64,000 nucleotides of DNA from Bryopsis sp. KO-2023 (lineage: Eukaryota > Chlorophyta > Ulvophyceae > Bryopsidales > Bryopsidaceae), in NCBI GenBank assembly GCA_030272585.1, contig BSYQ01000005.1, forward strand, positions 3,224,001 to 3,288,000, given 5' to 3'. The notes under the pieces were generated by a model. The model made no database searches, was not told the DNA's origin, and saw nothing but the letters and a program-made list of their open reading frames with translations. A program made the translations under genes and the position numbers. Below, piece after piece: positions 1 to 64,000 of this stretch (position 1 is the first letter of the stretch; each line of letters starts with the position of its first letter).

Positions 1-82
1 CACATATATATAGTGGTGTAAAATTTCTGCAAAACTCAACAAAAGTTCCTCTTGCTTCTGTGACTGTTTTTGTTGGCTGAAG

Positions 83-2517
83 GAGAAGATCCTTGGCTGC
101 GGCTCTTTTGCTTCCGTTTACCAAGCGAGGATTTGCGATGGAAGATATCTTCCATCGCGATTGCGCGCGATCAAAATGATAAACCTTGAAGGGCTCCAGG
201 TAATCGACTGCCTCCAGCACCCTCTCTTGTCGCAGATGCTGTGTGAAGTCGAGTTGACGGGTCCGTCACGGAAGGGGGGGGGGACGAGAGATGGATGACT
301 GCGTGAGGTTGTAACGCATATATAACGCGCGCGCTTGGGGAGGTGGCGGCCAGCTTGGTGGGCACTTGGCCTAGGCTGGGAAGCTCTTTATTTCCTCGTT
401 TCGATCTGCCTATCACAATCCCGAAGAATGTCGGCTGCTTCGGTTCGATCTTTGGTCAAACCAGGAATCGAACCCAGATCCTGACTTCAAGCCCATCCAT
501 GATATTTCTAGATTCTAGGCATCGACATTTCTGGTAGGGAGTCGGGAGCAGAGACCTATTTTTTGATGGCATCGGTAGCCATCTGGGTTCGAACCTGGGC
601 GGCCAAAGTTTGCGCACAATTGATGACTAATCGGACGCTACGTCTCAGAGAAACGCACCAACCTCAAAAATACGTTTTCTCTTTGCTTCTCTGTTGCATG
701 GAAAATCCAAGCCATAACTGCCAGCAACCCTCCACTGGAGTGGCATCGATATCACCACAGCAAGTATACTTGTTGATGTATGTTTTTGTTTTTTTTTCAA
801 GGTTGTCATTTTCCTGGGTGTTTTTTGAATGGTTGTCATTATCTGCTGGTTTTCTCCAACTGCAGACAGTCCAGGATGAGATTGAGCGTCATAAGCAGAG
901 AGTCCAACAAGAGGTTGACATTCACAAGCACCTCCAGGACGAGTACATCATACGATTTTTTGAGGTGAGCTGATAAACCATTGGAAATCAACAAGCAGAG
1001 TTCATGACATTTGAAGCATTGACTGGAAACCAAGGTACTTGGGAATTTGGGGATTTTAGACTTTCCTTTTTCGGCATCCGAATTTCTGTTTTCACGACGA
1101 AGGTTGTACAACATTCCATGGTATTACATAGAGGGCCTCCAAAAATAAAAAAAACCCGGCAGTATGAGGGCAGTTCACTGATGTTGCTTGATGATGTGTG
1201 TGTGTGTGATGTTCCAGAGTTTTGAGTTTGAGAATCAAATGTGCATCGTGATGGAACATGCCAATGGTGGAAATCTTCATCAAAATGTTTTAAAATTTGG
1301 ATGCCTTCCAGAGATCAGCGCCCGGCTAATATTCAAACAAATTTACCTCGCCCTAAAGTATATGCACGATGAGGTACACTCTTTGACCTTGTTTCCTTTT
1401 GTAGGGAGGCTCCCCCCAACCCCCCCCCACCGCAAAGATGGAAAGTGTCTGTTATTCCCAGTGAAAATGCATGGTCTGCTACATGCAGCAGTTCCAAATT
1501 TCAAAAAATGATATTCACACTGCTCTGATTACAACCCGATTTTCACATGCTAAAACCGAGCGATTTCCCTTTGCAGTTTCTGTGTTCTTTCGGATATTCA
1601 TGATACTGAATGCATACAAATTAACAACAGTTTTTTTTTTTCCTGGCAAAGGGGTTCGCCAACATGGATGTGAAAATGGACAACGTTCTCATGATATCAT
1701 CTACTGATGTCAAATTGGCTGACTTTGGGCTGTCTAAGGTATCTCCGAAAGAAAAAAAAGTTGGAAATTGGTTGAATTTCCAAGGTAGTTCTTTCGTTTG
1801 CTACGTTTGAGTGATGGTCCCATTTTTTGCTCCTATGCACAGTGGATGGTATTCACAGGGCTGTTACTATTGACACAACAAGAAAATTTGAACGGGTGGG
1901 CATAGCCTGAAATAATTGGGATGAAAAATTGTAACAATTCTTCCTTTGCCAAATAGAATTGATGTGATCAGGAAAAATGGCCTCAAAAAACTTAACAAGT
2001 CGAAAAATCGATAGAAGAACTGTGACCTTGATGAAGATTAATAAGGCAGAATTTTTGATGCGTACGCTGCATTGCTGTTCTTGGTTAGGTACTGATGGAT
2101 GATGGCCAGGTGAAAGGTGCTTGTGGGACACCGGAATACATGGCTCCTGAACTGTTGTCTGCACCGAACAAGGCACATGATGGAAAGGTGAAATATTTAC
2201 ACATCCAACTATATATATAGACGAGAAGATTTTGGCATCAGATATTGTGGTGTCAGCAGAGGTGTGATTTATTTCATGGATTTGAACAAATAGGAACGGG
2301 GGCACATTCAGAGAGATTGCATCTATCTATATATATATATATAAATGTATATATTTTTCTGTGTCTGTATATATTTACTTTCAGAGAATGTGGAGGCACA
2401 TACACAATGTGACCAATGCAAATATCTCTTCCGGAATATGTTGAAACCAACTGTGTGCGTGGGGGAAATGACGAGTTTTATTTGATTCTTCACTCCTACA
2501 ACAAAAAAATATAGAGG

Positions 2518-2577
<60 letters not shown>

Positions 2578-3008
2578 ATTTTGATTTTGTTCTCATAACA
2601 ATAAATAATAATAATAATAACATGGTTCTGTTTGGATAGGGAACAGATGTGCATTCTGCGGGTGTGCTGTTGCACTGGATGGTTGTGGGGGCTCCTCCGA
2701 TTCAAATTCCAGAAGAGATTAACGTCCCAAATGATCGGATACGTTACATTCATGGTGAACAATTGAAACAAACGCATATTACCATCCCCAGTGAGAGTCG
2801 GCATTTTCACCCTTTTCCCGGAAGTCGGTGGATGCAGAGAAAGTTCCGGCTGACACCTGAGATCAAACACTTGCTGGCACGGATGCTGGAGAAGGACCCC
2901 CAATCGAGGATCACCATGGAGGACATTGCAGCGCATCCATGGATGAGTATAGAGTTACCAGTCATCTATGTCCCATGTGGGGATGGCTTGACAAGAAATC
3001 TGAGGTGA
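83..3008 (+). CDS. Ser/Thr protein kinase A (CAMK/SnRK-like), 5' end outside the window
   Basis: Six exons are visible: 83-199, 866-964, 1218-1373, 1652-1738, 2089-2187 and 2640-3008, all joined in phase 0, giving 308 codons plus TGA. Seen in order: glycine loop GCGSFASV and AIK lysine in the first exon, an alpha-C helix ending in YIIRFFE, the hinge region CIVMEHANGG, a catalytic loop reading NMDVKMDN, DFG, CGTPEYMAPE, and the C-lobe ending RITMEDIAAHPWM. The catalytic Asp, Lys and Asn of the loop are kept, but His-Arg of HRD is replaced by Asn-Met, so activity may be altered. The first exon (start codon and lead-in to the glycine loop) must lie before base 1, because paralogue B has one there. 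Exons, introns and downstream DNA match kinase B, so the two arose by tandem duplication. Substrate unknown. The kinase call is certain; the subfamily is an inference. Confidence 0.9.
2522..2574 (+). repeat. (TG)n microsatellite in kinase A intron
   Basis: About 26 uninterrupted TG units lie in the intron before the last exon of kinase A, followed by a short (ATA)n run at 2604-2621. The antisense reading gives only poly-Thr-His open frames, which are not genes. Confidence 0.95.
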
Positions 3009-3463
3009 GTTGCTGCTTGAGACCGAGGGGGGGGAGGGTTTTTTGGGTTTTGGGGATTCTTTTGGGATTCTTTCAGGATGTCTTCATCCTTCACAGGGTA
3101 ATGTACAGACAGGAACAAAAAAAAAGAAGACATGCTTGAAAGAATTATTTTAAGTTTTTTGTTTTTTTTTTAAAGAGATAAGTAAGGTAGAATAAGGAAT
3201 TTTTGATGTGGTTTATTTTGAGATGGGAATGGGGTGCAGAAGGAAATTATTTTCTTGGCCGAGAAAATATAAAATTCTCGGGAAGGCATGAAAAGAGCAA
3301 AAAGACATATGAGACGTCTTGAAGGCTTTTTTAAGGGATCCGTGGGAAAAAACAAGAAAGGAATGGATTAAAAAGAAAAAAACACGTAAAAAAAAGGTGA
3401 GGACAAAAAACAAGTTTTTTTTTAGGTGGAAAAGAAGAAAAAAAAGAGTAGAAAAAAAAATGA

Positions 3464-3740
3464 AAAAAAGAAACAAAAATAGAGAAAAAAAAAAGAAAAA
3501 AAGAAGCAAAAATAGAGAAAAAAAAATGAAAAAAAGAAACAAAAATAGAGAAAAAAAATTGAAAAAAAGAAACAAAAATAGAGAAAAAAAATTGAAAAAA
3601 AGAAACAAAAATAGAGAAAAAAATTGAAAAAGAAACAAAAATAGAGAAAAAAATTTGAAAAAAAAAAACAAAAATAGAGAAAAAAATTGAAAAAAAGAAA
3701 CAAAAATAGAGAAAAAAATTGAAAAAAAGAAACAAAAACA
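3464..3740. repeat. A-rich minisatellite, about 8 units of 30-36 bp
   Basis: The unit is close to GAAACAAAAATAGAG followed by an A run and TTG. The ATAGAG core recurs about eight times with length variation in the A runs. It is a tandem repeat: units abut with no spacers, so it is not a CRISPR array, and the Phe-rich or Lys/Asn-rich frames across it are not credible proteins. Confidence 0.85.
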
Positions 3741-5479
3741 GAAATCTCTACAACAGATTATTTGTGCATGCCTTTCCCTTTGGCCCAAAAAGAGGAAAGG
3801 GGTGGTATGCCTGTATTCTTAACATTTTTTTTTTCTTCATATCCACAAAACCACATCAAAATTTTCATTTCCAAACTACATGAGAGAGAGGTAGGAATTT
3901 TTTTTCAAGAGCAGGAAGACCTAGTCTTTCTCGGTCTTCCCCTGTGTCTTGATGTTTTTTACTTTTTTTATTATGGAAAGAAAAAAATATCAAAATTTTC
4001 TTTGCCATCTATGTCGACTTCCTGGAACTTTATTTGGGGTGGATATTGAAACTCTTTGCATAGGTTCAATTTTGTCAGATTTACTCAAAAGTTATATATA
4101 TATATATGCAAATGTATTTAACTTTTTGAACAGGTATTTCTCACCGTCCCAAGAAGGATAAACATCTTTCCCAAAAAACATTTAAGACTAGGGCCTCCTC
4201 TTTCTCATTTGTAAAAGGATATAAGGTTTTGCTGCTTGGGGGAAAAAACATAAAAAAATCAAAAAAAAATAATTGGGGGGGATATTTTCTATTGAAAAAA
4301 GAGGAGAGGAAAGACAAAAACTTCTAAAAGAGATTTTCTGGGAGGACCTCCGAAAAGGAACTCTCGTGGTGAAAAAAGAAATTATACATATAAACAAGTA
4401 GAAATGAGAGAGAGTATAGAATTTTTCAAGGGAAGGAAGACCCCTGAAACGTAAAAGAGGCCTTTCAGAATCAAGACTCTCTGTCAGATGTACATAAACA
4501 AAGAAAAGGATCCCTTTTCTATTATTTCTCGGGGGTTGTAGAACGTCCTCAATTATTTTTTGCACTGAATCTGGCAAATTCACTTCAAAACATTACTTGG
4601 AGAAAGATTGCACCTGAAAAACCAATGGGGTGTCTTTTTGAAAACCCTTTTTTTTGGGGGGGAAAAGAATTTCTCTGGTTTTTTTGGGGTGGGTGGGTGC
4701 GGGGAGGATCAGAGGGGAAAGAGGAAAAAAAGAACTGGGGGGAATAAGTTCTTTTTTTACATATTCTAAAGAACTTATTTCTGTCTGAAAGCCTCAGGAA
4801 CAGTGAACGGAACTAGATCGTCTTTCCATATTTTTTTTAAACAAGAAAACATTTCTCGATTGTTTTCTTCCTTTCCACGTATTTCTACCTCTACAAATTC
4901 TCTCTCGACTGTTTTTTTTTTTTCCTAGACAGAAGTTCTATCATTTACTTTTTTTTCCTCTTTTAGAAAATGCTCGTATTGTCAGTACTCAAACTGTACT
5001 GACCAGGAAAAAAACAAAGTATCCAAACATCGATGGAAAAAAAAAGAAAAGGGTTGGTGTTTTTTAAGACAATGCATGTATTCTGTGGAGTAAAGGAAAT
5101 ACCATGGTGATTGGGTTGCTAATTTTTTTTTCTTCGTTGGTTGGATTTTTAAACAACAATTGTACCAATAGTTGCAAATTTGGTGAGAAGCCAAAATAAT
5201 TATCAGCCGTTGGAATGGGCTGTTGTTTTGCAGCTGCTCATCAGTGTTTCACTAGCCATATGTTGATATTGTAGGTTTTCGTCTTGTGTTGGTTCCTTGA
5301 TCGAAAACCCGTTTAGGCATCTTTTGGGAATATTGGTGGGGAGATTGAAGAAATATCCTTATCAACTTTGGCAGAGAGCACTCTCTCTGGTGTTGATTTG
5401 GCTGTAAAGTGTATATACTGTACAGCCATTACTATATAGTGGTCGGCTGCAGGACTGGCTGAGAAACTGCAACTCATAT

Positions 5480-5720
5480 TGCAGGGTCGGCTATGAGATG
5501 CAGTCTTTTGAAGTTTGGTGGATAAGGTCGGTTGCAACACAAGGTCATCTGATCTTGTTTTGAATTAGGCAGCCCGCTGTGAGTTGGGTTGAGTTGGACA
5601 TTGGATTGGATTGGCTGTAAAATATTCATTTGCTTGTTAAAAGAATCTTAACTCTTCAACTAAAGAGTTAGGGCTGAAAACATTTGTTGGAGAAATTTTT
5701 ATAGGTCCAGGTGCATGTGG
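5480..5720. repeat. Duplicated downstream block, copy 1
   Basis: This block shares long stretches with 12970-13200, for example CAAGGTCATCTGATCTTGTT and CTGTGAGTTGGGTTGAGTTG. Its distal part (GAGTTAGGGCTGAA, then GGTGTGTTGAT) also matches 12050-12270. It lies downstream of kinase A as the other copies lie downstream of kinase B, so it was probably carried along in the tandem duplication. No coding potential is evident. Confidence 0.75.
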
Positions 5721-6198
5721 TGTGTTGATATCTGCAGACAGCCCTCTACTTATCTCTTAGCTTTTCAGAAAAACAATTCTGCAAGGGTTGCAGAAATCAT
5801 TGACAGGGGTTGAGTGACGGCGGGGGCTCGAAAATATCAATCAACCAACCAATCACTAATTGCAGCCCGCAGTGAGCAAACAAACAAGAGTACATGATTG
5901 CTGTAATTACAGATTACAGATTACAGATTGCTGTAATTTTTACAGCAAAAGAGAGCCACCACCCTCCATGATGTTGGAACAGATCCAAAAAAAGAAAGTC
6001 TTTTGTATGTGGCGCATGTCGTCGTAACCGTTGGATAGGCCCCGACGCCCCTTTCAAAGACATCCAAAAGATGCTTGCCACGCACAGAAAAACGCTCAAA
6101 GAAAAAAAAAATTAAAAGACCATTACAGGTAGTGCTTCTCAGGAAAAACAAAAAGAAGAATAAAAACTGACCCCAGCTGATATTCTCCAGGTGTGTTT

Positions 6199-6326
6199 CA
6201 CTAGTAAAAAAAGGCTCGATTTACCAGTTTATTTACCACTTTTTCTTTCAGTTTCTTGAAATTAGTCTGTTTTTTTACCAATTTGTGGTAAAAAAAAGTG
6301 GTAAATCGGCCCTTTTGTTACTAGTG
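6199..6326. mobile_element. 128-bp MITE with CACTA-type terminal inverted repeats
   Basis: The ends are inverted repeats of at least 28 bp with 25 matches, both starting CACTAGTAA and both containing CGATTTACCA. The similarity continues inward through TTTACCAC, so almost the whole element can fold into one hairpin. It is flanked by TTT on both sides (6196-6198 and 6327-6329), a possible 3-bp target-site duplication. A CACTA terminus with a 3-bp duplication is the signature of the CMC/EnSpm superfamily. It is too short to code, so it would depend on a transposase elsewhere. The superfamily is an inference because a TTT duplication in T-rich DNA is weak evidence. Confidence 0.75.
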
Positions 6327-6754
6327 TTTTCTAGGAAAGACTTCCTGCCGTTGTGGCGATGGTGACAGTATGTCAAACAAATACTTCCTTTTCACATCCA
6401 CTATCTAAAATCCCCAGTGAATAACGAGCTAAATGGCAGCGGTCATCTATCTAGAATCCCCAAGAACCGTGAAAGAGGTCACCACGCCAAAGAGCCGCTC
6501 CCCACTCAATTCCTTTTCTGAAAACGCGCCTTGGGAAAGCGTCAGTTACACTGAAAATATCTGAGATCCTTGCCAGATTTTCCTCGGCATGGAAAATTTT
6601 TTGGGCCACCCTCAGTGCGCTTCGCAACTTAAGCCGATCGACCACCTGCCACCCCAACGCTCGGGTTTCATCAGTTTCTCAATTGAACTTTTGTTTTTGC
6701 CGTCTCTTTCTCTGTCTAAATTGGTGACTTGACCAAGTTTTTTTAGTTTTTGTG
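6327..6754 (+). promoter_or_regulatory. Upstream region of kinase B
   Basis: This is the non-coding stretch between the MITE and the kinase B start. From about 6420 it is less homopolymeric and more GC-balanced than the surroundings, as the DNA before other start codons in this window also is (for example 13.5-14.2 kb and 35.2-36.0 kb), which suits a promoter and 5' UTR. No TATA box or known motif stands out. A 68-codon antisense frame (6451-6657) has no recognisable features. Confidence 0.4.
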
Positions 6755-9529
6755 ATGCCCTCCATGGCTGGCGAGCGTATCGGGCCGCAGAATTGGCGAG
6801 ACAAATACAAAATTGTACAATTCTCTGTAAGGCTGTTTTTGTGTCGTTGCGTTGCGCTGTTGCGACGGCGTTTCGTTTTGAATATCCTCTTGTGCGTGCT
6901 GCCTATCGATCATTTCTAAGTGCTAAGACAAGGCGCTCGTCACTGTACGTTTCTGTGTTGTTTTTTTTTGCGAAGGAGGAGGAGTGTCTTGGTTCTGGTG
7001 CACAAGCGAGGGTTTTTGCGGGAATAGGTCCCGATAGAAGACTTTCGGCGATCAAGGTGCTCCGCAGCGGCCAGGTAATCGACTGCTTCCGGCAGCATCT
7101 TCGTCGCAGGTGCTGTGTGAAGTCGGGGGTTGAGGGGCCCGTCACCATCGTGGGCGGACGATGTCCAGCGCTTTTTTTGCAGAACGGCACGGAGATGTTC
7201 AACCGAGTGAAGCCGTAACGCATGGATAACATGCTTGGGTCGGCCGCCGGCCGACCCAGACTGAGCGTTTCACAAGCGTTTTTTTCCCCCCTCGTTTCGA
7301 TCCAATACTTGATGTGGCCATCCGGTCTGGATTCGACCGTCGGGTCAAGCCAACAATCGAACTCAAAAAGGGCGCCAAAGTTTTTTGGACACACTGATCA
7401 GATACTGCCCCTCGGAAGAACGCAGCCCTCTTTATCAAAGCCGCCGGGAGCGGTGCGGTGTCGCGCTTCTGACCGCACCACCTTTTCTGGAGGTGTATCC
7501 TTTTTTTTTCTTCTGTGCCCCCTCAAAAATGACGATGCTCTATCAATCAAGCACAGAAACCTGATGATGCGTTTGACAGCACCACGTTTAAGTTCCTTCC
7601 GGCAGCCCAGTATATTTTCATTTTGTTTTCCCTGGCATGGATACGATTCACTAACTTTTAGTTTAAATTACAGAAAAAAAAGGAGGATAATGCAAGCCAT
7701 GTCTGCAGCAAATCTTCACTGAATATTCTGGACTGTCATGCAAGGTGCCCAGTTGATGTATGGTATGATATTTTTTATTTTGTGTTTTTTTGGATTTTTC
7801 CAGCCATGGCAGAGAGCCCAGCTAGAAATTGCAATTCATGCGAGGCTCCATCACAAGTATATTGTTAGATTAAAAGAGGTGCGTCAGAAAAACATTGCAA
7901 TGCAATTTTGATGATTCCAAGGTTCCGGTGAAAGCTGGGGCTTTGACCTGGAACACAATCCCCAGCATCTAAATTTTCATTTTCACCAGAAATTTTCTGC
8001 ATCAAATGTGCGACTGGGTGGAGTGCTGTTCTATGAGGCCACCACTCTGAAATTAAAACCGGCGATGGTTTTCACCAAAATTGCCAAAATAATTTGCATG
8101 CATGTTACAGAGTTTCGAGTACGAAAATCAAACATGCATAGTGATGGAATATGCAAATGGCGGAACGCTTCATGAACATATCTTCCAGAAATGGGGATGT
8201 CTTCCAGAAATCAGTGCCCGGCCCTTATTTCAAAGAATATACATTGCCCTAACTTATATGCACAGTAAGGTATGCTCTTTCGCCTTTTTTTTTTTCTGGA
8301 GCCCCCCCCCCCCCCGTTTTTTCCATTTCTTCCCCACGATAGGAAGTAGCTTGTTCTTTCTTTCAGTTAATTCAGCTGTTCCGAATGCCAAAAAATATGT
8401 ATCCACACTGCCCTAATATTTCACAAACTATTTATAAATTTATATCCCTAATCGAATAGTTTCCCATAACGTTTCGTTTCGTTGCGGCCTGTTTTTTTTT
8501 TTTCTTAATGAAGGGGGGAAACCCAAAATCGAAATAAAGCTGACCTGTGTGATTCTGCATCCCTTTACTTTTTTTTTTTTTTACTTTTTCCTTTTTTTTT
8601 TAAGTAACTGAACATGCTAACAATGACATGGTTGCCATTGATTTCGACCAGCAGAAAAAGTGTTGAATTGAACAAAAAATGAACTCCATAATATATTCAC
8701 TTGTTCTAAGAAATTATCCTTTTTTTCTGACAGGGGATCGTCCACAGGGATTTGAAACTGAAGAACATTCTCATGCACAATGGCTCCGTAAAACTGTCAG
8801 ACTTTGGCCTATCGCAGGTATTTTTACAAATGCAGAAATGCACAAGAAGCAAATTTGGAAGCGCCGGGCTTTGGGGCAAGAATAAATTTGGATGAATAAT
8901 AGAAATCGGAATACAAAAAAAAAAAGTCGTAAAAAAATCCTTCAATGAATAGAGTTTTTACATTTAGAACAGGAAAATTCCGTACTGGTGGGGATAGGGG
9001 TACCCCTGTCCACCAGTGGAAAAAGGAGTTTTTTATTTAGAATTAAATTAAATTAGAATTCTTGATGAATGTATTGCATTGCTATTCTTGGTTAGGTACT
9101 GATGGATGATGACCAGGTGAGATTTGCTTGTGGAACTATAGATCACATGGCCCCTGAGCTCTTCAAATCACCCGACGAGAGACATAATGGAAAGGTAATT
9201 ATATAACCTCCTGAATTAACTGTGTTTTCAAAACCCAATTGGTAAAGAACATTATTATCTAATCGCATTTCTAATAATTCTAATAAAAACTTGAGCCGTT
9301 GAAGAATATTTCTACTTGCAGAAATAAAGATTGGGGTTGTCTTTTTTTTTGTTTTAAGAAAATAATAAAAAAAAATTAATTAATTAATTAATTAATTGGG
9401 GGAAAAAAAAGCGTTTTGCAGAGAGAAGAGAGAGCAAAAATGTAATCTGTTGTATGGGTATGGACAACGGGAGCATAGTATGGACAACGGGAGCATAAAT
9501 ATAAACAGATCACTTCACCCTCCCCCCCC

Positions 9530-9586
<57 letters not shown>

Positions 9587-10183
9587 AATCTCACCACTGA
9601 TGTTATATCTGTTTGGTACAGTTTATCATATGTTTTTTATTGTTATTGTTTTATATTATTTTTATTTTATTTTTAAGGGTATTCACACGGGATGGTCAAT
9701 TGGAATACATCTTCCTAAATGCAAAACCAGACATGTGAAAGAATGAATGGATGGAATCATCAGCATGCTGATTTTTTTTTTGGGGGGGGTGTTGTTTTGT
9801 TTGGGTAGGCCGCGGACGTTTATTCTCTGGGTGTGTTGTTGTACTCGATCCTGGTGGGGGCACCTCCGATTCTAATTCCAGAAAAGCTTTCGCAAAGTGA
9901 GCAGATAAGTTTCATTCAGACAAAACTGGATAAAACCCAGATTATCATCCCCGAGTACAGCGGCCCTTTTCACAACAACTCTAAGGACGATGGGTGCCAG
10001 ATGAAGTTCCGACTGACAGATGATGTGAAACATTTGCTGGCGAGCATGTTGAATAAGAACCCCCAATCGAGAATCACCATGGAGGGCATCAAAGCACACA
10101 ATTGGATGCATATGCATTTGCCGTACATCATGTATTGTCAGAGTGCATGTGGGTTGACAACGAATTTAAGGGGGAGTTGCTGA
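6755..10183 (+). CDS. Ser/Thr protein kinase B (CAMK/SnRK-like), complete
   Basis: Seven exons: 6755-6814, 6979-7074, 7804-7878, 8111-8269, 8734-8817, 9096-9194 and 9809-10183, about 315 aa. Seen in order: short N-terminus ending DKYKI, glycine loop GSGAQARV, AIK, an alpha-C helix ending YIVRLKE, hinge CIVMEYANGG, HRDLKLKN, DFG, CGTIDHMAPE, DVYSLGV, and a C-lobe ending RITMEGIKAHNWM. All catalytic residues are present, so it should be active. The first splice is uncertain: a donor at 6815 (gtacaa) with exon start 6979 matches kinase C residue for residue, while the stronger donor at 6827 would add four residues. The start codon at 6755 is the first of two in-frame Met codons (the other is 6764). 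It is the tandem paralogue of A, with homologous introns. Substrate and pathway are unknown. Confidence 0.92.
9372..9588. repeat. Microsatellites in last intron of kinase B
   Basis: An (ATTA)n tract at about 9375-9397 is followed, after a tandem pair of TATGGACAACGGGAGCATA units (about 9459-9497), by poly-C, poly-A and a (GA)n tract at about 9562-9586. All lie in the intron between 9194 and 9809. Confidence 0.85.
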
Positions 10184-12049
10184 CTAAGACGCACAGAGAG
10201 AGAGAGAATTTTAAGAGGGGGGGGGGGGAACTTTTTTTATTTTCTATCAGGGATGTCTTTCTCGTTCATCTTATCTGGTGAAAGAAGACGTTCTGCAGAG
10301 AAGTATAATTTGTCTTTTTTTTATTTCAGTTTTTTTTTTTGGGTGCTTTCGTGATGAGGTATGCAAATACAGAAGTGAAAATTTTGATGTGGTTTTGTTT
10401 GTTTTTTGGGGGGTTGATTCCTTGAAACAAATTAAAAACAAAAAAAAAGGTGACAGGGTTGGAAAAAAAATGATGAGTTGGATTGATATCGAGTTTGGGG
10501 AGCAATACAAAAAAAGTCAATTTTGGTTGATATGCAGGAAAATTTTTGGGTTGTATGATATACAGGGAAAAAAATTGGCGGAAAAAGAAATAGGGGAAAA
10601 AAAAGAGGAACAAAGGGGAGGGGGGGATATATATATATATATATCTGAACATGTGAATACCTTTTTGGGCAAACTTCATCAAATTTTCATTTCCACAGGG
10701 TCACAGGGAGGTAATTTTTTCAAGGCAACAGGAAAAAAAGTTTGTCTTTTTTAATTTTGGGAATTAAGAAAATCAGAAAAGAAAAAAAAAAAAAAGATTC
10801 TTTGTCATCCTTGATGAAAAATAGGTTCCTGAAACTTTATTTAGGGTTAATGCTGAAACTCCTACAGTCAATTTTTGTATATATAGGTCATCGTCCTATA
10901 AAAGGAAAAAAAAATATTTCTCTTATGTTTCAAAAAAAAAACAAAAACAAAAAAAAAAACAGATGGGGCTAAGCAAAACAAGTGCTGTTTTTCGTAAAAA
11001 GGGAAACAAGAAGAAGAGATTTTGGAATATAAAAAAATAGCGAAAAGGAATCGGGTGTTCTCTAGATAAAAAAGCATTTCAATATTGTTCACCAAATTTC
11101 GTGAGCAGAGACATTGACCTTTTGTGGGAGTGTTGTGCATGAAGAAAAAAGAGAGGAAGAAAATTCTAGAAAGGGAGGGGAAAAGAAGAAAAACCTTGAT
11201 ATATATGAGGGGGAAAAAGGGATCATGCATGGGAATTGCTCGAGAGAGAGAGAGAGAGAGCATATAGAAGTTTCAAGGGAAAGAGAGACTTTTTCAGAAT
11301 CGAAACTCTTTCAAAGAAACGGTTTTCATCTTAGGAGATAGATATATATATATATCTACGCACATTAGATTCATGCGGACAAAAATCATGACAGGTAGAA
11401 AGATTCCACCTCGAATGGTGGTTTTTCTTCTTTTTGTGATGGTTTTTTTGGGGGGATGCAAGATAGAACTGAGGGAAACATATATTGAATTCATTCCCCG
11501 AATACCTTTAGGAAAAATGGACATAAACTAGATTGTCTTTCCTTTCCTTTTTTGTTTTTTTCACAAGAAAAAATCGTTGAATTTTTTTTTCAACTCTAAA
11601 CCCCCTTCCTAACCAGGTTAGGGTTGTTTTTTTAAAGACAGTACATCTTTGATCTACTTTTTTTTCCCTCTTTTTTATATATATATGTAAGGAAATGTAT
11701 GTAGTGTCAGTAGCTGAGAGGTGGGGGAAACATTGATGGAAAAAAAAACAAGGGTGTGTTTTTGTATTCTCTGAGGAAGAAAATATCATGATGATTTCGT
11801 TACCAATCACTCTTTTTTTTTTCTCCGTTGGTTGGGGGCATTGCATTAACACATTAATGCATTTAATAGCTCCAGAGAATTCTTGCAGTTGCTGGTACTA
11901 GCTGTATGTTGTATTGCTTTCTTCTTTTTTTTTTTGGTTTTCTTTTATGTTCTAGGAGGGCATATATATGTTCTTGGTACGTTCCAAGAAAAAAGGGAAG
12001 AAGAAAAAACTTTTTTTGGCATCGTTTGAAAATCGTTTGTTGGAGAAAC

Positions 12050-12290
12050 TGCAGAATAGCGCTGATGCTGTGTTGGCTTTGAGATACGATCTTTGCAAAG
12101 TTTGGTGATGAATATTGGCGGGTGACCTTTCAGTATCGAATAGATAACCTGCTGTGGGATATTCAACCACTTGGTGAAGAAGATCTTCGTCACTCTGTAG
12201 AGTTGGGGCTGAACAACGCAAGTTTCGAGAGAAATCATAGAGGTGGTGTGTTGAATCAACACTTTTGATATTCGTAGGTAGATAGCTATC
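12050..12290. repeat. Duplicated downstream block, copy 2
   Basis: This diverged copy matches the distal part of 5480-5740 best. Shared words include GGCTTTGAGAT, AAGTTTGGTG, GAGTTGGGGCTGAA and GGTGGTGTGTTGA. It also shares GGTGAAGAAGATC with copy 3 at 12970-13200. Two copies behind kinase B against one behind A suggest a second local duplication. Confidence 0.6.
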
Positions 12291-12947
12291 TATCAAATGA
12301 TTTCTGCAAGGGGCTTAGGAGGAGTTTTTCACACGGATTGTTCGGGTTGATTGATTGGCTGGCAGGGGTTCGAGCATTTGTTGTGAAAACAGTTTTAAAA
12401 TTGGAACAAACAAACAGACAAACGATCTGTGAACCTCAGCTTTAGGGTGGTTCAGTGGAAAAGGAAATTTCTTTTTCCAAATCATCATTATATCAAGCGA
12501 CCAAGCGTCCTTCTACAATATGTCATATCTAATTAGTTGGATCCAGTATCAGACAGAAGTAAGCAAACGCCACAAACACATTCCCCACACCGGCAGGGAA
12601 ACTTTCCATTGAATGGCGCCAGTATTGGACAAAATATATAAATATCAACAAAAATACTGTCCATCATTGTGGACTTATAAGTGTCAGAGTCCACCTCACA
12701 TAATCAATCGAACTCAATCGAATGCTAGCCAGAAATCCAAACTACAGTCAAACACAACTACTGGCTACCCAAGCAGTTACAGAAAACATGGATTGATTGA
12801 AGAGGCCCCCATAGAGAACGCATCTTGACGTCAGTTACGAGGTCAGATACGACAGCATCCCGAGGTGGTAATTGATTTCAAAATGTCAGTAAGTCGAAAG
12901 CAAAGCTGGAGATGTGGTCGAGAATTTAAAACAGTTTAGGGGGCTGA

Positions 12948-12971
12948 TGTTGTCTAGTGCACTAGACAACA
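12948..12971. repeat. 24-bp perfect palindrome, no loop
   Basis: Each 12-nt arm (TGTTGTCTAGTG and its complement) meets at the centre GTGCAC with no spacer. It lies just before duplicated block copy 3. Function unknown; it could be a dimeric protein-binding site or a relic of an inverted insertion. Confidence 0.8.
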
Positions 12972-13200
12972 CACGTGTGTTGGCTGTGAGATGCAGTCTT
13001 TTGACCTTGGAAGTGCGGTGGACATTGGCTGGTTTTGGCAGGTTACATACAATACAAGGTCATCTGATCTTGTTTTGAATTAAATAGCCGGCTGTGAGTT
13101 GGGTTGAGTTGGATGCTGGATGGATGGTTGACTGTAAGATATTCATCCGCTTGTGAAGAAGATCATCACTCCACAGAGTTGGGGCTGAACACCTAAAAGC
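12970..13200. repeat. Duplicated downstream block, copy 3
   Basis: This is the best match to 5480-5700, sharing GAGATGCAGTCTTTTGA, CAAGGTCATCTGATCTTGTT and GAGTTGGGTTGAGTTGGA in the same order. It has no coding signal. It supports a duplication unit that extends well beyond the kinase gene. Confidence 0.75.
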
Positions 13201-13333
13201 TGTTGGACAAATTATTCAAGGTCGGAAGTGTTAAAAGGGTGATGCGGTAACGGTTCCACGGCGCGCGTTTTCGCGCCCTGTCCAGCCCCGAACAAGCGGA
13301 ACACTTGCTATTCAGTTGAGGTTCTCCTGTCAA

Positions 13334-13521
13334 CATAGGCGCAACCAGGATCTCGGGGGAGGGGGGGCCAAATTTTTTTGGGGGGGGGGCCACTTTTGTT
13401 TTTGCAGTGAAAAATCTGCTGAATACGATTTTTCTTTTTTTTCTTGCTGCTTTCTTGGGGGGGCCAGAATTTTTTTTAGGGGGGCCAGGCCCCCCCAGGC
13501 CCCCCCCTGGTTGCGCCTATG
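13334..13521. mobile_element. 188-bp non-autonomous hAT-like element (MITE)
   Basis: It has perfect 16-bp terminal inverted repeats, CATAGGCGCAACCAGG at the left and its complement at the right. It is flanked by the 8-bp direct repeat CCTGTCAA at 13326-13333 and 13522-13529. An 8-bp target-site duplication with termini of the GGCGnAnCCAGG type is characteristic of hAT transposons. The interior is only G, C and T runs with no open frame, so it must have been moved by a transposase encoded elsewhere. The intact repeats and target duplication suggest a fairly recent insertion, less than 700 bp before the histidine kinase start. Confidence 0.88.
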
Positions 13522-13529
13522 CCTGTCAA

Positions 13530-14204
13530 TCATATCTGACGGCTGGGGTGTTCGAAACGAACTTCGTGTTGTTTTTGTGGTTCTGGATCGCCGAAACAAG
13601 TATCGTTCATCGCGCGTCGCTGGAGTGAGCGTTCGTAAGCGTCTAATGGATCCTTCTTGCGGCGGTTATCAGCATGCAATACGTTTATTTCCTTGCTATA
13701 GTCTTCTCACAGCGTTCGGTTCAAGAGTCCGTCGAAGCAGCAACCCGCCAAACGCGTGGTCATGTCACACCCTCGATTGATCCAACAGCCCCCCCTCCCC
13801 TCGAATGTCAGCTATCACGTGCCACGCTTTCCACGGTCGAAGGAGCTCCGAACAATCTTTTTTTTCTGAACGCAAGAAAAACACACCCCAGCCGCCGCCA
13901 ACAACAAAAAATCAGATTGCCTCCGCGAAACAACTTGTAAGGTGCTCTGTCACGTGACAGTCAAATTGAGTCCCATCACGTGAAAAACTTTTGGGTGGCT
14001 GGCGCCAGGCCGCGTGGTTGGCAGGGCGCCAAGTCACTCTAGATTTTCTCGGTTCGTTTTTGTGAGGCGTCCGGCACGTTTTCGTCAGTGTCGTGTGTTC
14101 CGTGACACCCCGCGACTGCTTGCTCCCCCCCCAGCTTATCCGTTTTCGCCGCCTTGTTTGCGTGTGTGTCGGTGACCAGGTTCGGTGGGTCATCTCACCT
14201 TGGA
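13530..14204 (+). promoter_or_regulatory. Promoter/5' UTR region of the histidine kinase, with three CACGTG boxes
   Basis: The DNA here is GC-balanced, unlike the T-rich flanks. Three CACGTG palindromes lie at 13816-13821, 13951-13956 and 13977-13982, the last two only 20 bp apart, all within 390 bp of the start codon. CACGTG is the G-box/E-box bound by bHLH and bZIP factors in plants and other eukaryotes. Three copies in such a short span suggest a real element, but binding is not shown. Short antisense and sense frames cross the region without protein features. Confidence 0.5.
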
Positions 14205-17200
14205 ATGGCGTCCCACGAGATGTCGCAGGAGACGCTGAGGGAAAGGTTGCCTCGATCGACGGAACGCTTGGACGGCGGGACTTCCGGAACTGTGGTGGAA
14301 GAGGTGTCCGCCACTTCTACGGACGACGTCACGATCGCGCAGCCATTCTGTGTTGGTTTCAAAAACACAGGTCGGTATGTGCGTGTGTGTGCGCGCGCGC
14401 GATATATCAAGCTCCGAAACGGGAAAACGAACCGCTGCGATGTGGAGTGCATGTCGATTTCCGTCGGCAAAAGATGCATGTCTGATTTTTTGATTATCAC
14501 ACTTTTGATTATCGATGGTGGGGGGAGTCCCCTGTGCAAAGGCCGAAATGGGAAGCATTCCATTATTTTTTTTTTAAATAGATGAACAGGATTAGCTCAG
14601 CTGGATGCATTTTTGAATCAACATTTGGTTCAAAAAAAGATCTGCAGCCAAATTGGATGAAGTGTGATCAACATGTTGATCACACTTTTTTTTTCAACAG
14701 TACATGATTTTGATGGCCTGAAAATTAGCATTATCTCTGTACATATATGTAATTCAAGAAATCACAAAATTATTAGGAGTTCGTTTTTTGTCGTGCATCC
14801 ATTGGCTTTGATGTGAAGTTTATTTTTATTTTGTTTGCATCTCAAATTTCTTGTTTTTTGTGTCAGACATGGAGGCATCATATCTGAGGAGTGTGGCATG
14901 TTGGAGACGACCTGTGCTGGCCGCAGTGATGTGTTTCGATATATTTTGTTTTTTCGTGAGAATTGGATGGCATCTCATCCAATATGTGTATTTGGATGGT
15001 ATGGTCAGGAAACATCAAGACGATGAAAAGTTGAACATTACTAAAAAAAATTATCCTTTTGTGAGATATGATTAATAGCATATTTTATTTTATTTTTTGA
15101 TATCAGTATACAAGCATTCTTTATGCATGAATATTTTGTTTTCATTACCGTTTTTGTTAATTGGATTTCTTTGTGCAATATTTGGCGACCACCAGTAGTC
15201 TTTCGATGTTTCTTTTTTTTGCCCCGTCTCGTGCATTTCACCAGGCCATCAAATAAATGATGTTTTCAATTTTCCTTTTAAAAAAAACAGTATTCTTTTT
15301 CTATTTTGCTGCAAAACAAATATTTTGTTCGTAGGTACATTACAAAGAGTTAATGAAATTTCAAGGCAATTGTGGAATCTGGGGTTCGTGTATATATTAG
15401 TGGGTATGGTGAACTGGCGAACAAAGCGACTGAGGTCCAGGGCTCCAGGCCAGGTGATTTTTTTTTTCAAATAAAACTCTTGATGTGCATCTGTGACGAT
15501 ATTCCATTAAAACTAAAAATTATTAAGAATCATTTTTTCATGAAAATAGAGTAGTTCTGAATACCCCAGTTTTCATCTTGTATGTAAATCTGCTGCTAGA
15601 GGAGGAAAATTTGGAACAAAACTTTCTCCGTTTTTGCTTTTTCCAAATATCCTGGTCCATCCCTGAAAATTTCACCAGTCGCAAATTTCCGATCAGGGTG
15701 GGGGTTTGGTTCTTTTCGATTTGACTTCATTTCATTCCATTCCACAGGAAGAGATTTTACTTTCCATCGTGATGGCGCTGGCCATATCAAACCTGCTGAT
15801 ATCCCTTGAGGGAGAACAGCAAGACTACGTGGTGGCATGCATGTTTCTGGTGTCGGCCACCACCATCTTGAAAATTCGATGGTGGGTGGGCTCCATATTC
15901 ATGTCCATCACCGTGGTTACGGCGTTCGTTCTGGACAAAGTCTACCATCGACTGCCCTCCGAGGCCCTGGCGCACATTCTTCTCGGATGGATGTGTGGAA
16001 TGATGGTGGCCTACCAGTCAGACTATCTTCGAAGGTGGGTGCATGACTAATAATAGCTTTTTTTAAATTCTGGGTGGATCGGTGGGACTTGTGCTACCAT
16101 GTGAAATCCGAATGCGGTTGCAAGGATCAACCATCCCTTTCGTTAATATGTTTGTTTTTGATTTGTTTGTTTTTTTTGGGGGGAGGAGGGGGTTCAGCAA
16201 AGCAGCCATCAATACAGATACAAGTCCTTCTGTGAACCGCACCATACCATACATGAACAGATTCTCATGCTCCATTTTGTTGGTGTTGTATTTTTGTTGG
16301 GATTCTCGACAGGGAAATGTTTGCCAGTCAGCAACGGGCTACCATCGCACACAAGAAGGAAATGGAGGAGGCCCAGGCGCGGATCCAAGCCCAGAGGGAT
16401 TTGGCAGCCGCTCAAATTCTGGCTGCAGAAAACAGTTTGCAGATGGCCCAGGAAGTGTCCGCAAACGAAGCCAAGTCGGAATTCATGAGGGTCATGTGTC
16501 ATGAAATCCGAACCCCGTTGAATGGATGCTTGGCTTCTGCAGAGATGTTGTTGGACACGGCGTTGCAGGTGGTGGAGTTCATAAGCTTCTTTGTGAAACC
16601 ACAATACCGGTGTGCCCTCTCCTGTGTAGATTCGATGAAGTAGTACCTTTTCCGTTTTTCACTGTGTGCGATTCTTGTCGATATGCAGGATGAGCAAAGA
16701 GAGCTGGCTTGCATCATTCGCGTTTGTGGCCGGATTTTGCTGTCGACGGTGTCCAATTTCTTGGATTTTTTCAAGCTGGAAGCTGGTGGGGATTTAGATC
16801 TGGTGGAAACAGAGGTGGATCTTCCAAAGCTGATGACTGAGGTATCTACATCTACATCTACATCTACATTTCCATCTACATCTCCATCTCCATCTCCATC
16901 TCCATCTACATCTACATCTACATCTGCATCTACATCTGCATCTGCATCTGCATCTACATCTACGTCTAGATCTATCGATGCCTAGAGTTGATGGACTACG
17001 TGTAGGAAAACACTTTGCTTGAATAAAAAAGATGATGAAACCAATGCAATTGGCTGAAGCTTCATTCACATACCCCAGGTGCAAGGGATTATTCAAGCTA
17101 TGGTGGGCAGTGGGAATCGTGATATCGAAATCAGAGAGCCGCTTTTGAGCAATGCACCCAAGGTACAATAGGAACAGATCCGAGGTTTGACAGACAAAAC

Positions 17201-20200
17201 AAGAAGAGTCGTTTTTGCAACGTGTTCAAATTTGGGCTTCAATCGAAGAAACAGAAGCATCAAGAGTAGGGTGGTTTCGTTTCAATTGACGCTGCTGGCA
17301 AAGTTCCACTTCTCATACCAGGGTGTGATGGGCAATGAAAGGACAGGTCACACTTTTTTTCACCTTCCTCTTTTCTCTGACAGGAGTCGAGTCAATTATA
17401 TTTGAACTCGAAAAAATAAATGAATAAACCAACTTCTGCCGATATGCTCGCTGGACCAAGAGAATGCCCACAGCATAATGTTCATACAGTCTTGAGATTG
17501 GATTTGCTGCATTTCATATTTCGTCCCTGTGCATGAATTATCTGCTTGGTGTTCGTAGGTAATTTTGGGGGATGCAGATCGGCTGCGAGGCATTGTTTTG
17601 AACCTTTACTCGAACGCTGCTAAATTCACACATCAAGGTTTCATTCACATGAGTGCGGAAGTCACTGATGTGGATGTTGCTCCAGATCCTGGACCACAGT
17701 ATGACAGCGTGACCTTGCCTCCGCAGATACGTTCAGTCGATGCTCCGGTGAGGCCCATTGAATTAAATTTTGTTATTTTAATCGTTTGAAATGATACATT
17801 ATTTCTGATCATCTGAATGTGTGAAATTGGGATAGAAATAGAACTTGGGAAAAATTAACGTTCGAGGAGGGTGATGCGGGAGACAAACAAATGGTTTCTG
17901 AGTAGTATTTAGCAAAGTGTGACCTGCACACACACACACACATTAAATAAACAAAGAAGTATGATGCAAAGCAAAATCTGAATTCCAGATGGGTATGACT
18001 GACAATGTGTGTGTGTGCGTGTTTCGTGTTTTTCAGCAACAGTCGCTGAAGCAAAAGTTCATGAGTAATCGGCCATCAATGGCTTCCCTTGCCAACGAAA
18101 CCTTTGCACCTTTAACCCAGGACACCAAAAAGCAGTGGCTTCTCTTTCAGGTAAAACCTTCGACACTTTGGTTTTTTCTCTGCTTTCACTTGTATTAGTA
18201 TATGACCTCTGGATGCGCTGAATAGATAAAATAATTCCAATTGGTAGGTGTGGTGTGGTGGCCTCTTTGTGAAATTCAGTTGTATTGAATGCATCTGTGT
18301 CCAGCAATACTTTCCTGTAGGTTATATCGCACTTCTAAAATTGGAGGCTTGGTGAAGAGTGAATGGAAATAATTTCAACCCTGTCACCTCAACAGTGTTG
18401 TGCATTAGTCATATTTGGATCAGTTCACTGAATGCTAACCCCTTTCCCCTGTCTTTCCACAGGTTCGGGATTCTGGCGTCGGTATTTCTGCTGCAGGGAT
18501 GAAGTCTTTATTCAAAGAGTACGCACAAGGCTCAGCCGAAGAAATGAGAAAACCCAGGACAAATGCTGGAACCGGGTTAGGCCTGAGCATTTGCCTCAAA
18601 CAAGTGGGTGCATCGACCCCATACAAAAAAAAATCACCCATCCATGAATTCACGCATGAAAATGAATAAAACTTGAATGCATTGAACTGAGAGAAGTGGG
18701 ATCGGCATGATGACTGATGCAGGTGGGGGCGTTGGGTGGGCGGATAGGGGCGTATTCGTGTCTGGGCACGGGGTCTGTGTTTTGGTTCACTGTTCCTTTG
18801 AAAAGAGTGGAATCCAGCACTGCCACCAGGAGAACTATGAGCCTCCAAGAGTTGAAAGAGTCCTCCTTGGCGCTCTCCCCTTTGCCAACCTCCGCTGCAT
18901 TGTAAGTATAGATCATCACCCCTGATGATTATATATGGCTAGGGTTTCTGTTTGTACGTACAGTTGTGCTCCTTGGTTTTCTGTGCGTTTGTTTCTCCTT
19001 ATAAGGGGGGAAAACGCTTTAAAAAATATCATTATTTGCATTCTTTTTGATTATCCATGCATTCGCAAACCAAGGAAGAATTCGATGGGTTCTTTTTTCA
19101 AACAGTACTTTTTTTTTGGGGGGGGGGGTATCTCGTGACATGCATCACTCTCATTTTTTTTGTATCGATTGTTTTTTATCACTTTTTTTTTCTCACCAGG
19201 TGCATGGAGCGGGCCTGGCTGGGTGGAGTCAAAATCGGAAAGGATGGCATTTCTGGTGAGGAAGGGATGATTTTTTTTTTTTTGAGGGGTCCTATATTTG
19301 TCCGGTATAAAATAAAAGATTTGAAATTATTATCATGCTTCAACAATCACTAGATTCTTCTCCTCTTTTTTATTGATGCAGTGATTTATTTATGTATTTA
19401 TTTTTTTGGAGGGAGGATAGTTTTATGACTGGCAATCGTCACCACCAAATTGAACAAATATTGATCGGGAGATGCATGTCTGTCTGTAGGTCAAGCCAGT
19501 GTGCCTTCAACCAAATCTACAAACGGTTCCAATTCCAGCCAGGAATCCACCTTGCAGGTATTGCTGACAAACAAGTCCAGCTTTTGTTAGAGTTTTTTTT
19601 TGGTTTGTTTCTGACTCCCAGCGCATCTTATGATGTTTGAAAAAAAAATGCTAATTCCCAAAACAAACTTCTCTTCCCTGGCGAATTATTTCCTTAAGCT
19701 GCCGGTTTCATAAACAGCATATTTTTTTTCTTTTTTCTTTTAAGAAAAAAACCTTGAAAGAAAAATTTGGTTAGTATGCCCGAGTTCTGTGGTCAAATTT
19801 CAGAAAACGATGGAATATTGGATATGTGAAATCGGACCTGATTGGATTTTTGGCCCAGGGGTGCCGAGTCTTGCTGGTGGAGGACAATTTGATGAACCAA
19901 GTGGTGGCTCAGAAAATGCTCCAGAGCTTGGGGGTGCAATGCACGATCGCATCCAACGGCGTCGAAGCTGTGGAGGAATTTTCCCTGGGGGAGAGGAGCA
20001 GCGACTCCGGGGACGAAAACAAGACGTTCGCAAACGCGAACGTAGATGGAGCGAACATTCAGCTGGAGAGGGAGGTGGAAATGTCTGTGCACGAGGAGGA
20101 GGAGGGGGTTGAATTAGGGGAACGGCAGAGAGGAGAGGGAGGGGGAGGGAAGAGTTTCGATGTGATTTTGATGGATATTTTGATGCCGAAGATGGGGGGC

Positions 20201-20557
20201 ATCGAGGCCACAAAGGTGTTGAGAAGCGGGGGGGTGAGCGTCCCGATTATTGCATTGACGGCGAATGCATTGGAAAGCGATTGCGAGAGATGCAGGCAAG
20301 TAGAGATGGAGTGTGTGTTTTTTATTGTGTGTGCGTCTTTTTTTTTAGGAAAAAAAAAGGAAGAAAAAATGTTAAAAAAAAAAAAAGAGCTTTTGGGTTG
20401 TTAATTTTTGGCTGTGTTTTTGGGGGATTTTTTTTTTTTTTGCAGGGCTGCTGGTATGGATGGATTTCTCTCGAAGCCTGTGTTGAAAGGAGATCTGAAA
20501 GAGTGTCTTTTGAACGTCATTCGTGGCGATGGATTCCATAAAGACAAGAATGTTTGA
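14205..20557 (+). CDS. Membrane-bound hybrid histidine kinase with C-terminal receiver domain
   Basis: Fifteen exons: 14205-14370, 14867-14998, 15401-15453, 15748-16034, 16313-16568, 16689-16841, 17079-17162, 17559-17747, 18037-18150, 18463-18603, 18723-18901, 19200-19255, 19490-19557, 19775-20295 and 20446-20557. They sum to 2,511 nt, 836 aa. The N-terminal third has several hydrophobic helices (about residues 60-210), then a short Ala/Gln/Glu-rich helix leading to HisKA with [10 protein letters not shown] (phospho-His about 276). The ATPase domain follows: N-box [10 protein letters not shown] (about 391-400), DSGVGIS (about 481), GTGLGLSI (about 514). A receiver domain has VEDN (about 661-664), phospho-Asp in [11 protein letters not shown] (about 760) and LSKP (about 808-811). 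An acidic insert of about 55 residues (about 699-755) separates the receiver acidic pocket from its Asp. The last intron is GC-AG. It should pass phosphate from His to Asp at a membrane; no ligand domain is recognisable, and a phosphotransfer partner must lie elsewhere. Confidence 0.95.
14660..14687. repeat. 28-bp perfect palindrome in intron 1 of the histidine kinase
   Basis: The arms read AAGTGTGATCAACA and its complement with no spacer. An imperfect hairpin, TTTTGAA/TTCAAAA with an 11-nt middle, lies just upstream at 14611-14635. Both are inside the 14371-14866 intron. Confidence 0.85.
16843..16973 (+). repeat. (CATCTA)n hexanucleotide array in an intron
   Basis: About 21 hexamers, mostly CATCTA, CATCTC or CATCTG, start directly at the donor GTATCT of the intron 16842-17078. 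The frame is open to a stop at 16983-16985, so an unspliced transcript would add a Ser/Thr/Pro/Ala tract of about 47 residues and end before the ATPase domain. Confidence 0.9.
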
Positions 20558-20661
20558 CGAGCTTTTATGATCATTGACAAAGTTAAAAAAACATCTAAGG
20601 GAAAAAAAAAACAACGAGAACACACACACATATAATTTTGTTATCAAAAGCACTAATACAT

Positions 20662-20703
<42 letters not shown>

Positions 20704-23700
20704 TGGTGTGTCTGCCTATCTGTCTCTGTGTGTGTCGTGTGTGTGTGTGTGTTTGATTGATTGAAAATGCATACATATTTTGGTCGAATACTGGGCCTCT
20801 TTTACATATTTTTTTGGGTCTTCTTGTTGGGACCTGATTCACATTTTATTTTTATTTTCTTGGGGGGGGGGGGGGGGAAGAGAGTTGTGAAGTCGATTTG
20901 AAAAGAAAAGGAAGAAGGGATATTCCAAGAGCTACTTTGTGTTTTTTTTTTTACCAAATGTGGATGAAAAGGTGAATATGGACCAACGTAAGAAGCAGGC
21001 ATTTTCACGGCTTGTTTATGCAACCCCTGAATGCTGGATTTTTTTTTATTATTATTTTTTGGGGGTTCTCTGTTTGGTGTACATAATTATGTGCACAAGA
21101 CTCTGTGGTGGGATTCGTAAGATAAAACGGGAAAAAAAATACAAAAAAAAAGAGCACGTGGGACTACCATAGGGAAAAAAATTTACGTATGGCCTGTGAT
21201 GAAAAGAGAGAAAAGAAAAAAAAAACGAAGTGTGAAAAAAAAAGATAATCGCATCGCTGAAGTTTTTTTCTGGGTCTCAATTTTTCAATGTTTGGGTTTT
21301 TGGGGGTTTACAACTATGGTGCTGGGGTATTTTCTCGAAAGATGCATTTGATTCACAAAAGTGTGAAAGAGTGAGAGTGAGTGAGTGAGTGGTTTTTTAG
21401 AAGGCAAAAAAAAAAAAGTGAAAAAGAAAAAAAGAAAAAAAAATCGAGTGCTGTATATTATTTGTTTCTTTCGATTGGATGGGACGTCAGACTTAAAGAA
21501 CCAAAAAAAAAAAATCCGTATATAAATACCAGGGAAAAAAGGGTTTAAAAAAAAAGTGGGATTAGTTGTGGGGGCTTTGAGAAAATAGCGATAAACCATT
21601 TCCTTGTTTAAGAAGGGAATGTTGAAGGTTTGATTAGTGGAAAAAAAAACGGAAAATGGAGCACCATTTGACTTGGGTTTTTTCTTCTTCTTTATTTTTG
21701 GAGGGAATTCTCCTGGTTCTGGGGGATTTTCCTGTTCAGGGGATTTTCGACTGCCATGTTATTTGAGGCTTGACTTGTGGGTTGATAGCAGGTGGATATT
21801 TTTCTTTTTTTTTTTTTTTTGAAAATTCAGAGTTGACTGGTTGTGTTGATATTGGGAGGAATGATGGAAAGAAAAGAAAAAAAACCTGCAGGATTGAGGA
21901 GCAAAAAGATGTTTGGGTTGCAGATTTTTTTTCTTTCTTTTTTTTGGGGGTGGGGAAGGCTTGGTTTGAAGGCCCATCGGAAAAAAAACAAAAAAACAGA
22001 AAAAGATCCCGGCAATCTATGTACAGGGGGATGAAACCGAGGTGAAATGTTTAAGAAACAGAGAGAGGAGGGGAGGGGGGGGGGGGCTGGCTCAATATCT
22101 GAAAGTGAGGATGTCCGGATGCTCGATTCGTGGTGGGGTTAACGATTTGCTGCTGAAACAAAAAAAAAAAAACAGACAGGAATGGAAAGGGACTTTAAAA
22201 GACATTAGGTGTGGAAATGTATTGGGGGAATTGAATTGGAAAAGAAAACGGGGATCGGCTGGAATTATGGTTGACTCATGTTTTTTTTTCTTTTTTCTTT
22301 TTTTTGTTTTTGGTGAGGGGGGGGGGGTTAGAATGAGAATGAACCTGGTTTGATGTGCGCAAGATGATTTGGTTTTCTTTTTTCAAAACCGGCACTGCGC
22401 TTTTTTGTTTGATTCTTTTTTACATGTATTATTTATTTATTTATTTATTATTATCGACATCTCTGTTCTTTCAGATGGGAATATATGAATTGAGCCCGCT
22501 TCAACCTCTTGGTTAAGTTTTCTGTTTTGATGTTTTTTTTCGAGGGTCTTTTTTTTTTTTAATAGTAAATGTGTGTTTGGGGGAAAGAAAAAAACGGATG
22601 ATAGTACGTCCTCCCTGGTTGTTTTTTGAAGCGATGGGTTGATTTTTTATTTTTTTTCGGAATCATTTGAGTGGTTTCGGAGAGAGGGCAAGGGGAAGAG
22701 CGAGAGCTCGATTTGAGGAAAAACGGGCCTGATTTTATATATATGTGTGTGTCTGTGGTTAAGAGTGGTGATGTTTCTTTGCAGACATATATATATATGC
22801 ACAAACAGTGGTGGATGATGAAATGGCAGTCATAACTTGACATTTGTTTTGTTTATTTATTTATACTTGTTTATTGTTTGTTCTTTTCATATTTGTATTC
22901 TCCTTGGGCCAGAAAAAAAAAAAAAGAAAAAAGAAAGAAAGAAAGAAAGAAAGAAAGAAGAAAAAATTATCGAAATGCGGGTTTACTGAGAAAAAGGTAA
23001 AAACAAAACTGCATCCCAAAATTTTCCATGAAAAGGGTTGAAAAATATGTGAAGTACATTACGGAAGCAAAAAAAAAATGATTAAGAGATGAAATCACAA
23101 AAGATATGGATTTTCGTTTCTTCTCAAGTACATTTTTCATGTCTGCATGTGTTATGTTGAAAAGATGTGGGGGCTGTTGTTTTTTTTGGTGGGATGCGTG
23201 TTGATTTTTTCCCATCTTTTCATCAGGGAAAGGGGAGGGGGGGGTTCAAGGTGAGAAGTGTGAGATATTGAGTTTAGTCGTTTAAAAAGAGTGAGGGACA
23301 ATATCCAGTTTGAATGGAAAAGAGACAGATGATGAGAGGGTGAAAAAGAAAAATGCAACCCGATGAACGGTGCTTGTTGATTTGGGGGTTTTCAGAATCA
23401 AGCATCTGGGCAACATTTTTTGGGGGTTCTTTTTTTTTCGGTTTCCAAAAGGGAAAAACAGGGAATGCAAACAATGTGTGTTTTGGGGTTTTTTGTTTTT
23501 TTCGAGCATTTTGCTTGAAATTTTGAAAACCAGGAAATTCGACTTCAGAAAAGAAGAGGAAAAAAGCAACTGCTGTCATTTTTTGTCAAACAGAACGCCA
23601 CGGTCGTTCTGTTTTCCTTAAGGGGGAGGGGGGGGGGAGAGTATACTCCTTACGTAAGGGGAGCCTGGGGTGCTTGTATTTTCACAAAAAGGAAGAATTT

Positions 23701-24208
23701 TTGTATTGTTCTATAGAGGATCTTATTCTTTATTGGTTTGGGTCCCCCTCAGCCCCCCCCATGTAATGACAGCCAAAATTAAGGGATAATTTCACTGTTT
23801 GTTTCTTCTCGAATCGTTCACTTCTTTTTTCAATTGTACCTCCGCACCTATGATTGCATTAGCTGGCCAGTGTTTTAAGGAAGGCAACAGCACTTCATAT
23901 TTGCATTCTTTTTTCGACACAATTTTTGGCATGCCACAGATCCACCCAGAACAAGAGACAAAAAATAAAATAATATAAAGTGGGGTTCTCCCTTTTTTTT
24001 TCCGTACATCAAAACGCCAGAACTGTTGAATTTAACAACAAGAACCATCGCTTCTCCTTCCTTCACAGGTTCTTTTGAGAAGGTTCCTTTTTTAAAACGA
24101 TGGCTTGCACACGATTCAGCGTGGAACAGCAACAGTGACTCGGAAGGCACCACCGCCGCCACATCCGTTCAAAAAAACACCATTTGTTTCGAACGGTGAA
24201 AAACTTTA
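20558..24208. other. Gene-poor region after the histidine kinase
   Basis: No gene is supported. Up to about 23.7 kb the plus strand is C-poor, with many T, A and G runs, as expected for 3' flank DNA of a plus-strand gene. It includes a (TA)n tract at about 20668-20701, a (TG)n run near 20734-20752 and a (GAAA)n tract at about 22931-22960. At about 23.7 kb the bias flips to C-runs. Frames such as 22042-22353 and 23274-23579 are homopolymer translations. Confidence 0.65.
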
Positions 24209-25742
24209 CTATTTTAGCGGGAGTTTTTTGCTCTTTTTGAGTTGCAAAGAACGAGCACTATCGACTCCACCGTAACCCAGGTTTTGAAGGTTGGTCCAAC
24301 GGCTTGCAGTTGCAGCTTGTTCACGACACAACGGGCCCAACACGTGGTGTACCCAACGCGGCAGATGTTTGAAGTCACGTGGCCCAACCCCTCCAGGGAT
24401 GTGTGTTTTCAGAAATTGTTTGCAAGCACGATAGGAATCGAGCACTTGGAAGTTGATTGAACCGATTTAAACAAAGTTGCGCACGTAACAAAAGTTTTGG
24501 GTGTGCGGGTACCATAACTATAACCATGACTATAAACTTTCGTTGTGTAAAATTCTCTTGTAGGAGCCAACATCAGTTTGCACGCCGATGCCTTGTTGGA
24601 AACGTTTTCGGAACCAGGCCTTCCTGCACACCTTTCGAAAAGGCTTTTTGATATCACGATTGCGAAGGGAGAAACCCCTTTTTTCACACTTGACCACCGT
24701 TGTTTTTGCAGCTGCTTCCGTACAATGAATAGTATCCAAGAACAGATTGAACCTCCTCCCTTTATTAAGGAAGCCGATCGCATAGTTTTCTTGCACCGAG
24801 CGAACGAGCACCCCTTCCATCAGAGGTTGCAACCACCATATCTTGTCAGTTCAACCACTCTCATGATGGATTGATCTGTTGGCGAAGTGAAGAGAAAACG
24901 GTTTAGACTGGGTGGTAATTCTAGCTGTACCGGGTAGCGCAGGTACAGCGTTGAAGTTGAATGGGCCGTTGATGGCGTGGGTTCGGAGGACACTGTTCTC
25001 TCCAAGGGTTGGGGGTTGCCCTCGGATAGAAGAGCTTCCACCGAATCCAGTCGATGCTCGCCTGTCTGGTTGCAATGTTGGGAAAAAAAAAAACAAGAAA
25101 AACACACACGTGTGAACTCAACCCCCCCCCCCCTTTCCCTCTTTTGCATTCGGTGAGAGGTGGAAATTTCCCTCGACCAGATTTTGTTGTTGCTCGAATG
25201 GCAATGTTTGCTTAAACAGGGCAATTGTGTAGTAGTATCCAACTGTTGTGCAACCAACACAACCTGAACGATTCCACGTTTGGCGTTGGGGAGATTTCAA
25301 AAACATGTGCTTGAGGGGGTTCCCTTGACAGATGGCCCGTCGAAAAGAGCGACGGTTACCAGAAGGGCGTTTTGTAAGGTGTATGCTTCTTGAAATGAAC
25401 GGCCAAGAAACGAGAGATTGCACCTGGTGGGTTGCCATCGGAAAAAACGCCCATGCAACATTCCAACCATTTGTTGACCACAAAGACGTCGCGCTGGTGA
25501 CCGAGATCAGGGTGGTTGGCCTGTAGTGGGAAAGTGAGGTGCAGGAAGGTCAAATCTACAATGCAAAGCAGCGTGGGGAGGTTAAGCAACCAGGTTTGGG
25601 AGTTCGTGAAACGGTCAACCACACGGATGAGTAACCGTATCGTTCTTGAACAACGTCGCTCCAAATACCAATTCGCAGCCCACGTTGAAGCGAGTCTTGT
25701 TGATCGGATGAAGGAGCTGGCGGAGCTCTCTGCGAGTATCAC
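24209..25742 (-). other. Possible unrecognised minus-strand gene or gene relic
   Basis: This stretch has balanced composition with few homopolymers. The two poly-C tracts around it (about 25122-25134 and 25886-25899) would be poly-G on the minus strand, as seen in sense-strand introns elsewhere here. A good splice acceptor on the minus strand (T-rich tract then CCAG, exon from 25066) opens a frame of about 80 codons ending in a stop near 24820. Other candidate segments are 25356-25742 and 24209-24445, the latter ending in a Lys-rich tail and TAG. The frames do not join convincingly and no family is recognisable. It could be a decayed gene or transposase. The segment boundaries are guesses. 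Confidence 0.25.
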
Positions 25743-26453
25743 TGGAAGGCTTTGCGGCTTGCACGTTTCATAAGATTGGCATTTGCTTGGAGGTTGAAAA
25801 ACTTGCAGTCAGTTCATAGCGAAAAATTGATTGGCGTGTTCGTTTCCCTCTTCCTTTTGTTCAGATCCACAACGAATGCAAGCCTGCCCCCCCCCCCCTC
25901 CCTTCTAAATACAACATACAATGATCCCAAGCACATGACACTCTTGATTAGACAGATGGGTTGCATCTCATTTTGCTTTCTTCGGAATGGAGTGTGTTGC
26001 CCGCCCGCCGATATCGATACAGAACCGTTGTTGATTAAAATTTAGACTACAGAACACCCCACTCAAAAATCCCAGTCTAGCCAAAATCCCACCCGAGCTG
26101 ATACAATATGTTTCGTTTTTTCTTGTCCTCATAATATGTCAGACTCCATGACCATATTCAATCCTATTCAATCATATTCACCTCACTCTCAAATTCGACC
26201 GAAACCCCATGACCACATTCCCTTCTCACCTCACCTTCAAATGCAATCGAAACCACGAAACCCCACATGGTATGTGCGACACACAACCCCCCCTTTGAAA
26301 AAAAAATTATGAAAAAAAAAGTAGCTATTTCTGTAGAGAGGTCCCCCTTTTTTTTCTTTTTTCCCATGAAACCATCCCTAGGACCACCCTCGACTTCAAA
26401 CCCAGTCTAATTATCGGCTGAAGTGCACTAGCAGCTGGATCCTCAGACCATAT

Positions 26454-27572
26454 CTACAGATGGGTTTCCTTTTTAGCCTTTTCTTCATTGCTGGTGTCCC
26501 CTCCGGATGCCAGCAATCTGTAGGACGACGTTCGAGGGGTGGTTGATTTGTGTGGGGCAGAGTTTTCGTTTTCGTTTTCGTTTTCTGTGCCTTCCTTGAT
26601 GGGGGATGGCAACGGGACGTCGCTCTGCTGTCCTGGATTGGTTTTCCCCCACAGCGGACTTGCCCCGAGCAACCTTTCCACCAAACTCCCGGACCTCACC
26701 GGTTTCGGTTCCGTGGTTTTCTGCACGCTACCGCCCAATTTGAACGACTTGGCAAGACTCATCCTGAACATAGGCAGCATCCTTTTCTTGGGTCTCTCTT
26801 CGTCGATAACCTCGCTGGAAGCCCGCTTGCGACTCTTGGATTGTGGGGTAACTTGCACATCGCCCGCATCGTCGTCCATTGCGTCAGGGACGACCTCACC
26901 GTTCTCGTCCTTCGCGTTCTCGGACTTGGGCTGAGTTGCGGCATCCCGAGGGGAGTCCGCCACTTGAATCTCGACGAGATTTTTCTCCGTCGCCCCCACT
27001 TCCGACTTTTCCACAGTCTCGCCTTTTCCTTTTCCTTGCGCTTGCTGTTGTTTTCCTGGTGTCATCTCGGTGTTGGTCGTCGGGACCCCCGCGGAGGCAG
27101 TCTTTTTTGCGCCATTCTTTCGTGCGTTCTTCCGCGAGTTTCGGCGTTTTCTGACCTGCCGCATTTTTTCCACAGCGCCGGAGGTGTCGTACTGGGGCAG
27201 GCCGCCATGAGCATCGCTCGTCGTCGAAACGTTCCGCAGTTCCTCTTGCCGCCTCGCTTCTATCGCCTCGGCGTCATCGGCGTCAGGAACCTCACGTTTC
27301 TCCCCGTCCAAATTCTCTTCTTTTTCGACAGTCACTCCGGCATGCACCGGAGTTTCGTTGCGGTGTTCGCCATTCCCGTCCCCATCAACCTGCGCTGGTG
27401 TGCCCACCCCCCCGGACAGCTCTGGCTGATTTACAACGGGCTCCCCCTCTACTTTCCGAGCTTCGCTTGCCCGTCCGGCGATCCAGCTGAGACTTCGCGC
27501 GGCACTTCGGATTGGGGTGGAAACCCAATTTACGAGACTCAAACGGGACTTCGGAGTATCGCCGCCCGTCAT
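26454..27572 (-). CDS. Low-complexity charged protein, probably nuclear
   Basis: A single open frame of 372 codons starts at ATG 27572 and ends just before 26454, with no need for introns. The product is hydrophilic and biased to Glu, Lys, Ser, Thr and Asn. Two clusters look like nuclear localisation signals: a basic run RKRRNSRKNARKNGAKK (about 141-157) and a bipartite-like KSRKR...RPKKRM (about 246-265). There is an acidic segment at about 221-238 and a Glu-Asn repeat near the C-terminus. No membrane segment or known domain is seen. A 378-codon antisense frame (26550-27686) reflects the same composition and is rejected; G-poor DNA downstream (26.05-26.45 kb) supports minus-strand transcription. 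It is divergent from the FkbM gene. Function unknown; the nuclear location is an inference. Confidence 0.72.
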   Translation of the reverse strand: MTGGDTPKSRLSLVNWVSTPIRSAARSLSWIAGRASEARKVEGEPVVNQPELSGGVGTPAQVDGDGNGEHRNETPVHAGVTVEKEENLDGEKREVPDADDAEAIEARRQEELRNVSTTSDAHGGLPQYDTSGAVEKMRQVRKRRNSRKNARKNGAKKTASAGVPTTNTEMTPGKQQQAQGKGKGETVEKSEVGATEKNLVEIQVADSPRDAATQPKSENAKDENGEVVPDAMDDDAGDVQVTPQSKSRKRASSEVIDEERPKKRMLPMFRMSLAKSFKLGGSVQKTTEPKPVRSGSLVERLLGASPLWGKTNPGQQSDVPLPSPIKEGTENENENENSAPHKSTTPRTSSYRLLASGGDTSNEEKAKKETHL

Positions 27573-28715
27573 ACTGATCTGTTTTGGAGAAATGTGGTCG
27601 GGATGCGAGTGAGGCTGGGCGGAGGGAAACCTGGGTCAGAAAACCACGAGTTTTTTTTCGAAGCTCTCCAAGTCAAGAAGCGGTGACGAAGGGTACAGAA
27701 ATCCCGTTTCTGTCTTTTCCTTGCAGTCGTACCTCGCGTCGAAAAAGGGGCACAGAATCCGATCCTTTTTTTTTAACGCCAGTTTTCAAGTGCAGTGGAA
27801 AATCACACTGGACAAGAATAGACTTTCAACCAAAAAAAAGGGCAAGAAAAAAGTGCTTGTTTGTTTTGGAAAAAAAAAAAAAGAAGGAAAGAAAGAAAGA
27901 AAGAAAGAATTCTCTCCAAAGTTAGCTCTTCAATTGAGTTTTGTTCGATTTTGTTTTTTTTTCTTTTTCAGCTGGGGGGCCAGCCCTTCAAAAACGCTCC
28001 ACCACAAACCACACTCTTCCTGGAATGCCGTTACGTAAGATTCACACTTCCCCGTACGAAAAATACGAACCACAAAAAAAAAAAACCTGCACACGCATGC
28101 ACGTGAAATCCTCTTTGGTGTCCTCTGAGGCAGTTTCGCTTTTTAAGGGGTTTTCGTCAGGTTGAGGAAAAAAAGCTGGTGGCGAAAGTCTGCTTCTGCT
28201 TTAGTCGTGTCAGTTCGAATCCGCGAGCGGATTTGTGTGGATCCCCTCGTTGCGATCCGCAAACTTTCAATACCGCAAGGGCCCTGTTGAGGTGAGCGAC
28301 CTGATCTACAGGTGTTATCGTGTCCTTTTTCTTTCAGGGGCAATGGGTGGGGATCTTTATTATTGATTGGGGTGCAGGTCTGGGCGGTGTTGCTCTTGTC
28401 GTTTCTGGGGTAACTGGTGAATTTGCCACCCAGCCAGGGAAGAATCTTCCCACTTAGGTTTAGCTGTAATAAAAATAAAGATAAAAAAGATAAGATATAA
28501 GATATTATGGCTATACAGTGTATTCAGGTATGTGCATTTTTTCGAAGGAGAGCTTTGCCCTTGATAATGAATCCCAGATAAATCTGATTGGATCCGTTTT
28601 TTTATCTTTTTTTTATCTCCAGGCCTGGGGGAAAATTTTCCCTGACAGTTCGAATCCCGTGGTAAGGCGTTTGAGAACCAAAAAAGGGAGAAAAACACAC
28701 TCAAACCCACACAAC
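27573..28715. promoter_or_regulatory. Divergent intergenic region between the nuclear-type protein and the FkbM gene
   Basis: About 1.1 kb separates two start codons that point away from each other, so it should contain two promoters. The centre carries A-runs and an (AAAG)n tract (about 27885-27908). No TATA box is clear. A long frame runs into the FkbM start from 28518, but its codons before ATG 28716 are T-rich and probably 5' UTR. Confidence 0.45.
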
Positions 28716-30245
28716 ATGGCGATGCGAAAGCCTCTGGGAGGATCGTATGGTGCTGGTGCTTGGGGCGTTTCGGTGTGGGTGAAGATGGCCATCGCGTTCG
28801 CACTGGGAATGCTGCTGGCCAGTTCACGAGTGATGGGAGGTGGCAAAACCGTTTCCAGAAAAATCATCTCCGAAACTTCGCAGAGGAACGTTGCAGAACC
28901 CCGTGAAAAAACGGAGCCGGTGTCAGGAGTAGAGAATCAGGCCACCACCGAAGGGGTGGTGGTGGCTCCGGAGCAATCCATCGGGGTGGCTGGTACTGGT
29001 CCTCAGCCTGAGTTTGGGACGGTCGATTTCTCCAAGAAGGATTGCTCCAAGTTTCCTTCGCAGCATGGGGAAGACAGGTTTCTGTACAATGCGTTCTGGT
29101 CCCTGCCGAAACCGATGACTAATGGAGTTTTCTTGGAGCTGGGGGCGTTGGATGGAGTGTGGATGAGTAACACTTGGTGGTACGAGCAATGTCTAGGTGA
29201 GAGGATTGCTTGAGGAATGTAGTCATCTTTTGAAGCGATAGACCATATCGACCATTCAAACAATTGGCTACCTTTCAACCACGATGTCGTTTTCCACTTG
29301 CCGAAATAAGACAACCTCAAAAAATCAACCAAGGGTCGAGAAAGGGGAACACATCATGCTGAGAGTGAATGCCCTACGAGCACCACCATGCAAGTGAATG
29401 CGATATTTTTGTTTTTCCCTTTTCAAGTTTTTTTGCTCATGCAGGGTGGAATGGTGTGCTGATCGAGGGTCAGCCAACTGCCATCGAAAAACTGACAAAA
29501 AATCGTCCGAACGCCAGTGTTTTGGGTGAGGCTGTGTGTGCGGAGGAAGGCACCATCGATTTCGTTGGGAGTGACAATGGGGTGGCCGGAGATGTCAGTC
29601 AAATGCCCGACTCCTTCGTTCAGCAATTCCATAGAGGTTGGGAGAATGGCAAGGACGAGGTAACCAACCAACCGATGCAATCTTGTAGAAAAATTCCGCT
29701 GAGATCCTGAAACTCGTTTTGTCCATCAGGGAGGTTAGGTTGGGACCACCTGAAATCGACGGTCCACCAACCATAATCCTGTTGCAGCACCATTTCTTTC
29801 ATTTCATTTCATTAAATTTTGCTCCGATCATTTTATTTTATTAAATTTTGCTCCTTTCGTTTCACTTCATTTTTTTTTCCCCTTCTTTGTGGCACAGGTC
29901 CACAAAGTCAAGTGCGGACCTCTGAACAAAAAACTGGAGAAACTGGGCGTAAAGCACATCGATTTTTGGACGCTTGATGTGGAAGGCGCAGAGTGGTCCG
30001 TTTTGAACACCTTCGACTGGGAGGCCGTCTCCATTCACGTATTAGTCATCGAAAACGACAAGGACGAAGCTGTTGAAAAACCCAGGCGGCACAAATTGCT
30101 GAAGTCCAAGGATTTCGAGCTGCGGGGAACCCTTGTCAACAACGAGCTGTGGGTGAACCCTAAGAACGCAAGGTCAGGCATGGAGGAGAGGGTGGTGATG
30201 TGGGAAGGTTCTGCATACATGAACAACGGTATTGAAAAAACCTAA
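28716..30245 (+). CDS. FkbM-family methyltransferase, type II membrane protein
   Basis: Three exons, 28716-29196, 29445-29659 and 29898-30245, total 1,044 nt, 347 aa. A short basic N-terminus is followed by one hydrophobic anchor (about residues 20-36, ending LLASS) and a polar stem of about 85 residues. The catalytic domain has the FkbM features: QHGEDRF, FLELGALDGVWMSNT (the SAM-binding turn), GWNGVLIEGQP after the first intron, and FWTLDVEGAEWSVL near 243-256. FkbM enzymes methylate hydroxyl groups of sugars or polyketides. With a signal anchor this one would face the ER/Golgi lumen and may methylate glycans, which is an inference. The start is the first Met after 5' sequence without other Met codons in frame nearby. 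Its 3' flank is G-rich and C-poor. Confidence 0.92.
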
Positions 30246-31813
30246 TGAGGAAAACAAGGGGTGGTTTTGGGGTCGGGGGTAAGGGGGTCAAGGAACGCTG
30301 GAAAAAGATGGAGGGGGAGGAGAAGAGTTTCCCAGAAAAAAGAAAAAAATAGTTGTGAAGGAATGAAAAAAAGTTTGGTGAATTAACTAAAAACCCTCAA
30401 GACAAAGAGGTGCAGGGTTTCCTTGAAATTCCCCACCCCCATCTGTCCCCCCTTATTTCTTCTTTTTTTTCTTGCCTCTTGGGTCTTTTGTTCGATTTTG
30501 GGGTGGTGGTGGGTTTTTCCTTTGTATTGCTGTATTTTTTTTTTATTCTGCAACATTTTCCAGATGGGTCTTTTTCCCAAGGACATTTTTTTTTTTTTTG
30601 GGGGGGGGGGGTCAGATTATCATGGGTTCCTATGATTTTTTTCCTGTCAATTCAATATTTCGAAGCTTCCCTTCTTTTCGATGGTACAATTTGATTTTTC
30701 GGGAATGAAATCGAGGGTTTGGGGGTGTGGGATTAGAAGTAGGAAACTAGGGTCATTTTGGAGGGGGTTTACTCTAAAAGAACAGAAACAGGCTATAAAC
30801 CGAGTCTGACATGCTGACGAATAGTGGCGGAACAAATTACCGCCCTTTAACAGTATTAGCCCAGCAATAGTGTGGGCCACATGAATTCATGGAAAACCCA
30901 AACGGCCTGGCAAAAAAGCAAAAGTGTGGGCTGCACAGAACATATTCGGTTTCGTATGGATCCAGTAAAAGTTTCCATTCCGATCTCCACAAACCACTGA
31001 ACATCGTCTGAGAACATGACTGACCTGCAAGACTTGGAGGAAATAAAATTCATGGAAATAAAATTTCCCACTCGTATTAGCATCATAAAGAGATGGCAAT
31101 CCCGGTATCATGCAACCACTAGCGGGGGCCCCTCTTGTTTCAAGCCAGTCTTGGAAATAATTCAACTATGACGCTGGTATTGTCCTAGAGAACCGATGCT
31201 TGCTGAACACAACAATCGTTTGAACTCGGAAAAACTCTCACATCAGTTCACTGGGGGATTTTTCATGGAGTCGCCATGCATACAGCAGCCGCAACGTTTC
31301 CGCCGATTGATTGATTGATCGACCAACATCATCACATATTTTCTTCTTTTCTTTCGACCTGAAAACCAACTAAAGCTTGACATCAAAAACCATCTCTACA
31401 AGAAATGAGGAATATGAAACAAAACAAAAAACCAAACATAATGAATAGACACCGAGATGCTTCTTTTTTCACTGCTTAAGATGGCTTGTTAAGTGGAGTT
31501 TCTTTTCTTTTCTCTCGACCATTTCGTCACCAAAAAAAATTTAATCAACTCCATACAAAACCGCAACCCCAAAAGAACATCAAATCTTCTCCTTAAATTC
31601 CCTTTTTTTTAAATGTACAAGGCCCCACTCCTGCTCCCAAAGAAAACACAAAGAGCTATTTTCTTGTCCCCATTCCACAAGCAAAAACACTCCCTCTCAA
31701 AAATCAAACTTCCCCTCCCTCCCCCCCCTCCTGAAAAAGAATAAAAACAAAAGAAAATGAGTGAAAAAACACACACACATGCACACAAAACACGAAAGCA
31801 AGCCCGGATTTAA
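30246..31813. other. Convergent intergenic region
   Basis: This lies between the plus-strand FkbM gene and the minus-strand kinase C. Up to about 30.9 kb the plus strand is G/T-rich and C-poor; from about 31.3 kb it is A/C-rich and G-poor. The flip fits two transcripts running toward each other and ending between about 30.9 and 31.3 kb. No gene is supported; the frames at 30410-30708 are homopolymer translations. Confidence 0.6.
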
Positions 31814-33166
31814 CTAATGACAAGGTCGAACGGCTGCTTTGACTAATTGCTCTATCGTTGCAACGCTTTGTAGTTTTCTTGTTGAAGCTATGTGATTTTC
31901 GTCGATGGTGTCTGCATCTTTGTTGTAGTCCAGACTGCCCTCGGGCAATCCTTTCAGAAACCATGGATGTGATTTTATTCCCTGGGGAAAAAAAAAGAGA
32001 GAGAGAAAAATACACCTCAAATATTGCTGAGAAAGATGATGATGTTGAAGCAACAAAAAACATTTATGTACATTTTTTCTTGAGTAGATATGTTTTTACT
32101 CAAGAAAAAATGTACATAAATGTTTACTAACAGAAAACCTGACACACACACACACCTTGGAAGTATTCCGGGTTTTTTCAACACAAAGAAGCAAGTCTGT
32201 TCTTTCTGTCTATTTTGTTTTATCATTTTTTAATTATTCTTGAGTATTTGGTTAAAGAAGAAAAAGAAAAACACATACAAGGCAAGGAAAATTTATTTCG
32301 CTGGGAAACCACCACCACTCACTTCGAGAGTGATCCGTTGAGAAGGGGAGGATTCCAGCATTCTTTTCAGCAAGTCCAAACAGCCTTCCGAGATCGGAGT
32401 GGTGGTGTTGTTTCTTTGCTGATATTCTGGGAAATGGACCTTTCCCTCCAGGATTCTTTTGTAATACACCATTTCGGCGCGATCAGAATGTGTGTCTCCA
32501 GGTCTGCTGAAAGGGTACATGCCAAATAGCATGACATACAGAGAAACTCCACAGGTCCATATATCCACTTTCTGTCACAATACCAACCAGCAATCACATC
32601 AAAACAAAAAAAGTGCAATACTTGTGGATGGTAAAGACAAAACACTCGCTGTACACTTACATCCAGAGTCTGTCATGCATACGTCTACTTCTCCGCGAGA
32701 ATTTTCCAAGGGAAAATTGAGTAAGAAAATGTGAGTGGGGGGAGAATCACAATTTGGAATTTATGGTGAACGACCTTGGGGAAAAAAAATTGTGTTACAA
32801 ATATGTCATGGAGGAGCCCACCTCTCCGTTGTATGGTCTTTGCTTAACAGATCTTAACACTTCCGGAGCCAAATAATATGGAGTTCCCACACACGTCTGG
32901 GGGGCTGAGTCATACTGGTTGTGCTGAAAAACACACGCAAAAAAAAAAAATAATAATAATTTGCTGCTGCATTAAAAAAAAAAAAGAATCACAACAACAA
33001 GACTAGATTTCTAATGAGAATTCACCATGCATTTTTCGAAGGGGGGTTTTGGACGTCCCTCTCCGGCGATTTTTTAAATAGAAAATGCTCAAAAGAATTC
33101 ATCATTTGGACGGGAGCTGCTGCATCAGAAACTCAGTGTGTCTTCAAAAAAAAAAATAAAAAAAAA

Positions 33167-33205
<39 letters not shown>

Positions 33206-35149
33206 GCTTACTTTGCTGAAACCAAAGTCGCAGACTTTAACCAATTGTTTGTCTTCATCCAATAATAAGTTCTCCAGCTTGATGTCTCTCAAAACCACAT
33301 CCTGCAGGTACGAAATACAGAATTTCAAAAAAAGTGCATTTCACAAGAAAAGAAAGAAAAGAGTCTTTACTTCTTTCTGACTCAAATCAAAATCGAAATG
33401 AGTCATTGTGTGAATAATAATAATTTATTTTTATTATGCCTCATAGAAATTACTGTTTTCTTGTTTTGTGTCATTTTTGTTTGTTTTTGTTTTTTTTTTT
33501 TGGGGGGGGGGGTATTTTTTGTTGTTTTTTCGAATTTTTGTTTACCCTCTTGTGACAATACTCGATCGCAATGATAATCTGCTGGAAAAACCACCGAGCC
33601 CAATCCTCCGGCAGACACTTGTGTGTCTTTATGCACTCGTGCAAATCCCCACCGGCCGCATATTCCATTACGATACATAGAGCTCTGTCTGTCAGGAACA
33701 CCTGATGTTTTGGGGGGACCGGGGTGGAAAATAAAAATAAAAAACAATAAAAAAAACCTTCAAGAAGGTGATTTCTGGACCTCCCCCCGGTGATCTGAAA
33801 ACGATTTCCTACAATTATGAAAAGAGAGAGAATAACTCAGGAAAAAACAAAATTGAACAAAACTAAACGAAACCCCACAGCGGTAAATCCGCTATTCTAG
33901 TCTTTTGAAAAAAACTTTCCAAAATATTTTTTTTCGGCTTCTTTTTTTTTCTTCGCACCAAAAAGCATGAAACGAAAACAAAACTTGCTCAAAACTTTCT
34001 TTTTATTGAATAAAGTACCAGGCAACGTGAAGGAAAAGAAAAAAAAAAGTCGATGCATGTGCTCCACCTCTTTGAATCCGATAACATGTGGATGGCATAA
34101 TATCCTGTGGTTCAAGATTTCCCTCGTCACATAATCTACATCCTGCTTGCACACAGCATTTATATGTTTATGCTTCTTTTTATTCTATTTTTATTTTGTT
34201 TTCGAGGTGTTTCAACATAACATTGATAATTGAAAAAATACAAAAACATTTTTTAAATGTAAAACTTGAAAAACGAAAACAGAAAGGTACACATAAGACT
34301 GCCATTAATGTTAGTCAACAACAAAAAAATACGCAAAATAATAGTGTTTTTTTTCTCATCGCAGTATGGGCCATCAAAATTTTTGCAACAATCTGTGCCT
34401 CCCATTGGTTTTTAATTCTATTGATTTTTTTATTTTATTCTTTATTTTGAGAGGCCAGCCAGCTCCAACAATGCCAAGCAATCCACACAAATGATAAAAG
34501 GTTGGAACGGACACCAATCGAATTCGAGGGGCCCAAAACTTAAAAGCAAACGACAGAAATAACGCCGCGTGATCATCGCCGCTGTCAGATCGCGCACGAT
34601 TCACTTGGATCCACACAGGCATGACGAAACAGGGTCGATTCGTTGGATCGGAATGGAAAACGTACCAAGTTTGGCCCCCTGCTGATGAACTTTATCGCGA
34701 CCTCTTTATTTTTCAAGGTGTCGAACGCCGCTCGAACTTTTCCAAACTGACCTTCGCTCAACGGACGGCCCTGTCAGAACACCACCGTCGCAGTCAGACA
34801 GGCAAGAAGCGCACCGTGATTGACACAAGGGCCCTTTCCTCAGGGGTGACGTTTCGGGACATATATTCGTTCCAGAGGTGGTCCGCAACACAAACAGAAA
34901 AACGAAGCATTGTCCGTCGACGCACAGGATGCGGTTTCTGAAGGCCGAGTGGTGATCTCGCCGCTCGCAGCCCCTGTTCGTGGGCGACACGGTGCAAAAC
35001 ACAGTGCGGCCGACGTTTTTTCGACAGAAACTAAAAGGCTGCTGGGTTATTACCAGTTTGTATCGCCCGTTCGGTCCGATTCGATCTGTTCCTTGCATTT
35101 GAGACTTCTCCGACAGGCGTTTCTCTGATTTCGACTGGCGTTGCCCCAT
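31814..35149 (-). CDS. SnRK2-like Ser/Thr protein kinase C
   Basis: Eight exons, 5' to 3': 35149-35054, 34770-34666, 34142-34068, 33701-33546, 33301-33212, 32923-32822, 32571-32323 and 31981-31814, all phase 0, 346 aa. It begins MGQRQSK, a good N-myristoylation signal. Then come YKLGRPLSEGQFGKV (glycine loop with its first Gly replaced by Ser), VAIK (Lys about 59), REILNHRILCHPHVIGFKEV spanning the third and fourth exons, CIVMEYAAGGDL, LRDIKLEN (about 148-155, Leu instead of His in HRD), CDFGFSK, CVGTPYYLAPEV and VDIWTCGVSLYVMLFGMYPF. After SHPWFLKGLP comes a C-terminal tail ending VATIEQLVKAAV. The REI.NHR, GF.E, MEYAAGG and HPWFLK.LP signatures are those of SnRK2 kinases, the osmotic-stress/abscisic-acid-class kinases of plants; the role here is unknown. 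Introns are T-rich on the sense strand. Confidence 0.92.
32058..32125. repeat. Perfect 29-bp inverted repeat with 10-nt loop in kinase C intron
   Basis: The left arm 32058-32086 and right arm 32097-32125 are exact complements, and the loop is 32087-32096. It sits in the last intron (31982-32322). Such a structure could be a small folded MITE, a hairpin RNA precursor or a chance inversion. No flanking direct repeat longer than a few A/T bases is clear. Confidence 0.9.
33168..33201. repeat. (TA)n microsatellite in kinase C intron
   Basis: About 15 TA units follow an A-rich run in the intron between 32923 and 33212. Confidence 0.9.
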
Positions 35150-35998
35150 GTTAGCCGCGATATTTAAGTTTGATGGTGGGCCTGGCCGGAAGTAGAGTAA
35201 AGTACAAGTCCGACATGAAGGAACCAGAGGAGTAACACAAACGAGTGAACCAAGTTGGTCGGATCCATGTGGTGCGTCGGGGCTGTGCCGGCGACAGAAA
35301 CGCTGAGGAATGAAGAGAGTTTCAGATGTATTCGAACAAACAAAACAAAAACACAAACAAGGTGGCATGCAGAGATGCCGTCAACTGCGATTCGACTTTA
35401 TATGTTTTGGCGGGTTTTTCTTTGGAGAGTGGGCTGTTGAGTTGATTGGTTCTCTATCTCAGGCAGTTGCAACAATTTAAAATCCTCAAATTTCATCAGG
35501 GTGAAAGATATTCTTGAGGAGAGACTTGCTGGGTTGAAATTTCATACAAAAATTTTCTGCAAGTCCCCAACACCCAATTGGGTGCCTGCTTGGTACCGGT
35601 GTAAACATAGACCCTATGGGCACCACTGACAACGTATAACCTAGCGGATTCTGTTCACGCAAGCTGATTGACTTCAACATATAAAAAGATGCTCATTTTA
35701 TCCACGAAGACGAGAAGAACATGTTCGCGAAGAGCGCTGCCGGTTACACTATTTTCTTTGCCAGAAAGGCCAAAAAGAAGCGGTGCGTGTAGCGCACACG
35801 CCTCCAAGGCATCTTCCCGCACGTTCCCGACGTTGGAGTCTCAACGTCTCAACGCGGTCGACTGGAGCACCAAAACTCACAGAGTGAGACGAGGTTGGGA
35901 GGGGAATACCCGAGCAGCTGTCGCTTTCAATAATCCGTAGAGTTTGATTTGCCGAAGCGCGGCCTACGAGAATATCTGGAAGATATTCTTGAGGCGAG
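35150..35998. promoter_or_regulatory. Divergent upstream region of kinases C and D
   Basis: This GC-balanced stretch lies between kinase C (minus) and kinase D (plus), with few homopolymers, and so probably contains both promoters. GAAGATATTC or a close form, followed by TTGAGG, occurs at about 35509-35519 and 35983-35993. The unidentified first exon of kinase D probably lies within it; ATG codons at 35689 and 35719 are candidates. No known motif is clear. Confidence 0.4.
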
Positions 35999-38806
35999 TT
36001 CAAAAGCGATGGATCAGTTACCCCAAACGGGTTTGATCGGGTGAGTGGCGGTTGGAGTTTCGCAATTTGGGTTGTTGAAATCCTACGGCATGGCGCCTCG
36101 CTTATGTGAACCTGGCAGCTACCTGGGCACCCTCCGCCGTTACTGCGTGGTTCGTATATTAAAACAAAAGAAACTCTAGGAAAACGAATCAGGTCGACAT
36201 GAACAATAGAAGGTTTTATTCAAGGCATGCAACGTCCTTCTTGGGTGTGGTGTTTGTACATGTGGTGGTGATTGCCAGAACGTGAGATTCGGCTTTCGCT
36301 GCAGGTAGAGAAGCTGCAAGATGGTAGTAATGGGACGGTGGTGGTGAGGGCAACCGACACGATGCAGCAGGAGGACTGCGCCATCAAAATAATACTGCGC
36401 AAGAACTTGGTAGGAAGTTCAAGGTTTCTCAGCGAGATAGCGTCCGATGTCCCGCCTCCCCTCCCTTGCCTGATTTCGATCAATTGGCGGCGCGGATTCT
36501 CGGCTGTGTGTTGTGTGGGTTCTATAATTTCGCTGCGATTTCTTTTACCGTTCAACCCTGGCGGCGCTCCTGTTATGTCCAGTCGGGCATTAGGCTCCAC
36601 TCCCTCTTTTTTCCCTCAGTTCAGATCAGCAGCAGCCGCTGCCTGCAATGATATTCTTATTCATTTTCGAAGCGCGCGCGCGTCGCAATCTCCTTTGAAT
36701 TTTTTTGCTGGCTTGCATTATCGTTCGTGTAATGATCGAACTCGTAGAGCGCTACCAGACATGTATATAATTCCTTCGCTCAGGCAACATGCAATAATTG
36801 ATTGATTGAATTCCTTCGCTCCATTTGGCGGGGTTTGTAATTGTCTGATGACGTGTGGCTGCAGGCAATGAAATACACTGAACGAGAGGTTCTCATTCAC
36901 ATGGGTCTGTCTCACAAGCACATCGTCAACTTCCGGGAGGTAACTTGCTGTTATCTTTCTTTTTTCAGGGGGGGGCGTGGGGAGAAAAACTTAAGTGGTA
37001 TGATAAGCAATAATTACAACGAGAAATCCCTTCAAAATGGCTTTCGATGTTGATATTGCTGGAATGACCTTACATTCTTTCTAATGCTGTTTGTTTCTGT
37101 TTCTTGGAAAGAAAACGTGGTGCAGCGCATGAATGTGGTGTTGGTTTTCGAAGCTTTCAGCCCATCTGTCTGACACACCAGTAATACCAACTTTTCCTTT
37201 TTTTGTGTTTGCTGCGCTGGATTTTCATTTTTTTTTTTCCGTTTGCATTGGGTTTCTCGAATGTAGTGCATGGAGGCTGAAAGCTGAGCAATGTAGGTCC
37301 ACCAGTTCCTGCAGTATTGATTTTAGGTTTCTTTTGCTTTTTTGGATCATTTCGATTGGTGCAGGGTGTGGCAATACATTTGATTTGATTTTGGTGCAGG
37401 TTTTTGACTCTGGTCCCCACCTTTGCATCGTGATGGATTACTGTCCCAACAAAACACTGTTCGACTGGATTCAGCTGCATGAATGTTTGACGGAGGACCA
37501 GGCTAAGCAGTTTTGTATTCAGATTGTCTCAGGCTTGATATATCTCCATAGGCAGGTGCGAGGTGATTTGAAACCATTTTTGTGCATTGTCATGTTCTGT
37601 GTGTTCTGATGACTGTAAATGTAGCTTGAGTTTTATTTTTTTGGTTTTTGGGAGGGCAATATTTGTTGTGTGGTGCCAACAGGGAATTGCCCTGCGTGAT
37701 TTGAAGTTGGAAAATCTGTTGTTGGATGCTGAATGGAACATCAAGATCTGTGACCTGGGTTTTGCTACGGTGGGTAAAAAACGTAAAAAAACACAAAATC
37801 TGAACTATGGATACAACCATTTCCTACACCGACGTTTTCTTTATGATCAGTGCCCGATTGCTGCCCTCCTGCAGAAAAGTGACGTAAACTGGCTCAGTGC
37901 ATCCTCAATGCAACGCGCTGTTTTTTTTGTTTTTTTTTTGCTTTTCTTCTTTGGACCCATGAAATGTGCCGTTGTGTTTGATAGAGTGATGAATTTTCGA
38001 GACCAAAATCCTTTTTGGGGACCCCAGAGTACTATTCGCCAGAGTTGATTCACATGGCTGACGATGCGTTTAAAAATGCATGGTTCTGCTTGTTTAGGAA
38101 GGTTAATATCGGTCCTTACGATGGAAAGGTGCGCCCCTATGTTTCTTGTGGGCATCTGCACCACATGGATGCATCACATGCATGCATGCATGCATGCATG
38201 TCAGGATGGATGCAAGCACCCTTTTTTTTGGATCATCCACCAGTGTGAATGCATCAAATCCCATCAAAATTACCTTTTGCTAGTCACACACGACCCCTCT
38301 CCATCCCCACACAGCATTCATTGGCAAGACCATGGATATCAACACGGGAAAATTCTGCGCACATGGTGGCGCTTGTTTTGTTTTCTCGATCAGCGTTTTT
38401 GTGTCTATGTTTTAACTAGAAAGTGGATGCTTGGACGTTGGGGATCGTCTTGTTCGCGATGCTCTTCGGTCAAACTCCGTTTGCCTTCCCAAACGAGGAC
38501 CCGATGTACTCCGTCCATCGAACCCGAAGGATGAAATATAGCATCCCGGAGAGAACCAGAAACAACATCCCCGTCTCGATCGCATGCAGGAATTTGCTGG
38601 AGAGACTGTTGGAGGAAGATCCCATCGATAGGCTGTCCGTGGACGGCATGCTGGAGCACGAGTGGCTCAGGCCACTTCGCCACAGCATCGACGAAGATGA
38701 GCAGCCCGAGCCGAGGGAACTGACTCGATCGGATTCCATCAAAGCCGTCAAAAGCGTCAAACGTGCTGCGGGGTGGAGGAGATTCTTGCCCTCCTTCGTG
38801 AAGTGA
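35999..38806 (+). CDS. Atypical CAMK/SnRK-like protein kinase D (start exon unresolved)
   Basis: Exons: about 35999-36040, 36305-36409, 36865-36939, 37400-37555, 37683-37769, 37985-38128 and 38420-38806, all phase 0, about 332 codons visible. The first listed exon (ending PNGFDR) has no Met, so a further 5' exon is needed. Seen: VEKLQDGSNGTV as glycine loop, CAIKII lysine, EREVLIHMGLSHKHIVNFRE, CIVMDYCPNKTLFDWI, LRDLKLEN (Leu for His of HRD), DLG instead of DFG, GTPEYYSPEL, DAWTLGIVLFAMLFGQTPF, and a C-terminal tail rich in Glu then basic residues. The activation-segment exon has 48 codons against 33-34 in A, B and C, because of an insert after PEL. Lys, loop Asp and Asn, and the metal-binding Asp are all present, so activity is possible. 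Exons 36305-36409, 36865-36939 and 37400-37555 match kinase C in length and phase. Confidence 0.85.
38168..38201. repeat. (CATG)n run in kinase D intron
   Basis: About five CATG units (GCATGCATGCATGCATGCAT) lie within the intron 38129-38419. The sequence is self-complementary and can extrude as a cruciform. Confidence 0.85.
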
Positions 38807-41400
38807 ATTTGCATGTTGCTTTGCGTTTTGTTTTTACCATTTCTTTTTTTTTTTTTTGGATGCATGTTCTCTGAACATGGTAGGACATGCATGCACTGAT
38901 ATTCAAATATCATAGCTTGACAACTCAGTCACAAGTATTTGTTTTTTCTCTTTGTTTTCATTGGGGTCAGAAGAGGGGGGGGGGGTATATGATGTACGGT
39001 AAAAATGAGAAAGGTCGAACTGGGCTGCAAAAAGCGCTCAAAGTGCAAGACTGCTGACTGTACTGTGATACAGAGTTACAAAAAGCGCTCAAGTGCAAAA
39101 AGTAGAACCTGAAAATTCTCTTTCCCTTCTTCTTTGTCTTGTTTTCGAGAACTTTTTCGAAAGAAAGAAAGAAAGAAAAGAACTTGGTGCTGGGAAACTG
39201 GCTGCTGAGGGGATTTTTTTTTTCGGGTTGGCTGACGCTTGGTTTACTGAATACCAAAACTGACTAAGGCTTTCTCTGATTTGCTTTGATACGGAATGAA
39301 CCCTTTTTTCCCCCTCCCCCACTTTTTTTTTTTCGAGGTTTGTTCTAAAAACCGAAAATTGTTTTTCGTTCGTTTATGACTGTTGTTTCATATATACTGG
39401 ATTTTTCTTGTGTCGTTTTTTTTTTTTTTACTTTTCTGATTGTGATTTGCAGCACTTTTTTTTCGCTATGAATAGAGGTCTGACTGGGCAAGGATTTGAT
39501 AACGTATGCATTTCAAAGTTGTTTTTTCTTACAAGCTGTTACAGCATCATTAGCGAAAATTGTGCAGAAATTGCTGAATTATTACCAATACTCAACGGTG
39601 GACCTTGGAATGAAGGGTAGGTGCTGTGCTAAATTTTCTCCCAGACTTGCCCATGGTTTTTAATGTGTTTAAAACATTAAAAAAAAATTGACAGTTGGGT
39701 CTTTTCAAAACTCTTTTTGGTGGTAAAAAGACCGAAAAAGATGGAGAAAAAAAAGAAACGAAATAATCGTATCTGGAAAGAGTTGTTGTCATAGTTGGGG
39801 GGGGAAATAGCAAAATTATGAAAGCAGAAATGTTCCATGTTTCGAGTGAGTGGTGAAACAAAGGCTTGAAAAAATACTGTGTTTTGTTTTAAAGGTGGTG
39901 GATTGGTTTTTCTTTTTCTTATCTGGGTTTGGATGAAACTTTGAATGTACAAGTTTTACATGAGTTTTTTTTTTATTTTTTGTTTCAGCAGTACCGGAGG
40001 TTTGTGACAAATGGAGGGCTTGTCTTTTTGTTTTTGTTTTTTTGTTTTTTTTTACTTTTTCTCAAACCTTTTCTTAACTTCCACATTACCTTGACAAAGA
40101 TGGATGGGAGTTCATGAAAAGGTGACTTTTTTTTCTTAAACGAGAAAGTTTCTTTTCCCATAAGAAACTTTTTTTTTTTCTGTATTTTTTTTTCTTCCTG
40201 CGGGAGGGGCTCGGAAAGAGGTGAGCTAGGAAAACTAATTTGGGAATAAAAAAAAACACGAAAAAAACAAATTGACAATGATCACTTTTATATAAAAAAA
40301 AATCCAGCACAGGCTGTTGACAAAAGAAAACAAAAAAAGAAAAAGGGGTGGAACTATGTGTAAGGCAGCGAAACAAACGGAGCGACAGTAGAAATGGAAG
40401 CGTCTGTGTTTTTGTCAGACTGCTCCGACAACAAAAAAGAGAGAAAAATATGGGCTAGAGACAGGGAAGGGTGAAAAAAGCCAAAAAAAAAGCGATTCTG
40501 TACTTTCTAATGATTTCTGTTGTTGAATTTGTCTGGGGGGATTGGGAGGCCTGCGAATTGTTAATGTCCGGAAGCTAGGAGAGGGGAGGGGAGAATTTTC
40601 TATGTACGTACATGTATCAATGATAGTACCTTGTGTATGGGATATCTAGGTATTAGGTGATATCCCTGATACATGGGGGGGAAGAAGCTTCCTTTTTTTC
40701 TTTGAAGATTTGGTATTCTGTGGAGAATTTGATAAACCAATGTCTCTAGCATTGAGTAGGTTGTCCTTTTTTTTTTTTTTTTTTTAAGGAGGATGGAAAA
40801 ATAGAGAGGAAAAAAAACATGGAAGCCTCCAGAAGGTTTTTTTTTGGTTTTTTTTCTTCGAGGAGTTGGGAGAGGAAAAAATGTTCTCCCCCATTTTTGG
40901 TCCAAGTCGGCTCTGGTGAGAAATGGGTTTTTAATGTGGATATCGAATGATTAGATAATTTTCCAAATATGTTTAAAAAATGCTGCATGAGAAAAGAAAC
41001 TACCAAGGTAGACAATGAAAAGGTTTCAAGGTAACACCAAATTGAATGGTATCTAGTCAGGGGTTGAGATATCAAGAAAAAAATTTCTACATGCATGAAG
41101 GAAATAGAAAAAAAGGAAATTTGAGGACGATTTTTCCTTGTTTTCTTTTTTTTTGTTGAAGAGGTTTTAAAGAATGGGAATGGCAGCGATGAATGGAAAT
41201 CGTCAGTTTTGATAATCAGTTCGATTCCATAACGCTATTTTCTTTTTCACGGGTTTGCTGCTGCTATTCTGACGCCATTCTTTATAACAAAGTGAGGAGG
41301 AAGGAAAAAATCTGGAAAACTGGGATCGAGTTAGTATGGGTCGTAGTTTCAAAAAAAAAAAATGCAAAGGGTGGTGGTGATGATTAAAAACGACCAAAAT
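38807..41400. other. Intergenic region downstream of kinase D
   Basis: No gene is supported. Short hairpins directly follow the kinase stop: CATGTTC/GAACATG at about 38864-38880 and GATATT/AATATC at about 38899-38912, possibly 3' UTR structure. The rest is C-poor on the plus strand with long T, G and A runs, as in other 3' flanks of plus-strand genes. Confidence 0.6.
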
Positions 41401-43681
41401 ATGGTGGAGGAAATCACGAGATTCCTGGACAGCAATATGCCTGAAAAAATGATGGACATGAATTTCAAGGTGTTATGGTTGTCTTTTGCTGCCAATGGAC
41501 ACTCTGCATGAAACCGTTTTGTCGGGCAATGTAATCATTGATCATGACTGATTGGTTGATCGTCCCTTATTTTCCAGTTTGCTGTCTGACCAATCAGTTG
41601 TTTTGCTGTGGAACATATGTGGACTTGATTCCCAGAACCAATCATACTCCAGTCTTCCTGGTGCTTGTGACACGAACCATGGTAGATGCGGCACCTACCA
41701 CAGCATCGCCTCTCCATCGTCCTAAAAACCACTGGGAGTGTACTCCCAGTGATCCGAACGACTGCTTCCTGCAAATCTGTTTTTTCAATACTGAGAATTG
41801 CGCCTGCCCCACTGACTGCTGATAAATACAGAAAGGCTACCAGTCCCCAGTCCAACCTCCATTTATGCGCCGTTTGCATCAGATAACCACCGAACCTGTG
41901 CAAACTTCTGAAGTAGCAATTGCCAAGGCGTCGGCGATTGCTGTTGTGTCGGAAAGGACAAACTCGGAGCGAGACGCTTCGGCTGTTCCGCTTCCTTCGA
42001 CGCAGGCCCTGGTACTGCCTTCTGCCGCGGCTTGCGCGAATCCCACAGCGGTGTTGGTTTTCACTTTCGTTTTGGCCTTCAACACCGTCGAACATGCGAG
42101 CGTTATTCGATACAGGGGAGCTGAGTACCGACTCCGAGTGTGGAGTCGACGTGGAGAGAAGCTCCACCGCAAGCAACGTCCACTGTAACGAGGTCGGCGA
42201 TCCAGCGCCAGTGGCAAGTGGCGAAGGAAGTGCTGAGGCTGCTTCCTCCGCGACCACGACAGGCACCCAGATCCCAGTGTGCACCACTGTGAAAGATCAT
42301 TCGTACTGCTGGGAATACAAGGCTATGATCAGTGTTTTCCTCGTGGAGGATGAGTACTCGCGGTTGGCTGAACCTCTTTTCTTTGTTTTTCACAGCTGTG
42401 CAAGGAACGGACTGCGGAGCGGGGCCTCTTTCGACCCAAATCACAATCTGCTGATATTCCCATTGGGATCGGCGACCCCCAAGTGCTTCTGCTACTAGCC
42501 TTGTTCACGTGGCTCCGCTTTGGTGTGGAGTCCTGACTTTGAAACACCAATCAGAAGATCTAGTGTCATTTCGGTCTCAACACGACCACGGTTGTTTTCT
42601 CTCGATGAGAAATGAGCCTCAGGGGATAATATATATGGCTTCCATTCATATATATGGATCCATATATATAATAAAAACACATTTTTTCACTTAAAAAGCG
42701 GTGGAAAGGGGGGTGATGATTTTCAAAAACTGTGTGGTGTCAGGATTTGGGCCTGACTGTGACGAGAGCTGTTTCTGTTTCTGCGAGTTGGGAGGTGGTT
42801 AAAATCGTGATGGAATTTCCAGTGCGGTATTTTTTCGGTGAAAGACTTCGGCCGTCAGTGGTCCTGAAAGTTTCGGCCAATGTAACAAATGCTTTCTGAG
42901 AATGGTCGGTTCTGTTTTCTGCTTTCTGTGTTGATTTTGAGCATCAGTTGCACCTCTGGTGGTGTTTTCAGCTCAGCCCAGATCGGTTTTACGTTGTGGG
43001 TCGCCTGTTTCAGGATCTTCCCATCTTGGTGGGTTTCTTGCCGATGGACCCTCTGCTTTTTCTTTTTTCAAATTGTCATCTATTCTTGAATTGGATGTCA
43101 ATCAGCAAACAAGGGCGCAAGATTGTATTTTACAAAATTGTTTATTCCAGATAATAATGAAAGCGGTCCAAGAATCGTTTTTCACCCCTCCTCCTCGTTC
43201 TTTCGTCACAAGTGTTGTACAGTCGTCTGGTCTTCCCAAAAAGAACCCAAAATACCCTCAATAAAATTGGTGCAAGATGGACAATATACATGTGTGAATA
43301 CATATACCCCCCCCCCTTCCCCCCCTTTCCGCCGAAACATTCATGAAAGTGAGGTGCTTTTTTTCGCCAAAGTCACCGCAATCGTGTGGTCCTACTCTTC
43401 TTTTGTGCAGAGGATGATGGACGGACGCTGGTGTCTCTTTTCTGCGGGGCAGGTTGCGGATGGAGAGAGTAGCGGACCCGATCTTCTCCGTCAGCGATGA
43501 AGCCAGACCTCGCCTGCAAGTGGTGTAATCGTTTCAAGTGGTGTGTATTTGGGTGAGTTTGAACACATTCAATCAAATCGCTATGATTTTTTTTGTGGAT
43601 TCCACATGGAGCTTTCAGTGTTTCCTAGTCTAAACTGCAACATAAGTTGATATTCAACACTCTCTCGTAACCACCTGAAAA
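41401..43681. other. Unresolved region with possible exons
   Basis: Several fragments look partly coding but do not assemble. Plus strand: 41401-41469 (begins MVEEITRFLDSNMPEK and runs to a weak donor), a Cys-rich frame ending at 41822, and 42744-42900 after a CAG (DLGLTVTRAV...). Minus strand: 41879-42100, an Ala/Thr/Ser-rich frame (TAIADALAIATSEVC) of the kind found in cell-surface proteins. Strand bias is mixed. A 10-bp inverted repeat with a 2-nt centre (CACTGGGAGT/ACTCCCAGTG) sits near 41730-41751 and a TATATATGGATCCATATATA palindrome at about 42650-42669. I cannot call a gene. Confidence 0.2.
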
Positions 43682-43849
43682 AAATTTACGGTTCCGCAGG
43701 AAGCGCGGTTCCTTTTGCGGAGTTTTAGGGTGGGACGATTGAAAGGACTGATTGCTGAGGTGGCCTGTAGGGGTATCTTTTGGAGTTTTGGATCTCAGTA
43801 GTTTGGGTTCTTAAGCTCACTCAGTTGGTCTTTCTTTACTCGGTTTTTC
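43682..43849 (+). repeat. Split direct repeat A1
   Basis: Left terminal repeat of the retrotransposon, 168 bp, the same sequence as A2 at 48031-48198 by eye. It begins AAATTTACGGTTCCGCAGG and ends CTCGGTTTTTC. Confidence 0.93.
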
Positions 43850-43952
43850 TGCTTTATCTTTACCCTCACGGGCACCTGAAGTGCACCGTTTCGAACCATC
43901 CCTGGCTCAGCCAGCGTGGGGCTTGTCCCTGTATTGTTAAGTCCTTTGTTTG

Positions 43953-44765
43953 ATGCCGACTGTCGAGGAAAAGATTGCTGCGTTACAAGCACAGCTGGAT
44001 TTGTTGAGAGCGTCAGGAGAGCAGAGTTCCCCACAGTCTCGTTTGGACGGGATTCTGAAGAAATTTGCTGGGTCGGCGGAGATCGCTGAGAGTTTGGAGG
44101 AGCTGTGTCTTGCTCCAGGCAGTGACCCGCCACGGGCGGCGCTAAATCCAGTAGAGGTACCAGCAGCGGCCATCTTTGGCCATTATTTCGACGTGTTGGA
44201 CACAGCAGCGGGTGCTCGCGTGGGTGCTGCTCTTGGTGTGCGTTCTGGGTTCTTTGCTGAGTTTAGTTCGTGGGCGCCTGTCGTGGCGTTTGCTTTTGAT
44301 TGGTTTGTCCTTTTTGCTCAATTTGCGGCGCACTCGGATCAAGGGACTGCAGTGAAGAAGGCTTTGGAACCTTTTGTTTCTTCGTTTGCGCCAATTTTGG
44401 AGTTGGCAGCCAATACGTTGGAAGTACACCGTTTGCACGCAGCACACGTGAACACGCCTTTGTCGGAGGCCTTTCGGGCGGTGTCCACGTCGGTAAAATT
44501 AGCAGCGTCGTCAGGGCGTTTTGTCGGAGACACTGCGCAGGCTACGTTGAAGTCCCTGAGGGACCAACAGCAGAAGGCAGTTTTTAAAAGGCAAGCAGAG
44601 GGCTCGTCGCGGAGCGGCGGGTTCAGAGGAGATTCCTCAGGAGGTTTTTCTGGCGGTCGTTTTGGTGGTCGTCAGTTTTCGCAGCGAGGCAGAGGTCGAG
44701 CGAACCCCAACCTTCAGCCTTTGGGTAATAGAGGTGGAGCTCATGGGCAGAACCAAGGCTTCTAA
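43953..44765 (+). CDS. Retrotransposon ORF1, Gag-like nucleic-acid-binding protein
   Basis: 270 codons from ATG 43953. The N-terminus is a short amphipathic helix (EEKIAALQAQLDLLRASG), a likely coiled coil. The middle is alpha-helical and Ala/Phe-rich. The last 50 or so residues are Gly/Arg/Ser-rich with RGG-like units (GGFRGDSSGGFSGGRFGGRQ), typical of RNA-binding tails, and there is no zinc knuckle. By position it corresponds to the Gag-like ORF1 of Ngaro elements, which would coat element RNA. It ends 62 bp before the RT frame and overlaps the start of the recombinase frame. Confidence 0.8.
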   Translation: MPTVEEKIAALQAQLDLLRASGEQSSPQSRLDGILKKFAGSAEIAESLEELCLAPGSDPPRAALNPVEVPAAAIFGHYFDVLDTAAGARVGAALGVRSGFFAEFSSWAPVVAFAFDWFVLFAQFAAHSDQGTAVKKALEPFVSSFAPILELAANTLEVHRLHAAHVNTPLSEAFRAVSTSVKLAASSGRFVGDTAQATLKSLRDQQQKAVFKRQAEGSSRSGGFRGDSSGGFSGGRFGGRQFSQRGRGRANPNLQPLGNRGGAHGQNQGF

Positions 44766-47700
44766 GGCAGCGCTGGAGATTGCTCAGGAATTGAGAAAGT
44801 TGCGCGTGCAGGAGGATAAGCCAGGAGATGATGGTGCAGGGGACACCCACTCGGAAAGTGCACTCTCGGAATTTTCAGTTCAACCGGATTCGGGGAGCTC
44901 TCAAGGCGTGGCGCGAGATAGGAGCCAATCCGACGGTACTATCGTGGCTCAATCAGGGAGTGGTTCCCAATTGGATTTCGTCCGAGCCGCCGAAGTTCCA
45001 TCATGGCAACTCGCGTATTCCAGTAGCCTTGAAAGGCGCTTGGAACGAGTTGAAGGAGCGGTATTTACGGTGCGGGGCGATGAGGGAAGCGCGTTGCAAG
45101 GATTACGTGTCCCGCGCTTTCTTGGTCGAAAAGAAGGTAGACGACGTCGTGGCCGGCCACAGGTTGTGCGTCGATCTTCGGTTTGTGAACTCCTTTTGCC
45201 GCAAATTATCGGTAAAATACGAGACCCTCCGTTCTTTTCTCCCTCGTCTGCAACCGCAGGATTGGATCGTGGCCTGGGATTTGGAGGACGCTTACTTCAA
45301 CATCAGGTTTCGGGAGTCGGAGGTCCGCTTCTTTTGTGCGACCATCGAGGGAGTGACTTACGAGTTCCCAGCTCTGATGTTCGGGTTCGTGAATGCCCCA
45401 GCGATTTTCACGAAGGTGATGAGGGCAGTGGTTTCCTTTCTCAGAGCGCCAAGGATGTCGAGGTGGAGATGTCCGACCTCCCCAGGATTGAGGAGGTATT
45501 GGATGAGCAACCCAGCGCCAACGATATCTCCCTATTTGGACGACTTTGCGGGAGCAATGAGCAGCGAGCGGGCAGCGAACGAGTTGGGGGTGTTGATTCG
45601 AGGCCTACTGATGGATTTACAGTTGCGCTGGAAGGAGAAAAAGTGCCAATGGAAGGCGGTGCAACAATTTCGGCATTTGGGCATGCTAATCGATACGGCG
45701 CAGGGCCTGGTGATTGCGCCGCCGGAGAAGGTTGCTCGGATCCACAGGGAGGCGCGATTACTAAAGGAAATGAGGAAGGTTCCCAAGCGCAGGTTGGCGA
45801 GGTTTGCGGGTTGGTGTCAGAGCCTGGGCCTGGCTATTCCGTTGGCGAGATACCATCTCAGGAGTCTATTCTGGGATATGACCCTGGGGGCTACTTGGGC
45901 GTCGTTGATCGAGCTATCGTCGGAGACGAAGGAGGATCTGGCGGTGTGGAGTGTGATGAACGAGCGTCACACATCGTCGGTTTATTGGAAGGTCCCAGCG
46001 ACGATCAGTCTCTTTACAGATGCGTCGATGAGTGGTTGGGGGTCCCACCTGGTGGATCCATTGGCAAAGGAAAGCGTTCCTGTCCTGGCCAGGGGCATTT
46101 GGTCAAGCGACGAGAAAAGCGAGCATATAAATATGCTCGAGTTGAGGGCTGTGGAGGCAGCGATTCGCGCATTCCATGGGACCTTGGAGAACCGGACTGT
46201 GCGCTTGGTAACCGATTCTCAGGTGGTGTTATCGATCTTGTTGAAGATGACGACGAGGAGCCCGAGGTTGATGGGTCCATTACGGTTGTTGTACCGCATT
46301 CTGGAGTCGCGAAAGATTGCGTTGCAGCCAGAGTGGATCCCCTCGAAGGAGAATGTGTGGGCGGACAAACTGTCGAGAGCGAATCTTTCGGAGGAGGATT
46401 ATTTGGTAAATCGGAAGTGGTTGGATCAGTTCAGCCGATGGTGGGGACCGTTCGATCTCGACAGGTTTGCGTCTCAATGGAGCAGAGTGGTGTTCCGTTA
46501 CAATGCGGAATGGGGCGATCCGATGGCGGAGAGCGAGGCGTTCAGTGCCGTGGATTGGAGTCAGGGACATGCGTGGTGCCATCCACCGATTCGTCTGCTT
46601 TCGCAGTTGGGGGACCTGCTGCGCTCCTTACCTCAAGCAACTGCCACCGTTTTGATGCCCCTGTGGCCGTCGGCACCTTGGTTTCGTCCGATGTTCGAGT
46701 GCTTTCAGGAGTATGTGGTGGTTCCAGCGTGGGCGAATCCGCTGTTGCCTCCATTGGGCAGAGAGGGCGAACCATTTCCCCAAGGCCGTTGGAATGTCAT
46801 GGTGGGCGTGATTCACAAGACGAAGTCTGGCTTCAGGAGCTATGGGGTGAATTGGAGGGATGCGTCGATTGGACCGACGAGACGCTACCTCAATTTGGTG
46901 AATTGTCGAACGTCGAACGAAGAGAGCTGTTTGGCGACTTAGCATTATCGAATAGCCCAGGAGGTCGGAGATCTATTTGGATGCGTTTTCGTAAATGGCT
47001 CGGTTTCGCTAGGTCGAGGGGTTGGTGCTGTGTGCCGGCTCGCTCTGTTCGCATTTACGCCTATATCCTTTTTCTTCGAAATGAAGGGAGAGTGGCGCCG
47101 AGGTCCATGAGCAACTACCTTTCTGCAATTAGTACGGTTCACCGTTGGCTCGGATCCGCATTCTCTGCACATGACTCCTTGACGGCTCGGCTCAAGCAAG
47201 CTTGGCTTATTAAGGTCCCTTCGGAAGCTAAGGAACCACAGCCCAGGGACTTTCCCATGGACTGGTTGTGGTCGTGGGCCAAGAAGGGTTTGGTTGGGAG
47301 CGATGCAGAAAGCATTCGTCCCTATTTGATTTGTATTTTGGATGTGATATTCTTTTCGCGCGCTGATTCAAGTTTTGATACTCGGGTCGGCGACTATCAG
47401 TGGGATTCTTCGTCAGTAACTTTTACAGAACGGCGTTTCAAGGCGAAGGGTCAGACCTCGGCCACTTTGAGGGTTCGGAGATTCGACTGTCGTGGTTTTG
47501 TCGAACTGGTCGCAGTGTTGGATCGCTATGAAGGATTTCGAGTGCGTGACTGGGACGGCCATGACGACAAATCGGAGCAGTTTTGGTTTTTACCTGGTGA
47601 TCCGAGTGTTCCAACAGCGGGGAGCGTAGCGCGTTGGTTTACACGGGTGATGAAGGATCATGGTTCTGACCATACTCATCACTCGGTTCGTCGCACTGGG

Positions 47701-47901
47701 GTTTCCAGCGCCTTCAATCTACTTGTGCCGTTACCGAAGCTCTGTGATTGGGGGGGTTGGTCGCCTTCTTCTCAGGCGATCTTTCAGTATATCAATCGGC
47801 AGCGCCAGCCTTCCCCCTGGGATTTTCGTGTTTTTGGATGGATGGTGCTTCCTGCGGAACAGCTTCGGCGTGAGTTGGGGGCGGTGTTTTCGCCAGTTTA
47901 A
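44743..47901 (+). CDS. Retrotransposon tyrosine recombinase, in a 1,052-codon frame overlapping the RT
   Basis: The frame is open from before ATG 44743 to TAA at 47899-47901, crossing the entire RT gene in another phase. The recognisable domain is in the last 310 or so codons: an N-terminal DNA-binding part (SMSNYLSAISTVHRWLG, SLTARLKQAWLIK) and a catalytic part with FFSRADSS (Arg about 873), RRFKAKGQ (Lys), THHSVRRTG (H-x-x-R, about 980-983), GGWSP and the nucleophile in IFQYI (Tyr about 1016). It would insert the circular DNA copy by site-specific recombination. Where translation begins is unclear: ATG 44743 gives MGRTKASKAALEIAQELRKL, plausible as protein, but reinitiation or frameshifting near the RT end is equally possible. 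Confidence 0.85.
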   Translation: MGRTKASKAALEIAQELRKLRVQEDKPGDDGAGDTHSESALSEFSVQPDSGSSQGVARDRSQSDGTIVAQSGSGSQLDFVRAAEVPSWQLAYSSSLERRLERVEGAVFTVRGDEGSALQGLRVPRFLGRKEGRRRRGRPQVVRRSSVCELLLPQIIGKIRDPPFFSPSSATAGLDRGLGFGGRLLQHQVSGVGGPLLLCDHRGSDLRVPSSDVRVRECPSDFHEGDEGSGFLSQSAKDVEVEMSDLPRIEEVLDEQPSANDISLFGRLCGSNEQRAGSERVGGVDSRPTDGFTVALEGEKVPMEGGATISAFGHANRYGAGPGDCAAGEGCSDPQGGAITKGNEEGSQAQVGEVCGLVSEPGPGYSVGEIPSQESILGYDPGGYLGVVDRAIVGDEGGSGGVECDERASHIVGLLEGPSDDQSLYRCVDEWLGVPPGGSIGKGKRSCPGQGHLVKRREKRAYKYARVEGCGGSDSRIPWDLGEPDCALGNRFSGGVIDLVEDDDEEPEVDGSITVVVPHSGVAKDCVAARVDPLEGECVGGQTVESESFGGGLFGKSEVVGSVQPMVGTVRSRQVCVSMEQSGVPLQCGMGRSDGGERGVQCRGLESGTCVVPSTDSSAFAVGGPAALLTSSNCHRFDAPVAVGTLVSSDVRVLSGVCGGSSVGESAVASIGQRGRTISPRPLECHGGRDSQDEVWLQELWGELEGCVDWTDETLPQFGELSNVERRELFGDLALSNSPGGRRSIWMRFRKWLGFARSRGWCCVPARSVRIYAYILFLRNEGRVAPRSMSNYLSAISTVHRWLGSAFSAHDSLTARLKQAWLIKVPSEAKEPQPRDFPMDWLWSWAKKGLVGSDAESIRPYLICILDVIFFSRADSSFDTRVGDYQWDSSSVTFTERRFKAKGQTSATLRVRRFDCRGFVELVAVLDRYEGFRVRDWDGHDDKSEQFWFLPGDPSVPTAGSVARWFTRVMKDHGSDHTHHSVRRTGVSSAFNLLVPLPKLCDWGGWSPSSQAIFQYINRQRQPSPWDFRVFGWMVLPAEQLRRELGAVFSPV
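44828..46942 (+). CDS. Retrotransposon reverse transcriptase - RNase H
   Basis: 704 aa from ATG 44828. The polymerase has LCVDLRFVN, WDLEDAYFNI (catalytic Asp about 151), FGFVNAPAIFTKVM and YLDD (about 236-239). The RNase H domain follows with FTDASMSGWG (Asp about 398), MLELRAVEAAI (Glu about 438), VTDSQ (Asp about 463) and NVWADKLSR. The C-terminal part (DLDRFAS..., HAWCHPPIRLL, VVPAWANPLLPP) resembles the region after RNase H in DIRS/Ngaro elements. It copies element RNA to DNA. There is no integrase domain, in keeping with integration by the tyrosine recombinase. The frame has no breaks and the catalytic residues are intact. Confidence 0.95.
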   Translation: MMVQGTPTRKVHSRNFQFNRIRGALKAWREIGANPTVLSWLNQGVVPNWISSEPPKFHHGNSRIPVALKGAWNELKERYLRCGAMREARCKDYVSRAFLVEKKVDDVVAGHRLCVDLRFVNSFCRKLSVKYETLRSFLPRLQPQDWIVAWDLEDAYFNIRFRESEVRFFCATIEGVTYEFPALMFGFVNAPAIFTKVMRAVVSFLRAPRMSRWRCPTSPGLRRYWMSNPAPTISPYLDDFAGAMSSERAANELGVLIRGLLMDLQLRWKEKKCQWKAVQQFRHLGMLIDTAQGLVIAPPEKVARIHREARLLKEMRKVPKRRLARFAGWCQSLGLAIPLARYHLRSLFWDMTLGATWASLIELSSETKEDLAVWSVMNERHTSSVYWKVPATISLFTDASMSGWGSHLVDPLAKESVPVLARGIWSSDEKSEHINMLELRAVEAAIRAFHGTLENRTVRLVTDSQVVLSILLKMTTRSPRLMGPLRLLYRILESRKIALQPEWIPSKENVWADKLSRANLSEEDYLVNRKWLDQFSRWWGPFDLDRFASQWSRVVFRYNAEWGDPMAESEAFSAVDWSQGHAWCHPPIRLLSQLGDLLRSLPQATATVLMPLWPSAPWFRPMFECFQEYVVVPAWANPLLPPLGREGEPFPQGRWNVMVGVIHKTKSGFRSYGVNWRDASIGPTRRYLNLVNCRTSNEESCLAT

Positions 47902-47936
47902 CGAACGAACGTTCTATTTTTAGGTGCTTTGTTTTT

Positions 47937-48032
47937 TTGGCACTATTTGTTTGAAGGGTTAAACGAGGGTTACATTTCTGTAAAGGTTTTTTCGATCTCT
48001 GGGTGTGGAAGAAAACGTAGCAGTCGAAGGAA
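47937..48032 (+). repeat. Split direct repeat B1
   Basis: Internal repeat of the retrotransposon, 96 bp, the same as B2 at 48334-48429 by eye. It follows the recombinase stop by 35 bp and overlaps the start of A2 by two bases. Confidence 0.92.
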
Positions 48033-48198
48033 ATTTACGGTTCCGCAGGAAGCGCGGTTCCTTTTGCGGAGTTTTAGGGTGGGACGATTGAAAGGACTGA
48101 TTGCTGAGGTGGCCTGTAGGGGTATCTTTTGGAGTTTTGGATCTCAGTAGTTTGGGTTCTTAAGCTCACTCAGTTGGTCTTTCTTTACTCGGTTTTTC
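48031..48198 (+). repeat. Split direct repeat A2
   Basis: Internal copy of the left terminal repeat, 168 bp, fused to B1. The B1-A2 junction mirrors the expected circle junction. Confidence 0.93.
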
Positions 48199-48333
48199 AC
48201 CCATCCCGGAACTGTGTTCTTCCCTCCCTTTTTTGGAGATTATTTTTTGGTGGGATTTGGGAGTTTTTATAGAGCTAATAGGGACATTTTTGATTTACTT
48301 TTGTGGTGCTTGGGATGCACAATTTGGCAGAAA

Positions 48334-48429
48334 TTGGCACTATTTGTTTGAAGGGTTAAACGAGGGTTACATTTCTGTAAAGGTTTTTTCGATCTCTGGG
48401 TGTGGAAGAAAACGTAGCAGTCGAAGGAA
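48334..48429 (+). repeat. Split direct repeat B2 (right end of the element)
   Basis: Right terminal copy of B1, beginning TTGGCACTATTTG and ending AGTCGAAGGAA. A 135-bp linker separates it from A2. The host sequence resumes with CAAGCTGTTCG. Confidence 0.92.
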
Positions 48430-49789
48430 CAAGCTGTTCGATGTGAAAGAAAAACCAGGGAAGCGGAAAAAAACAAAAAAAAAACAGAAAAGAAAAGAAA
48501 AAGGATGCCACACTCCAAACAAGAGTTTTTACAACCACAGCTCGTCTCCATCTTTTTCGCCGATCGAAATTCCAAAACAAATAATGACAAAAGAAAACCA
48601 CAATTTCTGGAAAGAAAAAGCCCAAACGTGACAAGACTGCCTCCTTTCCCTTTCAGAGGTTCCATTTCCTCGCAATGCTTTTTCCTTTTTTTCCATCCAC
48701 CTTCCCCCCGCCCCCAATTTCTTTTTCCAAACTTTGGAGGAGAGCAGACAAAAAAACCCAAAAAAAAACACCCCACAGAGCAAACTGATTTTAACTTCTT
48801 GTTTTCTTTTGAAAGTTTTTGTTTCCCTGGGGGGGGAAAATACTGGAAAAGGAAACCAAACCGCAGAGAAAAGAGGGAAGGGGTTTGAAATTAAAAACAA
48901 AACAAAACAAATACCCCCTCCAATTAAAAACACCAACAAAAAAACGACCTCCAACAGAATTCTTTTTTCGTTTCTCTTCTTGCCCTTTCATAAGTTCTTT
49001 GTTTGTTTTTTCTTGCATCCAAACCCCCCCTTCAACGTTGAAACAAATTAAAAAGACCCAAAAACCAAAATGAAAAAAGAAAAGAAAGAAAAAAACCCAC
49101 GTACATCAATCAGGAGGAAAAAAAATAAAAATCTATGGGGAAAAAACCGCGAAACAAATGAAAAAAAAAAAACAGTTTCGACAGAATTTGAATATTTTTT
49201 TGCTGAACAGCTGTCTATTTTTTTTCCTTCTAATTTCTCTTTTCTTTTTTTTTTGAAAACCTATCCCTCACAGGGTTTTCTTCCTTTGTGTTTCTTTTTT
49301 TTTTCTTTTTTCTCAAACTTCTCTCTTGCCCATTACCCACTGGAGAGGAAATCCAGAGACGAAAAAAAAACAAACTTTAATTCGTGAATTCTGATTTCTT
49401 TTCCTTTTTTTCTCCCTCCCCCTCATTTCTTTTTCCCCTCCCCTCTCAAACACATAGACGGCAAAAAATTGATCCTTTCACTCCTTTTCTTTTTTTCTTT
49501 CATTTTCCAAAACGACAAAGAAACCCACCTTTTGAAAAATAAAGAAAAAAAAAGGATAGAGCAAAAACCCGACACAGAAAGAAAGGGGAGAGGAAAAGAT
49601 ACGAAAAAATGTCTGGGGGAAGGAAAAAAAAAGCATCTCTCAATGCTTAATGAAAAAACAATAGTCTGAAAAGGGGTTTCCTACCACCAAAAATCGAAAT
49701 TTATGTTTTTTCTTCTTTTTCCTCGCTTTCTTCCCCCCCCCCCCCTTTTCCCCCAGAAACTGCTTTTCTTTCTGGATTTCAATATCAAT
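48430..49789. other. Intergenic/3' flank region, A/C-rich
   Basis: No gene is supported. The plus strand is rich in A, C and T runs and poor in G, the mirror image of plus-strand 3' flanks. This fits 3' UTR and downstream DNA of the minus-strand gene that ends at 49790. Frames such as 48267-48776 and 49070-49387 are homopolymer translations. Confidence 0.6.
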
Positions 49790-52700
49790 TCAATGCTTCA
49801 CCTTGTGCCCCTTCTTTTTCTTGCTCCCCCCCCCTGCTTGCGACTCCACAGGTTCCGATTTTTTGCCTCTGCAAGAGCAGCACATTGCTAACATCGAAAA
49901 CAAAAACAAAAAGGGCATCCCCAGGATGGCGTACACAATCATATCGATGGTTTCAGGGACGGCATAAGGGGCGAGCGAAGGAATCGACGCCATCTGGGTT
50001 TTCAGGAGAGATTTCAACTCCGAGACGCTCTGGGTGCCCTGAGTTTTAATGTTAGCAACCTACAGAAAAAAACAAAACAAAAATGATTATTAAACCTTCC
50101 CCAAAAAAAGCGGGGTGGGAAAAAACCTACTGGGCAGAATTTCCTCCAATTTTTTGGCAGAAAACATGCGATTTTCCCCCTGTTTGAAAACCTTTGCGTG
50201 TGTGTGTAATTGTAAGGTTAGCGTTGATCGCTGGATGGGTTCAGGGAAATTTCTACCAAAAAAAGGAGCTCGAAAAATACACGCACCGTGTCTGACCCCA
50301 ATATTTCAGTAGCTTTCACTTGAGCAGCGTCATAGGCTGCCGCAGCCTTCTCTTTGGCGATGCCATACGCTTCCTGTCAGACACACCAGAAAGAGAATCA
50401 CCCACTTGTTTATGGTGCGAATAGACTGGTCCATGATTAGTAGTGTAGGAGCGAATTCTGCTTATTTTTTAATTTTCAATAAAAAGTTAATTAATCCATA
50501 AGGCAATCAGGGACACAATTTGCGACAATTATCATCACTAATGCGCAACACATTCCTCAGAAGCCACAGACACACACACACACCGTGGCGACCAGCAAGC
50601 AGTCCCTTGATTTCTTTTTTCCATTTATTTATCTCTCTATCTATCTATCCATCGAAAACCCAGGAAAACAAGCAAAACTGCCATCCTCTATCTCCACCCC
50701 ACAAACATACGCATTCATTGCTCTTCCCCGACAAAAGCAAGTTGACCAACCAACACTAAAAACAAGGCACCCGATACCCCCACCTCATTTCTTTTTAATC
50801 AAACATTCTACAGACACACACAACCCTACCTGCGACTTGGAAGAGAGATCCTTCATGGCTGGCTGGGAGGCAACGTACGCCTCTTCGGCTTTTTCCTTTG
50901 CTTGTTTCAGCAGAGGCTGGGCGGCCTCATAGGCTTCAGAAGACATTCGCTTTGCAGTGCCGAAGGCATCTTGCAACAGGGGGCTGGATTTCACGGTTTG
51001 GATGTAGGGACTGACAGAGTCCAGCACTGGGGCCGCCCAAGCAGGGGCCCAAGATTGAGAATCCAGTTTGGCTTGCAAGCTGGCGATGGTTTCTTTCAAT
51101 TCCTTGATGCTCGCCGAGGTCTGTTGATTTGAATGGAACAGTCAGATTGTTGATTGGAAAAGAGTCGATGGGTTTAGTAGAAGGGGTATTTTTTGGTGTT
51201 TTCAAGAAACAGCTTTTTCAGGGGAGCTGGGAAAAACTGCATCAGTCTTTGCTTCTTGGAAAAAAAATATATATATAATGAATCCTCACTACACACGATA
51301 CCTCCAAAAAAATACTTAGGAAAATATGCTACACTACATTCAAAAATAAATAAATGCTGAAAATGCCTGCTTCAGTGGGAAGCTTCATTGGCAGGGGTAG
51401 GCACCCAAATTGACAGAATTTTTTTCTCCATGTTTCCTTATATTCTTAGGACAGTTTCAACCAGATTACGTTTCTATTTATATTTCCATTTTTTTTCCTC
51501 ATTTTTTTCTTTTCCTTACTCCAGCAGAGTCGGTCTGCTGCTTCTTCAAATCGGAGGTCAAAAGCTGAATTCGTGCAGCACTTTCACGAAGCTGCTTCTC
51601 CATCTTGAAATTAAAAAAACAAAAACAGAAATTCAAAGCAAGCTATATTATCCCATGAGGATAAGGGAAGGAAAGACAGGGAAAAAAAGATGGAAAATAA
51701 AACGGCAAGTGCAATAAAAAAAAGGGGGGGGGGATGACAGACTTGGAACTTCGGGCTTTCAGCCCAATAATGCATTTTTAAAAAAATTCAAAGATCAGAT
51801 ACCTCAGTCTTGGCACCGCTCACTGCTTGAAGGTCTCTTTTACATTCCGTGGCTGCCGATTCTTGCTCACTGTTCGTGGAGGTAGTCTTGGAATAGCACT
51901 CCTTCACTGCTGCCTCCTTTTCGGTTTCCATTCCCTCCAGCCTTGTGTTGGTAGCATCCAACTGACCCTTGATGCTCTCGGCGTAATTCTTCCACTGATT
52001 TCATTCGAAACGAGCAAAATTACACATACTTTTTTTTCATGCTTCTTTAGTTTTTTCAATTTTTCAATTTTTCAATTTTTTTTTTGGGGGGGCGCGGGGG
52101 GTGAAAAAGCGAAAGGAAACTTGGAAAATGTAGGATGCTCGTCAAATTTAATTAACTTGGGTCTTTTACGGAACAGGTGCATGTACCATTCGGATGTGCA
52201 GTACGTAGTAATGCCCACAAACTTCTTTTGCAATTGATGACAGTTAAAAACTTGATTGTTTTCATAGTCGCGGGGGCAAAATTTTTTGCCCCCCTCTTCA
52301 GCTCCTATTAAAAAAAGAAAAAGAAATACAAGGGGTGTTTCCAGGAATCCGTGCATTCGGGGAGGAGTATGACTAAACGGAAGTTCAGCCCATTCCCCAT
52401 TCAGTTTTGTATTCCATCCATAGGGTCTAAATTTCTTCTTTGTTGAAACTTGAAGTGGGGGGGGGGGGGGAGTGGAAAGTAGCGTTACCTGCATAATATA
52501 ACCTTCGTTTCTTTCCACTTCCGCCTGCAGTTGAGCGGTTTTCCCCTGTGGACGAAAAAACATGCAACATTTTAATTTCAGACCGACGGTCGCCGATAAC
52601 AAACTGTTTTTTTCAATGAATGCCGGCACGAGACAAAAGAGTGGAGGGCTGTCGGACTGCGAACGAATCGAAGTGCTCACCTCTGCGGTTGCCAGTTTAC

Positions 52701-53074
52701 CCGTCAAAGTAGAGATCTCCTGAAAGCCACGACAAACGCAATATGAGGACGAGCGTAAACGAAACGAAACGGATGGTCGGAAACAAGTAGAAAAAAACAG
52801 CTCATTATTTTTCGTGCGAGCGACCGATAGCTGATGTACGAACAAGTGAAACCACGGCATCAAAGGCGCGAGTAAGGCTGGTGAAATACGCGTGGGGTAC
52901 CAAAACGCGACACCACACCGCGAGAGGTCGCTCGTTGGATCTGCTACGGGGGGGGATCACCTGAGCTTTCGCAGCGCAATCGTCTGACCCATCCAAGTAA
53001 TCGTCCCCATCGTCCTGTTCACACCGAGCGCCGACGGCCAGGAACAACAATAGCAAAACGCAAACCAGCTTCAT
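49790..53074 (-). CDS. Type I membrane protein with signal peptide and coiled coil, unrecognised
   Basis: Eight exons, 5' to 3': 53074-52961, 52719-52681, 52545-52489, 51994-51803, 51603-51520, 51120-50830, 50373-50287 and 50059-49790, all phase 0, 377 aa. The start gives a clear signal peptide (MKLVCVLLLLFLAVGARC) followed by an acidic Asp-rich segment. Residues about 50-190 are Lys/Glu/Gln-rich helices (QLQAEVERNE, METEKEAAVKE, LREYSAA-like repeats), a likely coiled coil. The next stretch has Ala/Tyr-rich repeats (SSEAYEAAQPLLKQAKEKAEEAY, KEKAAAAYDAAQ broken by introns). One membrane helix lies at about 325-349 (YAILGMPFLFLFSML), then a short Cys- and Lys-rich cytosolic tail ending KKKKGHKVKH. 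It should span the ER or a later membrane with a long lumenal rod. No family is recognised. It shares a divergent upstream region with EMC3. Confidence 0.8.
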
Positions 53075-53478
53075 CTCCTTTACTTCGCTGCCTGAAGTTG
53101 AGATCCGCACACTCGCCGAAGGGATTTCCTGGGCGTTCTTCCTGTCTAGGCTTCGACGATCGTTTTGAGGGACTGCGGTTGCACCGATCGTGGAGGGGGA
53201 AATAGATCGACACCAATAAAAAAAAAACCTGGTACTGCGTGAACAGGTTGCGAGTCTGAGGAAAAGTCAATGCGTGCACCCGACTTTTGCGCAGGATTAT
53301 TTTCGCCCACAAATGAAATGCGAATTTTACGTACACGTGCAAGCTGGCGGAAATCCGCCAGTAGGTGTGTACATTTCGCCCCCTCTTTTCCAGCGGGTGG
53401 AGGTCTATTTTTAGATTGGGTTCTGGAGCCTTATTTTTCGCGTTTCGTGGTGGTTCGGTGGTAGTTTTTGTTGCGAAA
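53075..53478. promoter_or_regulatory. 404-bp divergent promoter region
   Basis: This compact space lies between the start codons of the coiled-coil membrane protein (minus) and EMC3 (plus). Both products enter or act at the ER membrane, so shared regulation is possible. The DNA is GC-balanced. TTGGCGGAAATCCGCCA-like symmetry (GGCGGAAATCCGCC) occurs at about 53345-53358. No TATA box is evident. Confidence 0.5.
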
Positions 53479-55771
53479 ATGGGATACCATGACTTGGTGT
53501 TGGATCGGCAAGTGTTGGTGTGGGTGTTGATTCCTCTCACGGTGGCGGTCACCTTGATGATGCTTTTGAGACAGTATGCTCATCAGGTGCGGTCCAAACT
53601 CGGAGCCTCAAGTGTTTTATATTTTTTTTGTGCTTTTAAACGGGGTTGATGAACTCGTCCCGTTGGCTGACGTTCGTGCGTGCGATCGTGTGTGTGTGTG
53701 TTTTCAACCTGTTGGTGAGAAGTGGAATGACAACGATATTAATATCCTCCCTTAACTAAAAACGAACTGAGCTTAAATGCTAAGCCATATGAATTTTTTT
53801 CCCACAAGAAGAAAAAGGAGATTTTTTGGTGTTCTGCAGGTTTTTCCGTCTTCTTTTTCTTAGGCAATTTTCCCAAGTACTGATTTTTTTTTTATTTTTT
53901 TTGGGGGGGTTAGTATTTGAATGCCGGCAACAGTGGTCCCACCAAGAGCAAAAAAGACATCAGCGAATCTCAAGCGGTGCTTCGCTCCCAAAAGTTGAGG
54001 GAGCAATCGAGTTGGATCACCGAAGCTGCTTACAAACAGAGAAAGAATTTCTTTGCAGACAAGGTTTGAATTGGCCAAAAAAAAACATAAAATAAAATAC
54101 ATGTACAGGCGGTCACCCCCCCCCCCCCCCCCAAAAAAAAAGAAATGCAGATATTATAAGAACCAAAATTCTGGAGGAACCGCCGATGTCAGATAAACCA
54201 TTGGAGTCGGAATTGGGCATCAAAATTAAACATCCATCTTGCGGATAATATTTATTCTTCTTCGGGATCCAGCTTTTTTTTTTCGTTTTTGGGGTGCATT
54301 TCCTCACCGAGTTCTCAGTATGCTAAGTTCATTCTATCGACTTTTTCATCAGTTTTTTTCTGGACAAGCATGCTCTTTTCAGGGGCGACATTTCAACATT
54401 CGAAATTTTTGATGTAGGATACGGGAATCCTATATCAAGCAGTGGAATCGAGGTCCATTCAGGAGACGATGGCCACCGATCCATCCATGATGGTGAACAT
54501 GTTGAAATCGCAGCTCACGGGGCTCGTCCCTCAAATCATGATGGGGGCCTGGGTGAATCATTTCTTTGCAGGTTTCGTTCTCGGCAAAGTTCCGATTTCG
54601 CTGAGTCCACGATTCAGACCCATGCTCCAGGTACGCGTTCGAATCCTACCTGACACCCTGTTGATGGATTTAAATTTCTTCTTCTCGGAAGATTGGATGG
54701 ATTTTTTTTTTCGGGGGGGAATTCAGATGGTGATAACCATGGCCCCTTGGTAGTTGGCCTGTTCAAGGGTTTCTTTTATCTTTTCGCTTTTTTTTTCAAA
54801 GCCCTTCAGTTAAGATATCTTTTCGTTCCCCAAAGAAAAGAAAACGCGCCAGAAGCAGGGGAAAGAACGGGGATTGTTGTTGAGAAAATGCCCAGCATTT
54901 TGTGCTGCCTTATCCATCCCTGAAACGCCCTCCACAGATTGGGACGGCATCATTGGGGTAATTGTTTGGACGCATCCTACCCTAACGAATTTGTTTTTTG
55001 TGTGTGTGTGTGTGTGTTTCGCCTTTTTTTTTGCTACGCTTTGCAGAGGGGAATCGATCTGGTTTCTCTGGACGTATCCTACTTCACCAGTCTGTCCTAC
55101 TACATTCTGTTACTTTTCGGGATGCGGGGCCTGTTCTCACTTTTTTTCAGGGAGGATACCATCGATGACACTGACATGGTCCGAAGGCAAATGAATCCCA
55201 TGGGGGGAATGGGACCAGCCTTCGATGTGCAGAAGGCATTCGATGCCGAAAAAGACCTGCTGGAACTGGTGAGATGCATGCAGGGGGTGTGAACACCACC
55301 AAGTACATTGGATAATTTTGAACAGCAGTGAATCGCAATACGAAGTGCTTCTGCAAGTTTCATTTAAAGGTTAGCATGCCAGGGATGGATGAGGACACCA
55401 ATGATGTGAAACTGTGTGTATGGAGGCGAATGTTTACTGCTAATGACTTCTGATCGATAGGCCTGAGGTGCATCCATCCCTTTACATTAGATACATTATT
55501 GAGTGCCGTTTGTCTACATTTGCCTTTCTCGGATTTATGTTTCGAAATAGGAAGACCCATCGAATTGAACAGGAATCGCAGACTGAGAATTTCAGCAACA
55601 CCGACCGACGTGTTAGAGTTTTTGTCGTGAACGACTGCCTGTTTGGCATTGACCAATGTTGTGTTTGAGTATGTTTTTGTTTGATGTGTGCAGCATGAGC
55701 ATCAGTGGCGTCTGGTAGGGGTGGAACAAAGAGCATGCCTTGTTCTGAAGCATCTACTTGCAACACAGTAG
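53479..55771 (+). CDS. EMC3: ER membrane protein complex subunit 3
   Basis: Five exons, 53479-53586, 53914-54063, 54418-54630, 55047-55268 and 55694-55771, all phase 0, 256 aa, close to the usual 260. EMC3 belongs to the Oxa1/YidC-like insertase superfamily and forms the core of the EMC, which inserts tail-anchored and multipass proteins into the ER membrane. Seen: an N-terminal helix (LVWVLIPLTVAVTLMMLLR), the cytosolic segment SQAVLRSQKLREQ, then DPSMMVNMLKSQLTGLVPQIMMGAWVN read across a helix, FVLGKVPISLSPRFRPMLQ, RGIDLVSLDVSYFTSLSYY, and the helix YILLLFGMRGLFSL. The C-terminal region has the Met-rich stretch RRQMNPMGGMGPAF and EHQW near the end. The start Met directly precedes the first helix. 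The tail after EHQW is short but otherwise normal. Confidence 0.95.
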
Positions 55772-56008
55772 GCCAAACCGCCACTCAACCAGATGGACTA
55801 TCGATCCAATTGCAGTGCCTGGATGATTTGCTGGCCTTCACTGCACACTGATTGCATATAGTTGCATGTTGGGATGTCTGTGTGTAGCATGCACCATATT
55901 TTCTCCTTTTCCTTTTGTTATGTTCTCTCTGCAAGAAGCTTGCAAAATGCCAATGTTGGTTTTCCTTTCTGTTTTTTTTTTCTTTCTCCCTTTGGGCTGA
56001 CTTTCTTA

Positions 56009-56245
56009 TCAAAGTCCTGCACCACGCAGAGATTTAGAAACGCCGTTGGCATGCTGGGGTTTGTCTGTCTCCAGTCGGTCCCATGCTTGCTGAAACAGCG
56101 TCATTTTTTGGCGGGCTCCAAGCTCGGTGTTCCAGACCTTGGCTTTGTCACCCCCCAGAATGGTCCGCGCCTTGTGCGACGTCAAGTGCCCCAGCGCTGC
56201 TCGAACTAAGGGACTGGTGTCTGAGAAATGCCTGCCAATCCACAT
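56009..56245 (-). CDS. Possible small or terminal exon, unrecognised
   Basis: An open frame of 78 codons from ATG 56245 to TGA 56009 reads like protein (PLVRAALGHLTSHKAR, QKMTLFQQAWDRLE) without homopolymer bias. A splice acceptor (TTGGCAG) just inside it could make it a last exon. The neighbouring minus-strand gene ends with its own stop at 56589 and an AATAAA shortly after, so it may be a separate short gene or an alternative 3' exon of that gene. No family recognised. Confidence 0.3.
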   Translation of the reverse strand: MWIGRHFSDTSPLVRAALGHLTSHKARTILGGDKAKVWNTELGARQKMTLFQQAWDRLETDKPQHANGVSKSLRGAGL

Positions 56246-56588
56246 GAAAATTGTTTCTCCTGTTGGATTTAAGACAGGAAACCACGCCAAAAAAATGGAA
56301 CTGTTTTTCCACAGTTCAGACACGAAACTTTTTCGAGTCTCACGCCTCTGTCAAGACAGAAATCTTTGCGTCTGGACATGCAACATGTCAGCCTTCCACA
56401 ACCCAGAAATAACGCCAAGTTACGAACGTAACGCTCGTGAGGTGGATTGGGGGCCACCATCTCCGAGCCGAAAGCTTGTGAAGTTCATTTTAGAGAATTT
56501 TTTCAGCAATCCCTTTTTGACTGGGGAGGATTTTTTTTTTTTTTTTTTCCAAAGGGCTGTGGAGGATTTATTCGGATCGGTGTGTTCC

Positions 56589-59196
56589 TTAAACTTGTAC
56601 AGAGAACGAACTATAAAACTTAAACAACTGCCTCAGCAAAGTTGAGACGATATTGGAAAAGGTCTCCACAGCATTTGTGAACGAGGTCCCCGAGCCCTTG
56701 TGAATCCAATCTTCCCACCTGTAGCTTGGCGGATGGGCCCTGCGTTGATACCGCACGCTCAGCCGCACCGCGGATGGGGACGATTGAAGCACCGTAACAT
56801 TGCGGTGGTATCCATGAGGGTCCAATAGGTCCACCACAGCCTCGTCCATCTCTCTGAGCGCCGTCACGCCCTCCTTGGTTCGGGCCCAGAGAGGGTATAG
56901 CTGGGTGAAAATGTTCTCGACCAGAACGCGCAGGGAGAAGATTATCAAAGGCAAGGTGAAGAACAGCTGCGAGGGATTCCTGGGGGTCGACGCGCACACA
57001 CCCGTTTTGGAAGAATAGGAATGGTGTCAGCGGAGAAATGCGCGAACGCGCCTTACTTCCTGTATTTCGCCTGGATGTTGGCATATCCGTTGTGAATAGC
57101 GAAAAGACGCCTCTTTTGCACCATTTCGTCGTTCTGTTTGTGATCCACTGTGAGCCTGTCCACCTTCTGCGCGTTTGGGGGAAGAATGGACACTTGCCGT
57201 CGTTTTGTCTGGCTGATCATCTGCAAGGCGGGGCGCGCCAGGGCTTCGTCGGAGAGCGGGGTGACACGGTCTGCGACCGATAACAAAACGACCATCAGTC
57301 AACCAAACTTTTTGCACAAAGAACGAGAAAAAAGGTGGCTTGCAGGAGTGTGGTGAACTTCATAGCTTTGAAAGCTATGAGTATCTCACCGTACGATTCC
57401 GTGGAGTGGGCTGGAGATGCTCGGAGAGCCTGAGAAAAAAGCTGAACGGGCGATGGTGTTCTCCTGGCGGTTGAGCAGAGAGTGGCGCGCCGGACGTCAC
57501 TTCCCGACTTGGGGGTGTGCGCAGTCGGTGGGGGAATGAACACACTGTGAAGGTACTCGAGGGTGTTGGTGAACAGAGCGGCGACTTCTGCACCCTTCAG
57601 CATTTCCATGGCCGACTTGAACGCCGTGTCAGACATGTGTTCCTCGAAGTTTGTGGGCGCCTTCTCGGCTTTCCATTGCACAACGCTCGCCTCGAACCCG
57701 GCTTGCAGCGTCGATATCGTGTCGGGGTGGACGGTGAAGACCTGCGTCAGATTGTAAAACGCACAAGAGATACGTGCCTTCAGTTTGCCTTACGCACAAA
57801 CTTGAACGCCGAGCCAACCATTCTTCAAACTTATCACATCCAGCGAAGATAAATGCACCACAAAGAGACCCAATCCTATCGAAACCCCTTCGATATATAT
57901 TCCTTCAACCCCCCTTTTTTTTGGGTCCACAATGTAATTTATGTTTATGTTTTGTTTTGTTTTTTTGGGGGGGGATCCTTCCGAGTGAGATGAAACACAC
58001 CTGACTGAGTTCCTTGTGGATATCATCCTGCAACATTTTCATTTCCCCCATATCCGATCCATCACTCGTCGTCTTCTGGAGCATTCCAGATTGTGCACCA
58101 AAAGCGGAAACAGTCTTTGTTTTGAGCTCCGTTTCGCCTCGGTCCAGCTCCAGATCGGGGTTTCTTTGTTTGGCTAGCGTGGGGTGTAAGTTGAAAGGAT
58201 ACAAGAACCTCGAGCATAGGGACTCGAATGTATGCTCACCGCCATCCAATGGCTGCGTGTCAACCTTGCCCTGCATCGACATATGTAAAGAGGACTCACA
58301 AGCCAAACCACAAGATCGCGCGCGACAATATGGAGGCGTACTACCAGTAAAGGGATACTAAAGTGCAGGAAGCTTACACCCTGGTCGCCTTGCGATTTTT
58401 CCTCCAATGTGATTTCGTTTGCAATCCCCACAAGCAACATGTCTCGTGAGTCGATCGCTGTTGAGGGACTGCAGTCGTGCTTTATGGGGGGCACCGTCAT
58501 TTGGACTTCGTCGCTCATGAATCCACGTTTCTTGTGTGAAAAAACAAACAAACAAAAAATTGCCAGTTCAAACAACTCCCTGTTTAGGATACCAGTTCAT
58601 TCAAGCAAAAGAGTCCAGGTGCGTTCCGTTGGCTTTGAAAATGTGGTGGGGAACATGCGATACAGTTCATCTGCCGCCAAAATTAGATTTCGATGGAACG
58701 CTATCGAGACTCCTCCCCGTTTCCAAAAACTTGTGGGCGAATCTACTTCCATAGTTAAAGGACTCAAAGCTCGTTTGCCACACCTTCAAGTGTTTTCTGA
58801 TGCAGGATTCCGCGAGAGGAACATTCTTTTTGACGATCGCCACAGTGGACTTGTTAGGCGTCGCTCCCAGCGTCTCCAAATACTTTGTGGCGTATTCATT
58901 TGACAAAATCTACCCCACAAACACTTTCCTTCAGCGTCTGCATGGGGTGGGTTAATGTGATTGATTAATTGATTATTGGTATTGATTTGGGCACTTCAGC
59001 AACTTATTCTGGAGAAGGGAAACAGCTGATTGGGTAGCGATACCTGGTGAAAATCAAAAGACTTGATATCATCCGGGTTCGCAACCGCTCGTAAAGGCAC
59101 CCGAAACACAGTTTGGCGGTTTTGAGAATGTCGCAAGCCGTCATCATACGAATCTGATTTCGTGCCGCGCCGCCCGCCGCCCCTCGCCCCCGCCAT
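56589..59196 (-). CDS. Unrecognised 530-aa protein with one membrane segment
   Basis: Eight exons, 5' to 3': 59196-59044, 58909-58784, 58530-58378, 58270-58240, 58173-58001, 57741-57390, 57270-57057 and 56979-56589, total 1,593 nt with consistent phases. The N-terminus is Gly/Arg-rich, then a segment NEYATKYLETLGATPNKS and a polar Glu/Asp/Ser-rich middle. After that comes a helical region (GFEASVVQWKAEKAPTNFEE, MEMLKGAEVAALFTNTLEYL) and a basic/Gln-rich linker. A hydrophobic helix lies at about 405-421 (LFFTLPLIIFSLRVLVE), followed by about 105 residues that include LYPLWARTKEGVTALREMDE. No signal peptide is seen. I recognise no family; position between EMC3 and the ARID gene gives no hint. 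The fourth exon (31 nt) and its junctions are the least certain. Confidence 0.7.
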
Positions 59197-60169
59197 ATTG
59201 TCAATGTAAAAATATATTCTCAGGCTCAGAAGACGTCCGAAAAGACGTCATAGCGACTCGAGGACGGTGCAAACGCGCGCCAATTTCCCACGACAGTCAA
59301 ATGATCGTCAACGACAGGCTCCACCCCATATCAGGGTGGGAGAGAACCGTGTACATGCATTCAGATCTCGACATGACATGCACATGGCAAACAGATGCTG
59401 AAGATTAGGGGCCTCCGTGCTGGGAACACTGACAGAATGCTTTTGCAACAGGCTGCGTGTGACATGCCTCAACCCGAGAAAGCTATCATTGGAAAATTTT
59501 CTGTGTTTCACACGATCCCCATGCCAACGTTTTGCGATTGAAACCGCCAGCCTCCCCATCCAGGATTAAAGGATATAACATTAAAACAACAATTGCCCAT
59601 TGACAGATCTCCTCCATCTCAACCCATTTCTTGACTTCGATTGGGACGACCCTGATTTCTTCGACCCTGCATATTTTCTCACTCCTGCTCGTATACAAAC
59701 GGCGCTATACAACAAAAAATCGGCCTAACATCATCCCACAAAATCTACGACTTAATTTTTTTTTTTTGGTGCTTTCATCCTACATTCCCTCACAACCGAA
59801 ATTTGTTTCATACTGTTTCTTTTCTTTTCTTTTGTTTTTTTTTTCTTTTTCTGTTTGTTGGGGGGTGATGCATCCTTCTCCATCCATCCCTTATCTTATG
59901 ATCAATAAAATTAAAAAGGACAGGAAGGGTGGTCAAAAAGAAAAAAAAAAGCCAGGATGGGAAAACATTCTTGTGGTATATAATTTTTTTTAGAATCAAG
60001 TTTGGTCGAGGAAGAGGAATTTTCAAAAAAAAAATTCTTTGTTTCATTGATCTTCCTTTCTTTTTTATATCCCTCCCCACCCACCCCATCCCAACCTCTC
60101 AAAATCGAGCCTAAAATTATTTTGACGTTTTCGTTGAAAACAAAAATGAAGGTATTTTGTGACATAACC
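59197..60169. other. Intergenic region between two minus-strand genes
   Basis: This covers the 3' flank of the ARID gene (G-poor, with T and C runs from 59560 to 60169) and the upstream region of the 530-aa protein gene (GC-balanced, 59197-59560). No gene is supported; the antisense and sense frames at 59308-59559 and 59631-59993 lack protein features. Confidence 0.55.
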
Positions 60170-63100
60170 CTAGGTGGGGGGTTTGGCTGCCAAGTCAGCA
60201 CGCATCTCGGTGAGTCTTGCAAACAATACGTCGTCCCCGTCTTCCGATCCTTGCGGCCGGATCGCCTGCTTGAAAAATGCCCCCCCCCAAAAGAAAAAAA
60301 AAAAAGACAAAACAAAAAAATCCACAAACAGGATGTTAGGATACGAAATGAGATGAGAAAAAAAAGAAAGAAAGAATGCCTTTTCCTTTCCTTTCCCTTT
60401 CCTTTCCTCACGGCTTTTAAAGTGATATTTCGTTCTTAAATATATACACGTATACATTTTGGGCAAGATAAATCCACTGATTCGACAGCATAGTGCATCG
60501 GTATTTCATGTGCAATGGATCTGGACAGGCCATCATGTTGTGAGGGGCTCAGCGATGGATTACACAGTTGTACGCTAACTAAACTCAGCTACAACTGAAG
60601 CAATATGAAAGTAAGCGATTTCGACTCCCCAAAAGAAAGACAAAAAGACACATCCCAACAGTGAGAAGTCTTTCAAAAAGCACCCCCGATCCCTGTCGAT
60701 TATTTCAGCACGTACATATTCTTTTTTTCCCTTTATTTTTCTCCCCCCTTTTCGAGACATACCTTCAATAAGCCTTCGAAACACCACCTGCATTCTTGAT
60801 AGGCGGCTTCCTTTTTTGTCAGAGCAGCCTCAAAGCGCTCCATTCTCCGTCGCATGTTGTCCAGATCTCGTTTTAAACTTTTGACCTCCTCTTCATGACC
60901 TCTCTGCAAGCGCACCAGACAGCCATTATAATTCTATTCTTTGCTCGAGAAACGAAACAGGCACCAAATGAAAAAAAATTAAAAAATCACACACACACCC
61001 CTGCAAAAAAAAACGTTTTTTAAATAGAAAGTAAGAAAACATGTTCTTTGGTTGAAAGGGCTCAAGAAATTCAGTTGATGGTGGGTTTTTTCCTCTTTAC
61101 CTGCATTTCTGCCATTTTTCGCTGGTACCAATCCTCCAGACCAAAACTATCGACTTGACCTCCGTGAATCTCATCTGCCGAAACCGACTGCAGCAAAACG
61201 AAAACAAAAAAGCCAACGACATATGATCAAATCACAGAAAAGCGAGGGGAGCATCAATGAGACTTTGAATCACAACCTCATTGCAAACAAGGGTGCGAAT
61301 CTCAAACAAATTGTTCACTTCTTAAAGAAAGAAACAAAAATAAAGAAAACAAATAAAGTTTACAGAGCGTTCAGAATCTGCATGTGTTGCGATCGATATA
61401 TCGTCTCGAGATAAGATCACACCAATTTTGTACCTTTTCCGAAAGAAGTTTTTTTCTTTCCAAAAATAAAGTAAAGTTATAATTTAATAATTATTCAAAC
61501 TAAAATTTAAACTGAAAACATAACATACCACTGCAAGACAATTTCCTTCGGAGCGCTCCGGATCTGTTCCACTCCGTCCTGCAGACGCGAGCTGGCTCTC
61601 CAATTTTATGGGGCCTGATGCACCCACACAATGTTTTTTCACAAACATATATATATATATATAATCTTTTCAACACGAAACAACACGAGAGGAGCATAAA
61701 AATATCAAAATCCCCCGTCAGAAACGAAATCCTGTGCGATTCGGTATCCACCTTTCAATTCTTTGATGTCGGACCGTCGGAGCCCCCACAACATGGCCGC
61801 CGCCTGTTCGGTTTCCACAGTTTCGACATTTTGCAGTGGGGAATCTCGCTTGGTGTCCATGCTGGCTTCATCCGCTGGGCACATGGCCTCAGCACCCCTG
61901 TGAGCCTCTTCCAATTCCCTCCCGTCAGCTTGTGCCCTGAGAACACCACAACGAACGATCAACCATTTGCATGGATCCATATGAACTCCGAACAATCGCC
62001 TAGTTGGACGTGGACAAGGGTGGATTTCGATTGCAGGCAGCTGGGTAGCACTCCTTTGTGGAATGGGCGCACTCAACAAAGCTTTCAGCTTCAACGTAAT
62101 GCATTTGACAAGAAAGGAAAGAACAAATTCCCAATCGGATGGCCCTGCCAGACATACATCACAGCCACATGCGACCATCCGAAAGGAGAATGGCGACTCG
62201 ATGTCATTTCCCACCACTCGATTCATGCTGCAGCACAGCAGATCGATTGCTGCCTACCGTTCCCCAGCATCGCATTGCTGTTAGACAGCATGGTGCGCAC
62301 CGATCAACCACTAGGGAACGTTCGCAAACTGATCGCATAGATCCACCCACATCAGTCCAGCATCCAAAAACATCGCAACAGAAAACAGACCCCTGCACCC
62401 CACAATCAGGACCCAGAGATCCATTCAGGGCAGCACACATGCCATGCCATCATCGCATCGCATGGACCTTGATTTTCTCCCCCACCCCTCACCCGCCAGC
62501 AGCATCGATTTCCGCCCCCTCCTCGTCGCGTTTTCCACCCTTCCCGTTGCTCCTCTGTCGTTTGTTCCGCGTCACCAGCGCGGGCCCATAAAAGATGTGC
62601 TCGTCGACGCAGCGCTTGTTGGTGAAAGGACCCGGCTGGTCGAGTTCATCGGACATCGCCAAATCCGGGCAAATGCTCTGCAGCGCACACACACACACAC
62701 CGAAAACTCAGTTGCGCTACCACCACAGATCAAAATCCATCGAATGTCAGCGTCATGCGCCGCCGTCCGATCGGCGAACCCCATTGTTGGGGGTTTCAGA
62801 TGCATCTGATCGACCGGGTGCAAAACACACGGGCTCGGAAAAGAGAATCAGGGGGCGGCGAGATGCTCACCCTTTCATAGGGCAACAAGCAGCGCGCGTA
62901 GATCCTCTTGACATGGTATGAAAGGTTTGTCATAGACCTCGGTGGATTGAACTTACGACCCACCGCCGCCCAGTGCTTCGCTTGGCACACCTGTTTGTAC
63001 AGAAACGAAGGACACAACGCACAGATTCCCACTCAGCACTCCAATCCAGGTACCGCTGCATGCGGGGTTGATGTTCGGGGGAAAAAGAGAGGGGGGGCTG

Positions 63101-63819
63101 TCAATATCATCCTCAATTATCAGGCTGACCCTGTGGGGGGAAAATAGACAACTGGAAACTTGAAGGGATGCTCACTTTTGCAGAGCCGCCTCTTTCCTGG
63201 ACGGCGTGCCACAATTTCCTCAGATCCATTTCTTGCCTGTTGAAGATTGGCGGCTGGAAAAATGCAAAATTCACACCCTCATACACACGCATTCAGAAAT
63301 CGTAGAAACCCAGACAAACCACCCCCATCCCCCACACGAGATGCAATACGACAGTCCTATAGCACACTAAAAAAAAATCGTGGCGAGCCTCTGAAAATTC
63401 GCACATGGAATCCCTGGTGCCCAGAGCGCATGTCTTTTGAACATCTGCGTCATTGGCATTCAGGATCGCTGTGGGTTTCCGACAAATGTGTGGCCCCGCG
63501 TATGATTCATGATGTCAGGTGCTCATGAAACCCCCATCCCCCTGCACAACTCTTTCTCCGATCGCGAACCGAAAATGCATCTCACCCTCGGAAAGACATT
63601 CCCCAAACAGAACAGCGACTCTGCAAACGCGCATCCACAGAAATCGCGACGAGCGCCATCAAAATGCGTGTTGGAATTTTTTTTAATTTTTTTTGTAGGG
63701 AGGGGAAGAACTTTTCAGCGAACCTTGAAGTGCTGCCCACGGGATTCATAGAATTGTCGCAGTTCCTCCACGAAATTTTCTTTCCGAGAAACGCCAGGAT
63801 CCACCGCATTCGCCATCAT
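60170..63819 (-). CDS. ARID (BRIGHT) DNA-binding domain protein
   Basis: Nine exons, 5' to 3': 63819-63724, 63253-63176, 62990-62871, 62677-62493, 61936-61752, 61614-61529, 61187-61101, 60903-60763 and 60268-60170, total 1,077 nt, 358 aa. The ARID spans about residues 14-98 across three exons: ENFVEELRQFYESRGQHFK, PPIFNRQEMDLRKLWHAV then QERGGSAK, and VCQAKHWAAVGRKFNPP followed by a YHVKRIYARCLLPYE helix. This helix-turn-helix fold binds DNA, often AT-rich, and is found in chromatin remodelling factors. The rest is a basic patch (RNKRQRSNGKGGKR), an acidic/Ala-rich linker and a C-terminal coiled coil (EEEVKSLKRDLDNMRRRMER). No JmjC, PHD, HMG or ELM2 domain is seen, so it is a small ARID protein. 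Two tandem ATGs (63819 and 63816) start the frame; the first is used. Confidence 0.87.
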
Positions 63820-64000
63820 AAAAAGAGTTCGTTTCCAAACGCACACTCACCAAAAAAAAAAAAAAAAAAGAACCCAACAAATTACAGATAAAAAAAAAAT
63901 GCTGCTGTACTGTTTTTTTTTTTTCCTTTTCTTTTCTCGTCCCCCTTTTCTTCTTTCTTCTTGCGATCTCTTTTCTTCCTGCTCGCTCCTTTTTCTTGTT
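63820..64000 (-). promoter_or_regulatory. Upstream region of the ARID gene, to the window end
   Basis: It consists of A-runs and T/C-rich polypyrimidine sequence, with no coding signal. A donor-like GGTGAGTG (minus strand, near 63851) is preceded only by a T run, so a further 5' exon is unlikely but cannot be excluded. Confidence 0.4.

Follow-up and report, generated by a model that had tools for sequence, protein, structure and literature searches.

A probable PAT-like tyrosine-recombinase retrotransposon of recent activity in Bryopsis, with a recombinase frame kept free of stops across the reverse transcriptase gene

The genome of the green alga Bryopsis sp. KO-2023 carries what is, with good confidence, a recently active and autonomous-looking tyrosine-recombinase (YR) retrotransposon of the PAT-like type. 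It was found in a stretch of 64,000 nt of contig BSYQ01000005.1 (the window; positions are counted from its first letter). The frame that encodes the recombinase stays free of stop codons throughout the reverse transcriptase (RT) gene, although the peptide that it would specify there appears to be at most weakly constrained. The class of element is already known, and the additions made here are this open corridor and the exact insertion junctions. The parts of the element are as follows.

43682–43683, forward strand: host target dinucleotide AA, outer side of the 5′ junction (from junctions of other copies and empty sites)
43684–48429, forward strand: whole element, ATTT...GGAA, 4,746 nt (from repeats, junctions of other copies and empty sites)
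43684–43849, forward strand: split direct repeat A1, 166 nt, same as A2
43953–44765, forward strand: ORF1, 270 aa, open frame, Gag-like by position only, with an RGG-rich tail
44743–47901, forward strand: ORF3, the YR frame, 1,052 aa from the ATG at 44743, open from 44560
44828–46942, forward strand: ORF2, 704 aa, open frame encoding RT and RNase H (Pfam), then a weak Dam-like domain (below the Pfam cut-off)
44828–46942, forward strand: overlap corridor, in which the ORF3 frame has 0 stops against 30.5 ± 3.9 expected
45533–45544, forward strand: YLDD, the RT active site, ORF2 residues 236–239
46415–46939, forward strand: weak Dam-like methyltransferase domain after RNase H, motif HPPI (NPPW in two other families)
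46945–47901, forward strand: tyrosine recombinase domain (catalytic residues, predicted fold)
47359 (R), 47440 (K), 47680 (H), 47689 (R), 47758 (W) and 47788 (Y): first bases of the catalytic codons
47937–48032, forward strand: split direct repeat B1, 96 nt, same as B2
48033–48198, forward strand: split direct repeat A2, 166 nt, same as A1
48334–48429, forward strand: split direct repeat B2, 96 nt, same as B1

An initial annotation, made from the sequence alone, had described an intact tyrosine-recombinase retrotransposon, and this is borne out, with ORF1, ORF2 and the YR frame all open. The RT with its YLDD motif and the RNase H that it named are found in ORF2, which matches RVT_1 (E 4.9e-11) and RT_RNaseH (E 8.6e-6) above the Pfam cut-off. 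The proposed recombinase residues R, K, HxxR, W and Y are invariant in all seven aligned sequences, which come from five families; Pfam Phage_integrase gives only a weak match, in family L057. The YR domain is predicted to have a Cre/Xer-like fold, an assignment based on structure rank lists together with the catalytic residues and not on superposition, where the whole-chain rmsd to Cre is ~16 Å and the lobes are perhaps set differently in the model. The description of ORF1 as Gag-like holds by position only: it matches no Pfam family at cut-off, zinc families included, and it has no CCHC zinc knuckle, as there is just one cysteine in the protein.

The A1...B1A2B2 layout was also read correctly. 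Compared base by base, A1 and A2 are identical at 166/166 positions and B1 and B2 at 96/96, and the joined ends of the element equal the B1-A2 junction, GGAA-ATTT, as expected of the predicted circle junction. The proposed 3′ end stands, but the 5′ start, given as 43682, moves by 2 nt to 43684. The A repeat match runs into 43682–43683, yet these bases are assigned to the host because of the junctions of other copies and four empty sites. The host AA at this position is also the AA of the B1-A2 junction, a coincidence in the window copy. No tandem repeats were found at 42.5–49.5 kb, and an Rfam scan at gathering scores and a tRNA scan of the window gave no match. Chance repeats were rejected as an explanation, since the element has 59 matches across the genome.

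Five of these 59 matches are essentially full length at 99–100%, and three identical copies lie at unrelated loci. Together with the identical repeats, they uphold the claim that the element is young. In young copies the repeats are identical within a copy, even where repeat variants differ between copies. That the identical copies are an artefact of assembly is extremely improbable, given the separate flanks of each copy and the empty paralogous sites found for others. Of five such sites, four are exact and have neither duplication nor loss of target sequence; the fifth lies in a CA repeat and is ambiguous. Insertion is precise to the single base, without target-site duplication or loss. The dinucleotide 5′ of other copies is AA, TA, AT, AC, TG or TT. 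Among 18 sites, A at position −2 is strongly shared (15/18), and position −1 is A in seven, T in seven, C in three and G in one. The identical 3-bp target of the DIRS1 model is rejected, position −1 being free.

How insertion would proceed can be drawn from the model that is established for elements with split repeats. The element RNA would be reverse transcribed, the internal B1-A2 unit would serve as template for closure of a DNA circle with the junction GGAA-ATTT, and the recombinase would then recombine this junction with a loosely matching target that has A at −2.

The young copies are mosaic, with near-identical ends flanking cores that are ~10% or more diverged. End windows are at most ~5% diverged in every copy except L025 (9.5%, in one window). 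This pattern, and the functional roles of repeats and UTRs, could speak for strong constraint on the ends instead of recombination, but such a reading is quite unlikely. The window copy and L015 differ at 2/790 positions of ORF1 but at 99/956 of the YR-only part, 80 of these being third positions, and ORF1 is able to diverge, as seen in L047 (106/696 positions differ). In addition, copies at different loci have abrupt shifts of divergence in common, one near 44.7 kb and one near 45.7 kb.

Long overlaps of pol and YR have been reported before in YR retrotransposons (PMC3266345). A non-exhaustive literature search turned up no study that had weighed avoidance of stops against amino-acid constraint in them. 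In the window element the ORF3 frame has no stop along the entire length of ORF2, whereas synonymous shuffles of ORF2 that retain codon usage give the expected 30.5 ± 3.9. Only the stop-forming contexts are missing from the overlap; other T-A or T-G contexts are present. Frames of the same phase outside the overlap do contain stops, and the open pattern is consistent across five families. Dinucleotide bias as the source of the open frame was rejected on the shuffles and the stop-context test. The ORF3 ATG at 44743 is 20 nt upstream of the ORF1 stop codon and is conserved in 12/12 copies checked.

The peptide sequence is another matter. Four-fold sites in the overlap, where most changes replace an ORF3 residue, diverge at 65–92% of the rate outside it, and thus amino-acid constraint is weak at most, with room left for a weak effect. 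The reading somewhat favored here is that ribosomes start the YR frame near the ORF1 stop and then traverse ~700 codons as a ‘corridor’. Ribosomes that finish ORF1 would restart either at the adjoining ORF3 ATG or at the ORF2 ATG slightly downstream. Those on ORF3 would pass out of frame through the whole RT gene, and therefore the ORF3 frame must lack stops; the corridor product of ~700 residues would be a spacer that precedes the recombinase and is weakly constrained at most. A more tentative proposal, put at slightly under even chances, is that no recombinase is produced except as the C-terminal third of a protein begun at the end of gag, that the ~700 N-terminal residues of this protein are selected mainly against stops and serve little or no function as protein, and that the choice of restart at the ORF1 stop sets the ratio of RT to recombinase.

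The overlapped N-terminus of ORF3 might instead be a functional protein region, the need for which keeps the frame open. The strong maintenance of the frame and of its start codon would fit, as would the four-fold sites, slower in the overlap in 10/10 copies (significantly in two), and the slightly mild replacements in some copies (L014, L047). This is nevertheless judged unlikely. The four-fold sites still change at 0.65–0.92 of the outside rate, ORF3 searched whole matches no Pfam family, and its composition varies by family, L057 being proline-rich. In 6/6 copies the replacement counts differ by no more than 2 s.d. from those under a stop-free null, but the test has low power because ORF2-silent changes in that phase nearly all replace an ORF3 residue. 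More doubtful still is the proposal that the recombinase is translated from a spliced RNA or an internal start, with codon or dinucleotide bias leaving the frame open as a by-product. YR frames are shorter in L058 and other families, and certain YR elements in other hosts have introns; but a by-product of bias is difficult to reconcile with shuffles that keep codon usage and still yield 30 stops, with the absence of stop-forming contexts alone, and with the stops in same-phase frames beyond the overlap.

The element has the features of the order DIRS: RT, RNase H, YR with R-K-HxxR-W-Y and no target-site duplication. The label ‘Ngaro/PAT-like’ in the initial annotation can be narrowed, as PAT-like appears the more likely of the two, from the weak Dam-like domain after RNase H and a YR frame that covers the entire RT ORF. 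A methyltransferase domain and pol/YR overlap are ascribed to DIRS/PAT and not usually to Ngaro (PMC3266345, PMC4157794). The lack of long ORF overlap that is usual in Ngaro is not seen here, where ORF3 covers ORF2 completely. An affiliation with Ngaro, in which the region after RNase H would be an unrelated RT extension and not a true methyltransferase, is improbable, but some observations favor it. The Dam matches do not reach the level that Pfam requires (window piece, E 0.053; L057 ORF2, E 0.0038; no match in L058), and the predicted structure of the domain is a poor model. The A1...B1A2B2 split direct repeats are a feature of PAT-like and Ngaro-like elements alike (for Ngaro, PMC8547959 and PMC3783388).

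PAT-like Toc3-like elements have in common with the window element the YR, the split direct repeats, the lack of a Gag zinc knuckle and an RT-RH that is followed, here putatively, by a methyltransferase-like domain (PMC4157794); the methyltransferase motif of the window element, unlike theirs, is degenerate, and the likeness is one of features and not of phylogeny. DIRS1 of Dictyostelium and DIRS1-like elements share YR, RT-RH-MT (the MT being putative in the window element) and the absence of target-site duplication, and many DIRS1-like elements have a long pol/YR overlap that leaves the catalytic YR to the 3′ part outside it (PMC3266345, PMC5633606). In DIRS1, however, the terminal repeats are inverted, there are internal complementary regions, and recombination is modelled with an identical 3-bp target, whereas the window family has direct repeats and shares only −2 strongly. 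The inverted-repeat layout of DIRS1 is rejected on the direct terminal repeats, and among the 25 inverted pairs listed out of 31, none links both ends of the element. Ngaro of Cafeteria burkhardae has the same A1-[ORFs]-B1A2B2 layout, and solo AB repeats are reported for it (PMC8547959); compared by description only, Ngaro elements have no methyltransferase domain and usually no ORF overlap (PMC3266345). Kinetoplastid VIPER/TATE elements have A1...B1A2B2 in some copies and three ORFs with YR (PMC6681497) and, again by description only, no MT domain (PMC4157794). A viral-contig search with the RT alignment gave 61 pattern matches, none of which was confirmed, and no relative.

Little work has been done on YR retrotransposons, and accounts of how they integrate and express their genes are largely model-based. 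In the Bryopsis genome several families offer open copies and junctions exact to the base, along with empty sites, solo remnants and mosaics of recent date, and models of integration and expression are therefore directly testable in it. If a long overlapping frame is indeed kept open with hardly any conservation, it would be an unusual gene overlap and a warning that an open overlapping frame need not mean a functional protein.

The ORF3 frame of the element at 43684–48429 runs through the whole of ORF2 (44828–46942) with no stop codon, compared with 30.5 ± 3.9 expected from 2,000 synonymous shuffles that preserve the protein and codon usage. The fewest stops in any of these shuffles was 19 (16 in a separate run), and the remaining frame of ORF2 has 39 stops vs. 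41.9 expected. What the overlap lacks is specifically the contexts that form stops: T/AA, T/AG and T/GA are absent, with 8.1, 9.3 and 13.2 expected, and T/AC, T/AT, T/GC, T/GG and T/GT occur 3, 5, 14, 6 and 8 times (4.6, 6.7, 10.7, 5.3 and 9.1 expected). Outside the overlap, stops do occur in the same phase, at somewhat low numbers, both in ORF1 (8 vs. 13.2 ± 2.4) and in the part of ORF3 beyond ORF2, the YR-only part (17 vs. 23.3 ± 3.1).

Long overlaps are widespread in this genome. Of 126 YR matches, 30 fall within open frames of 1,000 residues or more, 10 of the 30 in the same family as the window copy; five of the 30 have a stop counted in the match, which in the L059 family is the terminal stop. 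Frame lengths in other YR families are 940 (five entries), 770 (eight entries) and approximately 700–750. Stops are absent from the overlap of the L057 family (14.1 expected), from the overlapping part in L058 (7.7 expected), and from the 3′ part in L059 (8.5 expected) and L060 (4.1 expected, zero being reached in 5 of 2,000 shuffles). Upstream of the first ORF3 ATG of L058 (1468–2534) there are 12 stops in the ORF3 phase vs. 20.7 ± 3.2 expected, possibly a relic of an earlier full overlap.

Other copies of the element bear on whether the peptide encoded by this corridor matters. Among 12 copies diverged from the window copy, several of them close relatives of one another, 11 have no stop in the ORF3 frame, where approximately 6–11 would be found if the same synonymous changes were placed randomly; the degenerate copy L047 has one vs. 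6.9 expected. In all six copies tested, the count of ORF3 amino-acid changes departs from a stop-free null by no more than 2 s.d. (141 vs. 145.8 ± 3.7; 159 vs. 161.6 ± 3.5; 111 vs. 113.9 ± 2.8; 99 vs. 94.3 ± 2.9; 146 vs. 144.0 ± 4.0; 105 vs. 105.7 ± 3.3). This test is weak because the third positions of ORF2 coincide with the first positions of ORF3, and a change that is silent in ORF2 nearly always alters an ORF3 residue. The comparison of four-fold rates is stronger. In diverged segments, four-fold divergence is 0.23–0.35 in the overlap and 0.30–0.43 in the YR-only part, the ratio being 0.65–0.92 in all 10 copies; the overlap is significantly slower in two mutual relatives, L044 and L045 (Fisher P 0.013 and 0.035); the other eight fall short of significance (P 0.15–0.61). 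Stop avoidance by itself takes away some of the changes in the overlap. The four-fold rates and the stop-free frame together thus point to a peptide that is free or weakly constrained, with stops excluded. We infer that selection holds the corridor translatable and that the encoded residues would be of little account.

A translatable corridor makes sense if YR synthesis starts upstream. Translation would begin at the ATG at 44743, a likely start that is present in all 12 copies checked. In L057 the start of ORF3 and the stop of ORF1 share the sequence ATGA, with the ORF2 ATG 13 nt further on; the ORF3 frame opens just one codon ahead of its start, so that a frameshift fusion would have next to no room. 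In L058 it is the ORF2 start that shares bases with the ORF1 stop (TGATG). Comparable stop–start overlaps are known as termination–reinitiation sites elsewhere, for example in influenza B segment 7 (PMC3035654). Ribosomes that finish ORF1 may restart at the ORF3 ATG.

The initial annotation proposed a recently active element and a search for further copies and empty sites; both exist. The genome (91.09 Mb, 28 contigs) has at least 59 matches, five essentially full length at 99–100%, and the window copy and two others show no differences over the regions compared, with flanks all different. The repeats of the window copy, described as identical by eye, are indeed so. Across the 14 copies examined, A1 equals A2 in 11 of 12 measurable copies and B1 equals B2 in 11 of 13, the window copy included in both. 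This identity within copies holds even though variants differ between copies (e.g. B is one base shorter in L012 and L013), as predicted if one template supplies both repeats in each round. L025 (A, seven mismatches and six gaps; B, two mismatches and two gaps) and L028 (B, five mismatches and four gaps) are older copies. Third positions hold 168 of 206 ORF1 and 988 of 1,270 YR-only substitutions (pooled from 20 related, hence non-independent, copies, some without a region), as would be expected under purifying selection.

Other YR-retrotransposon families in the genome share approximately 25–38% amino-acid identity, and in several of them open copies recur with frames of the same length, which suggests that the genome is rich in recently active YR elements. 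5S rRNA matches are also clustered (contigs C5, 6.92–7.04 Mb; C9, 5.58–5.68 Mb; C13, 74–114 kb); a spacing of approximately 11–11.5 kb between neighbours is frequent on C5 and C9, perhaps in connection with the rDNA unit.

Divergence from the window copy, scanned in 200-nt steps, changes abruptly along several copies. L014 and L016 stay within 3% of the window copy up to approximately 45.68 kb, then differ from it by 8.5–18.5% per step to approximately 47.68 kb, by 5% in the next step and by approximately 1–3% from there on. In the L015/L036/L024/L026/L027 group the switch comes near 44.7 kb, and divergence dips at 45.08–45.28 kb. L023 and L046 are at 0.5–4% from the first core step present as far as 46.88 kb, past which they reach up to 15%. 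L015 differs from the window copy at 2 of 790 positions in ORF1 and 99 of 956 in the YR-only part; elsewhere ORF1 does differ, in L047 at 106 of 696. Recombination between lineages, e.g. by template switching in a shared particle, best explains these mosaics; several have A1 equal to A2 and are therefore recent. Divergence is only 0–2% in a patch of the RT gene (45082–45281) in all but one of the 14 copies with data (L047, 4.5%), with flanking steps at 7.5–9% in the L015 group; the patch may reflect either recombination or extra constraint, e.g. an RNA element.

Five copies carry a 462–468-nt element with inverted ends AGAGATAGGACTT at different positions:

Insertion points of the 462–468-nt element (window positions)
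L015, after 43964
L024, after 47243
L025, after 44732
L026, after 45503
L028, after 46476

Its copies are 85–99% alike, with 9-nt target duplications in three and 11 nt shared in L015, and it looks like a MITE family. A 1,025-nt insert in L016, after 44368, is bounded by short inverted ends ATACTATGGATC / ATACTGTGGATC and has duplicated 8 nt of its target.

The element ends in GGAA at all 19 distinct 3′ junctions and begins with ATTT at 18 distinct 5′ junctions, the matches being seeded partly on those ends (GGA, ATTT) with mismatches allowed. Before ATTT, host base −2 is A in 15 of 18 (P 1.8e-6) and −4 is A in 12 of 18 (P 7.5e-4), both P values being uncorrected for the number of positions looked at; −3 is G in nine, T in seven, A in two and C in none, and no clear preference was found at −1 in these 18 junctions. 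This target rule is less strict than the model for DIRS1, which calls for 3-bp identity. Genome searches with 13 joined flank pairs, in which 40 of 386 candidates were scored, gave junction-spanning paralogues for at least five. Those of L019, L017, L013 and L012 run across the joined site without gain or loss of a base, so that the insert is ATTT...GGAA without target duplication; a fifth, for L020, lies inside a CA repeat and is ambiguous. The joined ends, GGAA/ATTT, match exactly the B1-A2 junction, which the initial annotation equates with the predicted circle junction. L017 and L019 are solo A-B2 remnants of approximately 400 nt; five such remnants are seen in the genome and are best read as products of A1 × A2 recombination. 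Solo AB repeats are already noted for Cafeteria Ngaro elements (PMC8547959).

The class and its repeats are already in print, as are solo AB units, long pol/YR overlaps and insertion without target duplication (PMC3266345, PMC6681497, PMC4157794, PMC8547959 and PMC3783388). What is added here is empty sites exact to the base, with a target rule looser than that modelled for DIRS1, mosaic lineages of recent origin, and evidence for an overlap that is kept free of stops and in which amino-acid constraint is weak at most.
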